Below are positions 1-64,000 of a stretch of 64,000 bases of DNA, piece after piece. This DNA comes from Bacteroidales bacterium (GTDB lineage Bacteria; Bacteroidota; Bacteroidia; Bacteroidales; WCHB1-69). The stretch covers positions 124,001 to 188,000 of the forward strand of contig JAFTCA010000041.1 of the NCBI GenBank assembly GCA_017454945.1. Direction: 5' to 3'. The notes below the pieces were generated by a model. It was not told the DNA's origin. It saw only the letters and a program-made list of their open reading frames with translations, and searched no databases. The position numbers were made by a program, and so were the translations under genes. The stretch's first letter is position 1. Each line of letters starts with the position of its first letter.

Positions 1-2
1 AG

Positions 3-1307
3 CATTATGCTGACGGTACGGAAATTCCACTGGGTGTTAATACGGCTAATAATACGCTTATTCTCAGTCCAACAGACCCGTATCGTTATGTTCCTGGCGA
101 CCACATCTTCAATGTGACGGGTTATGGGTATTTGTATAACTGGCGTGCTGCCATGCACAAGGCTTCGGCCAATAATTCCAATCCCAGTGGCATTCAGGGC
201 GTTTGTCCTAACGGCTGGCACTTGCCTTCAAAGGCCGAATGGGAGCAGATGTTTAGCTATCTCCGTTCAGATGAGAAATATTGGTGCAATGGCGATAGCA
301 ACAATATAGCCAGAGCATTGGCTTCCACGTCGGGATGGCCAAGTGGTGGTGGCTTATTTGAACCTTGTTCTATCGATGCCTCGTTGTCTAGCAATAATGC
401 CAGCGGCTTTTCGGCTTTGCCTGCCGGTATGGTATATGAAGAGTGGGGCACTCGTAATTTTGGCACCAATGTCTATTTCTGGAGCACCACCGTTGATGGG
501 AGCTCTATTCCTTACTATCTATTCTTGAGTTCGGGTAGTTCGAGTGTGTCAATGTATGCCGTTAACAACCGATTGGCTGTTTCAGTCCGCTGTATATTCG
601 ATAACGCCATAAGCGACACCACTTTCGATTGTGGCAATTCTACCATTAATGATGTGGAAGGTAATGAGTATCATACTATTAGAGTGGGAGAGAAGTGCTG
701 GCTGAAAGAGAATATGCGCACCAATCATTATGCGGATGGCAAAGAAATCAAAGTGGGCACTACCGCTTCTGACACGGTGGCATACTGCTACTATCCGTCT
801 GGCGACAATACGCAAGTGGATAAGTACGGTTATCTCTATAACTGGAAGGCTGTGATGAATGGTGCTGCCGGCTCGAACGGTACGCCGAGCGGCGTTCAGG
901 GCGTATGTCCCGCCGGCTGGCATGTGCCCAGCGATGCTGAATGGGCCAACTTTTTGACCTATATCAACAGCCAGGGCACTTACGCCTGCAACGACAACAC
1001 GTCCAACATTGCCAAGGCGTTGGCTTCCGAAGAGGGTTGGACTCCTTACACGGGTGATGTACAGCCCGATTCGCCCTGCTTCCCTGGTGTGAATGCTTCC
1101 TACAATAATGCTTCTGGCTTTAGTATCATGCCTGCAGGTTGCTTCAATGGCACCGCTGCTGACAAGCAAGGTGCGGCAGCATATCTGTGGAGCGCCAGCG
1201 ATAACGGCCAGTTTGCCTACTATCGTGGCATTGCCAACAACAAGGCAACGGTTGAGCGTGATAATATCCAGAAAACATACGGTTACTCAGTGCGTTGCGT
1301 GCGATAA
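3..1307 (+). CDS. FISUMP domain surface protein, 5' end outside the window
   Basis: The reading frame is open from the first bases of the window, so the gene starts upstream; an internal ATG at 114 is not the true start. The visible part holds the end of one Fib_succ_major (FISUMP) domain and one complete copy. Hallmarks seen twice are HYADG(T/K)EI, YGYLYNW, CP(N/A)GWH(L/V)PS with E/W following, NNASGFS and a closing SVRC(I/V) motif. The second copy opens with CGNST.NDVEGNEYHTIRVGEKCWLKENMR in spirit, the usual domain start. The family is found in secreted or surface proteins of Bacteroidetes and Fibrobacter; its biochemical role is not established. A sorting signal or signal peptide would lie outside the visible part. 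A terminator follows directly. Confidence 0.85.
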   Translation, partial: HYADGTEIPLGVNTANNTLILSPTDPYRYVPGDHIFNVTGYGYLYNWRAAMHKASANNSNPSGIQGVCPNGWHLPSKAEWEQMFSYLRSDEKYWCNGDSNNIARALASTSGWPSGGGLFEPCSIDASLSSNNASGFSALPAGMVYEEWGTRNFGTNVYFWSTTVDGSSIPYYLFLSSGSSSVSMYAVNNRLAVSVRCIFDNAISDTTFDCGNSTINDVEGNEYHTIRVGEKCWLKENMRTNHYADGKEIKVGTTASDTVAYCYYPSGDNTQVDKYGYLYNWKAVMNGAAGSNGTPSGVQGVCPAGWHVPSDAEWANFLTYINSQGTYACNDNTSNIAKALASEEGWTPYTGDVQPDSPCFPGVNASYNNASGFSIMPAGCFNGTAADKQGAAAYLWSASDNGQFAYYRGIANNKATVERDNIQKTYGYSVRCVR

Positions 1308-1326
1308 TCGTTTTCTGATACAAAAT

Positions 1327-1362
1327 GACGCCGTGAGGAAATATCTCCTTGCGGCGTTTTTT
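1327..1362 (+). terminator. Rho-independent terminator after the FISUMP gene
   Basis: A stem of about 13 bp (GACGCCGTGAGGA against TCCTTGCGGCGTT) with a short AATATC loop is followed by a run of T. It sits 20 bases after the stop codon. Confidence 0.75.
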
Positions 1363-1373
1363 GTGAATATCTC

Positions 1374-1401
1374 GTAGGTGCGTAGCGCGCGACGCACCTA
1401 C
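1374..1401. repeat. 28-bp palindromic repeat, copy 1
   Basis: A near-perfect palindrome with outer arms GTAGGTGCGT and ACGCACCTAC around a GCGC-rich centre. A second copy with three differences lies at 7099-7126. Both follow an operon terminator, like a REP-type intergenic repeat. The rest of 1308-1591 holds no gene. Confidence 0.6.
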
Positions 1402-1545
1402 AACAAAATGTTTGGCACGGTTTTTGATATAGTATATATGGCCACGCTGATATAAGCGAGAATGCGCTTTTTCAGACATTAAGGCAGAAAGAGGATGACA
1501 CAGAGACACTGACATTTTGACATGATTTTCAAAGAGAAAATTTTT

Positions 1546-1553
1546 TAAATTTG
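1546..1553 (+). promoter_or_regulatory. -7 box of a Bacteroidetes promoter for groES-groEL
   Basis: TAAATTTG matches the TAnnTTTG consensus and lies 39 bases before the groES start. No well-spaced -33 TTG is evident. No CIRCE-type inverted repeat was seen. Confidence 0.4.
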
Positions 1554-1591
1554 CAACCTTAATAATATTGTATAACTTAAAACATCAAACT

Positions 1592-1867
1592 ATGAACATT
1601 TCAATTAAACCGTTGGCTGACAGAGTTTTGGTAGAACCTGCGGAAGCTGAACAAAAAACGGCAGGCGGTATTATCATACCTGACACTGCAAAGGAAAAAC
1701 CTCAAAAAGGCGTTGTTGTAGCTGTTGGTCCTGGCAAGAAGGACGAACCTATGACCGTTAAGGTAGGTGATGTTGTGCTTTATGGCAAATATGCTGGCAC
1801 CGAGCTTAAACTCGATGGCAACACGTATATGATCATGAAAGAGAGCGACATTTACGCTATTATGTAA
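1592..1867 (+). CDS. groS: Co-chaperonin GroES
   Basis: A 91-residue protein of normal family length that caps the GroEL cavity as a heptamer in the cytosol. The sequence begins [16 protein letters not shown], contains the mobile-loop region [14 protein letters not shown] that contacts GroEL, and the roof segment. I chose the ATG at 1592, which gives the standard GroES N-terminus; an earlier in-frame TTG-type extension adds eight residues with no counterpart in the family. The gene lies 58 bases upstream of groEL and is presumably co-transcribed with it. Confidence 0.97.
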
Positions 1868-1913
1868 TAAGAATCAGGTCGAAAGACTTGTAAATTAAAT
1901 CGTTAAACATTAA

Positions 1914-3563
<1,650 letters not shown>

Positions 3564-3598
3564 TGGACCATTTTTCACACGTAATCATTCATAACATT

Positions 3599-5536
3599 AT
3601 GATTCATATTACTTTGCCCGACGGCACTATCAAAGAATTTCCAGAAAAAACTACTCCGTATGATATTGCGTTGAGCATCAGCGAGGGGCTGGCACGTAAT
3701 GTGCTGGCCGCCGTTGTTGATGACAAGACCGTGGCCCTGAACCAAGAACTTACCCACGACGCTCATGTGAGACTGCTCACATGGAACGACCCAGAAGGTA
3801 AGGCCGTGTTCTGGCATAGCTCTGCCCACTTGATGGCCGCCGCCATTGAGGAACTCTACCCGGGCGTGAAGTTCGGCATCGGTCCCAGCATCGAGACGGG
3901 TTTCTACTACGACATCGACTTTATGGATTATCAGATTTCCTCTGATGACTTTCCAAAAATCGAAGCCAAAATGGCAGAAATCGTAGCCCGCAAGGAGAAG
4001 TTTGTCAGAAAAGAGGTTTCCAAACAGGAAGCGCTCGACTTCTTCACCAAAAAGAACGACGAGTACAAGGTGGAATTGATCCGCGACTTGGAAGACGGTA
4101 CCATCACCTTCTACCAGAGCGGCAACTATACCGACCTGTGCCGCGGACCGCACTTGGTTGACACGGCACCCATCAAGGCGCTCAAGCTTCTCAATACCGC
4201 TGGTGCTTACTGGCGTGGCGATGAGAAACGCAAACAGCTGACCCGTATCTACGGTGTCACCTTCCCGAAAAAGAAAGAACTCGACGAGTACCTCACTTTG
4301 CTGGAAGAGGCCAAGAAACGCGACCACCGCAAACTGGGTAAGGAATTGGAACTCTTTATGTTCTCTGATATGGTGGGCAAAGGACTTCCCATCTGGCTGC
4401 CCAACGGCACCGCCCTGCGTTTGCGCTTGGAGGATTTCTTAAAGAAAATCCAAAAGCATTATGGTTATCAGCAGGTTATGACCCCTCATATAGGCAACAA
4501 GGCTCTGTATGTCACTTCCGGTCACTGGGATCATTACGGCAAGGATTCGTTCCAGCCCATCACCACACCTGAAGAAGGGGAGATGTATCTGCTGAAGCCC
4601 ATGAACTGCCCTCACCACTGTATGATTTTCAAAAATTCGCCGCGCAGCTACAAGGATCTGCCGTTGCGTATTGCTGAATTCGGTACAGTGTATCGTTATG
4701 AGCAGTCGGGCGAGTTGCACGGCTTGACACGTGTTCGCTCGTTCACACAGGATGATGCGCACATTTTCTGCCGTCAGGACCAAGTAAAGCAAGAGTTTAT
4801 CCGTGTGATGGAAATCATTGAGATTATCTTCAAAGCTCTTAAATTTGAGAACTTTGAGGCCCAAATCTCTTTGCGTGACCCCAACAATACCACCAAGTAT
4901 GTCGGCTCTGACGAAGTGTGGGCTCTGGCTGAACAGGCTATCATCGATGCCTGCAAGGAAAAGAACCTGCCCGCCAAGGTGGAATATGGCGAAGCCGCTT
5001 TCTATGGTCCCAAGTTGGACTTCATGGTAAAGGACGCTATTGGCCGTCGTTGGCAGTTGGGTACCATCCAAGTGGATTACAACTTGCCCGAACGTTTTGA
5101 CCTTGAATATGTTGGCGAGGACAATAAGAAACATCGTCCCGTCATGATTCACCGTGCACCGTTCGGCTCGATGGAGCGTTTTGTGGCTGTGTTGCTCGAG
5201 CATACCGGTGGTAACTTCCCGTTGTGGCTCACGCCCAATCAGGCTGTTATTTTGCCTATCAGCGAGAAGTATCAACAATATGCTGAAGAGGTTATGCAAC
5301 AGCTTAGTGAACGCGATATCCGTGTGACGATTGACGACCGAAACGAAAAAGCAGGCCGTAAAATCCGAGATGCCGAGGTGTCGAAAGTTCCTTTTATGGT
5401 TATTGTGGGTGAAAAAGAGGAACAAAACCACACGGTTTCTGTGCGCGAACATGGCGTTGGCGACCAGGGTGTAATGAGTGTAAACGATTTTATTTCGCTG
5501 ATTAATAATAGGATAAAAGAAGAATTGGCACGATAA
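3599..5536 (+). CDS. thrS: Threonine-tRNA ligase
   Basis: A 645-residue class II aminoacyl-tRNA synthetase that charges tRNA-Thr in the cytosol. It has an N-terminal TGS domain ([14 protein letters not shown], about residues 1-62), the editing domain with HSSAH, the catalytic core with zinc-ligand Cys in [10 protein letters not shown], the class II motif near [15 protein letters not shown], motif 3 ([13 protein letters not shown]) and an anticodon-binding domain at the end. I chose ATG 3599 because it matches the family N-terminus. ATG 3563, overlapping the groL stop, is also in frame and would add 12 residues. It follows groEL closely and may share its transcript. Confidence 0.97.
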
Positions 5537-5635
5537 AACGACTCGTTGCAACCATGGTTACATCGTCTTTTGTGAAGAGTGAAAAATGTGACTATTTTAT
5601 TGTTGAAATATGATTTTTATATCAAAAAATAGTTA

Positions 5636-5643
5636 TAACTTTG
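5636..5643 (+). promoter_or_regulatory. -7 box upstream of gdhA
   Basis: TAACTTTG fits TAnnTTTG and stands 57 bases before the gdhA ATG, in an AT-rich gap after thrS. A clear -33 element at standard spacing was not found. Confidence 0.4.
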
Positions 5644-5700
5644 CAATACTTTTTAAACAACACAGGTAATTTAATCTAACCTAATTTAAAACAATAAATC

Positions 5701-7044
5701 ATGGATCTTAAAAAATTAATCGCCGATGTAAAGGCAAAGAACCCCGAACAACCGTTGTACATTCAAGCTGCAACCGAAGTTCTTGAAACCATTTGTGATT
5801 TCGTTAACGAACATCCCAAATACGATCAGTATAAGATCGTTGAAAGAATTCTTGAACCTGAAAGAATCATCAAGTTCAAAGTTACTTGGGTAGATGACAA
5901 AGGCGAAATTCAAGTAAACCGCGGTTACCGTGTACAACACAACATGGCAATCGGTCCCTACAAAGGTGGTATCCGTTTCCATCCGACCGTAACTGAAGAT
6001 ACGATGAAATTCTTAGCTTTCGAGCAGACTTTCAAAAACTCTTTGACCACTCTGCCTATGGGCGGTGGCAAAGGTGGTTCTGACTTCGATCCTAAAGGCA
6101 AATCAGAAGGCGAAGTTATGCGTTTCTGCCAAGCTTTCATGACCGAGCTGCAGAAATATATCGGTGCCGATACCGATGTTCCCGCTGGTGACATAGGCGT
6201 TGGTGGCCGTGAAATCGGTTTCATGTATGGCCAATACAAGAGACTGCGTGGCGAACACACTGGCGTTCTCACTGGTAAAGGTCTTGAATGGGGCGGCTCT
6301 CTGATTCGTCCTGAAGCTACCGGTTTCGGTGCTGTTTATTTCTTGGAAGGCATGTTGGCCGCTAAGAAAGACAAACTGAAAGGCAAACGCTGCATCATCT
6401 CTGGCTTCGGTAACGTAGCTTGGGGTACCGCCCTCAAACTCGCCGAACTGGGTGCTAAACTGGTTGCTATTTCAGGTCCTGATGGTTACATCATCGACGA
6501 AGAAGGCATCAGCACTCCCGAAAAGATCGCTTACATGGATGAACTGAACGCTACACGTAACAATGTTGTTGAACCTTTCGCTAAGAAGTTCAAATCAGCT
6601 AAGTTCGTGAAGGGCAAGAAAGTATGGGAAGTTCCTTGCGACATCGCTATGACTTGCGCTATCCAGAACGAGTTGAATGGTGACGATGCTAAGAAGCTGA
6701 TTGCCAACAAGGTTAAATACGTTGTTGAAGTTTCTAACATGGGTTGCACCGCTGACGCTGTTACAGCTCTGCAGAAAGCAAAGGTTTCCTTCGCTCCTGG
6801 TAAAGCCGCTAACGCTGGTGGCGTTGCCACTTCAGGTCTCGAAATGAGCCAGAACGCAATGCACCTGTCATGGACTCGCGAAGAAGTTGATGAAAAACTT
6901 CATGGCATCATGAACAGCATCCACGCTAACTGCGTTAAATACGGTAAGGAAAAGAACGGTTATATCAACTACGTTAAGGGCGCTAACATCGCCGGCTTCA
7001 TCAAAGTGGCTGACGCTATGATCGCTCAAGGTGTTGCTTACTAA
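5701..7044 (+). CDS. gdhA: Glutamate dehydrogenase (hexameric, probably NADP-dependent)
   Basis: A 447-residue enzyme interconverting glutamate with 2-oxoglutarate and ammonia, of the usual length for the small hexameric type. Visible signatures include PYKGGIRFHPTV, the glutamate-binding and catalytic lysine region LPMGGGKGGSDFDPKGKS (Lys124 and Lys132), the GVGGREIGFM segment and the Rossmann motif GFGNVAWGTA. Cofactor choice cannot be read with certainty; Bacteroides relatives carry both NADP- and NAD-linked forms. It is a single-gene unit bounded by its own promoter-like box and a strong terminator. Confidence 0.96.
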   Translation: MDLKKLIADVKAKNPEQPLYIQAATEVLETICDFVNEHPKYDQYKIVERILEPERIIKFKVTWVDDKGEIQVNRGYRVQHNMAIGPYKGGIRFHPTVTEDTMKFLAFEQTFKNSLTTLPMGGGKGGSDFDPKGKSEGEVMRFCQAFMTELQKYIGADTDVPAGDIGVGGREIGFMYGQYKRLRGEHTGVLTGKGLEWGGSLIRPEATGFGAVYFLEGMLAAKKDKLKGKRCIISGFGNVAWGTALKLAELGAKLVAISGPDGYIIDEEGISTPEKIAYMDELNATRNNVVEPFAKKFKSAKFVKGKKVWEVPCDIAMTCAIQNELNGDDAKKLIANKVKYVVEVSNMGCTADAVTALQKAKVSFAPGKAANAGGVATSGLEMSQNAMHLSWTREEVDEKLHGIMNSIHANCVKYGKEKNGYINYVKGANIAGFIKVADAMIAQGVAY

Positions 7045-7065
7045 TCAATATCTTCCGTAAATCCG

Positions 7066-7096
7066 AAAAGGGTCACCATCTGGTGACCCTTTTTTG
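7066..7096 (+). terminator. Rho-independent terminator after gdhA
   Basis: AAAAGGGTCACCA pairs with TGGTGACCCTTTT around a two-base loop and is followed by T residues, 22 bases after the stop. Confidence 0.9.
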
Positions 7097-7098
7097 TT

Positions 7099-7126
7099 GT
7101 AGGTGCGTAGCGCGCTACGCATCCAC
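7099..7126. repeat. 28-bp palindromic repeat, copy 2
   Basis: This copy matches the element at 1374-1401 at 25 of 28 positions, with the same GTAGGTGCGTAGCGCGC left part. It again sits immediately behind an operon terminator. Confidence 0.6.
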
Positions 7127-7160
7127 GATATTTTTGTTTTTTTTTAGACGCAAAAAGTAG

Positions 7161-7168
7161 TATATTTG
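7161..7168 (+). promoter_or_regulatory. -7 box upstream of ade
   Basis: TATATTTG is a perfect TAnnTTTG match 24 bases before the ade ATG. A TTTTTG at 7131-7136 lies 24 bases upstream, slightly beyond the usual spacing. Confidence 0.45.
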
Positions 7169-7192
7169 CTGACAAATTCAACCCATTTCGCT

Positions 7193-8770
7193 ATGAAACA
7201 CATAGAAGGACAAATTGTGGATGTGCTTAACAGGGACATCTTTTCAGGTTCTCTTGACATTGAAGACGGTAAGATTGTAGCTGTCAACCGCCATGCCACC
7301 AAGGAGACGGTCTATATTATGCCAGGCTTCGTGGATGCCCATATCCATGTGGAAAGTTCGATGCTGGCCCCCTGCGAATATGCCCGTCTGGCGATGAAAC
7401 ACGGCACGGTGGCCATCGTGACCGACCCGCACGAAATTGCCAATGTCTGTGGTGTGGAGGGTGTGCGCTATATGATGGCCGAAAGCGACCGTACGCCGAT
7501 GAAAATGTGTTTCGCCGTGCCTTCGTGCGTGCCCGCCACCGCCTTGTGTCCGTCGGGGGCAGTCGTTGATTCGACGCAAGTGGCCGAACTGCTCAAGGAT
7601 CCGCATGTGTATGCTTTGGCCGAAATGATGGACTATGTGGGTGTTATTAACCACGATGCCGAGTGTGTTGCCAAGCTGGCCGCTGCCCGTCAGGCTGGCA
7701 AGCCCGTGGATGGCCATATTCCTTGCATTACAGGCGAGGATTTGCGCCATTATGTCGAAGAGGGCATCTCTACCGACCATGAAGTGAACACCTTGGCCGA
7801 AGCAGAGGAGAAAATGGAGTTGGGTATGAAAATCCTGCTTCGTCGCGGTAGTGCAGCCCGAAACCTCAAGGTGCTCCATCCGCTCATTGCCCAACATGCC
7901 GACATGCTGATGTTCTGCACCGACGACCAGAAGGCTTTTGACCTGCAAAATGGCCATATCAACAAGATGGTGGCGTCGGAAGTGCAGCTGGGCTACGACC
8001 TGTTCGATTTGCTCCGTATCGCATCGGTGAACCCCGTGCACCATTACCGCTTGCCCGTGGGGTTGCTGCAGCCTGGCGATCCTGCCGACTTTATCCTGTG
8101 CAAGTCGCTGACTACCTTTGATGTAGTGGAAACTTATATCGACGGTGAACCCACTTCGCACCTCGGATATCAGCCGGTGGAGCGCATAATTAACAATTTC
8201 AAGGTGCAGCCGATAACTACTTCCCAGATTGCATACGACCTGTCACAATGTGAAGAACTGCATGTTATAAAAGTGAAAGACGGCGAGCTGATTACACCCC
8301 ATCTGGTGCTCAAACGAGATGAGTGGGACGACATACAGAAGATTGTGGTAGTGAACCGTTATCAGGAAAATCCTTCTATTGGTGTGGGTTTTCTTTCTAA
8401 CTTTAATATTACCAATGGCGCTGTAGCCCAAAGCATTGCGCACGACAGTCACCACATCATTGCAACGGGCAGCAGCGACGAACTGATAGTGAAAGCCGTC
8501 AACCGACTGATAGAACTGCAGGGCGGTATTGTAGTGGTTGACGAGCATTCGGAAACCACTTTGCCCTTGCCCATTGGCGGCCTGATGAGCAATGAACCTG
8601 CCGAAACCGTTGCGGCCAAGCAAATTGCACTGATTCAGCACCTTCGCAAACTCGATTGTGTGCGTTTTTCCCCGCTCATTGCCTTGGCTTTCCTCGAACT
8701 GGTGGTCATTCCAGAACTTAAAATCACCGACAAGGGGCTGTTCGACGTAGTGAAGTTTGAGTATATATAG
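7193..8770 (+). CDS. ade: Adenine deaminase
   Basis: A 525-residue amidohydrolase-superfamily enzyme converting adenine to hypoxanthine in purine salvage. The metal-binding motif GFVDAHIHVESS (His50, His52, Glu54) and the following DPHEIANVCG stretch are diagnostic for the Ade subfamily. The C-terminal GGIVVVDE...LPLPIGGLMS segment is also typical. I chose ATG 7193, which places the -7 box at a sensible distance; an upstream in-frame start at 7166 would overlap that box. It stands alone between gdhA and the AT-rich accessory genes. Confidence 0.93.
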   Translation: MKHIEGQIVDVLNRDIFSGSLDIEDGKIVAVNRHATKETVYIMPGFVDAHIHVESSMLAPCEYARLAMKHGTVAIVTDPHEIANVCGVEGVRYMMAESDRTPMKMCFAVPSCVPATALCPSGAVVDSTQVAELLKDPHVYALAEMMDYVGVINHDAECVAKLAAARQAGKPVDGHIPCITGEDLRHYVEEGISTDHEVNTLAEAEEKMELGMKILLRRGSAARNLKVLHPLIAQHADMLMFCTDDQKAFDLQNGHINKMVASEVQLGYDLFDLLRIASVNPVHHYRLPVGLLQPGDPADFILCKSLTTFDVVETYIDGEPTSHLGYQPVERIINNFKVQPITTSQIAYDLSQCEELHVIKVKDGELITPHLVLKRDEWDDIQKIVVVNRYQENPSIGVGFLSNFNITNGAVAQSIAHDSHHIIATGSSDELIVKAVNRLIELQGGIVVVDEHSETTLPLPIGGLMSNEPAETVAAKQIALIQHLRKLDCVRFSPLIALAFLELVVIPELKITDKGLFDVVKFEYI

Positions 8771-8772
8771 AC

Positions 8773-8786
8773 GGTGCCTTCGATAG
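8773..8786 (+). repeat. Half copy of the GGTGCCTTCGA repeat
   Basis: GGTGCCTTCGATAG matches, in opposite orientation, one arm of the hairpin at 11051-11075 (GGTGCCTTCGACAG on the minus strand). The two copies bracket the AT-rich gene group. Confidence 0.4.
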
Positions 8787-8810
8787 AAATCATAAATTAA
8801 AAGAGTATAT

Positions 8811-9224
8811 ATGAATAAATTAAGTCGTTATTTGATAAGTTTTGTGTTGATTGCTTTGACATTATCATGTTTAGGTCAAAAGATAGATTATTCAACTATT
8901 GCAGAGATGCAAAAGGTAACAACTCTTGTTCCTAGGTACAAAATGTTTAAAACTGAAAATAGTGTGATTTTATTGAAATTGGATACAAGAACAGGAAAAG
9001 CTTGGATGACCCAGTTTCGTTCAGGAAGTACAAAAAGTTTAGAAATTCCAATTTCAGATACAGGTTTAGATTATGAATCCATGTCTTGGAATGGCCGTTT
9101 TGATATGTGTGCTACAAATAACATTTATAAATTCATAATTATTGATACGTATACAGGAAAGACATACATGCTTCAGTGGAATATAGAGGATGATAAACGG
9201 TTTGTTGAGCCAATTGTTGATTAA
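8811..9224 (+). CDS. Small secreted protein of unknown function
   Basis: A 137-residue protein with an N-terminal signal-peptide-like segment (MNKLSRYLISFVLIALTLSC), where the Cys at about residue 20 followed by LG could be a lipidation site, although the lipobox is imperfect. The mature part contains repeated short phrases, KLDTRTGKAWMTQ and IDTYTGKTYMLQW, that look like two blades of a small beta-structure. I do not recognise a named function. Base composition is clearly more AT-rich than ade upstream, and the gene may belong with the two AT-rich genes that follow. Confidence 0.6.
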   Translation: MNKLSRYLISFVLIALTLSCLGQKIDYSTIAEMQKVTTLVPRYKMFKTENSVILLKLDTRTGKAWMTQFRSGSTKSLEIPISDTGLDYESMSWNGRFDMCATNNIYKFIIIDTYTGKTYMLQWNIEDDKRFVEPIVD

Positions 9225-9388
9225 TTATATTTCAATACTCCATTTTGTGAAAAATACGTACTGAGAAGAAGTGTTTTCTTTTATTTTTACCAGTATTTTG
9301 CATTATTGTTGTATTTAACAATAAATTATTGTTGTATAATACAATTTTATTGCTATTTTTGCAGCAAGTAATATAAAGAAATTTAGAT

Positions 9389-9880
9389 ATGGCAACAAAA
9401 GTTGAATTTATAGACCCAATGCGTGTTAGAGTTACAACCTCTGATGGAGATTCTTTAATACTTGGATATACAGATTCCATGAATTATCAAATTGAACAAC
9501 AATGGGGTAATTTCTATTCCAGGTGTGTAGTAGGGTTGTTTGATAAGTATTATGATGGAACATCAGAGTCTCTGATGGGTCCTATTTTAAGAGGAATGTA
9601 TAGAAATCGGCTTAATCCTTTTTTCTGGGTTATGCCGGATAGAGATTCAGAACGTGTCCGTATGGGTAATCGTATCAAAGAACTACGTAAAATGCAAGGA
9701 ATGGATGCCAAAACATTAGCGCAAAAGGTAGGGATAGATGCTGGAAATTTAAGTCGAATTGAACAGGGCCGTTTTTCAGTGGGGTTTGATACATTGAGTA
9801 AAATTGCCGCAGTGCTCAATATGACAATTGATTTTATTCCTATTAATCAAGATAACAACTATAAAGAAACGAAACTTTGA
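9389..9880 (+). CDS. XRE-family helix-turn-helix protein with an extra N-terminal domain
   Basis: A 163-residue protein. The last 65 residues form a Cro/C1-type DNA-binding domain: MGNRIKELRKMQGMDAKTLAQKVGIDAGNLSRIEQGRFSV and onward through LSKIAAVLNMTIDFIP. The first 85 residues (VEFIDPMRVRVTTSDGDSLILGYTDS and on) are a separate beta-rich domain that I do not recognise, perhaps for ligand or partner binding. Its stop codon is two bases before the next gene's ATG at 9883, so the two are likely co-translated, with this protein a plausible repressor of the pair. The AT-rich gap 9225-9388 upstream should hold its promoter. Confidence 0.75.
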   Translation: MATKVEFIDPMRVRVTTSDGDSLILGYTDSMNYQIEQQWGNFYSRCVVGLFDKYYDGTSESLMGPILRGMYRNRLNPFFWVMPDRDSERVRMGNRIKELRKMQGMDAKTLAQKVGIDAGNLSRIEQGRFSVGFDTLSKIAAVLNMTIDFIPINQDNNYKETKL

Positions 9881-9882
9881 TT

Positions 9883-10647
9883 ATGATAGTGTTGTCGATG
9901 TCATATAAAGAAATATACGATCAATTGGCTGCTGATAAGGAGAAAGTTGATTGGAGAAAAGATTATTATTATAAAAAAGCAATAAGAGAATTGCGCAAAG
10001 CCACATCATTTCCGGCATATCAATGTTTTGATTATGAAAGTCCAAATAAAAATCATTATGTGATTAGTTATTTTGCGAGTGACAGACATCATATTGACCA
10101 ACCGATTATGGGGTCGTTCTTGGTCTTGTATGATAATCGCAAGAGGTATGTAGTTAAATGGGGAGCAGGAGGTTATCAGCATACGGAAGAAAGTCAAATA
10201 GCATTTATCAGGCAAATCCAAGTGTACACACAACATTTTTTTGATCGATACAAAAACAGATTTATAAAAAAGGATCTTTCTTCAAATGATATAGCCTGTC
10301 ATTTTTTTTCAAGGAATCAGCATGCAATACCAATCCAAATTGATAACAGAATAAATTATAATATTGACAAATACGGAAATAATGCGAAGCAAGGAATACG
10401 TGTTCGGGATGGTTTTTGCTTTACAAAAGTTGGTTTAGAAGGTAGAAGCAGTGAAGATGGTGATAGGTTAAAGGATAAAATCAATGCGCTATGTGTTCTA
10501 TATACAACATTTATGAGAGAAGAGGATATGAAAGAGATGCAACAAAATGCGATTAAGATGGAGCAAAGAGTAGAAATGCTTCGTTTTCAGTCGTCTATTA
10601 GAAAACAATTTCCGGATGGAATGATTTCTTTTACGTTAGAGCACTAA
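9883..10647 (+). CDS. Unknown protein paired with the XRE regulator
   Basis: A 254-residue protein without a recognised domain. It is rich in Lys, Arg and aromatic residues, has no signal peptide or membrane segment, and ends in a helical region with heptad-like character (REEDMKEMQQNAIKMEQRVEML). The start is uncertain: TTG 9877, ATG 9883 and ATG 9898 (MSYKEIYDQ) are all in frame; I give 9883. Base composition is strongly AT-rich and unlike the flanking core genes, which suggests acquisition together with the regulator. A toxin or effector role is possible by context only. Confidence 0.55.
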   Translation: MIVLSMSYKEIYDQLAADKEKVDWRKDYYYKKAIRELRKATSFPAYQCFDYESPNKNHYVISYFASDRHHIDQPIMGSFLVLYDNRKRYVVKWGAGGYQHTEESQIAFIRQIQVYTQHFFDRYKNRFIKKDLSSNDIACHFFSRNQHAIPIQIDNRINYNIDKYGNNAKQGIRVRDGFCFTKVGLEGRSSEDGDRLKDKINALCVLYTTFMREEDMKEMQQNAIKMEQRVEMLRFQSSIRKQFPDGMISFTLEH

Positions 10648-10867
10648 GAATTTTATGGATTTCTTCGCACGGTATATCCCCTCGAAATGATGTGCTGCAT
10701 CGGTTAGCTGATTTTGCTTCGTATTCTCGTTCGTGACTCCGCAATGCAGTTCTGATAGAATATTGTCTGTAATGATACGGCGGCATTTCGTTAACGGTAA
10801 ACGACCGATTTTGCGTGGGGTTTGCATTCCACGCTATTGTTCAGATGTCCTTACAGGACTATGTTAA

Positions 10868-10883
10868 TGCCCCTTTAGGGGCA
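10868..10883. repeat. Perfect 16-bp palindrome
   Basis: TGCCCCTTTAGGGGCA; its arms TGCCCCT and AGGGGCA pair with a two-base loop. It is the first of four palindromes within 210 bases. Confidence 0.5.
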
Positions 10884-10894
10884 ACAGCTTGGTA

Positions 10895-10932
10895 GCCATG
10901 GGTGAGGAAGCGCAGCGACCGAAACCCATGGC
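10895..10932. repeat. Inverted repeat with 9-bp arms
   Basis: GCCATGGGT at 10895-10903 pairs with ACCCATGGC at 10924-10932 around a 20-base loop containing GAAGCGCAGCGACC. It could form an RNA or cruciform hairpin. Confidence 0.5.
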
Positions 10933-10954
10933 CGAGATGTGCAACGTTCCCCGT

Positions 10955-11001
10955 GCGGCGCTGGTATGAAGGTGCAATGAAACAAGACGGGAATGCGCCG
11001 C
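10955..11001. repeat. Inverted repeat with GC-only 7-bp arms
   Basis: GCGGCGC at 10955-10961 pairs with GCGCCGC at 10995-11001 around a 33-base loop. It is the third member of the palindrome series. Confidence 0.4.
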
Positions 11002-11050
11002 AAAAACACAATAGGACAAATGTGGTTTCATTTTGTGCCGTCAATAAAAC

Positions 11051-11075
11051 GGTGCCTGAACCTGTCGAAGGCACC
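11051..11075 (-). terminator. GGTGCCT hairpin, probable terminator of the porin gene and dispersed repeat
   Basis: GGTGCCT at 11051-11057 pairs with AGGCACC at 11069-11075. On the minus strand it starts just past the porin stop at 11082 and is followed by GTTTTATT, so it can act as a terminator. The sequence family (CCTTCGACAGG with GGCACC) also appears as a half copy at 8773. Confidence 0.5.
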
Positions 11076-11081
11076 GACTGC

Positions 11082-12131
11082 CTAGTATTCTACTTGCAAA
11101 CTCAGATAGACGTAATGGTTAAGATGCCCGTTGGGAGAGATGAGCATTCGGTAGTTGGGCGTGATTTGAACATATTTGATGGGCGAATACTGGAAACCTG
11201 CAGTGACGGTGTGTCCGCTGAACGGGTCGTCGTCAAGGTTGGAAAAGAGATAATCCCAGCGGCTGAAAATCTCGAAATTCTTAGGAAGGACAAACGATGC
11301 ATAAGCCGAAATGCCATGCTGATGGTAGTCTGCCTTGAAGTGTGAATTGAACAGGTTGTTGAATTCTGCGGCAATGGTGAACAGACGATGCTGGTAGCCT
11401 GCAAAGAACGACAGGTTTTCCTGTGCTTTGCCCAGTGTGTCGGTGTCGGCTTCGTCGCCGCGGTCGGCGTAAACACGGATGGCCAGTCCTTCGATAGGTC
11501 TGAAAGTGATGCCCGCACCATACTTGAATTTGTTGTCAACATGCAGTTTGCGGTATCCTTCGCCGTTGACAAACATGGCGTCGGCTTCGAGCCAGTGGGT
11601 GAATCTGTAGCGGACTGTCACACCCAGGTCGGCGGCCTTGCCAAAGTCTTTGATATCCTGGAACGAGCGAAGCATGTAACTGTATTTCCAGTAGTCCATT
11701 TGCAAAGTGAACTGTTCGAGCGGCACCAGTCCCACATTGAGAGTGAGGTTGCGTGGTTCCCAACACAGCATGGCGTATTTGACGTATGCAATTCGTTCTA
11801 TTTCAGAACCTTCGATTTTTGGGAGGCCCACGTCAAATAAAATGGTGGTGGACAATGTCTTCGTGAAATCAAGGCGATAGCCGAGGTAGGAACGGTCGAG
11901 TTCAAACCCGATGTCCTTGCGTTTCTCGCCAAAGCCGCTGTGAAAGTTGACAAACAGAAGTAAGATGGGTTTGCCATGGATTTTGAATTTCTTCGCGCTG
12001 TCGTTTTTTACCAGCACAGAGTCGCTAACAGCCGTTTGGGCTGTCAGTAAGGGAATTGAAATGGTGCATAGCAGAAGAAAGGCAAAAATCGCTTTAAAAG
12101 CATAGAGTGATAATTGTCGTTGGTTTGTCAT
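11082..12131 (-). CDS. Outer-membrane porin-like beta-barrel protein
   Basis: A 349-residue protein with a signal peptide (FAFLLLCTISIPLLTAQ) and a mature region dominated by alternating aromatic and polar strands typical of porins, ending in the aromatic residue pattern LSLQVEY. Segments such as LGYRLDFTKTLSTTILFDVG, VGLVPLEQFTLQMDYWKYSYMLRSF and FAGYQHRLFTIAAEFNNLF fit the OprO/OprP-like porin superfamily; substrate is unknown. Its ATG overlaps the stop codon of the upstream GH3-family gene by four bases (ATGA), so the two form a tightly coupled operon. Confidence 0.7.
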   Translation of the reverse strand: MTNQRQLSLYAFKAIFAFLLLCTISIPLLTAQTAVSDSVLVKNDSAKKFKIHGKPILLLFVNFHSGFGEKRKDIGFELDRSYLGYRLDFTKTLSTTILFDVGLPKIEGSEIERIAYVKYAMLCWEPRNLTLNVGLVPLEQFTLQMDYWKYSYMLRSFQDIKDFGKAADLGVTVRYRFTHWLEADAMFVNGEGYRKLHVDNKFKYGAGITFRPIEGLAIRVYADRGDEADTDTLGKAQENLSFFAGYQHRLFTIAAEFNNLFNSHFKADYHQHGISAYASFVLPKNFEIFSRWDYLFSNLDDDPFSGHTVTAGFQYSPIKYVQITPNYRMLISPNGHLNHYVYLSLQVEY

Positions 12132-13639
12132 GCGGTTGTTAGGATTTCAGTGATTATTTTTCTGTCGTTCTGTAGGCGAGGCACTTTGTGTTGTCCGCCC
12201 AATTTGTTGCGCGAGGCGAGCCATTTAAGAAAGGTACCTTGCGGAAGTACATGTACCAAAGGCCTTTTGAGTAATAGGTCGTCGGTGCGCTTGGCTTCGT
12301 AGTCAGAGTTGAGTTGCTTCAAGCTCTGGTCGAGAATATTGGTAAAAAGTTCCAGATTATCAGGTTGTTGCGAGAACTCAATCGCCCACTCGTGACAGGC
12401 ATGGTCGTGGGCATCCATGTAGACGGGCGCTGCCGTGTAGTCGGTAAGGATGGCATGGGTGGCGCGACAGGCTTCCTCAAGGGCTTTGTCGGCATTATCC
12501 ACAATTAACTCTTCGCCGAAAACATTGATATAATGACTGGTACGTCCTGTAATCTTAAATCTGTACGGATTCAGTGAGGTGAACTCGATGGTGTCGCCAA
12601 TCTTGTAACGCCACAGACCGGCCATGGTGGTGATGACGAGAGCGTAAGTCTGTCCTAATTTAACATCTTGCAGAAGAACGCTTTGCGAATCGGCGGCGTT
12701 GCCGATATCATCCATAGGAATGAACTCGTAAAAGACACCGTGGTCGCAGAGCAATAGCATATCATCGCTCTCGGTCGTATCTTGGAATCCGAAGAAGCCT
12801 TCCGAGGCATTGTAGGTATTGAGGTAAGTGAAGTTATCCTTGGGGATAATCTGCTTAAACTCTTCTCTGTAAGGGGCAAAGGCCACACCGCCGTGGAAAT
12901 AGACTTCCAGATTGGGCCACACCTCAAGAATGTTGCTTTTGCCAGCTATTTCCATCACTCGCTTCAATACCAGCAACATCCACGAAGGAACTCCCGAAAT
13001 GGTGGTGACATTTTCGCGGTAAGTCTCCGAGGCCATCAGCTCAAGTTTCTGATTCCAGTCTTGCATTAGCAGTATCTCTCTGCGCGGTGCTTTGAGAATG
13101 TCGCCCAGGGAAGGCATGTTGGCCAGCAGGATGGCGGATACATCACCGCAGCGCACATTGCTGTTTTGTTCCATGGTATGGAAACTGCCGCCTAACGCAA
13201 CCGATTTGCCACCAAACATTTGTGTGTCAGGAAACAGGTGACTATAGACTATCAGCTCGTCGCTGGCTGCTGCGTAGTTGTTCTTGTAGAGAGCATCGCT
13301 GCTGACAGGAATGTATTTGCTCTTGGCGCTGGTGGTGCCCGATGATTTGGCCATCCACTTGATGGGTTTGTCCCAAAGAATATTGCTCTCTCCGCGTATA
13401 ATGCGTTCTACATAAGGCATTAACGAAGGGTAATCGTGGATGGGCATGGCCTGTCTGAACTGCTCAACCGACATGTTGGAAGTGGTGCCGTAACTTTTTC
13501 CAATCAAAGTCTTGTTGCAGTGCCGTATGAGTTGTTTGAAAAGCATCTCCTGTGTCTCGCATTGCTTCTCAAGGAGCGTTGTAAGTCGTTTGTGCTGAGA
13601 TAGAAAGAAACTGCGAACAAGAGTGTTGAGTAGTTGCAT
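12128..13639 (-). CDS. GH3-family acyl-adenylating ligase-like protein
   Basis: A 503-residue protein resembling the GH3 auxin-responsive promoter family, which belongs to the adenylate-forming superfamily and in plants conjugates amino acids to carboxylic acids. Visible family features include SSGTTSAKSKYIPVS (ATP phosphate-binding loop), the YNASEGFFGFQD segment, and IGDTIEFTSLNPYRFKITGRTSHYINVFGEELIVDNAD. The bacterial substrate is not known. I chose ATG 13639 (MQLLNTLVRSFFLSQHKR); a longer start would run through the ispE promoter. It is divergent from ispE with only 37 bases between starts, and overlaps the downstream porin gene. Confidence 0.85.
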   Translation of the reverse strand: MQLLNTLVRSFFLSQHKRLTTLLEKQCETQEMLFKQLIRHCNKTLIGKSYGTTSNMSVEQFRQAMPIHDYPSLMPYVERIIRGESNILWDKPIKWMAKSSGTTSAKSKYIPVSSDALYKNNYAAASDELIVYSHLFPDTQMFGGKSVALGGSFHTMEQNSNVRCGDVSAILLANMPSLGDILKAPRREILLMQDWNQKLELMASETYRENVTTISGVPSWMLLVLKRVMEIAGKSNILEVWPNLEVYFHGGVAFAPYREEFKQIIPKDNFTYLNTYNASEGFFGFQDTTESDDMLLLCDHGVFYEFIPMDDIGNAADSQSVLLQDVKLGQTYALVITTMAGLWRYKIGDTIEFTSLNPYRFKITGRTSHYINVFGEELIVDNADKALEEACRATHAILTDYTAAPVYMDAHDHACHEWAIEFSQQPDNLELFTNILDQSLKQLNSDYEAKRTDDLLLKRPLVHVLPQGTFLKWLASRNKLGGQHKVPRLQNDRKIITEILTTA

Positions 13640-13656
13640 GATTTTTCTTAAATTTG
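13626..13656 (+). promoter_or_regulatory. Promoter of ispE
   Basis: TTG at 13626-13628, a 20-base spacer and TAAATTTG at 13649-13656 match the Bacteroidetes consensus. Transcription would begin near 13663, just ahead of the ispE ATG at 13677. The -33 box lies inside the first codons of the divergent GH3-family gene. Confidence 0.55.
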
Positions 13657-13676
13657 CAAGCAAAAGTAAGAAAAAA

Positions 13677-14456
13677 ATGGTCATCCGCCCGCTATGCAAG
13701 ATTAATATCGGTCTAAATATTGTAGAAAAAAGGAAAGATGGTTTTCATAATATCGAAACCGTCTTTTATCCCATATTGCAATGGACTGATACTCTTGAGA
13801 TAACGCCTTGTGAGGGCGACTCATCGCTGGTCGTTGTGCCGCAGGGGCTGACCACCACGATGGAGGATAATCTCTGCATGAAGGCGTTGCGTTTGCTACA
13901 GCGCGACTTGCCTGTTGGCCAAGTGACGATGCGGCTGCAGAAGAATATCCCTGTTGGCGCTGGCCTCGGCGGCGGCTCCAGCGATGCCGCTGCCGTGCTG
14001 AATGCCTTGAACGACCTGTTTCACCTGAATCTTACCGACGAAGTACTGCAACGCTATGCTGCGCAGTTGGGCAGCGATGTCGCTTTCTTTATCCGCTCGA
14101 TGCCAGTCTATGCTACGGGCAGGGGAGAGGTGATGCGCCCCATTTCCCTTGACCTGTCGCGGAAAGAGATTACCGTCATCCATCCGGGCTTGCACATCTC
14201 TACGGCTGAGGCATACGCCGGTGTGACCCCGCACAAGGCCGATTATTCGCTTGAAGAGGCGGTGAAATTGCCTGTCAGTGAATGGAAGGGATTGATTAAG
14301 AATGATTTTGAAGACACGCTGTTTGTCCGTTATCCTGTGCTGCAACGGTTGAAGGAACACTTGTATGCGCAAGGCGCCGACTATGTGTCACTCTCGGGCA
14401 GTGGCTCAGCTGTATATGCTATCGGAGATGAGAAATATTTTGGATTAAATCATTGA
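13677..14456 (+). CDS. ispE: 4-diphosphocytidyl-2-C-methyl-D-erythritol kinase
   Basis: A 259-residue GHMP kinase catalysing the ATP-dependent phosphorylation step of the MEP isoprenoid pathway. It begins with the substrate-binding KINIGLNIVEKRKDGFHNIETVFYPI segment, contains the ATP-binding PVGAGLGGGSSDAAAVL loop near residue 95 and the C-terminal SLSGSGSAVYAI motif. It is a little short compared with many family members but has every motif. I chose ATG 13677, which sits about 14 bases after the predicted transcription start; the longer frame from 13623 would overlap the divergent gene. Confidence 0.95.
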   Translation: MVIRPLCKINIGLNIVEKRKDGFHNIETVFYPILQWTDTLEITPCEGDSSLVVVPQGLTTTMEDNLCMKALRLLQRDLPVGQVTMRLQKNIPVGAGLGGGSSDAAAVLNALNDLFHLNLTDEVLQRYAAQLGSDVAFFIRSMPVYATGRGEVMRPISLDLSRKEITVIHPGLHISTAEAYAGVTPHKADYSLEEAVKLPVSEWKGLIKNDFEDTLFVRYPVLQRLKEHLYAQGADYVSLSGSGSAVYAIGDEKYFGLNH

Positions 14457-14469
14457 TTTATATATATTT

Positions 14470-16296
14470 GTGAAAACAAAAAGACATTTATACTATGGCC
14501 TTTTAGGCATTGTTCTGCTGGTTTTGTTCGCTAATGTTGCGGGCTATGCCCAGGAGACTATCAAGGCAGAGCCGTTTTATCTGAAGGCCCTACAGAACCG
14601 TTTGAGTGAAGATGAAACGCAGATGTTGAGAGCTATCTATGCGCCGACGGTGGTGGGTGTGCCACCGTCAGATGCGCGTGCAGATATGTGTGTGATGCCC
14701 GACGGCGAGATTCGTGTCTATGGCGCACGCTACCGCACGCCTGAACAGCCGAAAGGTATTCCCGTCTATATCGCCTCGACCGATGGTGGTCTCTCGTGGA
14801 AACAATACTTCCATAAAGGTGTGATGGGCTCAGCTACCTATTTTCCAGAATGGGGATTGTGGATGAAATGTGCGGAAAATGCTGGTAATGAGACTGGTAC
14901 TTTTGTTTTGATTTCAAAAGAGGGTCCCGATGCCACTACTACTGATGCTGTCAAGGTGAGTCGAAGGAAGCATGAGGGTGCTTTTCTGCCGCAGCGGACT
15001 GCCGATGGGAAGCGTGTGTTTTTCACGGCTCAGCAATTAGATGAAAATCAAGAGAAACCAGCTGTCTATTTCTATTCCGACAATAAGGGAAAATCCTTCC
15101 AACAGGTAGTGGTTCATCAGCCGGAGCAGCAGCTCGTGGTTTATCCGCATAAGGATGTTCGCTGGTCGGTTGGCAACGGCACCGAGCCTGTTGTATGTGA
15201 AGTGGAGAAGGGTAAAATGCTGATGCTTCTGCGCAACTCCACCGACTGCTTCTACCAAAGCTTCTCGTACGACCGTGGCAGCAGTTGGACTGTGCCTCAG
15301 CCGTCGCCATTTCAGGGCACCAATACAACGCCGTTCCTGCTCCGTCTGTCCGATGGTCGCATTGTGGCCTTTTGGAACAACTCGCGGCCATTGCCCGAAG
15401 TGGACCACAAACAGCAGCCCAATGCCAAGGAGAGCGTGCTGAAAGGCACTTGCGAGGATTACTTCACCAACCGCGATGTGAGTCATGTGGCTATCAGCGA
15501 TGATGGCGGCCGCACTTGGAAAGGGGTGCGCGAACTCTATTTGAATAGTATTCGTAACAATGCGGATTTCAGATATTTAGGAACGCCGCTTTCGTCAAAT
15601 GACAAGAGTGTGCACCAGTTTCAGGCCATCGAGTTGCCCTATCATAAAGTGCTGGTGGCTGTTGGTCAGAATGAAGCGTCGCGACGTCTGCTCATCTTCG
15701 ATGTGGATTGGTTGTATGAAACGGAGCGTTTTGAGGATTTCTACGAGGGCTTGGCCAACGTCTCAACGCAAGTCTATTTGAAAAGTGTGGTCGGCCACAC
15801 TGATCGCAACGGGCATTGTGCCTACAACCGGACCAACGGCGCTGTGAAGGTGCCCGATCCGACAGGCTCCACTTGGGAAGTGGTGCAGCTTTCGCGCATC
15901 AACGACCCGCGCCTGGTTAGTCCCATTCAAGGGTTGGTGTGGAATTTTCCTGCAGCCATGCAAGGAGAGGTCGAAACGGAAATCTATTTGGCCGAGGATG
16001 CTGCGAATATTTCCTTGAGCGATTGCTGGTATAATCCGTGCGACGAGTACGCACCCGAATTTACCCTCTTTTCTTTCCATATTGATAAAAACAAAATGTC
16101 GTTAGGTCAGTATCATAAAGTAAAATTCGCCTTTGATTTGGCTGCCCGAAAAGCCGATATGTATATTGATGGTCATTATGTTGAATCTTGCACTCTGAAA
16201 CATGATTTCCATATCGGTCTGTCATACATTATTATACAATGTCAGGCTGCGAAAGAGTCGGAGGGTTTGTATGTGAAAAGTCTGCACAAAAAATAA
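14470..16296 (+). CDS. Secreted sialidase-like (BNR / Asp-box) protein
   Basis: A 608-residue protein with an N-terminal signal peptide (LLGIVLLVLFANVAGYAQ). It has four Asp-box motifs of the S-x-D-x-G-x-x-W type: STDGGLSW, SDNKGKSF, SYDRGSSW and SDDGGRTW, which mark a six-bladed sialidase-type propeller. The C-terminal 150 residues look like a separate beta-sandwich. Exo-sialidase activity is possible, but I cannot place the full catalytic set of the GH33 family, so related propeller glycosidases or lyases remain open. The start is GTG at 14470; no in-frame ATG fits. It follows ispE by 13 bases. Confidence 0.75.
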   Translation: MKTKRHLYYGLLGIVLLVLFANVAGYAQETIKAEPFYLKALQNRLSEDETQMLRAIYAPTVVGVPPSDARADMCVMPDGEIRVYGARYRTPEQPKGIPVYIASTDGGLSWKQYFHKGVMGSATYFPEWGLWMKCAENAGNETGTFVLISKEGPDATTTDAVKVSRRKHEGAFLPQRTADGKRVFFTAQQLDENQEKPAVYFYSDNKGKSFQQVVVHQPEQQLVVYPHKDVRWSVGNGTEPVVCEVEKGKMLMLLRNSTDCFYQSFSYDRGSSWTVPQPSPFQGTNTTPFLLRLSDGRIVAFWNNSRPLPEVDHKQQPNAKESVLKGTCEDYFTNRDVSHVAISDDGGRTWKGVRELYLNSIRNNADFRYLGTPLSSNDKSVHQFQAIELPYHKVLVAVGQNEASRRLLIFDVDWLYETERFEDFYEGLANVSTQVYLKSVVGHTDRNGHCAYNRTNGAVKVPDPTGSTWEVVQLSRINDPRLVSPIQGLVWNFPAAMQGEVETEIYLAEDAANISLSDCWYNPCDEYAPEFTLFSFHIDKNKMSLGQYHKVKFAFDLAARKADMYIDGHYVESCTLKHDFHIGLSYIIIQCQAAKESEGLYVKSLHKK

Positions 16297-16353
16297 GAAT
16301 TAAACTCTTTTTGCAGGAATGAAATAGATGCCTGTTTGGAATGATTTTTTATT

Positions 16354-16361
16354 TAAATTTG
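16354..16361 (+). promoter_or_regulatory. -7 box upstream of the zinc metallopeptidase gene
   Basis: TAAATTTG matches TAnnTTTG and lies 29 bases before the start. A TTTG stands only 15 bases upstream of it, short for the consensus. Confidence 0.35.
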
Positions 16362-16390
16362 CAGATTAATCCTAAAAAATTAGTGTCATT

Positions 16391-17236
16391 ATGAGATTAG
16401 ACGGAAGAAGAGAAAGTACCAACGTGGACGACCGCCGCGGTAAGAAAGTGGGTGCCGGTATCGGTATCGGCGGCCTTATTATTGCAGGTGTCATTTTTTT
16501 GCTGACGGGAAAGATTCCTACGAACTTGATTCAGAATATGAATGTGAGCAGCAATACCGAAACGGCCTATACGCCGACGGCAGAAGAAGAGGAACTCGCT
16601 TCTTTCGCCAAAAAGATTCTGGCTGGTACCGAGGATGTGTGGACCGCTGAATTCAAGAAGATGGGCAGAACTTATGACCCGCCGAAATTGGTGCTTTTCA
16701 CCGACGCTGTACAGTCGGGCTGCGGCAATGCCACTTCTTCATCGGGTCCGTTCTATTGCTCGGCCGACCAGACCGTCTATATCGACCTTTCGTTTTTCAG
16801 CAGTATGAAGCAGCAGTTCGGCACGGCTGGCGATTTCGCCTACGCCTACGTCATTGCGCACGAGGTGGGCCATCATGTGCAGTATCTGCTTGGAACACTG
16901 AGCGCTGCGCATCAGAAAATGCAGCAGGTGAGTAAGACCGAAAGCAACCAGATCAGTGTGCGCCTGGAACTGCAAGCCGACTTCTATGCTGGCGTTTGGG
17001 CTAACCGCGACAATGCCATGTTCAACTCGTTAGAGGAGGGCGACATCGACGAAGGTCTGGCTATAGCTGCCCGTATCGGCGACGACTACCTGCAAAAACG
17101 TGCACAAGGCTACACCGTTCCTGAATCGTTCAACCATGGCACATCGGCTCAGCGCTCTAAGTGGCTCAAGAAAGGTATTACCACAGGTGATGTGAAACAA
17201 GGTGATACTTTCTCGCCAGCTTATAGCCAATTGTAA
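16391..17236 (+). CDS. Neutral zinc metallopeptidase of the YpfJ / KPN_02809 family
   Basis: A 281-residue membrane-anchored protein. A short charged N-terminus (MRLDGRRESTNVDDRRG) precedes one membrane segment (GAGIGIGGLIIAGVIFLLTG), with the catalytic domain on the far side. The zinc motif is HEVGHH (His157, Glu158, His161), with Glu193 in LELQADFYAGVWA as the likely third ligand. The CGNATSSSGPFYCSADQTVYIDL segment is a family hallmark. The physiological substrate is unknown. The following lipoprotein gene begins 30 bases downstream and may be co-transcribed. Confidence 0.9.
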   Translation: MRLDGRRESTNVDDRRGKKVGAGIGIGGLIIAGVIFLLTGKIPTNLIQNMNVSSNTETAYTPTAEEEELASFAKKILAGTEDVWTAEFKKMGRTYDPPKLVLFTDAVQSGCGNATSSSGPFYCSADQTVYIDLSFFSSMKQQFGTAGDFAYAYVIAHEVGHHVQYLLGTLSAAHQKMQQVSKTESNQISVRLELQADFYAGVWANRDNAMFNSLEEGDIDEGLAIAARIGDDYLQKRAQGYTVPESFNHGTSAQRSKWLKKGITTGDVKQGDTFSPAYSQL

Positions 17237-17265
17237 TATTTGTGTAAATGCTTTTTCCTTATAAT

Positions 17266-18438
17266 ATGAAACTCAGATTGTTATTGGCTTCTGTTCTGGC
17301 GGTGACCCTCTTCGCATGTCATCATAAGCAGGAAGCCGTTGCTCCGCAGGAAGAGACTGCGCCCGTCGATACACTCGAAGTGGTGACGGAAGACACTATT
17401 CCGCAGGGAGATGTTCAGTTGCAACAGATGGCCAATTTCTTGAGCGGACGCCCCGTGGCCGAAGATAGTCATCTCTATAAATTCACCCAACAGGCAGCTT
17501 GGAAAAACTATGCCGCCCGTGCTAACGATTTGTGGCACACTTTCCAAACTAAAAAAGAGAGCTATACTGCTTGGGCCAAGACCGAGATTTATCCGTTAAG
17601 TAAGAACTATAATGAGCTCTTTTCGCCTTTTAGCGGCTCCGATTTCCTTTATGCCGATATCTTCTTTCCGAATATCACTACCATGTACCTCTTCGGTCTT
17701 GAGAGTGTGGGCTCGCTGCCCTCGACCGACTCGTTAAAGAAGAACCTGGGTTCGTACCTCGAAACGCTCAACGCCGGCATTGGCGATATTATGAAGCATA
17801 GCTTCTTTATTACCAAACACATGAAGACCGAGTTGGCTAATGTTCAAGTGGACGGTGTAGCTCCCTTGCTGCTTATTTTCCTTACCCAAAGCGGACAGGA
17901 GATCTTGACGATGCAGTACGGTTCGGTGGATAAAGAAGGCCATTTCTTTGAAGTGCCTTACGAGCAGTTGAGCCGCCATCGTAACAAGCTGATTAAGATC
18001 ACTTACCATCAGCCCAATATGCCTACAGTGCGTACCCTCTACTATACGGGCGGTACCAATGTGGCCAATGGCTCGCTGAAAGTGAATCCCGAATACATCA
18101 AGTTTATGGATAATATGGCTGATGGATGCGCAACATTCATTAAATCAGCGTCTTATTTGATGCACGAGGAGGATTTCTCAATGATTCGCGATGTGGTGCT
18201 TGCCAAGTCCGACTTTATCATGCAGGATGACTCAGGTGTGCCGTATCGTTTCTTCCCAGCTAACGAATGGAAAACCCAGTTGTATGGCGGTTACAGTCGC
18301 CCCATTGCCTTGTTTAGCGAATATGCCGAGAGCGACCTTGCCGACGCCTACAAGAGCGAAGAGGTGAAGCCACTGCCTTTCCGCATCGGTTACAATCGTT
18401 TTTCTAATGAAAGAACTCATATAAGAATCAAAAAATAA
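17266..18438 (+). CDS. Lipoprotein of unknown function
   Basis: A 390-residue protein with a lipoprotein signal: MKLRLLLASVLAVTLFAC, where the LFAC lipobox makes Cys18 the modified residue. An acidic linker rich in Glu, Pro and Val follows, then a large soluble domain without a motif I recognise. I chose ATG 17266 because it gives a clean lipoprotein signal; an upstream ATG at 17248 adds six residues. It lies between the zinc peptidase and an SDR gene, all in one direction with short gaps. Confidence 0.7.
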   Translation: MKLRLLLASVLAVTLFACHHKQEAVAPQEETAPVDTLEVVTEDTIPQGDVQLQQMANFLSGRPVAEDSHLYKFTQQAAWKNYAARANDLWHTFQTKKESYTAWAKTEIYPLSKNYNELFSPFSGSDFLYADIFFPNITTMYLFGLESVGSLPSTDSLKKNLGSYLETLNAGIGDIMKHSFFITKHMKTELANVQVDGVAPLLLIFLTQSGQEILTMQYGSVDKEGHFFEVPYEQLSRHRNKLIKITYHQPNMPTVRTLYYTGGTNVANGSLKVNPEYIKFMDNMADGCATFIKSASYLMHEEDFSMIRDVVLAKSDFIMQDDSGVPYRFFPANEWKTQLYGGYSRPIALFSEYAESDLADAYKSEEVKPLPFRIGYNRFSNERTHIRIKK

Positions 18439-18443
18439 CAACT

Positions 18444-19202
18444 ATGAAAAAAAGCATTCTGATAACTGGTGCCTCTGGCGGTTTTGGTGAGGCCATCGCC
18501 AAAAATATGGGCAAGTACGATTACAACTTGATTTTGACAGGCCGTAATGAGGCCAATCTGAAGAAGGTTTGCGATGAAATAAAGAAAGAACATCCCCAAT
18601 GTCAGATTCTGCCGCTGGTATTCGATGTGCAAGATCCCGATGCATGCAAGAAAGCCATAGAATCCATTCCCGCAGAATTCTCCTATATTGACATTCTTGT
18701 GAATAATGCAGGTCTGGCTGTTGAGCTGAACCCCATCCACAAGGGTGCTTTGGAGGATTGGGAAAGAATGATCAACACCAATATCAAAGGTGTGCTTTAT
18801 ATTACGCGCTTGGTGTCGCCGCAGATGGTAGAACGCAAGGAAGGTCACATCATCAACATTGGCTCGATTGCCAGCCACGAAATCTATCCTGGCGGCAATG
18901 TCTATTGTGCCTCCAAGCATGCGCTCTTTGCGCTGACCAAAGGTATGCGCGCCGACTTTCTGCCGTACAATATCCGCGTAACACAGGTGTCGCCCGGCGC
19001 TGCCGAAACCAACTTCTCGGTGGTGCGTTTCCATGGCGACAAGGCCAAGGCCGACAAGGTGTACGAAGGTTACACACCGCTGGTTGCCCAGGATATTGCT
19101 GATATTGTGGAGTTTGCCATTACTCGTCCCGCCCATGTTTGCTTGAACGAGATTGTGGTTACCCCCACTGCACAATTCAATGGTGTAATCAACAGAAAAT
19201 AA
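18444..19202 (+). CDS. Short-chain dehydrogenase, YdfG-like
   Basis: A 252-residue NAD(P)-dependent oxidoreductase. The cofactor loop TGASGGFGEAIAKNM, the NNAG motif and the catalytic Ser-Tyr-Lys set (NIGSIASHEIYPGG and YCASKHAL) are complete. The PGAAETNFSVVRF region resembles the YdfG group, enzymes acting on 3-hydroxy acids such as serine, threonine or malonic semialdehyde. The exact substrate is inferred only. It starts five bases after the preceding lipoprotein stop, so the two are probably one transcript. Confidence 0.87.
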   Translation: MKKSILITGASGGFGEAIAKNMGKYDYNLILTGRNEANLKKVCDEIKKEHPQCQILPLVFDVQDPDACKKAIESIPAEFSYIDILVNNAGLAVELNPIHKGALEDWERMINTNIKGVLYITRLVSPQMVERKEGHIINIGSIASHEIYPGGNVYCASKHALFALTKGMRADFLPYNIRVTQVSPGAAETNFSVVRFHGDKAKADKVYEGYTPLVAQDIADIVEFAITRPAHVCLNEIVVTPTAQFNGVINRK

Positions 19203-19260
19203 TTTTCAAATATATTTTTCCGAACAAAATCATTATCAACCAATTTAACCCCTATTAATT

Positions 19261-19800
19261 ATGAAAAAATTTATCTGCCCTGTTTGTGGTTATGTTTACG
19301 AAGGCGATGAAATGCCTGAAAAATGCCCCGTTTGTGGAAAGCCTATGCAGGAGGTTAAGGAAGACCAGATGAGCTGGGCCGCCGAACATGTTGTAGGTGT
19401 AGCCAAAGGAGCTCGTCAAGATATTCTGGATGACTTGCGTGCCAACTTTAACGGAGAATGCTGTGAAGTGGGTATGTATCTGGCTATGGCCCGTGTGGCT
19501 CATCGTGAAGGTTATCCTGAAATCGGCTTGTATTGGGAGAAAGCCGCATACGAGGAAGCTGAGCATGCTGCCAAATTTGCCGAACTGCTTGGTGAAGTGC
19601 TGACCGACTCGACAGAAAAGAATCTTAAAATGCGTGTGGAAGCCGAAAATGGTGCCACCATGGGCAAGACCGACTTGGCCAAGCGTGCCAAAGAACTTGG
19701 TCTTGACGCTATCCATGATACCGTTCACGAGATGGCTCGCGATGAAGCCCGCCATGGCAAAGCTTTCGCCGGTCTTTTGAAACGCTATTTTGATAAATAA
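19261..19800 (+). CDS. Rubrerythrin-family protein with N-terminal rubredoxin-like domain
   Basis: A 179-residue protein. The N-terminal rubredoxin-like iron site is formed by [10 protein letters not shown] and CPVCGKPM (Cys7, Cys10, then Cys23, Cys26), followed by a ferritin-like four-helix domain with diiron ligands in the [30 protein letters not shown] and [13 protein letters not shown] segments. The rubredoxin domain is in front rather than behind, the arrangement called reverse rubrerythrin. Such proteins reduce hydrogen peroxide in anaerobes, drawing electrons from NAD(P)H. The gene stands alone with 58- and 39-base gaps. Confidence 0.9.
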
Positions 19801-19839
19801 AAGAAACAGAATGTCTTATAATTTTTAAACCATCTAATT

Positions 19840-21471
19840 ATGAATAACGCTAATTATATTTTTAGAGAACCTAAAAATGAACCGGTGTACAGTTATGCTC
19901 CGGGCACACCAGAACGTCAGGCACTGAAAGCCGAACTGGAAAGACAATACAATAAAGTGATTGAAATTCCTTTGATTATCGGAGGTAAAGATGTGAAAAC
20001 CGGTGATATGGGTACGGTGGTAATGCCTACCGAACATAAACATGTGTTGGCAAAATACCACAAAGTGGGCAAGAAAGAAGTACAAATGGCTATTGATGCC
20101 GCTATGGCTGCCCGTAAGGATTGGGAAAGCATGCCATGGATTCAACGTGCTTCCATCATGATGAAGGCCGCTGAACTGCTGGCCACCAAGTACCGCTATG
20201 TGCTCAATGCCGCCACCATGCTGGGACAAGGCAAGAGCCCCTTCCAGGCTGAAATCGACTGCCCCTGCGAGGCTATCGACTTCCTCCGTTTCAACACCTA
20301 TTTTGCATCGAAGATTTACAGCGAACAGCCTATTTCTGACCACACCATGCTCGACCGCAACGAGTATCGCGGAATGGAAGGCTTTGTTTATGCTATCACT
20401 CCGTTCAACTTCACTTCTATCGCACTGAACTTGAATGTGGCTCCTGCTTTGATGGGTAATGTAACCATTTGGAAACCGTCAACTACGGCTATCCTTTCCA
20501 ACTATTATATCATGCGTCTGCTGCAAGAGGCTGGTCTGCCCGATGGCGTTATCAACTTCCTGCCTGGCAGTGGCTCCGTTATTAGCGAAGTGGCTTTCAA
20601 ATCGCCCTATTTGGCTGGTATTCACTTTACTGGCAGTACTGGCACGTTCAAGAGCTTCTGGAAACAGATCGGTAATAACATCGATATCTATAAGACTTAT
20701 CCTAAGATTGTGGGCGAAACCGGTGGTAAGGACTTCATCTTTGCCCATAAGACTGCTCCCGCACGCGAATTGGCAGTAGCTATCCTGCGTGGTGCTTTCG
20801 AATATCAAGGCCAGAAATGCTCGGCTGCATCTCGTGCATACGTTCCCAAATCTCTCTGGGGCAAGACTTTAAAACACATCCAAGAGATGATGAAGACCGT
20901 GAAGATGGGCGATGGTCGCGACTTTAGCAATCTGATCAACGCAGTTATCGATGAGAAATCTTTCGATAATATTGCCGGCTATATCGACAGAGCCAAGAAA
21001 TCGAAAGACGCTGAAATCGTTCTCGGCGGTGGTTACGACAAGAGCGTGGGTTATTTTGTTGAACCTACCATCATCGTGGCTAAAACTCCCGATTATGAAT
21101 CTATTCGTGAGGAAATCTTCGGACCCGTTATCACCGTTTATGTATATCCTGATGGCAAATTTGAAGAGACGCTCCGCTTGTGCGACGAGACTTCTCCTTA
21201 CGCATTGACAGGCTCCATCTTCGCTCAAGACCGCTACGCTATTGAGAAGGCAGAGCAGATGTTGCGTCACGCCGCAGGTAACTTCTACATCAACGACAAG
21301 CCGACGGGTGCTGTGGTTGGTTGCCAACCGTTTGGCGGAGCCCGCGCTTCCGGTACGAACGACAAGGCTGGCAGTGCACTGAACCTCTATCGTTGGATTA
21401 GCGCTCGCTGCATCAAGGAAACGTTCGTTCCCGCCACCGATTACGGTTATCCTTTCTTGAAAGAAGAATAA
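19840..21471 (+). CDS. pruA: L-glutamate gamma-semialdehyde dehydrogenase
   Basis: A 543-residue aldehyde dehydrogenase of the ALDH4 type, oxidising glutamate semialdehyde (pyrroline-5-carboxylate) to glutamate in proline degradation. The proton-acceptor Glu lies in KIVGETGGKDF and the catalytic Cys in GQKCSAASRAYVP. The N-terminal FREPKNEPVYSYAPGTPERQAL region and the C-terminal PFGGARASGTNDKAG segment are characteristic of the single-domain form. Proline dehydrogenase is not in the window. Glutamate produced here could feed the gdhA product. Confidence 0.96.
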   Translation: MNNANYIFREPKNEPVYSYAPGTPERQALKAELERQYNKVIEIPLIIGGKDVKTGDMGTVVMPTEHKHVLAKYHKVGKKEVQMAIDAAMAARKDWESMPWIQRASIMMKAAELLATKYRYVLNAATMLGQGKSPFQAEIDCPCEAIDFLRFNTYFASKIYSEQPISDHTMLDRNEYRGMEGFVYAITPFNFTSIALNLNVAPALMGNVTIWKPSTTAILSNYYIMRLLQEAGLPDGVINFLPGSGSVISEVAFKSPYLAGIHFTGSTGTFKSFWKQIGNNIDIYKTYPKIVGETGGKDFIFAHKTAPARELAVAILRGAFEYQGQKCSAASRAYVPKSLWGKTLKHIQEMMKTVKMGDGRDFSNLINAVIDEKSFDNIAGYIDRAKKSKDAEIVLGGGYDKSVGYFVEPTIIVAKTPDYESIREEIFGPVITVYVYPDGKFEETLRLCDETSPYALTGSIFAQDRYAIEKAEQMLRHAAGNFYINDKPTGAVVGCQPFGGARASGTNDKAGSALNLYRWISARCIKETFVPATDYGYPFLKEE

Positions 21472-21491
21472 AATCTTTCAATATTGTGTAT

Positions 21492-21525
21492 AAAAAAACC
21501 GAGGTTGAAAAACCTCGGTTTTTTG
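21492..21525 (+). terminator. Rho-independent terminator after pruA
   Basis: AAAAAAACCGAGGTT pairs with AACCTCGGTTTTTTG around GAAA. The A and T runs on both sides make it usable from both strands, which suits the convergent FISUMP gene ending at 21544. Confidence 0.9.
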
Positions 21526-21543
21526 TTTTAAGGTAACTCCTTG

Positions 21544-24495
21544 TTACGGTTTTGTTATATCGAACCAACTGTCGCCGCAGTTGAATTCTATGATGGCACC
21601 GCCTCTCAGTTGGTCTAAATATTCATTTGAATCGAAGGCGAAACCGAGGTCGGGAAATTCAATTACCAAATGATTTGATTCATTATAGAGATTTTGCGGG
21701 TCAACGACCACAATTTTAAATTTGTATCCACCTGGCTCTTTAATATCTATATCACCTTCTCTGTGATCCAAAACGAGTTTGTCGTCAATATAGACTTGAC
21801 CATAGATATTTTCATTCCAGCCACCTCCGCCCATATGGATGGGATGGTAGCAAGGATCATCGTGTGTTGATTCAACCTGGTAGGAGCGTTCATCGCCATA
21901 ACCTTCAAAGCGACCGTTGTTGGCGTATGCGCAGTAATAGTAGGTTGTACCTGCGACTAAGTCGAACACACGGCCTGAGAATTTGCTTTCGGAGAATGAC
22001 TGCATGGGTATCTTAGTACCTGTAGTCTGTGCGTTAGGACTGGTACTTAAGTAGATACCAAATTCTTCGATGTCACGGAAGCCGTCCGATTGGACTTCGC
22101 CACCAAAGGTTGCCGAGTTGGCGTTCATGTGTATTACCTTATCGGTAGTAACAACAGGTGCCATCGGGTCGGGGTCTTTGAGACAGCGCACACTCTTTTG
22201 CACGTTGATGTAGTTGGAGTAGGTCTGTTCGCTGCCGCCAGCGTAGATGGAGGCTTTATCGAAGAAGAAACTCCTGTCGATGCCGTAGGAACCGAGGGCC
22301 GAGCAGGTCCAGAAGGAAGCCGATTCTTTGTCGCCATAAGTGTTGGCAGGAATAATCGAGAAACCTGACTCATTGGCAACCACTGCATTGTCAGTTCCTT
22401 TGGCGCCGGGTGAGTTGGCCACGTCGCTGGTTCTCCAGTCGTCGGAGGAGGCAATAAAGGCCAGTGCAATGGAGCCTCTGTCTTCGTTGGCAACACCACC
22501 GCCATACACTTGGCGGTAGTAGGTGTATGAGGTTGCTTCTTTATTACTCATGCCTATAGTTTCTTCCAGAATAGACCATTCTTCGTGTGTGGGGATATGC
22601 CAGCCGTCGGGACAAATGCCGCGCTTGCCCACTGCCGTACCTGTTATTTGCATCAATTTACAGTTGGAGGTTTTGCTGTAGGTCTTCTTCGTGGCATCGC
22701 ACAACGAATAGAAATACTCGCCATCCAGCACGAGATATTCCGATTGGTATGCGCTATATTCACGGATGGTATATATATGGTCGGTGGGTGTCATTGCGGT
22801 GCCGTCAGGGTACTTGGTCACGCGCAGGTTTTCTCTCATCCAGCATTGCTCGCCAATGACAATTGTCTGGTAGGTGTTTCCGTCGATGTCGGTAACGGTA
22901 CCGCAGTTGGGGAACACATCAGCCGAGCCGGTATCGGTCTTGAAGGTGTGGACATCGCTATAGTAAATCAAGTCGAACTCTGTGGTTACGTAAGCCTTAA
23001 CTTCATATTTGGTGTCGGGGGTCAAACGCGGAATCTTGGTCGAGAACTGCTCGTCCTTCATCTCTAAGGGGCGTTTGTTCCAGTCCGACTCACTGGCTTT
23101 CTTGTAGGCGATGCCGCACGAGTTGAAGTCGAAATCGCCCTTGATGGCGCGGGCATAGATGCTGGCGTAAGCACTGCTAACATCTGTTATACTGTCGATG
23201 AACACTTGAGGTGCTACGATAGGCTGTGTCGTAAATTGTTGCGGTGTAGCATATAGTGTGTCGGTTTCGTTGATGGCGTATGCGCGGTAATCGTATTGTG
23301 TGTCGGGCAGCAAGTCGTAGATAAAGTACTGGAAAGGAGTCTTTACTTGTGAGCCGGTAGCTTCGAAGGCTTTGGCCCATACGCCGTCTCTCTTAACTTC
23401 AAATCCTATGGCCAATAATTTGTCTTCTCTTTGTACGAAATGTCCTTTCAAGAAGGCGGAAACATAGAGGACATTGGTGGCAGGGTCTGTGTAAATCTCT
23501 GAAGGAATAGCTTCGGGGGTGATAAAGGTCTGTTCTTCGCCAAAGAAGATCTCGTCGCAATATTTGGCATAACCTTTAAAGATAAAGGTACTTTTAGGTA
23601 CGAGATCATGCACCGCATAAGAGAATTGTTTTTGGGTGTGATTACAAGTCACAATAGTCCATTCATCGCTGGTGCTGCGGCGGTAATAGAATCCCACTTC
23701 ATCTGCGGCGATATTGGTTCCGGTCCAGTCGGCCGACAGTTTGGCGTCATGGCTGGCAATATCGCTGGCCTCGCCGGTGTTGATGACAAGCGATGCGCCT
23801 TCGGGCAGATAGCAGGGGAATGTGAAGGTGATGGTCTCATTGGTGGTGATGCGGCTCGTCATCTCGGCAGTCATAACCTTACCTCTTTGCGTGCAGTAGC
23901 CTGTGTAGGTCATTCTGTCGTTATAGGCGCAATTCTTATCCACATCTTTCTTGCACATCTCCTGTTGCAGCGGCATGCTGCTCAGGTATTCCAGTTTGCA
24001 GGCTTGGCCCGTGTTGCCTAAATTTATCATTTTGATGGTTGTGCTACCGTTGTTCGAATTGGCACTGAGCAGGTAAGTTTGTGGTGTGCTGAGTGTAGCT
24101 TGGAAAAGATGCTCTCCGCGACCCAAATTGTTGCGATAGGCGGCCACTTTCTTGCCGTTCAGGTCATATATCTCCAAATTAACTTTTGTCTTTTCTTGGG
24201 TGACCAAAGTGAATTGTGTGATGCCATTGAACGGGTTGGGCACATTTTGGCGCAATGTCACATTGGACGATTGGTTAGAAAACTGTTGTATGCCGGCGAC
24301 AGGAAATGTCAGTGTCGTGTCGGGGTAATAGAGCATGTCGCTCCAGTTTCGTGTGGTGTTCCTGAATTTGACACTGTCAAGCTTTTGATAGACATCGTTG
24401 GTCGTTTTGCCGGTGAAGTTGACTTGAATCTGGCTCTGTGCAGATAAGCCAATACAGAGCAATACGCTTAAAATTGTGAGCAGTTTCTTAATCAT
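21544..24495 (-). CDS. Large FISUMP protein with an N-terminal T9SS-type-A-like module
   Basis: A 983-residue secreted protein. The signal peptide (MIKKLLTILSVLLCIGLSAQ) is followed at about residues 60-145 by a segment very like a type A T9SS sorting domain (VPNPFNGITQFTL, LEIYDLNGKKVA, YLLSANSNNG), which normally sits at the C-terminus. Several fibronectin-III-like repeats follow, then a FISUMP domain at about residues 530-770 (CGTVTDIDGNTY, GEQCWMRENLRV, CPDGWHIPTHEEW, SVRCLKD), another fibronectin-like repeat and an unassigned C-terminal domain. I chose ATG 24495, where the signal peptide begins; the longer frame would run through the promoter. The function is unknown, probably surface adhesion or binding. 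Confidence 0.85.
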   Translation of the reverse strand: MIKKLLTILSVLLCIGLSAQSQIQVNFTGKTTNDVYQKLDSVKFRNTTRNWSDMLYYPDTTLTFPVAGIQQFSNQSSNVTLRQNVPNPFNGITQFTLVTQEKTKVNLEIYDLNGKKVAAYRNNLGRGEHLFQATLSTPQTYLLSANSNNGSTTIKMINLGNTGQACKLEYLSSMPLQQEMCKKDVDKNCAYNDRMTYTGYCTQRGKVMTAEMTSRITTNETITFTFPCYLPEGASLVINTGEASDIASHDAKLSADWTGTNIAADEVGFYYRRSTSDEWTIVTCNHTQKQFSYAVHDLVPKSTFIFKGYAKYCDEIFFGEEQTFITPEAIPSEIYTDPATNVLYVSAFLKGHFVQREDKLLAIGFEVKRDGVWAKAFEATGSQVKTPFQYFIYDLLPDTQYDYRAYAINETDTLYATPQQFTTQPIVAPQVFIDSITDVSSAYASIYARAIKGDFDFNSCGIAYKKASESDWNKRPLEMKDEQFSTKIPRLTPDTKYEVKAYVTTEFDLIYYSDVHTFKTDTGSADVFPNCGTVTDIDGNTYQTIVIGEQCWMRENLRVTKYPDGTAMTPTDHIYTIREYSAYQSEYLVLDGEYFYSLCDATKKTYSKTSNCKLMQITGTAVGKRGICPDGWHIPTHEEWSILEETIGMSNKEATSYTYYRQVYGGGVANEDRGSIALAFIASSDDWRTSDVANSPGAKGTDNAVVANESGFSIIPANTYGDKESASFWTCSALGSYGIDRSFFFDKASIYAGGSEQTYSNYINVQKSVRCLKDPDPMAPVVTTDKVIHMNANSATFGGEVQSDGFRDIEEFGIYLSTSPNAQTTGTKIPMQSFSESKFSGRVFDLVAGTTYYYCAYANNGRFEGYGDERSYQVESTHDDPCYHPIHMGGGGWNENIYGQVYIDDKLVLDHREGDIDIKEPGGYKFKIVVVDPQNLYNESNHLVIEFPDLGFAFDSNEYLDQLRGGAIIEFNCGDSWFDITKP

Positions 24496-24519
24496 GGTTT
24501 TGTTTTTGATTTGTTGTTG

Positions 24520-24527
24520 CAAATATA
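24520..24527 (-). promoter_or_regulatory. -7 box of the large FISUMP gene
   Basis: On the minus strand the sequence is TATATTTG, a full TAnnTTTG match, 25 bases before the chosen ATG. Its placement supports the start at 24495. Confidence 0.45.
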
Positions 24528-24541
24528 ATTTTTTTTGCAAT

Positions 24542-24573
24542 AAAAAAAGCGTTACAGAAGTCTGCAACGCTTT
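24542..24573 (-). terminator. Rho-independent terminator of the rpoC-DUF3467 unit
   Basis: Read on the minus strand, AAAGCGTTGCAGA pairs with TCTGTAACGCTTT and runs into a T tract. It lies 25 bases past the DUF3467 stop codon. Confidence 0.85.
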
Positions 24574-24597
24574 AAAAATGAATTTTGTGTCTTGTCG

Positions 24598-24894
24598 TTA
24601 GGCTAAACCGCCGTTGCCACCCATAATGGGGAAGGGTTCGGTGTGGTTGTCGCTGATGGGGCCGTTCTTTTCTTCGAATTTCTTAATGTTTTCGTTCAAA
24701 GCGGCCAGCAGTCTTTTGGCATTAAGCGGAGTCATGATAATGCGTGAACGCACGTTAGCCTTGTTGAATCCGGGCATCAAGGATGCAAAGTCCAGAATGA
24801 ACTCGTTATTGGAATGGGTGATAATGGCCAGATTGGCGTAGTTGCCTTGAGCCACTTCCTCACTTACATTCACGTCTAATTTTTTCTCTTCCAT
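24598..24894 (-). CDS. DUF3467 family protein
   Basis: A 98-residue cytosolic protein of the DUF3467 family (EGNYANLAI-type opening, ITHSNNEFILDFASLMPG, RSRIIMTPLNAKRLLAALNENI), found beside rpoC in many Bacteroidetes. Its role is unknown; the conserved position after rpoC suggests a link to transcription, which is inference only. It is the last gene of the RNA polymerase cluster and lies behind a hairpin after rpoC, so its expression may depend on read-through or on its own promoter. Confidence 0.88.
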   Translation of the reverse strand: MEEKKLDVNVSEEVAQGNYANLAIITHSNNEFILDFASLMPGFNKANVRSRIIMTPLNAKRLLAALNENIKKFEEKNGPISDNHTEPFPIMGGNGGLA

Positions 24895-24910
24895 AATGAA
24901 TTCTTTTATT

Positions 24911-24943
24911 AAAAAAATCAGCTGCCAGAAAACTGACAGCTGA
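24911..24943 (-). terminator. Terminator or attenuator directly after rpoC
   Basis: On the minus strand TCAGCTGTCAG pairs with CTGGCAGCTGA around TTTT and is followed by seven T residues. It begins 10 bases after the rpoC stop, upstream of the DUF3467 gene. Confidence 0.8.
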
Positions 24944-24952
24944 TCGTTGTTG

Positions 24953-27900
24953 TTATTCTTTCGAAGCCATCAGACTTTCGTATTCTTCCATCGAACCGAC
25001 TTCCAGATTTTGATATTTCTTCAAACCTGTACCGGCGGGGATGAGGTGACCTACGATAACATTTTCCTTCAAGCCGACCAAACTATCCGATTTGGCGTTG
25101 ATGGCAGCCTCGGTCAATACTTTCGTAGTCTCCTGGAATGCGGCAGCTGAAATGAAGCTGCGAGTCTGTAAGGAAGCTCTGGTGATACCTTGTAAGATGG
25201 GCTTACCAGTGGCAGGACGAGCATCGCGAACCTCGATGAGTTTTAAGTCGCGGCGTTTGAGCAGCGAGTTCTCGTCACGGAGTTTCTTGGCGTTGATAAT
25301 CTGTCCTTCGTGGTATTCGGTGGAATCGCCAGCGTTGGTAATCACTTTCATTTCCCAAATAGCATCGTTCTCTTCTTGGAAATCGATCTTATTGATCAAT
25401 TCACCTTGCAAGAACTTGGTGTCACCAGGGTCTTCGATTTCCATCTTACGCATCATCTGACGTACAATCACTTCAAAGTGCTTGTCGTTGATCTTCACAC
25501 CCTGACGTCTGTACACATCCTGAATTTCGTTCACGATGTATTCCTGAACCTTCATAGCACCCTTGATAGAGAGGATGTCGGCAGGTGTGAGCGAACCTTC
25601 AGACAGCGGAGTACCAGCTTTCACGTAGTCGTTCTCTTGAGCCAAAATCTGTTTCGAAGTGGGGATGAGGTAAGTTTTCTCTTCGCCAGTCTTCGAGGTG
25701 ATCTTAACGCAACGGTTACCTCTCTTCAGTTTCTTTTCGAAGGAAACCACACCGTCGATTTCGGATACGATAGCGGGGTCGGAGGGGTTACGTGCTTCGA
25801 ACAACTCGGTTACGCGCGGCAGACCGCCCGTGATATCGCCTGACTTACCGAATGAACGAGGTATCTTAACCAGAATTTCACCAGTGTCGATAACTTGTCC
25901 TTCTTCAACGGCCATACGAGCACCCACAGGAATGTCGAAGGTCTTGACCAGATTGCCTTCCTTGTCGAAGATACCCACGCTGGGGTTCTTGTTCTTCAGA
26001 CGGCTTTCGATGATCACCTTATCGTGAATGTTGGTCTGTTCGTCGGTTTCAACACGGTAGGTAACACCTTCAATAATATCATTGAATTCAACCTTACCAG
26101 CCACATCGGAGATGATGACAGCGTTGAAGGGATCCCAATCGGAGATTAAATCACCCTTCTGGATGGTATCACCGTGTTTGAAATATAAGTTGGCACCGTA
26201 AGGAATGTTGGCAGAGGAGAGAGCAACGCCGGTCTTGACGTCGATAATCTTCATTTCTGCCGAACGGCCGATAACCTTGAAGTAGGTCTTGCCGTTCTCG
26301 TCGGTCTTCTCCAGTGCTCTCAACTCATCAATGCTGAGTACACCGTCGTATTTGGCCTCAATCTTACTGTTGGCGGCAATGTTACCGGCAACACCACCGA
26401 CGTGGAACGTACGCAGAGTCAACTGTGTACCAGGCTCACCGATGGATTGTGCAGCGATAACGCCGACAGCTTCACCGATTTGTACCAGACGGCCAGTGGC
26501 CAGATTTCGACCGTAGCACTTCTGACATACACCTTGCTTCGATTCGCAAGTGGGCACCGAACGGATTTCAACCTCTTCAATCGGGGAATCCTCAATGGTT
26601 TGGCAGATGTCTTCGGTCAGCTCTTCGCCAGCCTTGGCAATCAGTTCGCCAGTGTGCGGATGATAGATATCATGTAATGTTACACGGCCTAACAGACGGT
26701 CGTACAAGGTTTCGGTTACTTCTTCATTCTTCTTCAATGCCGAAACGGTCATACCTCTCACAGTACCGCAGTCTTCTTCGATGATGATAACGTCTTGAGA
26801 AACGTCAACCAAACGACGGGTCAGATAACCGGCGTCGGCGGTCTTCAAAGCGGTATCGGCCAAACCTTTACGAGCACCGTGAGTTGAAATGAAGTATTCC
26901 AATACTGACAAACCTTCCTTGAAGTTTGACAAGATAGGGTTTTCGATAATTTCGCCACCGTTGGCACCAGCCTTGGTAGGTTTTGCCATCAAACCACGCA
27001 TACCCGACAACTGACGAATCTGTTCGGCAGAACCACGGGCGCCAGAGTGACGCATCATGTGTACAGGGTTGAAACCTTGACGGTCGGCAGCGATTTCTTT
27101 CATCAAGATGTCGCTCAGACGGGCGTTGGTGTGCGACCAAACGTCCACAACCTGATTGTAACGCTCGGTGTTGGTGATGAAACCCATGTTGTAGTTCATC
27201 GTAATCTCATCAACTTGAGCATTTGATTCGGCAATCAAGTCGGCCTTGGCAGCAGGAATAATCACGTCACCGAGGTTGAATGACAAACCGCCCTTGAAGG
27301 CCATGTTGAAACCGAGGCTCATGATGTCGTCCAAGAATTTGGCGGTCTTGGCGTTGCCAGTGTGGTACAGCACATCACCGATGATGTCACGCAACGACTT
27401 CTTGGTCAGCAGTTCGTTGATGTAGCCAATACCTTGAGGTACCACTTGGTTGAAGATGATACGACCTACGGTAGTGTCAATCAGTTCTAATTTGCCGTCA
27501 CCTTTAACATCTACACGGCATTTGATCATGGCGTTGAGGTGAACTCTACCTTCATTGTAAGCGATGAGCACTTCTTCGGCAGAGTAGAACTTCATGCCTT
27601 CGCCCGGCACTTTCAAATCACCCATCGAGCGCAGCTCTTTGGTGATGTAGTACAAACCAAGCACCATATCCTGTGAAGGCACGGTGATAGGCGCACCATT
27701 GGCGGGGTTCAAGATGTTGTGCGAAGCCAGCATCAGCATTTGAGCCTCGAGTATAGCAGCGTTGCCCAGCGGAACGTGAACAGCCATCTGGTCACCGTCG
27801 AAGTCGGCGTTGAATGCCGTACAGCACAAGGGGTGAAGTCTGATAGCCTTTCCTTCAACCAAACGTGGCTGGAAGGCCTGAATACCTAAACGGTGCAAAG

Positions 27901-29224
27901 TAGGAGCACGGTTCAGCATGACAGGGTGACCTTTCAATATGTTTTCCAGAATTTCCCAAACAACGGGGTCTTTTCTGTCAACAATCTTCTTAGCTGATTT
28001 AACAGTCTTAACGATACCTCTTTCCAATATCTTTCTGATAACGAAAGGTTTGAAAAGCTCAGCTGCCATGTCTTTCGGCAGACCGCATTCGTTCAAATGC
28101 AGCTCGGGACCAACCACGATAACCGAACGACCTGAATAGTCAACACGCTTACCCAACAGGTTCTGACGGAAACGACCTTGTTTACCTTTCAAACTGTCGG
28201 AGAGTGACTTCAGTGCTCTGTTCGATTCTGTCTTCACAGAGTTGGTCTTACGTGAGTTGTCGAACAATGAATCGACAGCTTCCTGTAACATACGTTTTTC
28301 GTTACGCATAATCACATCGGGAGCCTTGATTTCGATTAATCGTTTCAGACGGTTGTTTCTGATGATAACTCTACGATAGAGGTCGTTGAGGTCGGAAGTG
28401 GCAAAGCGGCCACCATCCAAAGGTACCAAAGGACGCAGTTCGGGCGGAATGACGGGAACGATCTTGATAATCATCCATTCGGGCTTGTTGATAGCACGTT
28501 TCCGGCTGTCTCTGAAAGCTTCGAATACTTTCAGACGTTTCAGCGTCTCTTGCTTTCTCTGTTGTGAGGTCTCTTTGTTGGCCTTGTCTCTCAGTGCGTA
28601 GGATTCTTTATCCAAATCTATTTGTGACAGCAGGTCGTACAATGCTTCAGCACCCATCTTGGCGATGAATTTGTTGGGATCGCTGTCTTCCAGCAGTCTG
28701 TTTTCAGGAGGCAGCTGGTCGATAATCTCAAAGTACTCTTCCTCGGTCAGCAGCGTCATCTTCTTGATAGTGTCGCTTTCGGCCTGGCCGGGTTGGATAA
28801 CGATGTATTTCTCGTAATAAATGATGGATTCAATCACCTTGGAGGTGAGGCCTAACAAAGCACCAATCTTGTTGGGCAGAGTTTTGAAGAACCAGATGTG
28901 AGCCACAGGCACAACTAACTGGATGTGGCCCATACGCTCTCTACGGACTTTCTTCTCGGTCACTTCCACACCGCAGCGGTCGCAAACAACACCTTTATAA
29001 CGGATGCGTTTGTATTTACCGCAATGGCATTCCCAGTCTTTTACAGGACCGAAAATCTTTTCGCAGAACAGACCTTCCCGTTCGGGTTTGTAAGTTCTGT
29101 AGTTGATGGTTTCCGGTTTCAAAACCTCACCGTGCGACTGCTCGAGGATGGTCTCGGGAGAAGCCAGGCTGATGGTGATTTTTGAAAACTCTTTTCTTGT
29201 ATTATTATCTTTTCTGAAAGCCAT
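24953..29224 (-). CDS. rpoC: RNA polymerase beta' subunit
   Basis: A 1423-residue subunit forming, with beta, the catalytic centre of RNA polymerase. The N-terminal zinc site ([20 protein letters not shown]), the catalytic magnesium motif [12 protein letters not shown] and the second zinc site near CGTVRGM...[17 protein letters not shown] are all visible. Length and lack of interruptions indicate an intact gene. It follows rpoB by 24 bases in one transcript. Confidence 0.98.
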
Positions 29225-29248
29225 ATTTTTTCTCTTTAGCGTTAATTT

Positions 29249-32200
29249 TTAATCGAACTTCACATCAAGTCCAAGTCCACGTAATTCGTTGACAAGCACG
29301 TTGAACGATTCGGGAAGTCCCGGCGTCGGCAGGTTGTCGCCTTTGACGATGGCTTCGTATGCTTTGGCACGGCCTACCACATCATCCGACTTCACAGTCA
29401 GAATCTCTTGCAGTACATTGGCTGCACCGAAGGCCTCGATAGCCCAAACCTCCATTTCACCGAATCTCTGACCACCGAATTGTGCTTTACCGCCCAGAGG
29501 CTGTTGCGTAATCAGTGAGTAAGGTCCGATGGAACGTGCGTGCATCTTGTCGTCAACCATGTGGTGCAGTTTAATCATATAAATGTAACCCACGGTGACT
29601 TTCTGATCGAATTTTTCTCCTGTGCCGCCGTCGTAGAGTTCTACGCTGCCGTTTTCGGGCAGACCGGCTTTGGCCATGAGTTCGTTGATTTGATCAAGGG
29701 AAGCTCCATCAAAAATAGGTGTCGCAAATTTCATGCCTAACTCCTTGCCAGCCCATCCTAAAACGGTCTCGTAAATCTGTCCCAAGTTCATACGCGAAGG
29801 TACGCCCAGAGGGTTCAGTACGATGTCAACAGGACGGCCGTCTTCGAGGAACGGCATGTCTTCTTCGCTGACCACCTTGGCTACGATACCCTTGTTACCG
29901 TGACGACCGGCCATCTTGTCACCGACTTTCAGCTTACGCTTGTCAGCGATGTAAACCTTGGCCATTTGCACGATACCGTTGGGCAGCTCGTTACCGATAG
30001 TGGCATCGAATTTCTGACGTGTGTATTCTGCCTGGATAGCTCTTTCTTTAACCAGATATCTGCGGATAATCTCAGCTACCAGTCCGTTGATACGGCCATC
30101 GTTGGTCCATTTCGAGATGACTACGGTGGGGTAGTGGATGGTGGCGAGCAACTTTTGTGAGAACTTAGCACCCTTTTGGATAACTATGTTCTTCATGTTG
30201 TCGTAGATATTGTGGGCAATCTTGCCTTCCAGGAGTTTGTATAACTTGGAAATCAACTCAGATTTCAAAGCATTCAGTTGCTTTTCGTACTTGGCGTCGA
30301 TTTCTTTGAGTAAATCCTGATCTCTCAGCTTGGTCTTTCTGTCTTTGATAATTCTCGACAGTGACTTGGTGGCGATAACCACACCCTTCATTGATGGAGG
30401 CGCTTTGAGGGAGGCGTCTTTTACATCGCCAGCCTTGTCTCCGAAGATGGCGCGGAGCAGTTTCTCCTCAGGAGTAGGATAAGTCTCGCCCTTAGGTGTG
30501 ATCTTACCAATGAGGATGTCGCCTTCGTTCACTTCGGCACCTACGCGAATCAAACCGTCTTCACCCAGATCTTTGGTGGCTTCGGCTGAAACATTGGGGA
30601 TGTCGTTGGTAAGCTCTTCCACACCGCGTTTGGTGTCGCGAACCTCCAAAGTGAACTCTTCAATATGAATAGAGGTGAGAAGGTCTTCCTTCACCACTTT
30701 TTCTGAAATCACGATAGCGTCCTCGTAGTTGTAACCCTTCCAAGGCATGAAGGCAACCATCAGGTTGCGTCCCAATGCCAACTCACCGTTGCGGGTGGCG
30801 TAACCTTCGGTCAGCACATCGCCCTTCTCAACACGTTGGCCTTTCTTGACGATAGGCTTCATGTTGATGCAGGAGTTCTGGTTGGTACGTCTGAACTTCT
30901 CGAGTTTGTAAGTCTTTACATTCGACTCGAAGCTTACCAGCTTTTCGTTTTCTGTCAAGTCGTAGTTGATGACAATCTCTTGAGCATCAGCGAATTCTAC
31001 AACGCCGCTGCCTTCTGCGCGGAGCAGTGCACGCGAGTCGAGAGCCACTTGTTTCTCCAAACCGGTACCCACGATAGGAGCTTCGGGGCAGAGAAGAGGC
31101 ACAGCCTGACGCATCATGTTCGAACCCATCAGCGCACGGTTGGCGTCGTCGTGTTCGAGGAACGGGATCAACGATGCAGCGATAGATGCAATCTGGTTGG
31201 GTGCGATATCAATGAGGTCGATTTCTTCTTTGTTAAGGATGGGGTAGTCGGCCAGATTACGAGCTTTCACTCTGTCTTCCAGCACGCCATTCTCATCCAT
31301 AGGAGTGTTGGCTTGAGCAATCGACTTGTTCTCTTCTTCTTCTGCGCTAAGATAAACGGGCTCCTCGTTGAATTGAACCTGACCGTTGACAACGCGACGA
31401 TAGGGAGTCTCAATGAAACCGAGGTTGTTGATCTTGGCAAATACGCAGAGTGAGGAGATCAGACCGATGTTGGGACCTTCAGGGGTCTCAATCGTACACA
31501 GACGGCCGTAGTGGGTGTAGTGTACGTCACGAACCTCGAAGCCGGCACGCTCTCTCGACAAACCTCCAGGACCCAAAGCCGAGATTCTTCTCTTGTGAGT
31601 CAGCTCTGACAGCGGGTTGGTCTGGTCCATGAATTGCGACAGCTGGTTGGTGCCGAAGAACGAGTTGATAACTGAGGTCAGCGTCTTGGCGTTGATAAGG
31701 TCGGCAGGACCGAACACTTCGTTGTCGCGAACATTCATCTTCTCGCGGATGGTTCTCGACATACGGGCCAAACCTACGCCGAACTGGTTGTACAACTGTT
31801 CGCCGACGGTTCTGATACGTCTGTTGCTCAAGTGGTCGATATCGTCCACATCGGTTTTCGAGTTAATCAACTCGATTAAGTATTTGATAATGCTGATGAT
31901 ATCTTCCTTGGTCAGAATACCTGTTTCGATAGGTATGTTCAGACCTAATTTTTTATTGATACGGTAACGGCCCACTTCGCCGAGGTCGTATCTCTTATCT
32001 GAGAAGAACAATTTATCAAGCGTGCTGCGGGCAGTCTCTTCATCAGGAGCGGCTGCATTGCGCAGTTGCAGATAAATGTATTCTATGGCTTGCTTTTCCG
32101 AGTTGGCCGGGTCTTTCTGTAAGGTGTTGAAAATGACTGAGTAGTCGGTCTGTTTTTCATCTTGCTTATGGAAGAGGACGGTCTTGATGTTGGCATCCAT

Positions 32201-33049
32201 GATCATCTTGATATGTTTTTCTTCCATAATGGTTTCGCGCTCGATGATGACTTCCGTACGGTCGATGTTGACAACCTCACCAGTCTCTTCATCCACGAAG
32301 TCTTCGTTCCAGGTCTTAACAACTCTGGCTGCGAATTTCTCGCCGATGCACTTCTTGAGGTTGGCTTTGGTCACCTTCACTTCCTTGTCGATGTCGAATA
32401 TGTCGAGGATGTCCTTATCCGTTTCATATCCGATGGCTCTCAGCAACGTGGTTACGGGTAATTTCTTCTTACGGTCGATGTAGGCGTACATCACGTTGTT
32501 GATGTCGGTGGTGAATTCCATCCACGAACCCTTGAAGGGGATGATTCTGGCTGAAAACAGCTGCGAACCGTTGGTGTGGAAAGAGGAACCGAAAAAGACG
32601 CCGGGGGAACGGTGCAACTGCGAAACGACGACGCGTTCGGCACCGTTGATAATAAATGTTCCGCGTTCGGTCATGTAGGGAATCATGCCCAGATAAACGT
32701 CTTGGATCACCGTTTCGAAATCTTCGTGGTCGGCATCGTTGCACGAAAGTTTCATCTTGGCTTTCAGCGGAACGCTATAAGTTAACCCTCTCTCGATGCA
32801 CTCGTCCATAGAGTAGCGGGGACCATCAATGTAATAGTCCAAGAACTCCAGAACAAAACTGTTACGGGCATCGGTGATAGGGAAATTTTCTGCAAATACT
32901 TTGTATAATCCTTCTTGGTGTCTTCGCTCTGCGTCGGTGTCGATTTGAAGGAATTCCCGGAATGATTTTACTTGGATGTCCAAAAAGTCGGGATATTCGA
33001 CAGGTCTTGTTGACGCAAAACTGTATCTACTGTTTTTGTTCGTTGTCAT
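29249..33049 (-). CDS. rpoB: RNA polymerase beta subunit
   Basis: A 1266-residue subunit containing the rifampicin-site region ([31 protein letters not shown] in order: [13 protein letters not shown], then the [11 protein letters not shown] core), followed by the conserved EGPNIGLI and the C-terminal [36 protein letters not shown] segments. The rifampicin cluster carries the ordinary residues of a sensitive enzyme (Asp, His, Arg and Ser as expected). It is preceded by a 194-base gap with a strong hairpin, the usual position of the rplL-rpoB attenuator. Confidence 0.98.
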
Positions 33050-33185
33050 TTATTTCGGGGATTATGTATGAAAACGCGAGTGGGTGGTCAGAGAGTGATG
33101 CGCGAGTTACTCGGTGTGGGGTTGACGGTCGTGAGTAGGCCTTTGGCTGCCAGTGGTTAGGGTTTGACTGACAAATACCAAAAGA

Positions 33186-33221
33186 AGTACAATACTTCCA
33201 CTTGCGTGGAAGTGTTGTACT
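33186..33221 (-). terminator. Hairpin between rplL and rpoB, likely attenuator
   Basis: AGTACAATACTTCCAC pairs with GTGGAAGTGTTGTACT around a TTGC loop, a 16-bp stem with wobble pairs on the minus-strand RNA. The bases after it (CTTCTTTTGG) are only moderately T-rich, which fits partial rather than full termination. The rest of the 194-base gap holds no other gene. Confidence 0.65.
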
Positions 33222-33243
33222 ATCATTGGTTGGATATGAATCC

Positions 33244-33624
33244 TTACTTAATTTCGACTTCAGCGCCGGCTTCTTCCAATGCTTTCTTCAAGCCTTCAGC
33301 TTCGTCTTTAGAGATGCCTTCTTTGAGGGCTTTAGGAGCTGCGTCAACTAATTCCTTAGCTTCTTTCAATCCGAGGCTAGCCAGTTCTTTCACCAGTTTA
33401 ACAACGGCCAACTTTTGAGGACCAGCTGCTTTCAGGATAACGTCGAATTCAGTTTTTTCTTCAGCTGCTTCGGCTGCGCCACCAGCTGCGGGACCTGCTG
33501 CTACTGCTACTGCTGCGGCTGCGGGTTCAATACCGTATTCTTCTTTTAAAATTTGAGCTAATTCGTTAACTTCTTTAACGGTCAAGTTAACTAATTGTTC
33601 TGCAAATGCTTTCAAATCTGCCAT
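33244..33624 (-). CDS. rplL: Ribosomal protein L7/L12
   Basis: A 126-residue acidic protein of the ribosomal stalk that recruits translation factors. It has an N-terminal dimerisation helix region ([28 protein letters not shown]), an Ala-rich hinge and the globular C-terminal domain ([39 protein letters not shown]). It follows rplJ and precedes rpoB behind an attenuator-like hairpin. Confidence 0.97.
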
Positions 33625-33674
33625 GGTTATAATTTTTTAAAATGGTTAATTACTTTATTGATTAATTTGTTTTG

Positions 33675-34190
33675 TTATCTTTCGGATAATGTTTTTACGA
33701 TACCAGCTAACTTGCCACCGCCAGATTGCAATGCTGAAACAACATTCTTGGCAGGAGATTGCAGTAAGCCGATGAGATCTCCGATAAGTTCGTTTTTGGA
33801 TTTAATGTTGCAAAGTGCTTCTAACTGATCGTCACCAATGTAAGTGGTCATTTCAATATGAGCTGCTTTCAACAGAGGCTTCTTGTTCTTTGCACGGAAC
33901 TCTTTGATAAGTTTGGCGGGAACATTGCCGGTGTTGCACAACATGATTGAAGTGGCACCCTTCAAAGTCGGATAGAGTTCGCTGTAATCGCCTTCTGCTG
34001 CATCCATGGCACGTTTCAGCAAAGTGTTCTTAACCACTTTGAATTTCACGTCACGACGGAAACAGAGTTTTCTTAATTGATTGACAGTCTCTACAGTGAA
34101 TCCTGCAATGTCGGTTACATATACATTTGAATATTCAGCTAAATCTTTTGCAATGCTGTCAATAATCTGACTCTTTTCTTCTGTCTTCAT
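33675..34190 (-). CDS. rplJ: Ribosomal protein L10
   Basis: A 171-residue stalk base protein that anchors L7/L12 dimers on the large subunit. The N-terminal rRNA-binding part (EKSQIIDSIAKDLAEYSNVYVTDIAGFT, LRKLCFRRDVKFKVVKNTLLKRAM) and the C-terminal helix for L12 binding are visible. It is co-directional with rplA 17 bases upstream and rplL 50 bases downstream. L10 commonly represses its own mRNA; no specific site was identified here. Confidence 0.96.
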   Translation of the reverse strand: MKTEEKSQIIDSIAKDLAEYSNVYVTDIAGFTVETVNQLRKLCFRRDVKFKVVKNTLLKRAMDAAEGDYSELYPTLKGATSIMLCNTGNVPAKLIKEFRAKNKKPLLKAAHIEMTTYIGDDQLEALCNIKSKNELIGDLIGLLQSPAKNVVSALQSGGGKLAGIVKTLSER

Positions 34191-34207
34191 AATACTTAGC
34201 TTTTAAA

Positions 34208-34903
34208 TTATAATGTAACTGATTTCGGATCAACTTGGACTCCGGGGCTCATGGTGCTTGACAGGTAGATGCTCTTGATGTAAGTACCTTTTGCGGTGGT
34301 GGGCTTCAGTTTGATGATGGTGGACATCATTTCACGGGTGTTCTCAACCAGCTGATCAGCAGTGAATCTCACTTTGCCGATACCACTGTGGATGATACCG
34401 TATTTGTCAACCTTGAAGTCAATCTTACCGGCTTTTACATCAGCAACTGCTTTGCCAATATCCATGGTCACTGTACCGGCTTTGGGGTTAGGCATTAAGC
34501 CACGGGGACCTAATATCTTACCTAATGCACCAATCTTGGGCATTACGCTGGGCATGGTGATGATAACGTCAACGTCGGTCCAACCTTTCTTGATCTTGTC
34601 AACGTATTCATCCAAACCTACGTAATCAGCGCCGGCTGCTTTGGCTTCGTCTTCCTTGTCAGGAGTGCAAAGAACCAAAACTCTTACCACTTTACCTGTG
34701 CCGTGGGGAAGGGTAACAATACCTCTTACCATCTGGTTGGCTTTACGGGGGTCAACACCTAATCTTACGTCAATGTCAAAGGAGGCATCGAATTTCGTAT
34801 AGGTGAGTTCCTTAACCAAACTAACAGCTTCTGTCAAAGGGTAAACTTTGGTCTTATCAAACTTAGCAAAAGCCTCTTTGCGTTTTTTTGATATTTTAGC
34901 CAT
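34208..34903 (-). CDS. rplA: Ribosomal protein L1
   Basis: A 231-residue L1-stalk protein of the large subunit, binding 23S rRNA near the E site. Signatures include [50 protein letters not shown] and [18 protein letters not shown]1 often controls its own operon by binding mRNA; the 87-base gap between rplK and this gene contains two small GC-rich hairpins that could take part. Confidence 0.97.
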
Positions 34904-34941
34904 TTTTGATCTTGTTATTACTTAGTTATTAATTTGTTACA

Positions 34942-34979
34942 TGCGCGCTTTGCGCACGCTTTTGGCGCGACTTGCGTCG
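34942..34979 (-). repeat. Two short GC-rich hairpins between rplK and rplA
   Basis: TGCGC-GCTTT-GCGCA at 34942-34956 and CGAC-TTGC-GTCG at 34968-34979 lie in the only sizeable gap inside the ribosomal part of the operon. They are either a REP-like insertion or an mRNA structure near the rplA start. Confidence 0.45.
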
Positions 34980-34990
34980 TCTAAAAGGAC

Positions 34991-35422
34991 TTACTTGTCA
35001 CCAAACACAGTGATACCCATGCTTCGTGCGGTACCAGCTACCATCGACATAGCCTCTTCAACGGTGAAGCAGTTCATGTCGCTCATCTTGCTTTCTGCAA
35101 TCTGACGTACTTGGTCCCAAGAAACCTTGGCCACTTTGTTACGGTTGGGTTCTGCAGATCCCTTTTGAACTTTGGTTGCTTCCATTAACTGTACGGCAAC
35201 CGGAGGAGTCTTGGTAATGAAGTCAAACGACTTGTCTTTGTAAACAGTAATGATCACAGGAATAACCTTGCCAGCTTGGTCCTGAGTACGAGCATTGAAC
35301 TGTTTGCAGAACTCCATGATGTTCACGCCCTTTGAACCTAATGCGGGTCCTACAGGAGGTGAGGGGTTGGCTGCTCCACCCTTGATTTGTAACTTAATAA
35401 GTCCAGCTACTTCTTTTGCCAT
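34991..35422 (-). CDS. rplK: Ribosomal protein L11
   Basis: A 143-residue protein of the GTPase-associated centre. It shows the Pro-rich N-terminal domain ([40 protein letters not shown]) and the C-terminal rRNA-binding domain ending in [17 protein letters not shown]. It follows nusG by 46 bases. Confidence 0.97.
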
Positions 35423-35468
35423 CTTTTAAGTTTTTTTGGGTTGTGTAACGATTTTATTTGTTTTAGTA

Positions 35469-36020
35469 TTATACTTTTTCCACTTGCATAAAACTCAGCT
35501 CGAGCGGAGTCTTACGGCCGAAAATCTTCACCATGACTTTCAGCTTCTTCTTCTCGGTATTGATCTCTTCGATGATACCGTTGAAGGTGTTAAATGGACC
35601 ATCAATCACTTTGATTTCCTCACCAACAATGAAAGGGGGAGCAAAGGCCTCGTCCTGTTCTAACATTTCGTCAACCTTTCCCAACATGCGGGTGACTTCG
35701 GCAGGTCTCAGCGGAGTGGGAGGGTCTGTCTTCTTGTTACTTCCAACAAACCCCAACACGCCAGGTATGTTAACCAGCAGGTGTTGTACCTCGCCCAGCA
35801 ACATGGCTTCTACAAACATGTAGCCAGGGAAAAAAGTGCGCTCTTTGCTGATTTTCTTACCGTTGCGAATCTGATAAATCTTCTCGGTCGGCACAATAAT
35901 GCGCGAGATGAAGTCGCTCAAATGAGATGCTGCCACCTCACTTTCAATGTATTGCTTTACCTTCTTCTCACTGCCCGTTACAACCTTGAGGACATACCAT
36001 TTTTTTTCGATCTCTGCCAT
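35469..36020 (-). CDS. nusG: Transcription termination/antitermination factor NusG
   Basis: A 183-residue protein with the NGN domain (KWYVLKVVTGSEKKVKQYIE; PGYMFVEAML; GVLGFVG) that binds RNA polymerase, and a KOW domain near residues 125-165 (VGEEIKVIDGPFNTFNGIIEEIN) that contacts Rho or ribosomal S10. It lies between secE and rplK, the standard arrangement. Confidence 0.96.
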   Translation of the reverse strand: MAEIEKKWYVLKVVTGSEKKVKQYIESEVAASHLSDFISRIIVPTEKIYQIRNGKKISKERTFFPGYMFVEAMLLGEVQHLLVNIPGVLGFVGSNKKTDPPTPLRPAEVTRMLGKVDEMLEQDEAFAPPFIVGEEIKVIDGPFNTFNGIIEEINTEKKKLKVMVKIFGRKTPLELSFMQVEKV

Positions 36021-36065
36021 CTCAATGTGTGTTATGGAGTAAATACTAAATTAATATTAGAAAAA

Positions 36066-36254
36066 TTAAACAGCCGGGAAGAGTAATCCCATCCCTGCAT
36101 TGAATACCGCATCCATCAAAAACACAACAAGTGCTATGATTAGGGAAGCAATAGATACGACAACAACGCTATTCTGAAGGTCTTTTGCGCTCGGCCATGA
36201 CACTTTGTGTGCCAGCTCGTCGTAAGTTACTTTAAAATAATTAACTATTTTCAT
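36066..36254 (-). CDS. secE: Preprotein translocase subunit SecE
   Basis: A 62-residue protein with an amphipathic N-terminal part (YFKVTYDELAHKVSWPSAKDLQNS) and one membrane segment (VVVVSIASLIIALVVFLMDAVF), the minimal bacterial SecE that clamps SecY. The ATG at 36254 (MKIVNYFK) fits the family; a longer start adds 18 residues with no counterpart. It is the first gene of the long minus-strand cluster. Confidence 0.93.
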   Translation of the reverse strand: MKIVNYFKVTYDELAHKVSWPSAKDLQNSVVVVSIASLIIALVVFLMDAVFNAGMGLLFPAV

Positions 36255-36557
36255 TTTTCTGAATATTTCTATGTTATTTTTGTTATTTGTTGCTTCGTTT
36301 CGGAGCATTTTTTGTGCTTGCCAACAATTCTGCCGCTCGCATTTCTAATGCCCTGTCACTTTTTCAGTGTTTTTAATTTACTGTGTTTCAATTGTTTATG
36401 ATCCTTACCTTTTCTTTTTCCTACTCAGCGTAAATTACACGTAAAAAAGTCGGCAAATATAGAAATATTTTCATATAAAAACAACATCCTGAAAAAAATA
36501 ATTTTTTTCGAGAAAAATACATTTTAAAACCTGAAAAATGAAGAGAAATTCTCCTTT
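36255..36557 (-). other. Long leader upstream of secE, no gene
   Basis: About 300 bases with no open frame of merit and no tRNA; a tRNA-Trp and a tuf gene often stand here in other bacteria. It contains the secE promoter described separately, leaving an untranslated leader near 190 bases. The remaining bases near 36480-36557 are AT-rich. Confidence 0.5.
36454..36484 (-). promoter_or_regulatory. Promoter of the secE-nusG-rpl-rpo cluster
   Basis: On the minus strand TTGT at 36484-36481, a 19-base spacer and TATATTTG at 36461-36454 match the Bacteroidetes consensus at ideal spacing. Confidence 0.65.
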
Positions 36558-37202
36558 TTATTTGGTGAAGACGTATTGTATCAGGTTAGCGCCCATCTTC
36601 AACGCTTTCTGGTGTGCCTCTTCGGTATCGTGATGTACGGTGATGTCCTCCCAGCCGTCGCCGAGGTCGCATTCATAGCTGTAAAAGCATACCAGCCGCC
36701 CCTCCCAGATGAGGCCGAAACCCTGCGGCACCTTGCCATCGTGCTCGTGGATTTTGGGCAGACCGTTCGGAAATGTGTATTTCTGATGGAAAATGGGATG
36801 GTTGTATGGCAGTTCTACAAAATCCAGTTCGGGGAACACCTTCTTCATCTGCGAGCGGGCGTATTTGTCCAAGCCGTAATTGTCGTCGATGTGCAGGAAG
36901 CCGCCCGACAAGAGATACATGCGCAGGTTGGCGGCCTCATCGTCCGAAAAGGCCACGTTGCCATGCCCCGTCATGTGGATGAACGGGTAGCGGAAAATGT
37001 CGGCACTGCCCACTTCCACCGTGGCCGGCGAGGGATTGAGCGAAGTGCCCAAGTTCTGGTTGCAAAAGGTAATAAGATTCTTCAATGAGGTGGGATTGGC
37101 ATACCAGTCGCCGCCGCCATGATACTTCAGCAACGCAATCTGTTGAGCCGACGAAGCGAGCCCCATACATAATATTAATATTGTATATATGATTTTTTTC
37201 AT
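36558..37202 (-). CDS. DUF4159 domain protein, secreted
   Basis: A 214-residue protein with a signal peptide (MKKIIYTILILCMGLASSAQ) and one DUF4159 domain covering the mature part (LLKYHGGGDWYANPTSLKNL, FIHMTGHGNVAFSDDEAANLRMYLLSGGFLHIDDNYG). The domain resembles a class I glutamine amidotransferase fold; no catalytic set is established. It lies downstream of and in the same direction as a vWA-like membrane protein, a pairing that recalls envelope or aerotolerance clusters, but this is inference. Confidence 0.83.
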   Translation of the reverse strand: MKKIIYTILILCMGLASSAQQIALLKYHGGGDWYANPTSLKNLITFCNQNLGTSLNPSPATVEVGSADIFRYPFIHMTGHGNVAFSDDEAANLRMYLLSGGFLHIDDNYGLDKYARSQMKKVFPELDFVELPYNHPIFHQKYTFPNGLPKIHEHDGKVPQGFGLIWEGRLVCFYSYECDLGDGWEDITVHHDTEEAHQKALKMGANLIQYVFTK

Positions 37203-37439
37203 TGTTGGTTGATTAGAGAGAAGTTAAGAAGTTAAGAAACTAAGGAGTTAAGATTAGTTGAATTGTTGATTGTTTAATTGTTGGAGTGAGTAGTGAAAAG
37301 TGAGAAGTGAAAAGTGAAACTTAATTATGCATCGTGCATTGTGAATTATGAATTTGTTCTTTGTGCTTTGAATTTTGAATTTTGACTTCCCGCGTCAGCG
37401 GAGTTTTCATCTCTCATCTCTCCGTTCTCCGTTCTCCGT
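37203..37439 (-). repeat. G-poor intergenic phrase block, upstream of the DUF4159 gene
   Basis: Read on the minus strand, this gap is made of short repeated phrases: AATTCAAAATTCAAAG, CACAAAGAACAAA, TTCACTTTTCACTTCTCAC and CTTAACTCCTTAGTTTCTTA. The 30 bases at 37223-37252 are the exact reverse complement of 57770-57799. No gene is present. Confidence 0.65.
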
Positions 37440-39539
37440 TTAATACCCACCTCCCCATTTCCTCATGAACCATTCGGCGGCCATAAGCAGAATGAGGATG
37501 GTGAAGTATATCCAGCTGTTCATCAGTAGGTTGAAGTCTTTTTCGTAAGTGGCAATGGTGGTGATGTTGCGGTCGTTTTTGATGGCTTGTTCCACCTCTT
37601 GCAGGTTGTCCTTGGTGAAGAATTGTCCGCCGCTGGTCTGTGCTATGTTCTGCAGCAGCTGGTGGTCGGCGGTGAGGTTGACAGCCTCCACCATCACTTC
37701 GCGCACGGTGAAGAGCCCCGACTTGCTATGCTTCTTGCCGCCGAACTCGGTGCTGGCCGTCCAGTGGTAGTCGCCCGCAGGCAACCGCCCCATGTTGAGA
37801 TGATAGCCGTTGTTCTGCTTCGAGAAGATGGCGGTGTATTTCTTGCTGTCCTCGCTGGTGACGGTCATCGTCACTTCGGGTTCGGTGATAAGTTCGTAGC
37901 TGTCGTTGTAAACCTCGGCATTGAATTCAACAGCCTCGTTCTCATTGACGAGGGTGGGCGCCTGCACGCGGAATTGGCTGCGGTCGCTCTTTACCGACAG
38001 ATAAAGCACTGTCTTGTTGATGATTTCGTTGAAGGCATCGTGGTTTTGTTCGTACAGATAGTTGTAGATGCGCCATTGCCAGAGGCCGCTGCCCGCAATA
38101 ACGCCCGTTCTTACGCCATGGCTTTCACCGAAGGTGATGAGTGGATATTGTGTTTCTACATTGCTGATTTTCTGATACATGAAAATGTTTGTGCCGCCAG
38201 AGGTTTGATAGTTGCCGAAGAAGGTGTGCAGCGGCGGGAACTTGGGCAGCATCTGTTTGGTCTCGTCCGAGAAAGTGAAGGATGAGAAGTTGCTGTTGTA
38301 GGAGGGCACGGCGTCGTTGAACAGGTTTTTGCTCTGGTTCACTTTCAGGCCTGCGTCGAGCGTGTTGAAGGCGCTGAGATTGCTCTCTTGTCCAAGGATG
38401 AACAGGATGGGCGTGCCGACCTTGCGCGCCTTTTCGATGAGAGCCGACGCGGATTGTGTGCGTGAGGGCAGCTGGTGTAGGATAAGCAGCGAATACTTGT
38501 TGATGTCGCCTTGGAAGTCAGCCGCCGCGAAGGTCTCCACCTGATACTTCTCCGACGTCTCGATGGCCTGACTGATGGCGCTGATGTCGGGGTGGGGGGC
38601 ATGGTAGAGAATGCCGATCTTCTCGCGGGTGTCAACAATCTCGACGAAGAAGGTGGCGTGGTTGTTCTGCGTGGTGATTTCACCGTCCACCTCGCTCAGC
38701 GATACCGTATATTTGTAAATGCCCGTGGCCTTGGCTTCGATGAATAATTTTACAGTTTCAAAATGCTGTTTGCCAGAAATATAGATCTCTTTGGTAAACA
38801 AGGTCTTCTCTTTGTCGGCGACGGTCAGCACAGTGCGCTTGCCAGCCAGTTGTGTGGCGGCGACCTTCACCTCCACGGGAAACAGGTTGCCCTTGAAAGT
38901 CTTGCTGTTATGGTTGATGCCCGCAATCGACAAGTCGGTCTGCATTTCGGGATTTCCTAAGCCAACCGTATGCACGGGGAACTTCACCTGTTGCGCCTTG
39001 TAGTAAGGATTTGAGCCCTGATTGTAGATGCCGTCGGTGAGCAGTACCAGCGCGCCAACATTCTGGAAAGCGTAAACGCCTGATATTTCGTCAAATATTG
39101 CCGATATATTGGTGTTCTTATCTTTAAAGTCGAGGGCTATATCTTCTTCAGACGAGTTGATAGGGGTGTTCTTCTCGCCAAAATAATAGACTTCAGTCTC
39201 GTATTTGTTGCCCAAACTATGGACCAGCTTATTAACTTCTTTGCCAAAATCGTTTTTGTAATAGGCTGAATCTTTGGTTAGTAGCAGTGATTCGGAATTG
39301 TCGATGGCAAAGATGACGACGGGCTTCTCGGTGGTTTTGCGTGTCGATTTGATCATGGGGGCCAGCAACAGCATCGCAATCAATGTGATGACCAGCCCGC
39401 GCAGTGCAAACATCACGTTGCGGGGGCGTTTCCCGTAGTCGATATTGCGGTTCTTGTAGTAAAGCAAAAAGGCGTATCCTGCGCCAAGTAGGATGCACAA
39501 TATGATTAGCCATACGGGGTATTCTGTCAGGATGCTCAT
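37440..39539 (-). CDS. vWA-like membrane protein
   Basis: A 699-residue integral membrane protein. Two N-terminal membrane segments (about residues 8-27 and 47-62) precede a von Willebrand A-type domain with the metal motif DNSES (Asp80, Ser82, Ser84) and LTDGIYNQG. A large region follows, probably including a glutamine amidotransferase-like fold and a beta-sandwich, and a last membrane segment lies near the C-terminus (WIYFTILILLMAAEWFMRKWG). The role is unknown; similar proteins occur near Bat and DUF4159 genes. I chose ATG 39539, because ATG 39554 would lie at the predicted transcription start. Confidence 0.75.
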   Translation of the reverse strand: MSILTEYPVWLIILCILLGAGYAFLLYYKNRNIDYGKRPRNVMFALRGLVITLIAMLLLAPMIKSTRKTTEKPVVIFAIDNSESLLLTKDSAYYKNDFGKEVNKLVHSLGNKYETEVYYFGEKNTPINSSEEDIALDFKDKNTNISAIFDEISGVYAFQNVGALVLLTDGIYNQGSNPYYKAQQVKFPVHTVGLGNPEMQTDLSIAGINHNSKTFKGNLFPVEVKVAATQLAGKRTVLTVADKEKTLFTKEIYISGKQHFETVKLFIEAKATGIYKYTVSLSEVDGEITTQNNHATFFVEIVDTREKIGILYHAPHPDISAISQAIETSEKYQVETFAAADFQGDINKYSLLILHQLPSRTQSASALIEKARKVGTPILFILGQESNLSAFNTLDAGLKVNQSKNLFNDAVPSYNSNFSSFTFSDETKQMLPKFPPLHTFFGNYQTSGGTNIFMYQKISNVETQYPLITFGESHGVRTGVIAGSGLWQWRIYNYLYEQNHDAFNEIINKTVLYLSVKSDRSQFRVQAPTLVNENEAVEFNAEVYNDSYELITEPEVTMTVTSEDSKKYTAIFSKQNNGYHLNMGRLPAGDYHWTASTEFGGKKHSKSGLFTVREVMVEAVNLTADHQLLQNIAQTSGGQFFTKDNLQEVEQAIKNDRNITTIATYEKDFNLLMNSWIYFTILILLMAAEWFMRKWGGGY

Positions 39540-39558
39540 TGCTGTTGTTTTCAACCCG

Positions 39559-39592
39559 CAAATTTACACCATTTTTTTATATCCTTTCCAAA
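39559..39592 (-). promoter_or_regulatory. Promoter of the vWA-like gene
   Basis: On the minus strand TTTG (39592-39589), a 22-base spacer and TAAATTTG (39566-39559) fit the consensus. Transcription would start near 39552. Confidence 0.5.
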
Positions 39593-39624
39593 GAAAAAGA
39601 TGTGAATCAATATTCAAATTATTG

Positions 39625-39632
39625 TATATTTG
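39625..39632 (+). promoter_or_regulatory. -7 box upstream of gcvP
   Basis: TATATTTG matches TAnnTTTG exactly, 49 bases before the gcvP ATG. A good -33 box was not seen. Confidence 0.45.
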
Positions 39633-39681
39633 CATGCCAAATTGGAAATAAATTTTTATATATAATTAAATATAAATCAAA

Positions 39682-42528
39682 ATGTTAAGCGATAAATTTG
39701 TTAAAAGACACAACGGCCCGAGTAGTGAAGAGGCAGCCAAAATGCTGCAAACTATCGGTGTCAAGACGATGGATGAACTTATTGAGAAAACCATCCCTGC
39801 TTCCATTCGTTTGAAGGAACCTCTGCCGCTGCCCGACGGGCTGACCGAACAAGCCTACCTGAGCGAGGTGAAGGAACTGATGTCAAAGAATAAGATTTAC
39901 AAATCCTATATCGGTATGGGCTACTACAACACGCATACGCCCGCCGTTATTTTGCGCAATGTGTTCGAGAATCCCGGCTGGTACACGGCTTACACTCCCT
40001 ATCAGGCCGAGATTTCGCAAGGCCGTATCGAGGCTCTGCTGAACTACCAGACCATGATTTCCGATTTGACGGGCATGCCCATCGCCAACGCTTCCATGCT
40101 GGATGAGGCAACCGCCGCCGGCGAGATGATGCTGATGTTCTTCCGCAGCCGCAGCCGCGAAGCCGTAAAGAACAACGTTTGCAAATATTTCGTTTCGGAA
40201 GATGTATTTGCCCACACCCTCGGCGTGATGAAGACCAACGCCGCTCCTCAGGGCATCGAACTGGTGGTTGGCAAGGCCGACAAAGTGGAACTCGACGACA
40301 CCTTCTTCGGTGCCATGATCCAATATCCCAACCAACATGGTGCCATCCACAATTATGCCCAGTTTGTTGAAAAGGCTAAGGCTCACAACATTTTCGTGGG
40401 TGTTGCTGCCGACCTGCTGTCGCTGGCCATCCTGACCCCTCCGGGTGAGTGGGGCGCCGACTGCGTGATGGGTTCCACCCAGCGTTTCGGTATTCCCATG
40501 GGCTTTGGTTCTCCTGCCGCCGGCTATTTCGCTTGCAAGGAGGACTTCAAACGCCAGATGCCCGGCCGTATCATCGGTATCACCGTTGATGCCGAAGGCA
40601 AACGCGCCGTTCGTATGGCTCTGCAGATGCGCGAACAGCACATCAAACGCGAAAGAGCAACTTCCAATATCTGTACCGCCAGCGCTCTGACCGCCATTAT
40701 GGCCGGCTTCTATGGCATGTGGTACGGTGCACAAGGACTGAAGAACATCGCCACCAAGATTAACGTGCTGGCTGGCGTCCTCTCGCGCGAAGCTGAGAAG
40801 TTGGGCTACAAACAGCACAACCAATACTATTTCGATACCCTCTGCTTTGAGGTGCCCGCAGGCATTACGCCCGCTGATGTGGAGAAAGTGGCTTTGGCTC
40901 ACAAGGTTAACTTCCAATACTGGTGCGAGTCCTGCTTCAGCGTAGCTCTCGACGAGACCGTTACCCTGGATGATGTGAACGAGATTCTGGCCATCCTGGC
41001 CGAAGCCGCTGGCAAGCCGTTCACTCCCTATGTTTGCCAAAAATGCGCTAACCCCGCACTGAACATTCCTGCCGAACTGACACGTAAGAGCGAGTTTATG
41101 CAGCACGAAATCTTCAAGAAATATCATTCCGAAACGGAGATGATGCGTTACATGAAGATGCTCGAAGTGAAAGACCTTTCATTGAACCGCGCTATGATTC
41201 CGCTGGGATCGTGCACCATGAAGCTCAACGCTGCCGCTGAAATGCTGCCGCTGAGCTGGCCCGAAACCTGCGCTATCCACCCGTTTGCACCAGCCGATCA
41301 AGCAGAAGGCTACCTGGAAATGATTGCCGAGATGAGCCAGTGGCTGTGCACCATCACCGGCTTCAAGGCCATCTCGCTGCAGCCTAACTCGGGTGCCGCT
41401 GGTGAGTATGCCGGCATGACCGTCATCCGCAACTATCACATCGCTCACGGCGAGGGTCACCGCAACATCTGCTTGATTCCCGCATCGGCTCACGGTACCA
41501 ACCCCGCCTCCTCAGCCAAAGCGGGCAACACCATCGTGGTGGTTAACTCAACTCCCGACGGTGAAATCGACGTGGCCGACTTGAAAGCCAAAGCCGAACA
41601 ATATCGCGACAACCTTTCTTGCCTGATGGTTACCTATCCCTCGACCCATGGCGTATTTGAAGAGGCTATCCTCGACATTATCAAGATCGTTCACGACAAT
41701 GGCGGTCTGGTTTATATGGACGGTGCCAACATGAACGCCCAAGTGGGTCTCACTTCGCCCGGCTTTATGGGTGCCGATGTTTGCCATCTCAACCTGCACA
41801 AGACCTTTGCCATGCCTCACGGCGGTGGCGGTCCTGGTGTTGGCCCCATCGCAGTGGCAGCCCATCTGGTTGACTTCCTGCCCAAGCATGCCATTATCGA
41901 AACTGGCGGCGAGAAGGGTAGTCAGGTGGCTTCCGCTCCTTACGGCAGCGCTTATCTGTTGCCCATCACCTACGGCTATATGAAGATGCTTGGTGGCAAT
42001 GGCATGACCGAAGCTACACGCTATGCTATTCTCAATGCCAACTATTTGAGAGCCAGATTGCAAGGTCATTACAAGATTTTATATACTGGTGCTAACGGTA
42101 TGTGCGCTCACGAGATGATTCTCGATTGCAACGAGTTTGAAAGAACCGCTGGCGTACAAGTTGGCGACATTGCCAAACGTCTGATGGACTACGGTTTCCA
42201 TGCCCCCACCGTGGCATTCCCCGTTCATGGCACATTGATGGTAGAACCTACCGAAAGTGAACCTCTGAGCGAACTCGACCGTCTGTGCGATGCTTTGATA
42301 GCTATCCGTCAGGAAATCAGAGATATTGAAGAGGGTAGAGCCGACAAGGTGAACAATGTCATCAAACGCGCGCCTCACACCATGAGCGTGGTTTGCGCCG
42401 ACACTTGGGACAGACCTTACACCCGTCAGCAGGCTGCCTTCCCGCTGCCACACGAGGACAAATATTGGCCCACGGTAAGCAAAATTGATGATGCCTTCGG
42501 CGATAGAAATTTGGTTTGCCGTTTGTAA
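39682..42528 (+). CDS. gcvP: Glycine dehydrogenase (decarboxylating), P-protein
   Basis: A 948-residue single-chain P-protein of the glycine cleavage system, decarboxylating glycine and passing the aminomethyl group to the H-protein lipoate. The N-terminal half has YIGMGYYNTHTPAVILRNVFENPGWYTAYTPYQAEISQGR; the C-terminal half holds the pyridoxal-phosphate lysine in HLNLHKTFAMPHGGGGPG (Lys707). The fused form contrasts with the split gcvPA/gcvPB of Gram-positives. Genes for T, H and L proteins are not in the window. It is followed after 27 bases by a threonine dehydrogenase-like gene. Confidence 0.97.
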   Translation: MLSDKFVKRHNGPSSEEAAKMLQTIGVKTMDELIEKTIPASIRLKEPLPLPDGLTEQAYLSEVKELMSKNKIYKSYIGMGYYNTHTPAVILRNVFENPGWYTAYTPYQAEISQGRIEALLNYQTMISDLTGMPIANASMLDEATAAGEMMLMFFRSRSREAVKNNVCKYFVSEDVFAHTLGVMKTNAAPQGIELVVGKADKVELDDTFFGAMIQYPNQHGAIHNYAQFVEKAKAHNIFVGVAADLLSLAILTPPGEWGADCVMGSTQRFGIPMGFGSPAAGYFACKEDFKRQMPGRIIGITVDAEGKRAVRMALQMREQHIKRERATSNICTASALTAIMAGFYGMWYGAQGLKNIATKINVLAGVLSREAEKLGYKQHNQYYFDTLCFEVPAGITPADVEKVALAHKVNFQYWCESCFSVALDETVTLDDVNEILAILAEAAGKPFTPYVCQKCANPALNIPAELTRKSEFMQHEIFKKYHSETEMMRYMKMLEVKDLSLNRAMIPLGSCTMKLNAAAEMLPLSWPETCAIHPFAPADQAEGYLEMIAEMSQWLCTITGFKAISLQPNSGAAGEYAGMTVIRNYHIAHGEGHRNICLIPASAHGTNPASSAKAGNTIVVVNSTPDGEIDVADLKAKAEQYRDNLSCLMVTYPSTHGVFEEAILDIIKIVHDNGGLVYMDGANMNAQVGLTSPGFMGADVCHLNLHKTFAMPHGGGGPGVGPIAVAAHLVDFLPKHAIIETGGEKGSQVASAPYGSAYLLPITYGYMKMLGGNGMTEATRYAILNANYLRARLQGHYKILYTGANGMCAHEMILDCNEFERTAGVQVGDIAKRLMDYGFHAPTVAFPVHGTLMVEPTESEPLSELDRLCDALIAIRQEIRDIEEGRADKVNNVIKRAPHTMSVVCADTWDRPYTRQQAAFPLPHEDKYWPTVSKIDDAFGDRNLVCRL

Positions 42529-42555
42529 TTAGATAATACTAAAACAGTTATAGAT

Positions 42556-43506
42556 ATGAAAAGAATATTAGTGATTGGAGCCTGCGGACAAATTGGTTCC
42601 GAACTGACCCCTGCTTTACGTAAGAATTACGGTACCGACAATGTGGTTGCCGCCGATATGATTTATCCTCTGAAAGGCGAACTGGCAGAGAGTGGCCCTT
42701 CGTGCAAGATTGACGCCACCAATGCTCAGGAGATTGCCGACGCAGTGAAAAAATACAAGATTGATGCCATCTTCAACTTGGCTGCTATCCTGTCGGCCAA
42801 GGCTGAAGCTAACCCCATGTTGGGTTGGAATGTGGGTATAGGCGCGCTGCTCAACTGCCTCGAAGTTTCGCGCGAGTATGGTTGTGCCCTCTTTACCCCC
42901 AGCTCCATCGGTGCTTTCGGTCCCGACACCCCGCACGACATGACTCCACAAGACACCATCCAGCGTCCGCGCACCATTTACGGTGTGACCAAGGTGACTG
43001 GCGAGTTGCTGAGCGACTACTACTTTAAACGCTTTGGTGTGGATACCCGTTCGGTACGCTTCCCCGGCCTTATCTCCAACGTGACGCTGCCCGGTGGCGG
43101 TACCACCGACTATGCAGTGGAAATCTATTATGCTGCCGTGAAAGGTGAGAAATTCACTTGCCCCATTGCCAAAGGCACCTACATGGACATGATGTACATG
43201 CCCGATGCTTTGAAAGCCGCTATGGACCTGATGGAAGCTGATCCGACCAAGTTGATTCACCGTAACTCCTTTAATATTACGGCAATGAGTTTTGAGCCGG
43301 AGCAGATTTATGCTGAAATTAAGAAGCATATTCCTGATTTCCAGATGGAATACAAGTTCGATGAGCTTCGTCAAGGTATTGCCGACTCGTGGCCCAACTG
43401 TATGGACGACCACTGCGCTCGCGAAGAGTGGGGTTTCAAACCCACCTACGACCTTGCTGCCATGACCGTCGATATGATAAAGGTGCTGAAAGCAAAACTG
43501 AAATAA
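42556..43506 (+). CDS. NAD-dependent epimerase/dehydratase family, L-threonine 3-dehydrogenase-like
   Basis: A 316-residue extended SDR enzyme. The NAD-binding GACGQIGSELTPAL loop and the catalytic Tyr-Lys in YGVTKVTGE, after SSIGAFGP, are complete. The sequence most resembles the SDR-type L-threonine 3-dehydrogenases (oxidising threonine to 2-amino-3-oxobutyrate) rather than sugar epimerases, e.g. TIYGVTKV and NVTLPGGGTTDYAVEIYYAAV. Its position in one transcript with gcvP supports a threonine-to-glycine-to-C1 route. The partner 2-amino-3-ketobutyrate ligase is not in the window. Confidence 0.85.
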   Translation: MKRILVIGACGQIGSELTPALRKNYGTDNVVAADMIYPLKGELAESGPSCKIDATNAQEIADAVKKYKIDAIFNLAAILSAKAEANPMLGWNVGIGALLNCLEVSREYGCALFTPSSIGAFGPDTPHDMTPQDTIQRPRTIYGVTKVTGELLSDYYFKRFGVDTRSVRFPGLISNVTLPGGGTTDYAVEIYYAAVKGEKFTCPIAKGTYMDMMYMPDALKAAMDLMEADPTKLIHRNSFNITAMSFEPEQIYAEIKKHIPDFQMEYKFDELRQGIADSWPNCMDDHCAREEWGFKPTYDLAAMTVDMIKVLKAKLK

Positions 43507-43537
43507 TCTGATATCTGGATTTATTCGTTGTAATTTA

Positions 43538-43579
43538 ACGATAGGGGCAAATTTAGTTTTGTTCCTATCGTTTTTTTTT
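43538..43579 (+). terminator. Rho-independent terminator of the gcvP unit
   Basis: ACGATAGG pairs with CCTATCGT across an 18-base loop and is followed by nine T residues, 32 bases past the stop. Confidence 0.75.
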
Positions 43580-43668
43580 ATATAATTGCAAGGATGATAG
43601 ATGAAGGAGGTTTTTCCCACTGATAATCAGAATTTTCTTATTGATATTAATGTTATAAGATGTTGTAT

Positions 43669-44157
43669 ATGAAAAAAATACTCTTGATTGCTGGCGCAAT
43701 GGTCCTCATTATGATGGGTTATGCGCAGGAAACTATTACCACAACTGGCGGCGAAGCTACGGGCAATGCCGGCAGTGTTAGCTACACCATCGGGCAGATT
43801 GCTGTGCAGACCGCTGCCAATGGCAACGCTTCGATAGCTGAAGGTGTGCAGCAACCTTACGAAATCCAAACCGTCGGTGTGGACAATTACCCCCAAATAA
43901 CATTGGATGCCAAGGTGTATCCCAATCCGACGGCGGACAAATTGACATTGACGGTCAACAATGGCGTAGAGAAACACGGTCGTAAGTCTCTACAGGTTGC
44001 ATTGTTCAATAACAACGGTCAATACCTTCGAACCCTGAAAGTCGCCGGTGTTCAAACCGACATTGACATGACCGATCTGTCCTCGGGCACCTACTACCTA
44101 CGTGTCACCGACGGCAACCAGACGTTGAAAACGTTCAAAATTATTAAGACGATGTAG
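43669..44157 (+). CDS. Small secreted protein with a T9SS type A sorting domain
   Basis: A 162-residue protein with a signal peptide (MKKILLIAGAMVLIMMGYAQ) and a short N-terminal part (ETITTTGGEATGNAGSVSYTIGQIAVQT) common in Bacteroidetes proteins that are little more than a cargo tag. The last 80 residues form the sorting domain: KVYPNPTADKLTLTV, VALFNNNGQYLRT, LSSGTYYLRVTDGNQTLKTFKIIKT. It would be exported across the outer membrane and anchored to the surface. I chose ATG 43669, which begins the signal peptide. A TATAATTG at 43581 is a poor -7 candidate. Confidence 0.85.
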   Translation: MKKILLIAGAMVLIMMGYAQETITTTGGEATGNAGSVSYTIGQIAVQTAANGNASIAEGVQQPYEIQTVGVDNYPQITLDAKVYPNPTADKLTLTVNNGVEKHGRKSLQVALFNNNGQYLRTLKVAGVQTDIDMTDLSSGTYYLRVTDGNQTLKTFKIIKTM

Positions 44158-44164
44158 AAGATGA

Positions 44165-44179
44165 GAGTTATGGAATTAT
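44165..44179 (+). repeat. Left inverted repeat of the four-helix-bundle cassette
   Basis: GAGTTATGGAATTAT is an exact inverted copy of 44669-44683. It begins 8 bases after the stop of the T9SS cargo gene and 5 bases before the end of the four-helix-bundle gene. Confidence 0.6.
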
Positions 44180-44183
44180 GGAG

Positions 44184-44582
44184 TTATAGAATTATTGAGT
44201 GAGGAGAGGGTTGTTCAGAGGTGCGTTTAAGTTGTCGTCGTCGCATTCCATTGATCATCTTTCCGATAATGAAAATTTTCTCTTTAATATTTGATAACTG
44301 TTCTTCCGAAATATAATTTAAATCATTAGCGAGAATTAATTGACAATAAACTTCCATAAGTGAACCATAAGAATAATCAATGAATCTTAATTGCTCTTTA
44401 GGAAAAATCCTTGCACTACCTTCGGCTATATTTGAAGGAACAGAAATCACTGCACGTCGAATTTGATCACACAAGCCATATCGCTCAAAAGTAGGAAAAT
44501 GCTCTAATATATGATATACATCAGAAACCAACATCCTGGAATACCTCCACGCCTCAAGATTTTCAAACGGATAATTCTTCAT
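44184..44582 (-). CDS. Four-helix-bundle protein (23S rRNA intervening-sequence protein family)
   Basis: A 132-residue protein of the small four-helix-bundle family first found encoded within 23S rRNA intervening sequences. It opens with the typical FENLEAWRYSRMLVSDVYHI, then DQIRRAVISVPSNIAEGSAR and a last helix pair. The function of free-standing copies is unknown; the related Avd protein partners reverse transcriptases in diversity-generating retroelements, but none is here. I chose ATG 44582 (MKNYPFENLEAW), the family start. It is oriented against both neighbours and lies inside a pair of inverted repeats, so it looks like an inserted cassette. Confidence 0.87.
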   Translation of the reverse strand: MKNYPFENLEAWRYSRMLVSDVYHILEHFPTFERYGLCDQIRRAVISVPSNIAEGSARIFPKEQLRFIDYSYGSLMEVYCQLILANDLNYISEEQLSNIKEKIFIIGKMINGMRRRQLKRTSEQPSPHSIIL

Positions 44583-44633
44583 GTCCTCCAATCTAATATG
44601 ATAAAATAAGGTTAATAATAGTTGAATTAATTG

Positions 44634-44641
44634 CAAAAATA
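44634..44641 (-). promoter_or_regulatory. -7 box of the four-helix-bundle gene
   Basis: On the minus strand TATTTTTG lies 51 bases before the ATG and inside the inverted repeats, so the cassette would carry its own promoter. Confidence 0.4.
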
Positions 44642-44668
44642 CAACAATTTTTCAAACTCCATTACTCT

Positions 44669-44683
44669 ATAATTCCATAACTC
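44669..44683 (-). repeat. Right inverted repeat of the four-helix-bundle cassette
   Basis: ATAATTCCATAACTC is the exact reverse complement of 44165-44179. Looser copies of the same unit surround both arms. Confidence 0.6.
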
Positions 44684-44714
44684 TAAAATTCTATAACTCA
44701 AAACCAATATATCT

Positions 44715-45860
44715 ATGAAAAAACTGCTTACTCTTTTCCTCATGCTGGCCCTGTCGTTGACCGTTTTTGCACAGGCACCCCAGCAATTTACCTATCAGGC
44801 TGTGGTTCGCAATAATAGCAACCACTTGATGGCCAATGCTCCCGTGACGGTGACGGTCTCCCTGCTGCAAGGCAGCGAGTCGGGTAGCGTGGTGTATGCC
44901 GAAACCCATAACGCCACAACCAATGTGAATGGTCTGATGACGCTGCTTATTGGCGGCGGCACGGTGACCTCAGGTGTTTTTGCCGACATAGAGTGGGGCA
45001 GTGGTCCATATTTTATTAAGGTAGAGACTGATATGGGGAATGACGGTCGCATTACAACCGTACAGCAGCTGCTGAGCGTTCCTTATGCCCAATACGCTAA
45101 TAAGGTGGGCAACTATACCGAGACTGACCCCACCGTTCCTGCGTGGGCAAAAGAAGCGGAAAAGCCCAATTACGACTATACCGAAATCAAAAATACCCCC
45201 GAAATTCCGACGGTTCCGACCAAAGTTTCGGCATTCGAGAACGACGCCAATTACCTGAAATCTGAAACCGATCCCACCGTTCCCGCATGGGCCAAGGAAT
45301 CGTCAAAACCGAATTACGACTATACAGAAATCAAAAACACCCCAACAATCCCGACGGTTCCCACCAAGGTTTCGGCATTCGAGAACGACGCCAATTACCT
45401 GAAATCTGAAACCGATCCCACCGTTCCCGCATGGGCCAAAGAGTCGTCAAAACCGAATTACGACTATACTGAAATCAAAAATACCCCAACAATTCCGACT
45501 GTTCCGACCAAGGTTTCGGCATTCGAGAACGACGCCAACTACCTGAAAACTGAAACCGATCCCACCGTTCCCGCGTGGGCCAAAGCATCGTCAAAACCGA
45601 ATTACGACTATACAGAAATCAAAAACACCCTGTTTATGAAAATAATGCCACTGACTTTTCGGCCTATCCCGCTGGCTTCTACACAGGTTTCGGCCACGCA
45701 AATGGCGGCGCTGTCGCCGATTTCTGGACTGCAACTTCGCCCTATGCGAACTATGCAAACTACTACTACATCTACAAAGATTATCCCGATGTGGTTAGAG
45801 ATAAATATTATGTCCTCAACGGCTATTCCGTGCGTTGTGTTTACAATAATAACTCCGTAA
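44715..45860 (+). CDS. Secreted 48-residue-repeat protein, frame lost at the FISUMP junction
   Basis: A 381-residue reading frame. It has a signal peptide (MKKLLTLFLMLALSLTVFAQ), an N-terminal domain common in Bacteroidetes surface proteins (PQQFTYQAVVRNNSNHLMANAPVTVTVSLL... SVPYAQYANKV), then three full and one partial copies of a 48-residue repeat (TDPTVPAWAKE.SKPNYDYTEIKNTP.IPTVPTKVSAFENDANYLKSE). After TEIKNT at 45629 the frame gives a low-complexity tail with no FISUMP features, while the +2 frame continues as a FISUMP domain. The last 77 residues are therefore probably not native; the original gene very likely extended to 46801. Confidence 0.75.
   Translation: MKKLLTLFLMLALSLTVFAQAPQQFTYQAVVRNNSNHLMANAPVTVTVSLLQGSESGSVVYAETHNATTNVNGLMTLLIGGGTVTSGVFADIEWGSGPYFIKVETDMGNDGRITTVQQLLSVPYAQYANKVGNYTETDPTVPAWAKEAEKPNYDYTEIKNTPEIPTVPTKVSAFENDANYLKSETDPTVPAWAKESSKPNYDYTEIKNTPTIPTVPTKVSAFENDANYLKSETDPTVPAWAKESSKPNYDYTEIKNTPTIPTVPTKVSAFENDANYLKTETDPTVPAWAKASSKPNYDYTEIKNTLFMKIMPLTFRPIPLASTQVSATQMAALSPISGLQLRPMRTMQTTTTSTKIIPMWLEINIMSSTAIPCVVFTIITP
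45123..45629 (+). repeat. Tandem 144-bp repeat (3.5 copies)
   Basis: Units start at 45123, 45267, 45411 and 45555. The unit encodes 48 residues; copies 2 and 3 are nearly identical at DNA level, and copy 4 breaks off after 75 bases at the frame junction. A related but diverged half unit (PEMPTVPTMVSAFENDAQYI) appears further on, near 45970-46025. Confidence 0.85.
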
Positions 45861-46801
45861 GCGCTCAGTTAGATGCCCAACAGAGTGAGGTGGAATCGTT
45901 GCAGTCAACGCTTAATAGCCTGGCTCCCGTGGCCTTTAGTGGCGATTATGACGACCTTGCAAACACCCCCGAAATGCCGACGGTTCCTACTATGGTTTCA
46001 GCCTTTGAGAACGATGCGCAATACATTACCAAACGTCAATTCGATTCTTTGATGAATAGTATTCGAGTAGCCCAACAGCAAGCCGATAGTTTGCAAGAGA
46101 TTATAGATGGAATGAAAGACCAAATGCAGTTTAAATGCGGCACTTCTACAATTGAAGACTATGACTTTAATAAATATCATACTGTGGCTATTGGTAGCCA
46201 ATGCTGGATGAAAGAGAATTTGCGTACTACACATTACGCCGATGGTACCGCACTGATGTATTCTAGTCTCTACTTCACATCTCCTACGTTGCCCTATTAC
46301 TATTCAGATCCGATATCATTAGGAAATGCATACGGCCTTTTGTATAACTATGTAGCCGCTATGCGCAGTACTGAACCTATTACAGATTTCAATAACCGGC
46401 AGGGTATTTGCCCTACAGGTTGGCATATTCCAACCATAGATGAGTGGTCGCAAATGAATGATTATGTATCCAGCCAAAGTCAGTACGTTTGCGGTGATAA
46501 TATCTATAATATTGCCAAGGCTTTAGCTTCTAATACGGCAGTATGGGGTAAAACTGGCGACGAGTGTTCTCCTGCATATAATATTGATGAAAACAATGCA
46601 ACGGGCTTTTCGGCTATGCCTGCAGGATACATTACTCCAGATGGTTACAACAACTTGGAAATGAATGGTTATTATTGGTGGTGTGAGAGTACACCTGGCA
46701 GCTGCGAGTTTAATGGTACCCAACCAACCATATCGTATATGCTTCATCCAAGTAACGACTATGCTTGCTCTGTTCGTTGTGTCAAAGATGATGATATGTA
46801 G
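45575..46801 (+). CDS. FISUMP-containing 3' part of the broken repeat protein
   Basis: This frame has no credible start of its own; the GTG at 45575 lies within the repeat. From about 45629 it reads as the second half of a FISUMP domain (PVYENNATDFSAYPAGFYTGFG, FWTATSPYA, GYSVRCVYN), then a coiled-coil-like linker (QLDAQQSEVESLQSTLNSLA and QFDSLMNSIRVAQQQADSLQEIIDGM), then a complete second FISUMP domain (CGTSTIEDYDFNKYHTVAIG, CWMKENLRTTHYADGT, CPTGWHIPTIDEW, SVRCVKDDDM). The front half of the first domain is missing. The missing part points to a deletion or to a repeat-driven assembly join rather than a simple one-base slip. Confidence 0.75.
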   Translation: MGQSIVKTELRLYRNQKHPVYENNATDFSAYPAGFYTGFGHANGGAVADFWTATSPYANYANYYYIYKDYPDVVRDKYYVLNGYSVRCVYNNNSVSAQLDAQQSEVESLQSTLNSLAPVAFSGDYDDLANTPEMPTVPTMVSAFENDAQYITKRQFDSLMNSIRVAQQQADSLQEIIDGMKDQMQFKCGTSTIEDYDFNKYHTVAIGSQCWMKENLRTTHYADGTALMYSSLYFTSPTLPYYYSDPISLGNAYGLLYNYVAAMRSTEPITDFNNRQGICPTGWHIPTIDEWSQMNDYVSSQSQYVCGDNIYNIAKALASNTAVWGKTGDECSPAYNIDENNATGFSAMPAGYITPDGYNNLEMNGYYWWCESTPGSCEFNGTQPTISYMLHPSNDYACSVRCVKDDDM

Positions 46802-46828
46802 TATCTTGCTTAACGATCAATAAAAACA

Positions 46829-46858
46829 AGAAGAGCCGCGGCATGCCGCGGCTCTTCT
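46829..46858. terminator. Perfect 30-bp palindrome, bidirectional terminator
   Basis: The 15-base arms AGAAGAGCCGCGGCA and TGCCGCGGCTCTTCT are exact reverse complements with no spacer. It lies between the convergent FISUMP gene (stop 46801) and hutU (stop 46861), two bases from the hutU stop, and can serve both. Confidence 0.8.
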
Positions 46859-46860
46859 GT

Positions 46861-48885
46861 TTATAAAAGTTTGTGGCTAATCATTAAATTACCCAGCGCT
46901 TTTTCTATCACAGCATCATCGGCCATGTTGGGCAAGGTAACTTTGAGGTTCGGATTTTCGGCCATGGCGCGTTTGATGGCGAACAGTGCTCCGTCGTTGC
47001 GGGCCCATGCACGGCGGCTGATACCGTTGTTCACGTCCCAATAGAGCATGTTCTTCAACCGGCAGTCGGCCTCAGCGGTGCCGTCGAGCAGCATACCGAA
47101 ACCACCGTTAATCACTTCGCCCCAGCCGACGCCACCACCATTGTGGATGGATACCCAGGTGGCTCCGCGGAACGAGTCGCCGATGACATTCTGGATGGCC
47201 ATGTCGGCGGTGAATGATGAGCCGTCGTAGATGTTTGAGGTCTCACGGTACGGCGAGTCGGTGCCCGACACGTCGTGATGGTCGCGGCCCAGCACTACGG
47301 GTGCGCTCAAACGGCCGTCCTTGATCGCTTTGTTGAAAGCTTCGGCAATCTTGATACGTCCTTCGGCATCAGCATAGAGGATGCGCGCCTGCGAGCCAAC
47401 CACCAGCTTGTTGGCCTTGGCTCCCTTAATCCAGCGGATGTTGTCGTGCATCTGCTGCTGGATTTCTTGCGGAGCGTGGTGGCTGATTTCGGTCAGCACT
47501 TCAATGGCCAGTTGGTCGGTCATCTCCAAGTCTTCAGGCTTGCCCGAGGTGCATACCCATCTGAACGGACCGAAGCCGTAGTCGAAGCACATGGGACCCA
47601 TAATATCTTGTACGTATGAAGGATAGCGGAAGGTGCCATCGGCTTTGAGAATGTCAGCACCGGCACGGCTCGACTCCAACAGGAAGGCGTTGCCATAGTC
47701 GAAGAAGTACATGCCCTTGGCTGTCAGCTTGTTAATGGCAGCCACCTGGCGGCGTAAGCTCTTCTGTACGGCTTCTTTGAACTTATCGGGCTCGTCGGCC
47801 ATCATCACCTTAGCATCTTCGAAGCTGATGCCGACAGGGTAGTAGCCACCAGCCCACGGGTTGTGCAACGAAGTTTGGTCGGAGCCGAGGTCCACCTGAA
47901 TGTTGTGGTCGGCGCAATATTCCCAAAGATCGACAATGTTGCCCTGATAGGCGAACGAGCGACTGATTTTGCGCTGGCGTGCGTCAGCAACCTTCTGCAT
48001 CAACACTTCCAGATTGTCTTCCACCTCGTCAACCCAACCTTGGGTGTAGCGCTTCTGGGTGGCAGCAGGATTGATTTCGGCGGTCACCGAGACCACACCG
48101 GCAATGTTGCCAGCCTTGGGTTGTGCGCCCGACATGCCGCCCAAACCAGCGGTGATGAACAGTTTGCCCTCAGGTGTGCCGCCAATCTTACGGCAGGCAT
48201 TCAGCACGGTAATGGTAGTGCCGTGCACAATGCCTTGAGGTCCGATGTACATGTAAGAACCAGCGGTCATCTGGCCGTACTGGCTGACACCCATAGCGTT
48301 AAATTTTTCCCAATGGTCTGGCTTTGAGTAGTTTGGAATAACCATACCGTTGGTGACCACTACGCGCGGGGCATTCTTGTGCGACGGGAACAGGCCCATC
48401 GGGTGTCCAGAATACATCACCAGCGTTTGCTCGTCGGTCATTTCCGACAAGTATTTCATGGTCAGGCGGTATTGCGCCCAGTTCTGGAAAACGGCGCCGT
48501 TGCCACCGTAGGTGATCAACTCGTGCGGATGCTGTGCCACGGCGGGGTCGAGGTTGTTCTGTATCATCAGCATGATGGCTGCCGCCTGCCGACACTTGGC
48601 CGGATACTCGTCAATGGGACGGGCAAACATCTTATAGTCAGGACGGAAACGGTACATGTATATGCGACCGTAGTCGTGCAACTCCTTGACAAATTCGGGC
48701 GCCAGCACGGGATGCCACTCTTTAGGGAAGTAACGCAATGCATTACGCAGGGCCAATTTCTTCTCTGCAGCCGTCAGAATGTCTTTTCTCTTCGGCGCAT
48801 GGTTAATCGTTGGATCATAAGGTTTAGGCTCGGGTAATTTGCTCGGAATGCCTTCAGCAACTAATTGTTTAAAAGATGATTCCAT
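46861..48885 (-). CDS. hutU: Urocanate hydratase
   Basis: A 674-residue enzyme converting urocanate to imidazolone propionate in histidine degradation, using a tightly bound NAD. The sequence has the family core: TYGGNGAVFQNWAQYRLTM, TAGSYMYIGPQGIVHGTT, GGMSGAQPKAGNIAG, DQTSLHNPWAGGYYP and SIHNGGGVGWGEVINGGFGM. It is longer than the 555-residue E. coli-type enzyme; the extension is of the kind seen in Bacteroidetes. The other hut genes are not adjacent, so it is an isolated copy or the start of a cluster elsewhere. Confidence 0.95.
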   Translation of the reverse strand: MESSFKQLVAEGIPSKLPEPKPYDPTINHAPKRKDILTAAEKKLALRNALRYFPKEWHPVLAPEFVKELHDYGRIYMYRFRPDYKMFARPIDEYPAKCRQAAAIMLMIQNNLDPAVAQHPHELITYGGNGAVFQNWAQYRLTMKYLSEMTDEQTLVMYSGHPMGLFPSHKNAPRVVVTNGMVIPNYSKPDHWEKFNAMGVSQYGQMTAGSYMYIGPQGIVHGTTITVLNACRKIGGTPEGKLFITAGLGGMSGAQPKAGNIAGVVSVTAEINPAATQKRYTQGWVDEVEDNLEVLMQKVADARQRKISRSFAYQGNIVDLWEYCADHNIQVDLGSDQTSLHNPWAGGYYPVGISFEDAKVMMADEPDKFKEAVQKSLRRQVAAINKLTAKGMYFFDYGNAFLLESSRAGADILKADGTFRYPSYVQDIMGPMCFDYGFGPFRWVCTSGKPEDLEMTDQLAIEVLTEISHHAPQEIQQQMHDNIRWIKGAKANKLVVGSQARILYADAEGRIKIAEAFNKAIKDGRLSAPVVLGRDHHDVSGTDSPYRETSNIYDGSSFTADMAIQNVIGDSFRGATWVSIHNGGGVGWGEVINGGFGMLLDGTAEADCRLKNMLYWDVNNGISRRAWARNDGALFAIKRAMAENPNLKVTLPNMADDAVIEKALGNLMISHKLL

Positions 48886-49051
48886 GATTATTTTGATGTT
48901 TTGAGTTATAGTTCTAAAATGGTTAAAAGGTTAAGAAACTAAGAAGTTAAGTATGCTAAAGTCTAATGTCTTTTTGAATTCTGAATTTTGAATTCTGAAT
49001 TTCAGACGCAGCACACCGCGTCTCTACTTTGTTCTTTGTTCTTTAATTTTC
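48886..49051 (-). repeat. Phrase block and palindromic repeat between the lipoprotein gene and hutU
   Basis: On the minus strand it reads AAAGAACAAAGAACAAAG, then a GTAGAGACGC palindrome at 49027-49004 related to 50834-50863, then AGAATTCAAAATTCAGAATTC and ACTTAACTTCTTAGTTTCTT. These are the same phrases as at 37203-37439 and 57686-57870. There is no gene. Confidence 0.55.
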
Positions 49052-50005
49052 CTATTCCCCGTATTCATAATACAGCACGTCTTCAATATTTCCATCTATG
49101 TCTTTTGTGGTGACTTTAACCGGATATTTGTCATTGTCATACTCGTAGGTGCGTGTAATGACATCGGTGTCGTTTTCGCCTTCGGCATACAAGGAGATGG
49201 TGCTCTTGGTGATGTTATTAACATTCATCCAGCCGTGGAACATGGCTAAGATGTCTTCATCCACACTTTCGCCACTGGCCAGCATGCCTCCTGAGAAAGG
49301 ATTGTTGTTGTTGTCGAATTCATAGATGGACACAATTTGGACGGAGTAGATGATGAAACTCAGTGAGAAGTCGGCTTTGGAGATGTTCTTGCCGTTCCAT
49401 TCGTAGTCAATGTGGCCTTTAAGTGAGGCACCTTTGCTGTCGGTTGCATAGTTTTGGGCAAATTGTTGAGCCGATTTGGCGAAGGCAATGTCCATCTGAT
49501 AGGGCAGGAAAGTCTGTAGCATGTCCTTGATGACGGGTGTGTGTTTTTTCTTGAGAAAATCCTCTAACAGATCTGTCGAAACTTCCACATCGGCACCGCT
49601 GATCTGTTTGCCATTGCGAATGTACTCAACGGTGAGCATTTCTGTACCATTCAGACTGAAATGGATTTTTTGAACATTGTTGCCGTCGTATTCCACTTTC
49701 AGTTTACCATCTGTGCCCATGTTCACCTCTATAAGCTGTTTTTTGTTGTAGATATAGGTGTAGGTCGTTGTCTCTTCTTCATCGTGGAAGATGATCTTTG
49801 AAAGCAGGTTGACGTCCCAGACGTAGGTGGCTTTCAGTTCTCTGGTGGCCGCTTTGTAAGAAGGTGTGGGATTGTCGTCCACTTCTTCGTAAACAGCTGC
49901 TATCTTTTTTGCAGGATTATAGACACCCTCTTTTTTACAGGCACTAAATGTAAAAAGAAGGCAGATGATGGCCACGAAAAGGCTGATTTTGTGTAATGTT
50001 TTCAT
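49052..50005 (-). CDS. Lipoprotein of unknown function
   Basis: A 317-residue protein with a lipoprotein signal (MKTLHKISLFVAIICLLFTFSAC), Cys23 being the expected lipid site, followed by KKEG. The mature part is rich in short beta-strand phrases such as TYTYIYNKKQLIEVNMGTDG, VEYDGNNVQKIHFSLNG and YEFDNNNNPFSGG, similar in style to the DUF4595/YD-type lipoproteins of gut Bacteroidales. I do not assign a function. It is a single gene with gaps on both sides filled by repeat phrases. Confidence 0.7.
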   Translation of the reverse strand: MKTLHKISLFVAIICLLFTFSACKKEGVYNPAKKIAAVYEEVDDNPTPSYKAATRELKATYVWDVNLLSKIIFHDEEETTTYTYIYNKKQLIEVNMGTDGKLKVEYDGNNVQKIHFSLNGTEMLTVEYIRNGKQISGADVEVSTDLLEDFLKKKHTPVIKDMLQTFLPYQMDIAFAKSAQQFAQNYATDSKGASLKGHIDYEWNGKNISKADFSLSFIIYSVQIVSIYEFDNNNNPFSGGMLASGESVDEDILAMFHGWMNVNNITKSTISLYAEGENDTDVITRTYEYDNDKYPVKVTTKDIDGNIEDVLYYEYGE

Positions 50006-50440
50006 AATAAATGGAATAAAAAGAATTTATTGGACAATTTGTCAACTGCAAATATAATTATTTTTGTGAAGATATTAAGAGGTGAAATTATGAGAGGGAT
50101 TAAGTTGATAGAAAACAGTGAAGAATTTAAGGAACTGAGTAAGCTGAAGTCTAAAGTCTTTTGAATTTTGCCTTTTTAATTTTGTTTGTTCTTTGTCCTT
50201 TGTTCTCCATTCCGCAAGCGTAGCGCAGCGGAATCGTATTCTCGAATTCTGAATTCTGATCTGTTGCAATGTAACTATTTAATTTGTAATACAATATGTT
50301 TTTGTCTTTTCTTCTTTGAAAATAAAAATCAAAAAAAAAACGACCAGTAGCGTTTGTTATGAAAAAAATTGTATTTTTGCAGTCCCAAAAATTGGGCATT
50401 TTTGTATTGGAAATTAAAAGATTAAACTAAATTAAAAAGT
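50006..50440. other. Divergent gap with phrase block and rpsL promoter, no gene
   Basis: The gap lies between the lipoprotein gene (minus) and rpsL (plus). Around 50130-50265 it carries the phrase series in minus sense (AATTCAGAATTC, GAACAAAGGACAAAGAACAA). An inverted repeat ATTCCGC ... GCGGAAT lies at 50208-50233. The rpsL -7 box is at 50372-50379. Confidence 0.55.
50372..50379 (+). promoter_or_regulatory. -7 box of the rpsL operon
   Basis: TATTTTTG followed by CAG, 62 bases before the rpsL ATG. A TTTG at 50353-50356 stands 15 bases upstream, closer than usual. Confidence 0.45.
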
Positions 50441-50824
50441 ATGCCGACAATACAGCAATTAGTAAGAAAAGGAAGAAAGAAACTGACTTCGCAAAGTAAG
50501 TCAAGAGCATTGGATGCTTGCCCGCAAAGACGCGGTGTTTGTCTGAGAGTTTACACCACAACTCCCAAAAAACCTAACTCAGCTATGCGTAAAGTAGCGA
50601 GAGTTCGTATGACCAACGGAAAAGAAGTTAACGCTTACATCCCCGGTGAAGGCCACAACCTGCAGGAACACTCTATCGTATTGGTTAGAGGCGGTCGTGT
50701 GAAAGACCTTCCTGGTGTAAGATATCACATCGTTCGCGGTGCGTTGGATTCCGCTGGCGTAGAAGGCCGTCTGCAAGGCAGATCGAAATACGGTGCCAAG
50801 CGTCCCAAGAAAAAAGCCCAATAA
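50441..50824 (+). CDS. rpsL: Ribosomal protein S12
   Basis: A 127-residue decoding-centre protein. It contains [49 protein letters not shown] and [37 protein letters not shown]. The lysines in TPKKPNS and the RVKDLPG stretch are the wild-type sites where streptomycin-resistance changes usually occur. It is the first gene of the str-type operon. Confidence 0.98.
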
Positions 50825-50833
50825 TATATTAAT

Positions 50834-50863
50834 GTAGAGACGCAGCGTGCTGCGTCTTCTTAC
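50834..50863. repeat. GTAGAGACGC palindromic repeat between rpsL and rpsG
   Basis: The arms AGACGCAGC and GCTGCGTCT form a palindrome. A copy in the opposite orientation lies at 49004-49027, matching 22 of 24 bases. Its presence inside a ribosomal operon, between two co-transcribed genes, is notable. Confidence 0.6.
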
Positions 50864-50945
50864 ATCAAAATCAGCAAACAGTAAATGGAACGTCAAAATG
50901 GACGATTTCCAGAGTAAATAAACCAATTATTGAAGTTACAGAGTT

Positions 50946-51413
50946 ATGAGAAAATCAAAACCAAAAAAAAGGATTATCCTTCCTGATCCTAAATTCAATG
51001 ACGTGATGGTGACTAAGTTTGTCAACAACATCATGCTCAAAGGTAAAAAATCCATTGCTTTCGAAATCTTCTACGACGCTATTGACATCGTAGCAGAAAA
51101 GACCAGCGAAGACGGTATCGAAGTATGGAAACAGGCTTTGGCCAATGTTACTCCTTCTTTGGAAGTTAAGAGTAGAAGAATTGGTGGTGCCACCTTCCAA
51201 ATCCCTACCGAACTCCGTCCCGAAAGAAAGCAATCTGTCGGTATGAAAAACTTAATCAACTTTGCACGCAAACGTCACGAGAAGACGATGGCTGCCAAGT
51301 TGGCTGCAGAAATTATGGCTGCATACAAAGAAGAGGGTGCCGCCTTCAAGCGTAAAGAAGATACGCACAGAATGGCAGAGGCTAACAAGGCATTCTCTCA
51401 CTTCAGATTCTAA
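50946..51413 (+). CDS. rpsG: Ribosomal protein S7
   Basis: A 155-residue small-subunit head protein that organises the 3' domain of 16S rRNA. The opening [36 protein letters not shown] and the [31 protein letters not shown] region are typical. The 121-base gap after rpsL is longer than usual because of the inserted palindromic repeat. Confidence 0.97.
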
Positions 51414-51448
51414 AATCGCATAATTTCCATTCGGTAAGAGGACTGGCT

Positions 51449-53545
51449 ATGTCAGAGGAGTTGACCAAGGTTAGGAATATTGGTATCATGGCACATATTG
51501 ATGCCGGAAAGACCACCACGACCGAAAGAATCCTCTACTATACCGGAAAAAATTATAAGATCGGCGAAGTTGACGAAGGAACTGCCACCATGGACTGGAT
51601 GGTCCAGGAGCAGGAGAGGGGCATCACCATTACGAGTGCGGCCACTACAGTGATGTGGAAATACCGGTCGGATGACTATAAAATCAACATTATCGACACT
51701 CCCGGTCATGTCGATTTTACAGTCGAAGTTGAACGTTCTTTGAGAATTTTGGATGGAGCTGTGGCATTGTTTTGCGCCGTGGGTGGCGTGGAGCCTCAGT
51801 CTGAAACCGTATGGCGCCAGGCTGACAAGTACCATGTGGCCCGTATAGCCTACATCAATAAGATGGACAGGTCGGGCGCAGATTTCTACGGTGCCGTTCG
51901 ACAAATTAAGGAGAAGCTGGGTGCCAACCCCGTGGCACTGCAACTGCCTATCGGAGCCGAGGACCAATTCAAAGGGGTCATCGACTTGATCGAGATGAAG
52001 GCATACGAGTGGAACGAGGAAGACCAGGGACTTACCTACTACGCAGTGGATATCCCCGCCGACATGGCCGAGGAAGCCGCTGAGTATCGTGAGAAACTGA
52101 TAGAAGCACTGGCCGACTTTGACGAGGAGCTGATGGCAAAGTATTTCGACGCCCCGGATGAGATTACCGAGGATGAACTGATTGCCACCATTCGCCGCTC
52201 AACCATTGAACGCCATATCTGCCCTGTGCTCTGCGGTTCTTCATTCAAGAACAAAGGGGTGCAGCGACTGATTGACGCGATTGTGCGCTACCTTCCTTCA
52301 CCGCTGGATATGCCTCCAATTAAAGGTATCAATCCAAAAACGGAGAAAGAGGAAGAACGCAAGATGGACGAGCACGAACATTTCTCCGCCCTGGCTTTCA
52401 AAATCGCCACCGACCCCTATGTGGGCAAACTGACTTTCATCAAGGTCTATTCGGGTGTGCTGAAAGCAGGAGAGGTGATTTACAATGTGTCAACAGGTCA
52501 GCGTGAACGCGTGTCGAAAATCCTGCAGATGCACTCCAATAAGCAGACGCAATTGGATGAGATATCAGCAGGAAACATCGTGGCGCTGGTGGGTATGAAG
52601 AATATCCATACGGGTGATACACTGGCAGAAGAGAAATTCCCTATCTCGCTTGAGAATATCGAATTCCCTGAGCCTGTAATCCACATCGCCGTAGAACCCA
52701 AAACCAAGGACGATGATGACAAGCTGATGTCGGCACTGAACAAACTGGCGGAAGAGGATCCTACTTTCGTGGTTTCAGTGAATGAAGAATCCGGCCAAAC
52801 CCTGATTAGCGGTATGGGCGAACTTCACCTCGACATCCTGCTTGATCGTCTGAAAAGGGAGTTCAATGTGGCTTGCAACCACGGCAAACCGCGTGTAGCC
52901 TACAAGGAAGCCCTCATTGCTCCAGTTCGCCATAAGGAGACTTACAAACGCCAAACTGGCGGCAAAGGCTCGTTTGCAGAATTGGACTTCGAGATGGCCC
53001 CCATGCCGCTTGACCAGCGAGGACTGGTGCTGGAGAATAAAATTCCTGGCGGTGTTATTCCGAAGGAATATATCCAAGGCGTGGAAAAAGGCTTCAAAAT
53101 TGCGATGCAGAACGGCAAGTATGGCTTCCCCGTCGAGAACCTTCACGTCACACTGCTTGATGGCAGTGCGCACAGTGTCGATTCCGACAGCCTCTCGTTC
53201 GAGGTGTGCGCCAAAATCGCTTTCCGCGAGGCCTGCCACGAAATCGAGACCGCCATCCTGGAGCCGATCATGAAAGTCGAAATCACTACCCCCGATGAGT
53301 ACATCGGCAATGTGACCGCCGACTTGAACCGCAAGCGCGCCGTGCTCGAAGGCATTGATGCCAAGGTGGGTTTTCAAATCGTGAAAGCTCATGTGCCACT
53401 CGCCGAGATGTTCGGCTATGTGACCAACTTGCGCTCAATAACTTCAGGACGAGCCACCTACAGTATGGAATTCCTTAAATATGCCGAAGTTCCACCCGAA
53501 ATCAAAGAATATATTTTGAATGTTGGAAGATACGCACTCCTCTAA
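51449..53545 (+). CDS. fusA: Elongation factor G
   Basis: A 698-residue GTPase driving ribosomal translocation. The G1 motif is AHIDAGKT (residues 15-22), G3 is DTPGH (83-87) and G4 is NKMD (137-140); domains II to V follow, ending in the conserved [18 protein letters not shown] region. It lies 35 bases after rpsG. Its place in the str operon supports the main EF-G, although a second EF-G may exist elsewhere. Confidence 0.97.
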
Positions 53546-53614
53546 CATTCTTTTAACCAAAGAAATAAAGATAAAGACAAAATAATTTAATCACCAATTA
53601 AATAATAAGTTAAA

Positions 53615-53929
53615 GTGAGTCAAAGAATTAGAATTAAATTAAAGTCGTTCGACCACACCTTGGTTGACAAATCGGCAGAGAAGATCGTGAAAACGGTCAA
53701 CGCCGTGAAAGATGACAAAGTTGTTCTGGTAGGACCCATTCCACTTCCCACCCACAAGAAAATCTTTACGGTAAACCGTTCCACCTTCGTAAACAAGAAG
53801 TCAAGAGAACAATTTGAATTCTCTACTTACAAAAGATTGTTGGATATCTATGGTACTACTTCAAAAACCATTGACGCATTGATGAAACTCGAATTGCCCA
53901 GTGGTGTTGACGTAGAAATCAAAGTGTGA
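53615..53929 (+). CDS. rpsJ: Ribosomal protein S10
   Basis: A 104-residue small-subunit protein that also binds NusG. The sequence [55 protein letters not shown] and the C-terminal GVDVEIKV are diagnostic. The start is GTG at 53615, preceded by an A-rich stretch; no in-frame ATG exists nearby. Usually rplC and the rest of the S10 operon follow; here a terminator does. Confidence 0.97.
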
Positions 53930-53986
53930 TAAATCGTCTTGTCTAACAGCGATTTATAACCCATACGGAATTGATTTCCGAACCAT

Positions 53987-54032
53987 AAGGAATGGTGAAT
54001 TTTGTGTTCGCCATTCCTTGTTTTTGTTTTTT
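53987..54032 (+). terminator. Rho-independent terminator directly after rpsJ
   Basis: AAGGAATGG at 53987-53995 pairs with CCATTCCTT at 54011-54019, followed by GTTTTTGTTTT. A smaller inverted repeat, TAAATCG ... CGATTTA, sits just before it at 53930-53956. Confidence 0.8.
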
Positions 54033-54049
54033 AAAAAATAGTATCTTTG
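54018..54049 (+). promoter_or_regulatory. Promoter of the first TonB receptor
   Basis: TTG at 54018-54020, a 21-base spacer and TATCTTTG at 54042-54049. The -33 box overlaps the rpsJ terminator arm; transcription would start about 14 bases before the ATG at 54070. Confidence 0.5.
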
Positions 54050-54069
54050 CACCTTTCAAAAGAAAACCA

Positions 54070-56373
54070 ATGAGATATTTGCGATTATTTTTTGTGATGC
54101 TACTTCTTTGGGCAGTGTGTGAGGCGCAAGGACAGAATAACATCATCAAAGGCTTTATATATAATGCGGAAGATGGCGCTCCGATTGCCCATTGCCCCGT
54201 ACATTTGTTGGGTACATCCTTCGGCTCGGTAACCGAACACAACGGCTCGTTTGTCATTGGCAAGATTCCTGACGGCGAATACACTCTGGCTGTCTCTTTC
54301 TTCGGTTTCGATTCTATCCGCGAAAATGTCACCCTGCAAAAAAATCAAGTAATTACCAAGAAATATTTCCTTGCTCCTTCAAAAATCTCCTTGGATGCTG
54401 TCAATGTGAGTGCTGAACAGCAGCGTGTTATCACAACTACCAACACCTCAGTTGTTTCTGTGACGCCCAAGGAAATCAAGAAGATGCCTTCCATTGGTGG
54501 TATGCCCGACTTTGCACAGTATCTGCAGGTGCTGCCTGGCGTAGTTTCCACTGGTGACCAGGGCGGTCAGCTCTACATTCGTGGTGGTACACCCATCCAG
54601 AATATGGTGCTGCTCGATGGTATGCTGGTCTATAATCCCTTCCATTCCATCGGCCTCTTCTCGGTGTTTGACACCGACATTATGAGCAGTGCAGATGTCT
54701 ATACTGGCGGCTTCGGTGCTGAATTTGGCGGCCGTATTTCGTCTATTATGGACATTAAGACGCGCGATGGCAATCGTAAGCGTTTCTCCGGCAAGGTGGA
54801 TGTGAATACCTTCGGAGCCAAAGTGTTGCTCGAAGGCCCCATTGTCAAGCTGAAAGATGATCGTAAGGTTTCGTTGAGTTATGTCATTTCGGCCAAGGGC
54901 TCTTATTTGGAGCAGACCTCTAAAGCCCTCTATCCCTATGCTGACAAGAACGGACTTCCTTACAACTATCTCGATTTTTACGCCAAATTGTCGTTGGCAA
55001 CCAACAATGGCACTAAGCTCAATGTTTTTGGCTTCGACTTTAACGATGCCGTTCATTACAAGGATATTGCCACCTATAAGTGGAACAGTTGGGGCGCCGG
55101 TACCAACTTCCTGATTGTGCCCGGCAATGTGCCGACCACCATCGAAGGTACCATCGCCTATTCGAAGTATAAAACCATCCTCGACGACTATGCTTTCACT
55201 CCGCGCGAAAGCTCAATTAACGGTTTTACCGCCAACTTGAACTTCAACTATTATCTTGGTAAGAGCCTGTTTACAATCGGTGCCGAGCTGTTAGGTTATA
55301 CCACGAACTATTCGTTGTACAATTCCGCTGGTTTTAAGAATGTTTTTGTGGACAACACCACCGATATCGGTATCTTCTTCAAGTATAAATACAACTATCG
55401 TGACAAGTTGCTTTTGGAACCCAGTTTCCGCTTGCAATATTATGCTTCGATGAACGCCGCTTCACCAGAGCCTCGTTTGGCCATCAAATACAACATTACC
55501 AAGAAGATACGTTTGAAATTGGCAGGTGGTCTTTACTCGCAGAACTTTGTAGCCGCCACTTCCGACCGCGATGTGGTGAACCTTTTCTATGGCTTCCTCT
55601 CCAGTCCTGATGACATGTCGCCAGAGTTTGATGGAAAAGAGATGCGCAACAATCTGCAGAAGGCACAACACGTGGTGCTGGGCTTGGAGTTGGATGTCAT
55701 CAAACACACTTCTATCAACATTGAAGGTTATTTCAAGAATTTCTCGCAGCTGACCACGCTCAACCGTTACAAGGTGTATGAAGATGTGGTGGCCTATTCG
55801 CATATTCCCGATATCCAGAAAAAAGACTATATTTTCGAAAAAGGTTTTGCCTACGGCGCCGATCTCACTGCCAAGTTTGAGTATAAAGGCTTCTATGCTT
55901 GGTTCGTCTATTCGTTGGCTTGGGTAAAACGTTACGATGGGGTAGTGCATTACTCACCGCATTTCGATCGCCGTCACAATGTGAACCTGATGCTCTCGTA
56001 CGCCTTTGGCAAGAACCGTACGTGGCAGATCGACGTGCGCTGGAATTATGGTTCGGGCTTCCCGTTTACGCAGACACAAGGCTACTATGGCCATTATAAT
56101 CCTTCCTATATCGGCGATGACTACATCCATGCCAATGAGGATATGGGTTTCTTCCTGGCAGACCTGAATGCGGCCCGTTTGCCCGATTATCACCGTCTGG
56201 ATATCAACTTCAAAAAGAAGTTCCATATCGGCGAGCGTCATGTGATTGAATTGAATGTCGGAGCCACCAACTTATACAATTATCACAACATTTTCTACGT
56301 GAATCGTGTGACAAACGGCGTCATTTACCAGTTGCCCATCCTCTATAGTTTCGGTTTGAACTGGAGTTTCTAA
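54070..56373 (+). CDS. TonB-dependent outer-membrane receptor with carboxypeptidase-like N-domain
   Basis: A 767-residue protein: signal peptide (MRYLRLFFVMLLLWAVCEAQGQ), a CarboxypepD_reg-like domain (IIKGFIYNAEDGAPIAHCPVHLLGT, IPDGEYTLAVSFFGFDS), a plug domain (IKKMPSIGGMPDFAQYLQVLPGV, GGQLYIRGGTPIQNMVLLDG) and a 22-strand-type barrel ending in the aromatic-terminal YSFGLNWSF. No SusD-like partner gene is near, so this is not a classical glycan-uptake pair; the substrate is unknown. I chose ATG 54070, just downstream of the promoter; a longer frame runs into the terminator. Confidence 0.9.
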   Translation: MRYLRLFFVMLLLWAVCEAQGQNNIIKGFIYNAEDGAPIAHCPVHLLGTSFGSVTEHNGSFVIGKIPDGEYTLAVSFFGFDSIRENVTLQKNQVITKKYFLAPSKISLDAVNVSAEQQRVITTTNTSVVSVTPKEIKKMPSIGGMPDFAQYLQVLPGVVSTGDQGGQLYIRGGTPIQNMVLLDGMLVYNPFHSIGLFSVFDTDIMSSADVYTGGFGAEFGGRISSIMDIKTRDGNRKRFSGKVDVNTFGAKVLLEGPIVKLKDDRKVSLSYVISAKGSYLEQTSKALYPYADKNGLPYNYLDFYAKLSLATNNGTKLNVFGFDFNDAVHYKDIATYKWNSWGAGTNFLIVPGNVPTTIEGTIAYSKYKTILDDYAFTPRESSINGFTANLNFNYYLGKSLFTIGAELLGYTTNYSLYNSAGFKNVFVDNTTDIGIFFKYKYNYRDKLLLEPSFRLQYYASMNAASPEPRLAIKYNITKKIRLKLAGGLYSQNFVAATSDRDVVNLFYGFLSSPDDMSPEFDGKEMRNNLQKAQHVVLGLELDVIKHTSINIEGYFKNFSQLTTLNRYKVYEDVVAYSHIPDIQKKDYIFEKGFAYGADLTAKFEYKGFYAWFVYSLAWVKRYDGVVHYSPHFDRRHNVNLMLSYAFGKNRTWQIDVRWNYGSGFPFTQTQGYYGHYNPSYIGDDYIHANEDMGFFLADLNAARLPDYHRLDINFKKKFHIGERHVIELNVGATNLYNYHNIFYVNRVTNGVIYQLPILYSFGLNWSF

Positions 56374-56445
56374 AGAAAAATGAAAATTTATTCGGTTGTA
56401 AATTAACTTGTTGAAGAAAAAAAACAAAAAAATGCAAAAAGATGG

Positions 56446-56475
56446 TTGCAGGGATTGAAAAAATGCCTATCTTTG
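56446..56475 (+). promoter_or_regulatory. Promoter of tRNA-Asp
   Basis: TTG at 56446-56448, a 19-base spacer and TATCTTTG at 56468-56475 match the consensus exactly. Transcription would begin near 56482, about 13 bases before the tRNA. Confidence 0.65.
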
Positions 56476-56494
56476 CAGCCTCAAAATAAGGATA

Positions 56495-56572
56495 GGTCCG
56501 GTAGTTCAGTTTGGTTAGAATACATGCCTGTCACGCATGGGGTCGCGAGTTCGAGCCTCGTCCGGACCGCCA
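56495..56572 (+). tRNA. tRNA-Asp (GTC)
   Basis: A complete cloverleaf. The acceptor stem is GGTCCGG/CCGGACC with discriminator G and an encoded CCA (56570-56572). The anticodon stem CATGC/GCATG encloses the loop CTGTCAC with anticodon GTC, and the T arm contains GTTCGAGC. It stands alone with its own promoter and terminator. Confidence 0.97.
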
Positions 56573-56581
56573 AACGAAAAG

Positions 56582-56612
56582 CAGCTAACACTTGTTGGCT
56601 GTTTTTTTTTTG
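56582..56612 (+). terminator. Terminator after tRNA-Asp
   Basis: CAGCTAACA pairs with TGTTGGCTG (one wobble) around CT, followed by nine T residues. Confidence 0.8.
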
Positions 56613-56687
56613 TTTTTTCGTTCGCGAGAAGATTATTTCGGCCTCTTTTAAAATCGTTGAAAACGCCTATTATATGAATAAATTTAT

Positions 56688-56695
56688 TATCTTTG
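56688..56695 (+). promoter_or_regulatory. -7 box upstream of arcC
   Basis: TATCTTTG followed by CACTC, 49 bases before the arcC ATG. Confidence 0.4.
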
Positions 56696-56743
56696 CACTC
56701 TTTTTCAAGAATGAAGGATAAACTATAAAAACTAACTATAGAA

Positions 56744-57685
56744 ATGAGTAAATTAGCCGTAGTAGCTTTAGGAGGAAACGCACTATTGCGTAGCGGTCAG
56801 AAATGTTCTTATCACCAGCAGATTGAAAACGTGGCATCGGCTGTAGAGTCGTTGCTTAAACTTATAGATTTAGGTTACAATTTGGTCATCGGTCACGGTA
56901 ACGGCCCGCAAGTGGGTTATGTGCTGTTGCAACACGAGGCTGCCAACCGTCTCTATGAGATGGAGAGCATGCCTATGGATTTCTGTGTGGCCGAGACGCA
57001 AGGCTCGATTGGCTATCTGATTGAGATGGGCTTGCGCAATGCCTTGAACCAGCATCAGATTCATCGCAATGTGCTCTCTCTGATTACACAAGTGCTTGTG
57101 GATAAGGATGATCCTATGTTCGAGAATCCTACAAAGCCTATCGGACCGTACTATTCCGAGCAGGAAGTGGCTGAGTTGCTGATGGATACCCCTGACGCCA
57201 AATATAAAGAGGATCCCAAGGGCAACGGCTGGCGTAAGGTGGTGGCTTCGCCTAAACCGATAGAGGTGATGAATGCCGATGTGGTCAAACAATTGGCAAC
57301 GGCTGGCAATATTGTCATCACGGTGGGCGGCGGTGGCATCCCCGTCATCAAGGAAAACGGTATGCTTAAAGGGGTAGAGGCCGTGATCGACAAGGACTTG
57401 GCTTCGGCACTGATGGCAGACGCCATTCAGGCTGATGAGTTCTATATCTTGACCGACGTTCCGAAAATCTATATCAATTTCAACAAGCCCAACCAGCAGG
57501 CACTCGATGTGTTGACCATCGCTGAAGCGAAGAAGTTGCTCGCCGAAGGTCAGTTCACCGAAGGCTCCATGGCTCCGAAAGTGCGCGCAGCCATCTACTT
57601 CGTCGAGAATGGTGGCTCTGAATGTATCATCACCGAAGCCAACTCGCTGGGAACGCCCGGATGCGGCACACGTATCGTAAGATAG
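56744..57685 (+). CDS. arcC: Carbamate kinase
   Basis: A 313-residue enzyme that makes ATP and carbamate from carbamoyl phosphate and ADP, the energy-yielding step of arginine or citrulline fermentation. Family motifs are VVALGGNALLRSGQKCSYHQQ, LVIGHGNGPQVGYV, VITVGGGGIPVI and the C-terminal GTPGCGTRI-like GSMAPKVRAAIYFVENGG region. It is followed, after a phrase-rich gap, by ornithine carbamoyltransferase; together they would cleave citrulline. No arginine deiminase is visible. Confidence 0.95.
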   Translation: MSKLAVVALGGNALLRSGQKCSYHQQIENVASAVESLLKLIDLGYNLVIGHGNGPQVGYVLLQHEAANRLYEMESMPMDFCVAETQGSIGYLIEMGLRNALNQHQIHRNVLSLITQVLVDKDDPMFENPTKPIGPYYSEQEVAELLMDTPDAKYKEDPKGNGWRKVVASPKPIEVMNADVVKQLATAGNIVITVGGGGIPVIKENGMLKGVEAVIDKDLASALMADAIQADEFYILTDVPKIYINFNKPNQQALDVLTIAEAKKLLAEGQFTEGSMAPKVRAAIYFVENGGSECIITEANSLGTPGCGTRIVR

Positions 57686-57885
57686 AAATTCAAAATTCAA
57701 AGTTCAGAATTCAAAATTAAAAAAACAAAGAACAAATAACAAAGAACAAATTTCAATAACTCCATAACTCTTAACTCCTTAGTTTCTTAACTTCTTAACT
57801 CTTTAACTTCTCACTTCTCACTTCTCACTCCTCACTATTCACTTGACATCACAATATATTTCATAACTTAATAAATATCAATACC
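57686..57885 (+). repeat. G-poor intergenic phrase block between arcC and argF
   Basis: The gap is a run of short phrases: AATTCAAAATTCAAAG, CAAAGAACAAATAACAAAGA, AACTCCATAACTC, TTAACTCCTTAGTTTCTTAA and TTCTCACTTCTCACTTCTC. Bases 57770-57799 are identical, in reverse complement, to 37223-37252. The plus strand of 57725-57845 contains very little G. There is no gene. Confidence 0.65.
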
Positions 57886-58887
57886 ATGGCATTTAATTTA
57901 AGAAACAGAAACTTTTTGAAACTGTTAGATTTCACTCCTGCTGAAATCAGATTCTTGTTGACTTTGGCTGCTGATTTGAAAAAAGCCAAATATACGGGTA
58001 CGGAGCAACCTACCTTGAAAGGCAAAAACATCGTTCTGCTTTTTGAGAAGGATTCAACCAGAACCCGCTGCTCATTTGAGGTGGCCGCTTTGGACCAAGG
58101 CGCTCATGTAACTTATCTGGGACCTTCGGGCTCGCAAATGGGTAAGAAAGAATCGATGAAGGATACCGCTCGCGTATTGGGCCGTATTTATGACGGTATC
58201 GAGTATCGCGGTTATTCTCAAGAGATTGTGGAAGCTCTTGGTAAATACGCTGGTGTGCCCGTATGGAACGGTCTGACCACTGAATTCCACCCGACTCAAA
58301 TCCTGGCCGACTTCCTGACCATGATGGAACATAGCGACAAACCGCTGCACCAGATTTCATTCTGCTACCTCGGCGATGCCCGTAACAACATGGGCAACTC
58401 GTTGATGGTGGGCGCTGCCAAGATGGGCATGGACTTTAGAGCCGCTGCCCCCAAGGCTTGCCAACCCGATGAAAAACTGGTGGCCCAATGCCGCGAAATC
58501 GCTAAGGAAACCGGTGCTAAAATAACTATTACTGAGAATGTTGACGAAGCCGTTAAAGGCGTTGATTTCCTCTACACCGACGTTTGGGTATCCATGGGTG
58601 AACCCGCCGAAGTATGGGCTGAACGTATTAAACTGTTGACTCCTTACCAGGTCAATATGGATGTTGTTAAGAAAACCGGTAATCCCAATGTTAAATTCCT
58701 CCACTGCCTGCCTTCATTCCATAACAGGGAAACTGTTATCGGTGAGGATATTTACCAAAAGTATGGTATTGAAGCTATGGAAGTTACCGACGAGGTGTTC
58801 GAATCTCCTATGTCCATCGTATTTGATGAGGCCGAAAACAGACTCCATACCATCAAGGCAGTCATGGTGGCTACTTTGGGCAAATAA
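57886..58887 (+). CDS. argF: Ornithine carbamoyltransferase
   Basis: A 333-residue transferase interconverting ornithine plus carbamoyl phosphate with citrulline. The carbamoyl-phosphate loop STRTR (residues 57-61), the [14 protein letters not shown] segment, [10 protein letters not shown] and the ornithine-binding HCLP (273-276) are intact. Length and the neighbouring arcC fit a catabolic (arcB-type) use, but sequence alone cannot separate that from arginine biosynthesis. Confidence 0.93.
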
Positions 58888-58896
58888 TTTTGAATC

Positions 58897-59316
58897 ATGA
58901 AACATCTCGCAGTAGTTTTGGGAATAATGGTTTGTGTGCTGACCTTGTCGGCGCAGAATAAGGCCGATGACATCGTCGGTTACTATTATTCTGTTGATCC
59001 TTTTTCGAAAGAGGGTTCACAGACTTATATTTACAAGACTGCTGACGGAAAATACGAAGGGAAGGTTTGTTGGGTGGAAAACGTTGAGAAAAAGAACTTC
59101 CTTGGTCATGTATTCCTCAAAAACCTCTCTTTCAATGTGAAAGAGAATGAGTGGCAGAATGGTGTCATCAAGTATCCTGGCAAAAGCGGTACCTACAAGA
59201 TGTACATGAAGTTTGACGGTGAAAACCGACTGAAAGTACGCGGGTACTGGGGCGTGGCCATGTTGGGAAAGACGATGCACTGGACCAAAGAATCCGCTCA
59301 GCGGGTCCAACAATGA
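58897..59316 (+). CDS. DUF2147 family secreted protein
   Basis: A 139-residue protein with a signal peptide (MKHLAVVLGIMVCVLTLSAQ) and a DUF2147 domain: DDIVGYYYSVDPFSKEGSQTYIYKTADGKYEGKVCWVE, DGENRLKVRGYWGVAMLGKTMHW. Family members are small periplasmic proteins of unknown role. It starts 10 bases after argF, so it may be read from the same transcript, though a functional link is not obvious. Confidence 0.83.
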   Translation: MKHLAVVLGIMVCVLTLSAQNKADDIVGYYYSVDPFSKEGSQTYIYKTADGKYEGKVCWVENVEKKNFLGHVFLKNLSFNVKENEWQNGVIKYPGKSGTYKMYMKFDGENRLKVRGYWGVAMLGKTMHWTKESAQRVQQ

Positions 59317-59336
59317 TAATTCCCTCTAATTCTTGT

Positions 59337-59370
59337 AAAAGCGGCAGAATTTTATTCCGCCGCTTTTTTT
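59337..59370 (+). terminator. Rho-independent terminator after the DUF2147 gene
   Basis: AAAAGCGGCAGAAT pairs with ATTCCGCCGCTTTT (one mismatch) and is followed by more T, 21 bases past the stop. Confidence 0.85.
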
Positions 59371-59386
59371 GTTTCAAAAATTTATG

Positions 59387-59394
59387 TACATTTG
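59387..59394 (+). promoter_or_regulatory. -7 box of the T9SS protein / TonB receptor operon
   Basis: TACATTTG fits TAnnTTTG. It argues for the GTG at 59422 as the start of the next gene, since the alternative TTG at 59392 lies inside the box. Confidence 0.45.
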
Positions 59395-59421
59395 CAAGTT
59401 GTTTCATTTATTAGTAGAAGA

Positions 59422-61056
59422 GTGAAAAGATTATTGTTGATTGCTGTTTTGATTGGGTTGGGAGCGTGGCTTTTGCCTGCTCACGGACAGATTGTGACTT
59501 CCAGTTCCAAAGGTCAACTGCCGCAAACGCTGATTCAGGATGTGCTGAAAGGCGATGGCGTTTATTTTTTGAATGGTAAGTTCAACTGGGATGGCGACAC
59601 AATCAAAACCGATCAGATTGGTACTTTTACAAACGGTGATGCTTTCTCTTCTTTCCCCTTTAAGGATGGTATAATTCTTTGCACAGGTAAGGTAGGAGTG
59701 GCCGATGGCCCCAACAACTCGGGAAGTAAGACACTGCAATGCGCGCAGAGCACTTCACTACGCGACCCCGACTTGCAGGCGATCAACCCGACAAGCTATT
59801 TCGCCACCACCACGGTGCTGGAATTCGACTTTATGTCAACATCCTCTTCCTTCAACTTTGAGTATGTTTTTGCTTCGGAAGAGTACCCTGAATACGTTTG
59901 TTCTAAATTTAATGACGCTTTCGGTTTCTTCCTTACGGGTTTAGATCCTGTGACTAACACGGTGACCACCAAGAATATAGCTGTTGTTCCCGGTAGCGTT
60001 ACCGATGAAACGCCCAACGGTTTGCAGGTGGCTATCAATACCATTAACCCTGGCCGTCCTGGTTCGTCGCACAATCCCGACAATTGCACTTCGCTCGATT
60101 TTTCGGAGTTTTATGTGGACAATACAGGGGGTGAATATGTCCAGTTTGACGGTTATACCACTGCCTTGTCAGCCGGCGCCGACATCGTGCCGTGTGAGAC
60201 TTACCACATGAAGATTTCCATCGCCAATGCGCAAGACAACTCCTTCGAGTCGGGCGTGTTCATCAAGTCCTCCAGCTTCTCCAGTGTCGATATTGAGTAT
60301 ATCCAACACTATGATATTGAAAGCCAGCAACGTCTGATTGAAGGTTGCAATGACATGGACTTGGAAATTAAACTGGCCTATCCAGTTGATTATGACATTA
60401 ATATCGAGTTGGAAACCTCTGGCACGGCTACGGAAGGCGAGGATTATGAGGTACTGAATCATAATTTTACCATTCACGCTGGCGAGACTTCCGCTATTAT
60501 CCCCTTTAGAACCATTCAAGATGATGTCCCCGAACTTCGCGAATCGGTGCTGTTGGATATCAATATCGTCTTCTGCGGTATCAAGTCCGCTCGTCGTGTT
60601 CGTCTGTCTCTCGATGACCTGACCAGCATTGTCACTGGCTCTGTTTGCGATGAGGAGCCTTTTAATTATCGCGGTGATGTCTATACCCAACCTGGCACAT
60701 ACGAGTATCATCACACGACCTCTTACGGCTGCGATAGTTTGGAACTGCTCATTCTTGACACCAAACACTGTCCTTGTAAGGTTGAGTTTGTCAATACATT
60801 CACACCCAACGACGATGGTGTAAACGACTACTTCGGCTTGGAATTGACGGAAGAGTTCGATTATTACCTCTTCTGCATTTACGATCGTTGGGGAGCTGTG
60901 GTCTTCAAGACGAAAGATACTACCGAAGTTTGGGATGGCAAGGTAAATGGCCAGCCTGTGTCAGACGGTGTTTATTACTGGACGTTGAACTATGCCTGCG
61001 CCAACGATCCTCAAAAGCGCAAATTCCAGCAGGGTTCCATTACGCTGATACGTTAG
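59422..61056 (+). CDS. Choice-of-anchor L protein with gliding-motility-type (T9SS type B) C-terminal domain
   Basis: A 544-residue surface protein. After a signal peptide (KRLLLIAVLIGLGAWLLPAHGQ) comes a choice-of-anchor-L domain (about residues 40-290: SSFNFEYVFASEEYPEYVCSKFNDAFGFFLTG), then a Calx-beta-like domain (AYPVDYDINIELETSGTATEGEDY), and a type B T9SS sorting domain at the end (NTFTPNDDGVNDYFGLEL, FCIYDRWGAVVFKT, WDGKVNGQPVSDGVYYW). It would be secreted by T9SS and held at the cell surface. The start is GTG, chosen for the signal peptide and promoter position. A TonB receptor gene follows after 10 bases. Confidence 0.87.
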   Translation: MKRLLLIAVLIGLGAWLLPAHGQIVTSSSKGQLPQTLIQDVLKGDGVYFLNGKFNWDGDTIKTDQIGTFTNGDAFSSFPFKDGIILCTGKVGVADGPNNSGSKTLQCAQSTSLRDPDLQAINPTSYFATTTVLEFDFMSTSSSFNFEYVFASEEYPEYVCSKFNDAFGFFLTGLDPVTNTVTTKNIAVVPGSVTDETPNGLQVAINTINPGRPGSSHNPDNCTSLDFSEFYVDNTGGEYVQFDGYTTALSAGADIVPCETYHMKISIANAQDNSFESGVFIKSSSFSSVDIEYIQHYDIESQQRLIEGCNDMDLEIKLAYPVDYDINIELETSGTATEGEDYEVLNHNFTIHAGETSAIIPFRTIQDDVPELRESVLLDINIVFCGIKSARRVRLSLDDLTSIVTGSVCDEEPFNYRGDVYTQPGTYEYHHTTSYGCDSLELLILDTKHCPCKVEFVNTFTPNDDGVNDYFGLELTEEFDYYLFCIYDRWGAVVFKTKDTTEVWDGKVNGQPVSDGVYYWTLNYACANDPQKRKFQQGSITLIR

Positions 61057-61066
61057 ATCTCGACCT

Positions 61067-63445
61067 GTGAAACGACTGGCTCTCTTTTTGTTGTTTGTTT
61101 TGCTGTCGTCTTTTTCCTTTGCCCAGCATTTTTCTGTTTCAGGTGTTATCAAAGATGCCGCTAATGGCGAAACACTACCAGGAGTCTATGTGGTTATGCA
61201 GCCTGCATACGTCCACGCAGAGACAAAAGGGGCGGTAACGAATAAAGCTGGTTTTTATTCGGTTACGCTTGATACGGGTGTCTATGTTTTGCATATAGCC
61301 TATTTGGGTTATAAAGAGGTTACAGATACAATCTATTTGTTTCATAATCATGCACTTAATTTTGAATTGCAACCTTCTGCTGTGGTGACCGACGAAGTGG
61401 TGGTGACGGCCCAGCGCGATGACCATAATGTGACGAGCATCGAGGTGGGAAAGATGGAGATGAAGATTGAAACGGTAAAGGCGTTGCCCGCGCTGTTTGG
61501 CGAAGTGGATGTGCTGAAATCCATACAGTTGCTGCCTGGTGTGCAGTCGGCGACGGAAGGTAATACGGGCTTTTATGTCCGCGGTGGCGGCCCCGACCAG
61601 AACTTGATATTGTTGGATGAGGCCACTATCTATACTGCGGGCCACCTGTTTGGTTTTTTCTCAGTCTTTAATGGCGACGCCGTGAAAAGCGTGGAGATTA
61701 CAAAGTCGGGAATGCCCGCCTATTATGGTGGTCGCCTGGCCTCTATTCTGGATGTTTATCAGAAAGAAGGCAATTTGAAAAAATACCAAGTGGATGGTGG
61801 TATCGGCCTCATTTTCTCGCGTCTGACAGTGCAGGGGCCTATCAAGAAAAATGTGGCGTCGTTCATTGTGTCAGCACGCCGTACTTACGCAGATGTGCTG
61901 ATGCAGCCTTTTTTGAAGAAGAGTTCTCCCATGAAGGGGATGAAGTTCTATTTCTACGATTTGAATGCCAAAATCAACTGGATAATAAACGATAAGCATC
62001 GCCTCTATTTAGGCGCTTACTATGGAAATGACAAGTATGGCTTCAAGTCCAAGTCGGGCGATACGAAGGCAATCTTCAATTGGGGCAATGCAGCCGTTTC
62101 GTTGCGTTGGAACTATATCATCACACCGCAGCTTTTCTTGAACACGTCGGCAAGTTTTACCAATTATGATTTCGGTACGACTATGCAAATGTCTGTGTAT
62201 GAGTTTAATCTCAAATCGGGTGTGCGCGACTACTCCCTGAAGAGCGAACTGACTTATTTGCCATCATTCCCTCATCAGTTCAAGTTTGGTGTGCATTATG
62301 TTTTCCATACGCTCTTTCCTAATAGCTACGATGTTCATGCCGGTGATGCCGCCACGTTATCGCTGCCAACGTCCAAACCCTATTATGCCCACGATTTGTC
62401 AGTTTATGCCAATGATGAGTTCGAGGTATGTCGCTGGTTAAAAGTGAATGCTGGCTTGCGTTATACTTTTTTTGCGCATATTGGGTCGTTTACGCGTTAT
62501 GTGTTGGATGATACCTATGCTGTTGTCGATTCTATCATATATCGCCCTGGCCAGTTGGTGAAGGCCTACAACTCAGCGGAACCTCGCTTGTCGTTGCGCT
62601 TCTTGATTGATTCTGCCACCTCCATCAAGGCCTCCTACACGATGAACTATCAGTATCTGCATCAGGCCTCCATGGCCACCGTGTCGCTGCCTACCGATGT
62701 ATGGATGCCGTCAACCGACATTGTGAAGCCTCAAATCGGTCATCAGGTGTCGCTGGGGTTTTATCGCAACTTCCGTCGCAACATGTTCGAAACATCAGTC
62801 GATTTCTACTATAAATGGCTCTATAATTTGATTGAATATCGTGACGGCTTGAATCTTAATATGATTAATATTAATGCTGATCAGATGTACACGTTTGGAA
62901 AAGGCTGGTCGTATGGTGTTGAATTTTTTGTCAAGAAGGCGAAAGGGCGTTTCACAGGCTTTATCGGCTATACACTTTCGTTCACCAAACGTAAATTTGA
63001 AGAGTTGAATGGGGGTAAACCGTTCTATGCCAAGTATGATCGCCGCCATGACTTGTCAATCAACCTTTCTTACGAAATCATTGTTGGCAAACTGACCGCT
63101 TCGATGGTGTTTGTCTTCGCTAGCGGCAATACGATGACCATCCCGCTCGGCTATTATTTCTTCGACGGCAATCTGATTACCGAGTATTCCGAGCGCAATG
63201 CCTATCGGTTGCCGCCATATCATCGCCTCGACTTGTCGTTGAATTGGACCATCAAGAAGACTGCCAAGTGGGAGACAGGTCTTAATTTCTCCATCTATAA
63301 TGTTTATAATCACAAGAATCCGTTCTTTATCTTTTTCGAAACCACTACCGATTTTTCGCCCACACAATTTGAAATGGAAACCAAGGCCTATCAGATGAGC
63401 CTTCTCCCCATAATTCCTTCTATTACCTGGAATTTCAGTTTCTAA
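61067..63445 (+). CDS. TonB-dependent outer-membrane receptor, second copy
   Basis: A 792-residue protein: signal peptide (KRLALFLLFVLLSSFSFAQ), CarboxypepD_reg-like domain (FSVSGVIKDAANGETLPGVYVVM, VLHIAYLGYKEVTDT), plug domain (VDVLKSIQLLPGVQSATEGNTGFYVRGGGPDQNLILLDEA) and a barrel ending in PSITWNFSF. The start is GTG at 61067, 10 bases after the T9SS protein stop, so the two are co-transcribed. As with the first receptor there is no SusD partner; the co-transcribed surface protein could act as the ligand-capturing partner, which is inference. Confidence 0.9.
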   Translation: MKRLALFLLFVLLSSFSFAQHFSVSGVIKDAANGETLPGVYVVMQPAYVHAETKGAVTNKAGFYSVTLDTGVYVLHIAYLGYKEVTDTIYLFHNHALNFELQPSAVVTDEVVVTAQRDDHNVTSIEVGKMEMKIETVKALPALFGEVDVLKSIQLLPGVQSATEGNTGFYVRGGGPDQNLILLDEATIYTAGHLFGFFSVFNGDAVKSVEITKSGMPAYYGGRLASILDVYQKEGNLKKYQVDGGIGLIFSRLTVQGPIKKNVASFIVSARRTYADVLMQPFLKKSSPMKGMKFYFYDLNAKINWIINDKHRLYLGAYYGNDKYGFKSKSGDTKAIFNWGNAAVSLRWNYIITPQLFLNTSASFTNYDFGTTMQMSVYEFNLKSGVRDYSLKSELTYLPSFPHQFKFGVHYVFHTLFPNSYDVHAGDAATLSLPTSKPYYAHDLSVYANDEFEVCRWLKVNAGLRYTFFAHIGSFTRYVLDDTYAVVDSIIYRPGQLVKAYNSAEPRLSLRFLIDSATSIKASYTMNYQYLHQASMATVSLPTDVWMPSTDIVKPQIGHQVSLGFYRNFRRNMFETSVDFYYKWLYNLIEYRDGLNLNMININADQMYTFGKGWSYGVEFFVKKAKGRFTGFIGYTLSFTKRKFEELNGGKPFYAKYDRRHDLSINLSYEIIVGKLTASMVFVFASGNTMTIPLGYYFFDGNLITEYSERNAYRLPPYHRLDLSLNWTIKKTAKWETGLNFSIYNVYNHKNPFFIFFETTTDFSPTQFEMETKAYQMSLLPIIPSITWNFSF

Positions 63446-63489
63446 AATTGGGTGTTGATATTTTGTTAATAAAAATTTAATACAATTCG

Positions 63490-63519
63490 TTGTAATTGTA
63501 AATAATTTATTTATTTTTG
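63490..63519 (+). promoter_or_regulatory. Promoter of the double-glycine peptide transcript
   Basis: TTG at 63490-63492, a 19-base spacer and TATTTTTG at 63512-63519 match the consensus at ideal spacing. Transcription would start near 63526, giving a leader of about 325 bases before the ATG at 63853. The stretch 63446-63680 has no gene. Confidence 0.6.
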
Positions 63520-63681
63520 CAGCAAATAAACGGTTTGTAAATATGCTTAAATAATTGTGATTATTGTATGTATATAATATTGTAATGTTTTCTATGATTA
63601 TTTGCAATAACTTAATATTTTAATAATATAACGCTTCGTTTCATGATAAATAAATTGTGCAAAAACAACTTGAGTTAGCGG

Positions 63682-63818
63682 GTCTCTGTCATCATGTTTC
63701 CAGATGGCGGAGACGGACGGTATGGTTGTCAAGGCATGGCTGACGTGGGGACGGGAAGACGGACAGTCTTCCATTGTGTGGTGTTGATCTGGCCCAACTT
63801 GCTGTGCAAAATCAGGTC
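63682..63818 (+). promoter_or_regulatory. Structured leader or small RNA with three hairpins
   Basis: Hairpin 1: GTCTCTGTCATC (63682-63693) pairs with GATGGCGGAGAC (63703-63714), 12 bp including two G-U wobbles, with a 9-base loop. Hairpin 2: GGAAGAC (63754-63760) with GTCTTCC (63766-63772). Hairpin 3: GATCTG (63786-63791) with CAGGTC (63813-63818), enclosing TTGC/GCAA. The segment is markedly more GC-rich than the AT-rich bases around it. The wobble pairs form only in plus-strand RNA. I cannot assign it to a known RNA family. Confidence 0.5.
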
Positions 63819-63852
63819 TTGTAATCATTGTTAATTATTAAATGTTTTGAAT

Positions 63853-64000
63853 ATGAGAAAGTTGGAATTTGAAATGGTTGAAGAAGGTCTGCAAATTGAT
63901 ACCTTGAATAATTATCTTCCCAATGTGGTGCATAAACTGACCGATGAAGAGATGGAGGCCATCTATGGTGGCACTGTAGGTTGTAATTGCAAATGGCATG
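63853..64000 (+). CDS. Double-glycine-leader peptide, probable natural-product precursor, cut by the window end
   Basis: The 49 visible residues begin MRKLEFEMVEEGLQ and contain the leader signature LTDEEMEAIYGG, after which comes TVGCNCKWH, running out of the window. Acidic leader helices ending in GG mark peptides that are trimmed and exported by peptidase-containing ABC transporters, and Cys-rich cores are typical of bacteriocin or modified-peptide (RiPP) precursors; Bacteroidales have families of this kind. The modification type and exporter cannot be known from this window. The start is the only ATG, 13 bases after TTAATTATTAAATG-like AT-rich sequence. Confidence 0.6.
   Translation, partial: MRKLEFEMVEEGLQIDTLNNYLPNVVHKLTDEEMEAIYGGTVGCNCKWH

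Follow-up and report, generated by a model that had tools for sequence, protein, structure and literature searches.

At the right edge of the window, i.e. the 64,000-nucleotide stretch analysed here (C5:124001-188000, on the 280,563-base contig C5 of a 2.6 Mb Bacteroidales draft genome that is 96.7% complete), lies a small peptide gene cut by the edge, followed just beyond it by the gene of a radical-SAM/SPASM enzyme. The features are as follows; locus L002 covers C5:187001-207000, and its coordinates plus 63000 give window coordinates.

63490..63519, plus strand: match to a Bacteroidota-type promoter, TTG-N19-TATTTTTG (sequence and pattern counts; plausible, weak alone)
63520..63852, plus strand: inferred 5' untranslated leader, about 330 nt long and rich in G+C at about 63670-63815
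63853..64000, plus strand: precursor peptide gene, cut by the window edge; whole gene C5:187853-188110 (open reading frame, leader HMM)
63853..63972, plus strand: leader-coding part, residues 1-40, ending ...DEEMEAIYGG (sequence, alignment with GG leaders of relatives)
C5:188142-189443 (L002:1142-2443), outside the window: radical-SAM/SPASM maturase of 433 aa, starting 31 bases 3' of the precursor stop

The ATG at 63853, the leader end IYGG and the residues GCNCKWH running up to the edge, all read directly from the sequence, lie exactly where the first-pass annotation had placed them. With the contig extended rightward, the frame closes after 85 codons and a stop, 110 bases past the window edge, rather than reading on into a large protein, and the modifying enzyme looked for beyond the edge is present as the next gene, supporting the earlier proposal of a double-glycine RiPP precursor as the first gene of a pair running past the window. 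The precursor consists of an acidic 40-residue leader (MRKLEFEMVEEGLQIDTLNNYLPNVVHKLTDEEMEAIYGG; pI 4.3, GG at 39-40) and a 45-residue core (TVGCNCKWHGCNHCAHVECLKLCKTKVFGDNTTTVADTTGTVRLL; residues 41-85, pI 8.3) with six Cys at positions 44, 46, 51, 54, 59 and 63, all within 20 residues and followed by a Thr-rich tail devoid of Cys; three His are interspersed among the Cys in the stretch CNCKWHGCNHCAHVEC. A C39 peptidase would be expected to cut after the second Gly. Using a leader HMM built from 18 foreign sequences only, with the own genome left out, the precursor ranked first of 1,526 small ORFs from own-genome loci (full-ORF E 0.0013), followed by a peptide on contig C36, with nothing else below E 1. 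It resembles the GG-Bacteroidales radical-SAM targets of TIGR04149 (GG_sam_targ_CFB) in leader shape and GG; scored with this model, as had been suggested as a check, it reached 19.8 bits (19.9 in the genome scan) and thus stays below the curated cut-off of 25, and membership was rejected. The bacteriocin_sig and pheromone models match the leader weakly.

The promoter match, composed of TTG at 63490-63492, 19 bases and TATTTTTG at 63512-63519, and its distance of 334 bases to the ATG are exact as first described. TATTTTTG occurs 11 times in the window, 4.4 being expected; the promoter match alone is weak evidence since the full pattern TTG-N18-21-TAnnTTTG is found 14 times in the window, several of these within genes. 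That the precursor is preceded by a transcript leader some 330 nt long is plausible from the sequence. The first-pass annotation had described this leader as long and structured, and the latter is not supported: the fold has z -0.7 as a whole and z -2.1 in the G+C-rich segment, which is no stronger than in control intergenic regions of this genome, there is no Rfam match and no second copy was found in the genome, so that a regulatory RNA was dropped as a candidate. The peptide on C36 likewise has TTG-N20-TAACTTTG 322 bases upstream and a long 5' region, for which a fold z of -4.8 is matched by ordinary intergenic regions of the genome; the two 5' leaders show no similarity beyond shuffles. 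The promoter match begins 45 bases past the stop of a TonB receptor gene (61067-63445). The T9SS/TonB genes lie just upstream, as first described, and are probably mere neighbours of the pair, because the pair has its own promoter match behind them and this linkage was not observed in the relatives examined. We rejected the receptor as a counterpart of the outer-membrane barrels in related cassettes, as it belongs to another Pfam barrel family and shows only weak local similarity.

The maturase has both a radical-SAM and a SPASM domain, the latter (TIGR04085) over its cut-off. Its best family matches, almost full-length, are to peptide maturases of NCBIfam, namely the Clo7bot (247 bits), TIGR04463 (222), geopeptide (198) and CefB (192) families, which are named for other precursor types, the scores being half or less of each curated cut-off; membership in Clo7bot (TIGR04334) was rejected at 246.9 bits against a cut-off of 600. 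Since the enzyme lies far under every curated equivalog cut-off, its chemistry is not readable from a family. Among 20 aligned sequences, TIGR04463, CefB, geopeptide and FlmE/OhkG models match all 20 and Clo7bot 19, and the Cys of the CX3CX2C motif (C98, C102, C105) and of the SPASM domain (C319, C338, C377, C380, C386, C390, C407) are invariant. The AlphaFold2 model (pLDDT 88) superimposes on CteB with Z 26.3 over 401 residues from residue 4, and on TigE with Z 22.1 over 385 residues from residue 1, the N-terminal domain being included in both; anSME matches the catalytic part. Residues 7-59 form three strands and then helices in this model, a candidate RRE-like domain. CteB, the SCIFF maturase of the ranthipeptide class (PDB 5wgg), is also the best PDB sequence match (profile E 1.3e-40) and shares the radical-SAM barrel, the SPASM domain and a possible RRE-like N-terminus. 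Identity between the two enzymes is about 17-19%, and the precursor of this locus has a GG leader and does not belong to the SCIFF peptides. The literature was searched for Clo7bot and for S41 peptidases combined with radical SAM without any match; for TigE, none of the papers listed was relevant. The genes to the right of the maturase are ordinary, i.e. GNAT-like, SDR, RsmD, a FolK-dNK fusion and methylmalonyl-CoA mutase.

Homologous maturases are found in 11 of 104 genomes of the family (E 1e-40 or better) and in 15 of 393 genomes of the order (E 1e-60), with further relatives in Prevotellaceae, other Bacteroidota, Acidobacteriota, Aminicenantes and one Clostridia bin. In many genomes they adjoin small, Cys-rich ORFs with GG leaders, and G443 (four copies), G075 and G245 share the core motif CxC[K/R] shortly past the GG. 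The pair in related genomes is mostly accompanied by a C39-peptidase ABC exporter, which we observed near the maturase in 19 loci (L104, L105, L107-L112, L114, L115, L028, L182-L187, L189, L190), often together with HlyD, an S41 peptidase or an outer-membrane barrel; the DNA examined of six other loci (L024, L025, L026, L027, L029, L106) contained no C39 exporter. The sister of the maturase in the tree (support 96/91) is that of L104 (genome G075), a complete cassette of peptide, S41 peptidase, maturase, HlyD and C39 ABC transporter in one run. The L104 peptide, whose core begins RCDCKNRCDNKKCC, shares the Thr-rich tail and does not conserve the His residues; its leader is split over two frames by either a sequencing error or decay. 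In G443, a tandem array of four GG-leader peptides with CxC[KR]...CxC-type cores (L182:235-1128) precedes one maturase, an outer-membrane barrel, a C39 exporter and a short adaptor. An S41-family peptidase recurs beside this maturase subfamily and perhaps performs a further processing step; with one query, in a search lacking a positive control, none was found in the own genome.

S41-family peptidases near maturases: L105:1836-3428, L104:6978-8432, L024:9280-10791
S41-family peptidases near maturases: L110:1575-3140, L114:4171-5757, L188:1713-3356

The first-pass annotation had named a C39 exporter among the genes to look for. Neither such an exporter nor an immunity gene is present at the precursor/maturase locus, and in the whole genome just one C39 match exceeds the Pfam cut-off, that encoded on contig C70 (C70:55598-57787). 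This protein keeps the C39 Cys/His/Asp residues, Walker A and the ABC signature and shares 64-68% identity with most exporters found in same-family cassettes. Within the family, exporters of the same clade occur in 9 of the 11 genomes with the maturase and in 19 of the 93 lacking it (Fisher p 9e-5), in counts read by hand with partial genes included and relatedness uncorrected. The genome encodes a second pair on C36 (L157:8200-9897, minus strand), the maturases of the two pairs belonging to different subfamilies.

L157:9667-9897, minus strand: 76-aa Cys-rich peptide with GG leader, MKQLNMTLLNSEELAEIQGG/AGKPYSCNKS...
L157:8200-9612, after the peptide: PapB-like radical-SAM/SPASM maturase, 179 bits of 340

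With two unlinked peptide/maturase pairs and one exporter, the simplest reading is that the C5 and C36 peptides would share the C70 exporter in trans.

The C70 exporter gene is followed by that of a 169-residue protein; the HlyD partners of close relatives have 424-460 aa. The short protein has no Pfam match; its N-terminus is close to that of the full HlyD partners, and a profile comparison pairs its family with the C-terminal part of HlyD at 99.5% probability. Other loci encode similar short adaptors, and those tested against Pfam again had no match.

Short HlyD-like adaptors, 153-177 aa: L103:14179-14688 (G000:C70), L028:7751-8257, L107:4823-5326, L182:7171-7704
Short HlyD-like adaptors, 153-177 aa: L183:2627-3088, L187:1721-2212, L190:4368-4847

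The L182 adaptor covers positions 302-412 only of TIGR01843, and its model (pLDDT 77) is similar to adaptor barrels such as that of MacA (E 5e-4); the similarity to HlyD of the HlyB/D complex is weak (7sgr, E 4e-3). The short adaptors are apparently HlyD proteins without the lipoyl and hairpin parts. An outer-membrane barrel is part of the cassette in 6 of 8 loci with a short adaptor and in 2 of 14 with a full-length one (Fisher p 0.008), in a small sample of the loci read only, uncorrected for relatedness. For the Bacteroidales clusters BGC6-9, a PCAT and an outer-membrane protein only were described, the membrane-fusion protein being missing (Fernandez-Cantos et al. 2023, PMC10352776); the short adaptors may be these missing proteins. 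Between the C70 exporter and its adaptor lies a 387-base spacer (L103:13792-14178, G000:C70), which holds an inverted repeat of the ATTCCTTCG...CGAAGGAA type and has a very stable fold (z -6.8).

Taken together, the locus very probably encodes a radical-SAM-modified, probably thioether-linked RiPP, expressed from a two-gene operon, matured in cis and exported in trans. This reading is carried by the gene pair itself, its domain make-up, the predicted fold, the conservation of pair and exporter and an intact-looking exporter. According to this model, the 85-residue precursor would be translated and its acidic leader would dock on the putative RRE-like N-terminal region of the maturase, which would use SAM and iron-sulfur clusters to modify the Cys-rich core. 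The products would most likely be thioethers connecting Cys sulfurs to carbons of other residues, as in ranthipeptides or sactipeptides; that such ranthipeptide-type links are probable is suggested solely by the fold similarity to CteB. The modified peptide would then be cut after the GG and exported in trans by the C70 transporter, assisted by its short HlyD-like partner, and would probably serve as a secreted peptide in competition or signalling. More tentatively, we propose a dispersed RiPP network, in which at least two unlinked pairs would share the C70 exporter and a short adaptor consisting of the membrane-proximal part only, implying an outer-membrane step unlike the usual adaptor-TolC duct.

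A possible, rather unlikely alternative is the same RiPP system with another modification, such as carbon-carbon bonds, epimerisation or oxidation, the six Cys forming disulfides or serving as metal ligands. This would fit with a fold that enzymes differing in chemistry, anSME and TigE among them, have in common, with the maturase falling into no curated family and with a Cys/His spacing of the core that could bind metal; however, the thioether-forming CteB is among the best full-length matches, Cys-rich cores are a constant feature of the adjacent peptides, and the His are not conserved in the sister peptide. We consider it improbable that peptide and maturase are a decayed remnant, which has lost its exporter and is no longer used: the lack of a local exporter, the isolation of the pair amid unrelated genes and the shortened HlyD partner point this way, but the frames of precursor and maturase are intact with all catalytic Cys kept, the C70 exporter is intact and belongs to the expected clade, and the genome holds a second intact pair. 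Least probable is that the GG-leader peptide is a class II-like bacteriocin or a pheromone that stays unmodified, the maturase acting on something else, which the weak matches of the leader to the corresponding models would favour, but the pairing with this maturase subfamily recurs in many genera and even phyla.

Returning to the thioether-linked RiPP as the preferred reading, the kind of system is already known: RiPP clusters that combine GG-leader precursors with radical-SAM enzymes and PCAT exporters have been published from Bacteroidales, including BGC3 and BGC5 with GG-like precursors and no local PCAT (PMC10352776). The system shares with these clusters the GG leader, the radical-SAM/SPASM enzyme, the C39 exporter and the same or a near bacterial group, and differs in having its exporter on another contig and in that neither maturase nor precursor reaches a curated family cut-off. 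The maturase subfamily and precursor type are not yet named by curated models. Our analysis adds a Cys-rich precursor type with CxC[K/R] shortly past the GG and a maturase subfamily missed by these models. Cluster-based mining would overlook the exporter of this system because it is encoded elsewhere. If export in trans holds true, one exporter would serve several unlinked modified peptides, which is directly testable.

A cassette with a related maturase was observed in Muribaculaceae (L054:5249-13947) and in another Bacteroidota bin (L040:about 7800-16300). In both, a tiny ORF ending GPCDMCWGDLSL is followed by a radical-SAM/SPASM enzyme and accompanied by two MiaB/RimO-type methylthiotransferases and a second radical-SAM enzyme; L054 further holds a third methylthiotransferase, an S9 peptidase and an M42 aminopeptidase. 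This cassette resembles a RiPP pathway that includes methylthiolation enzymes.
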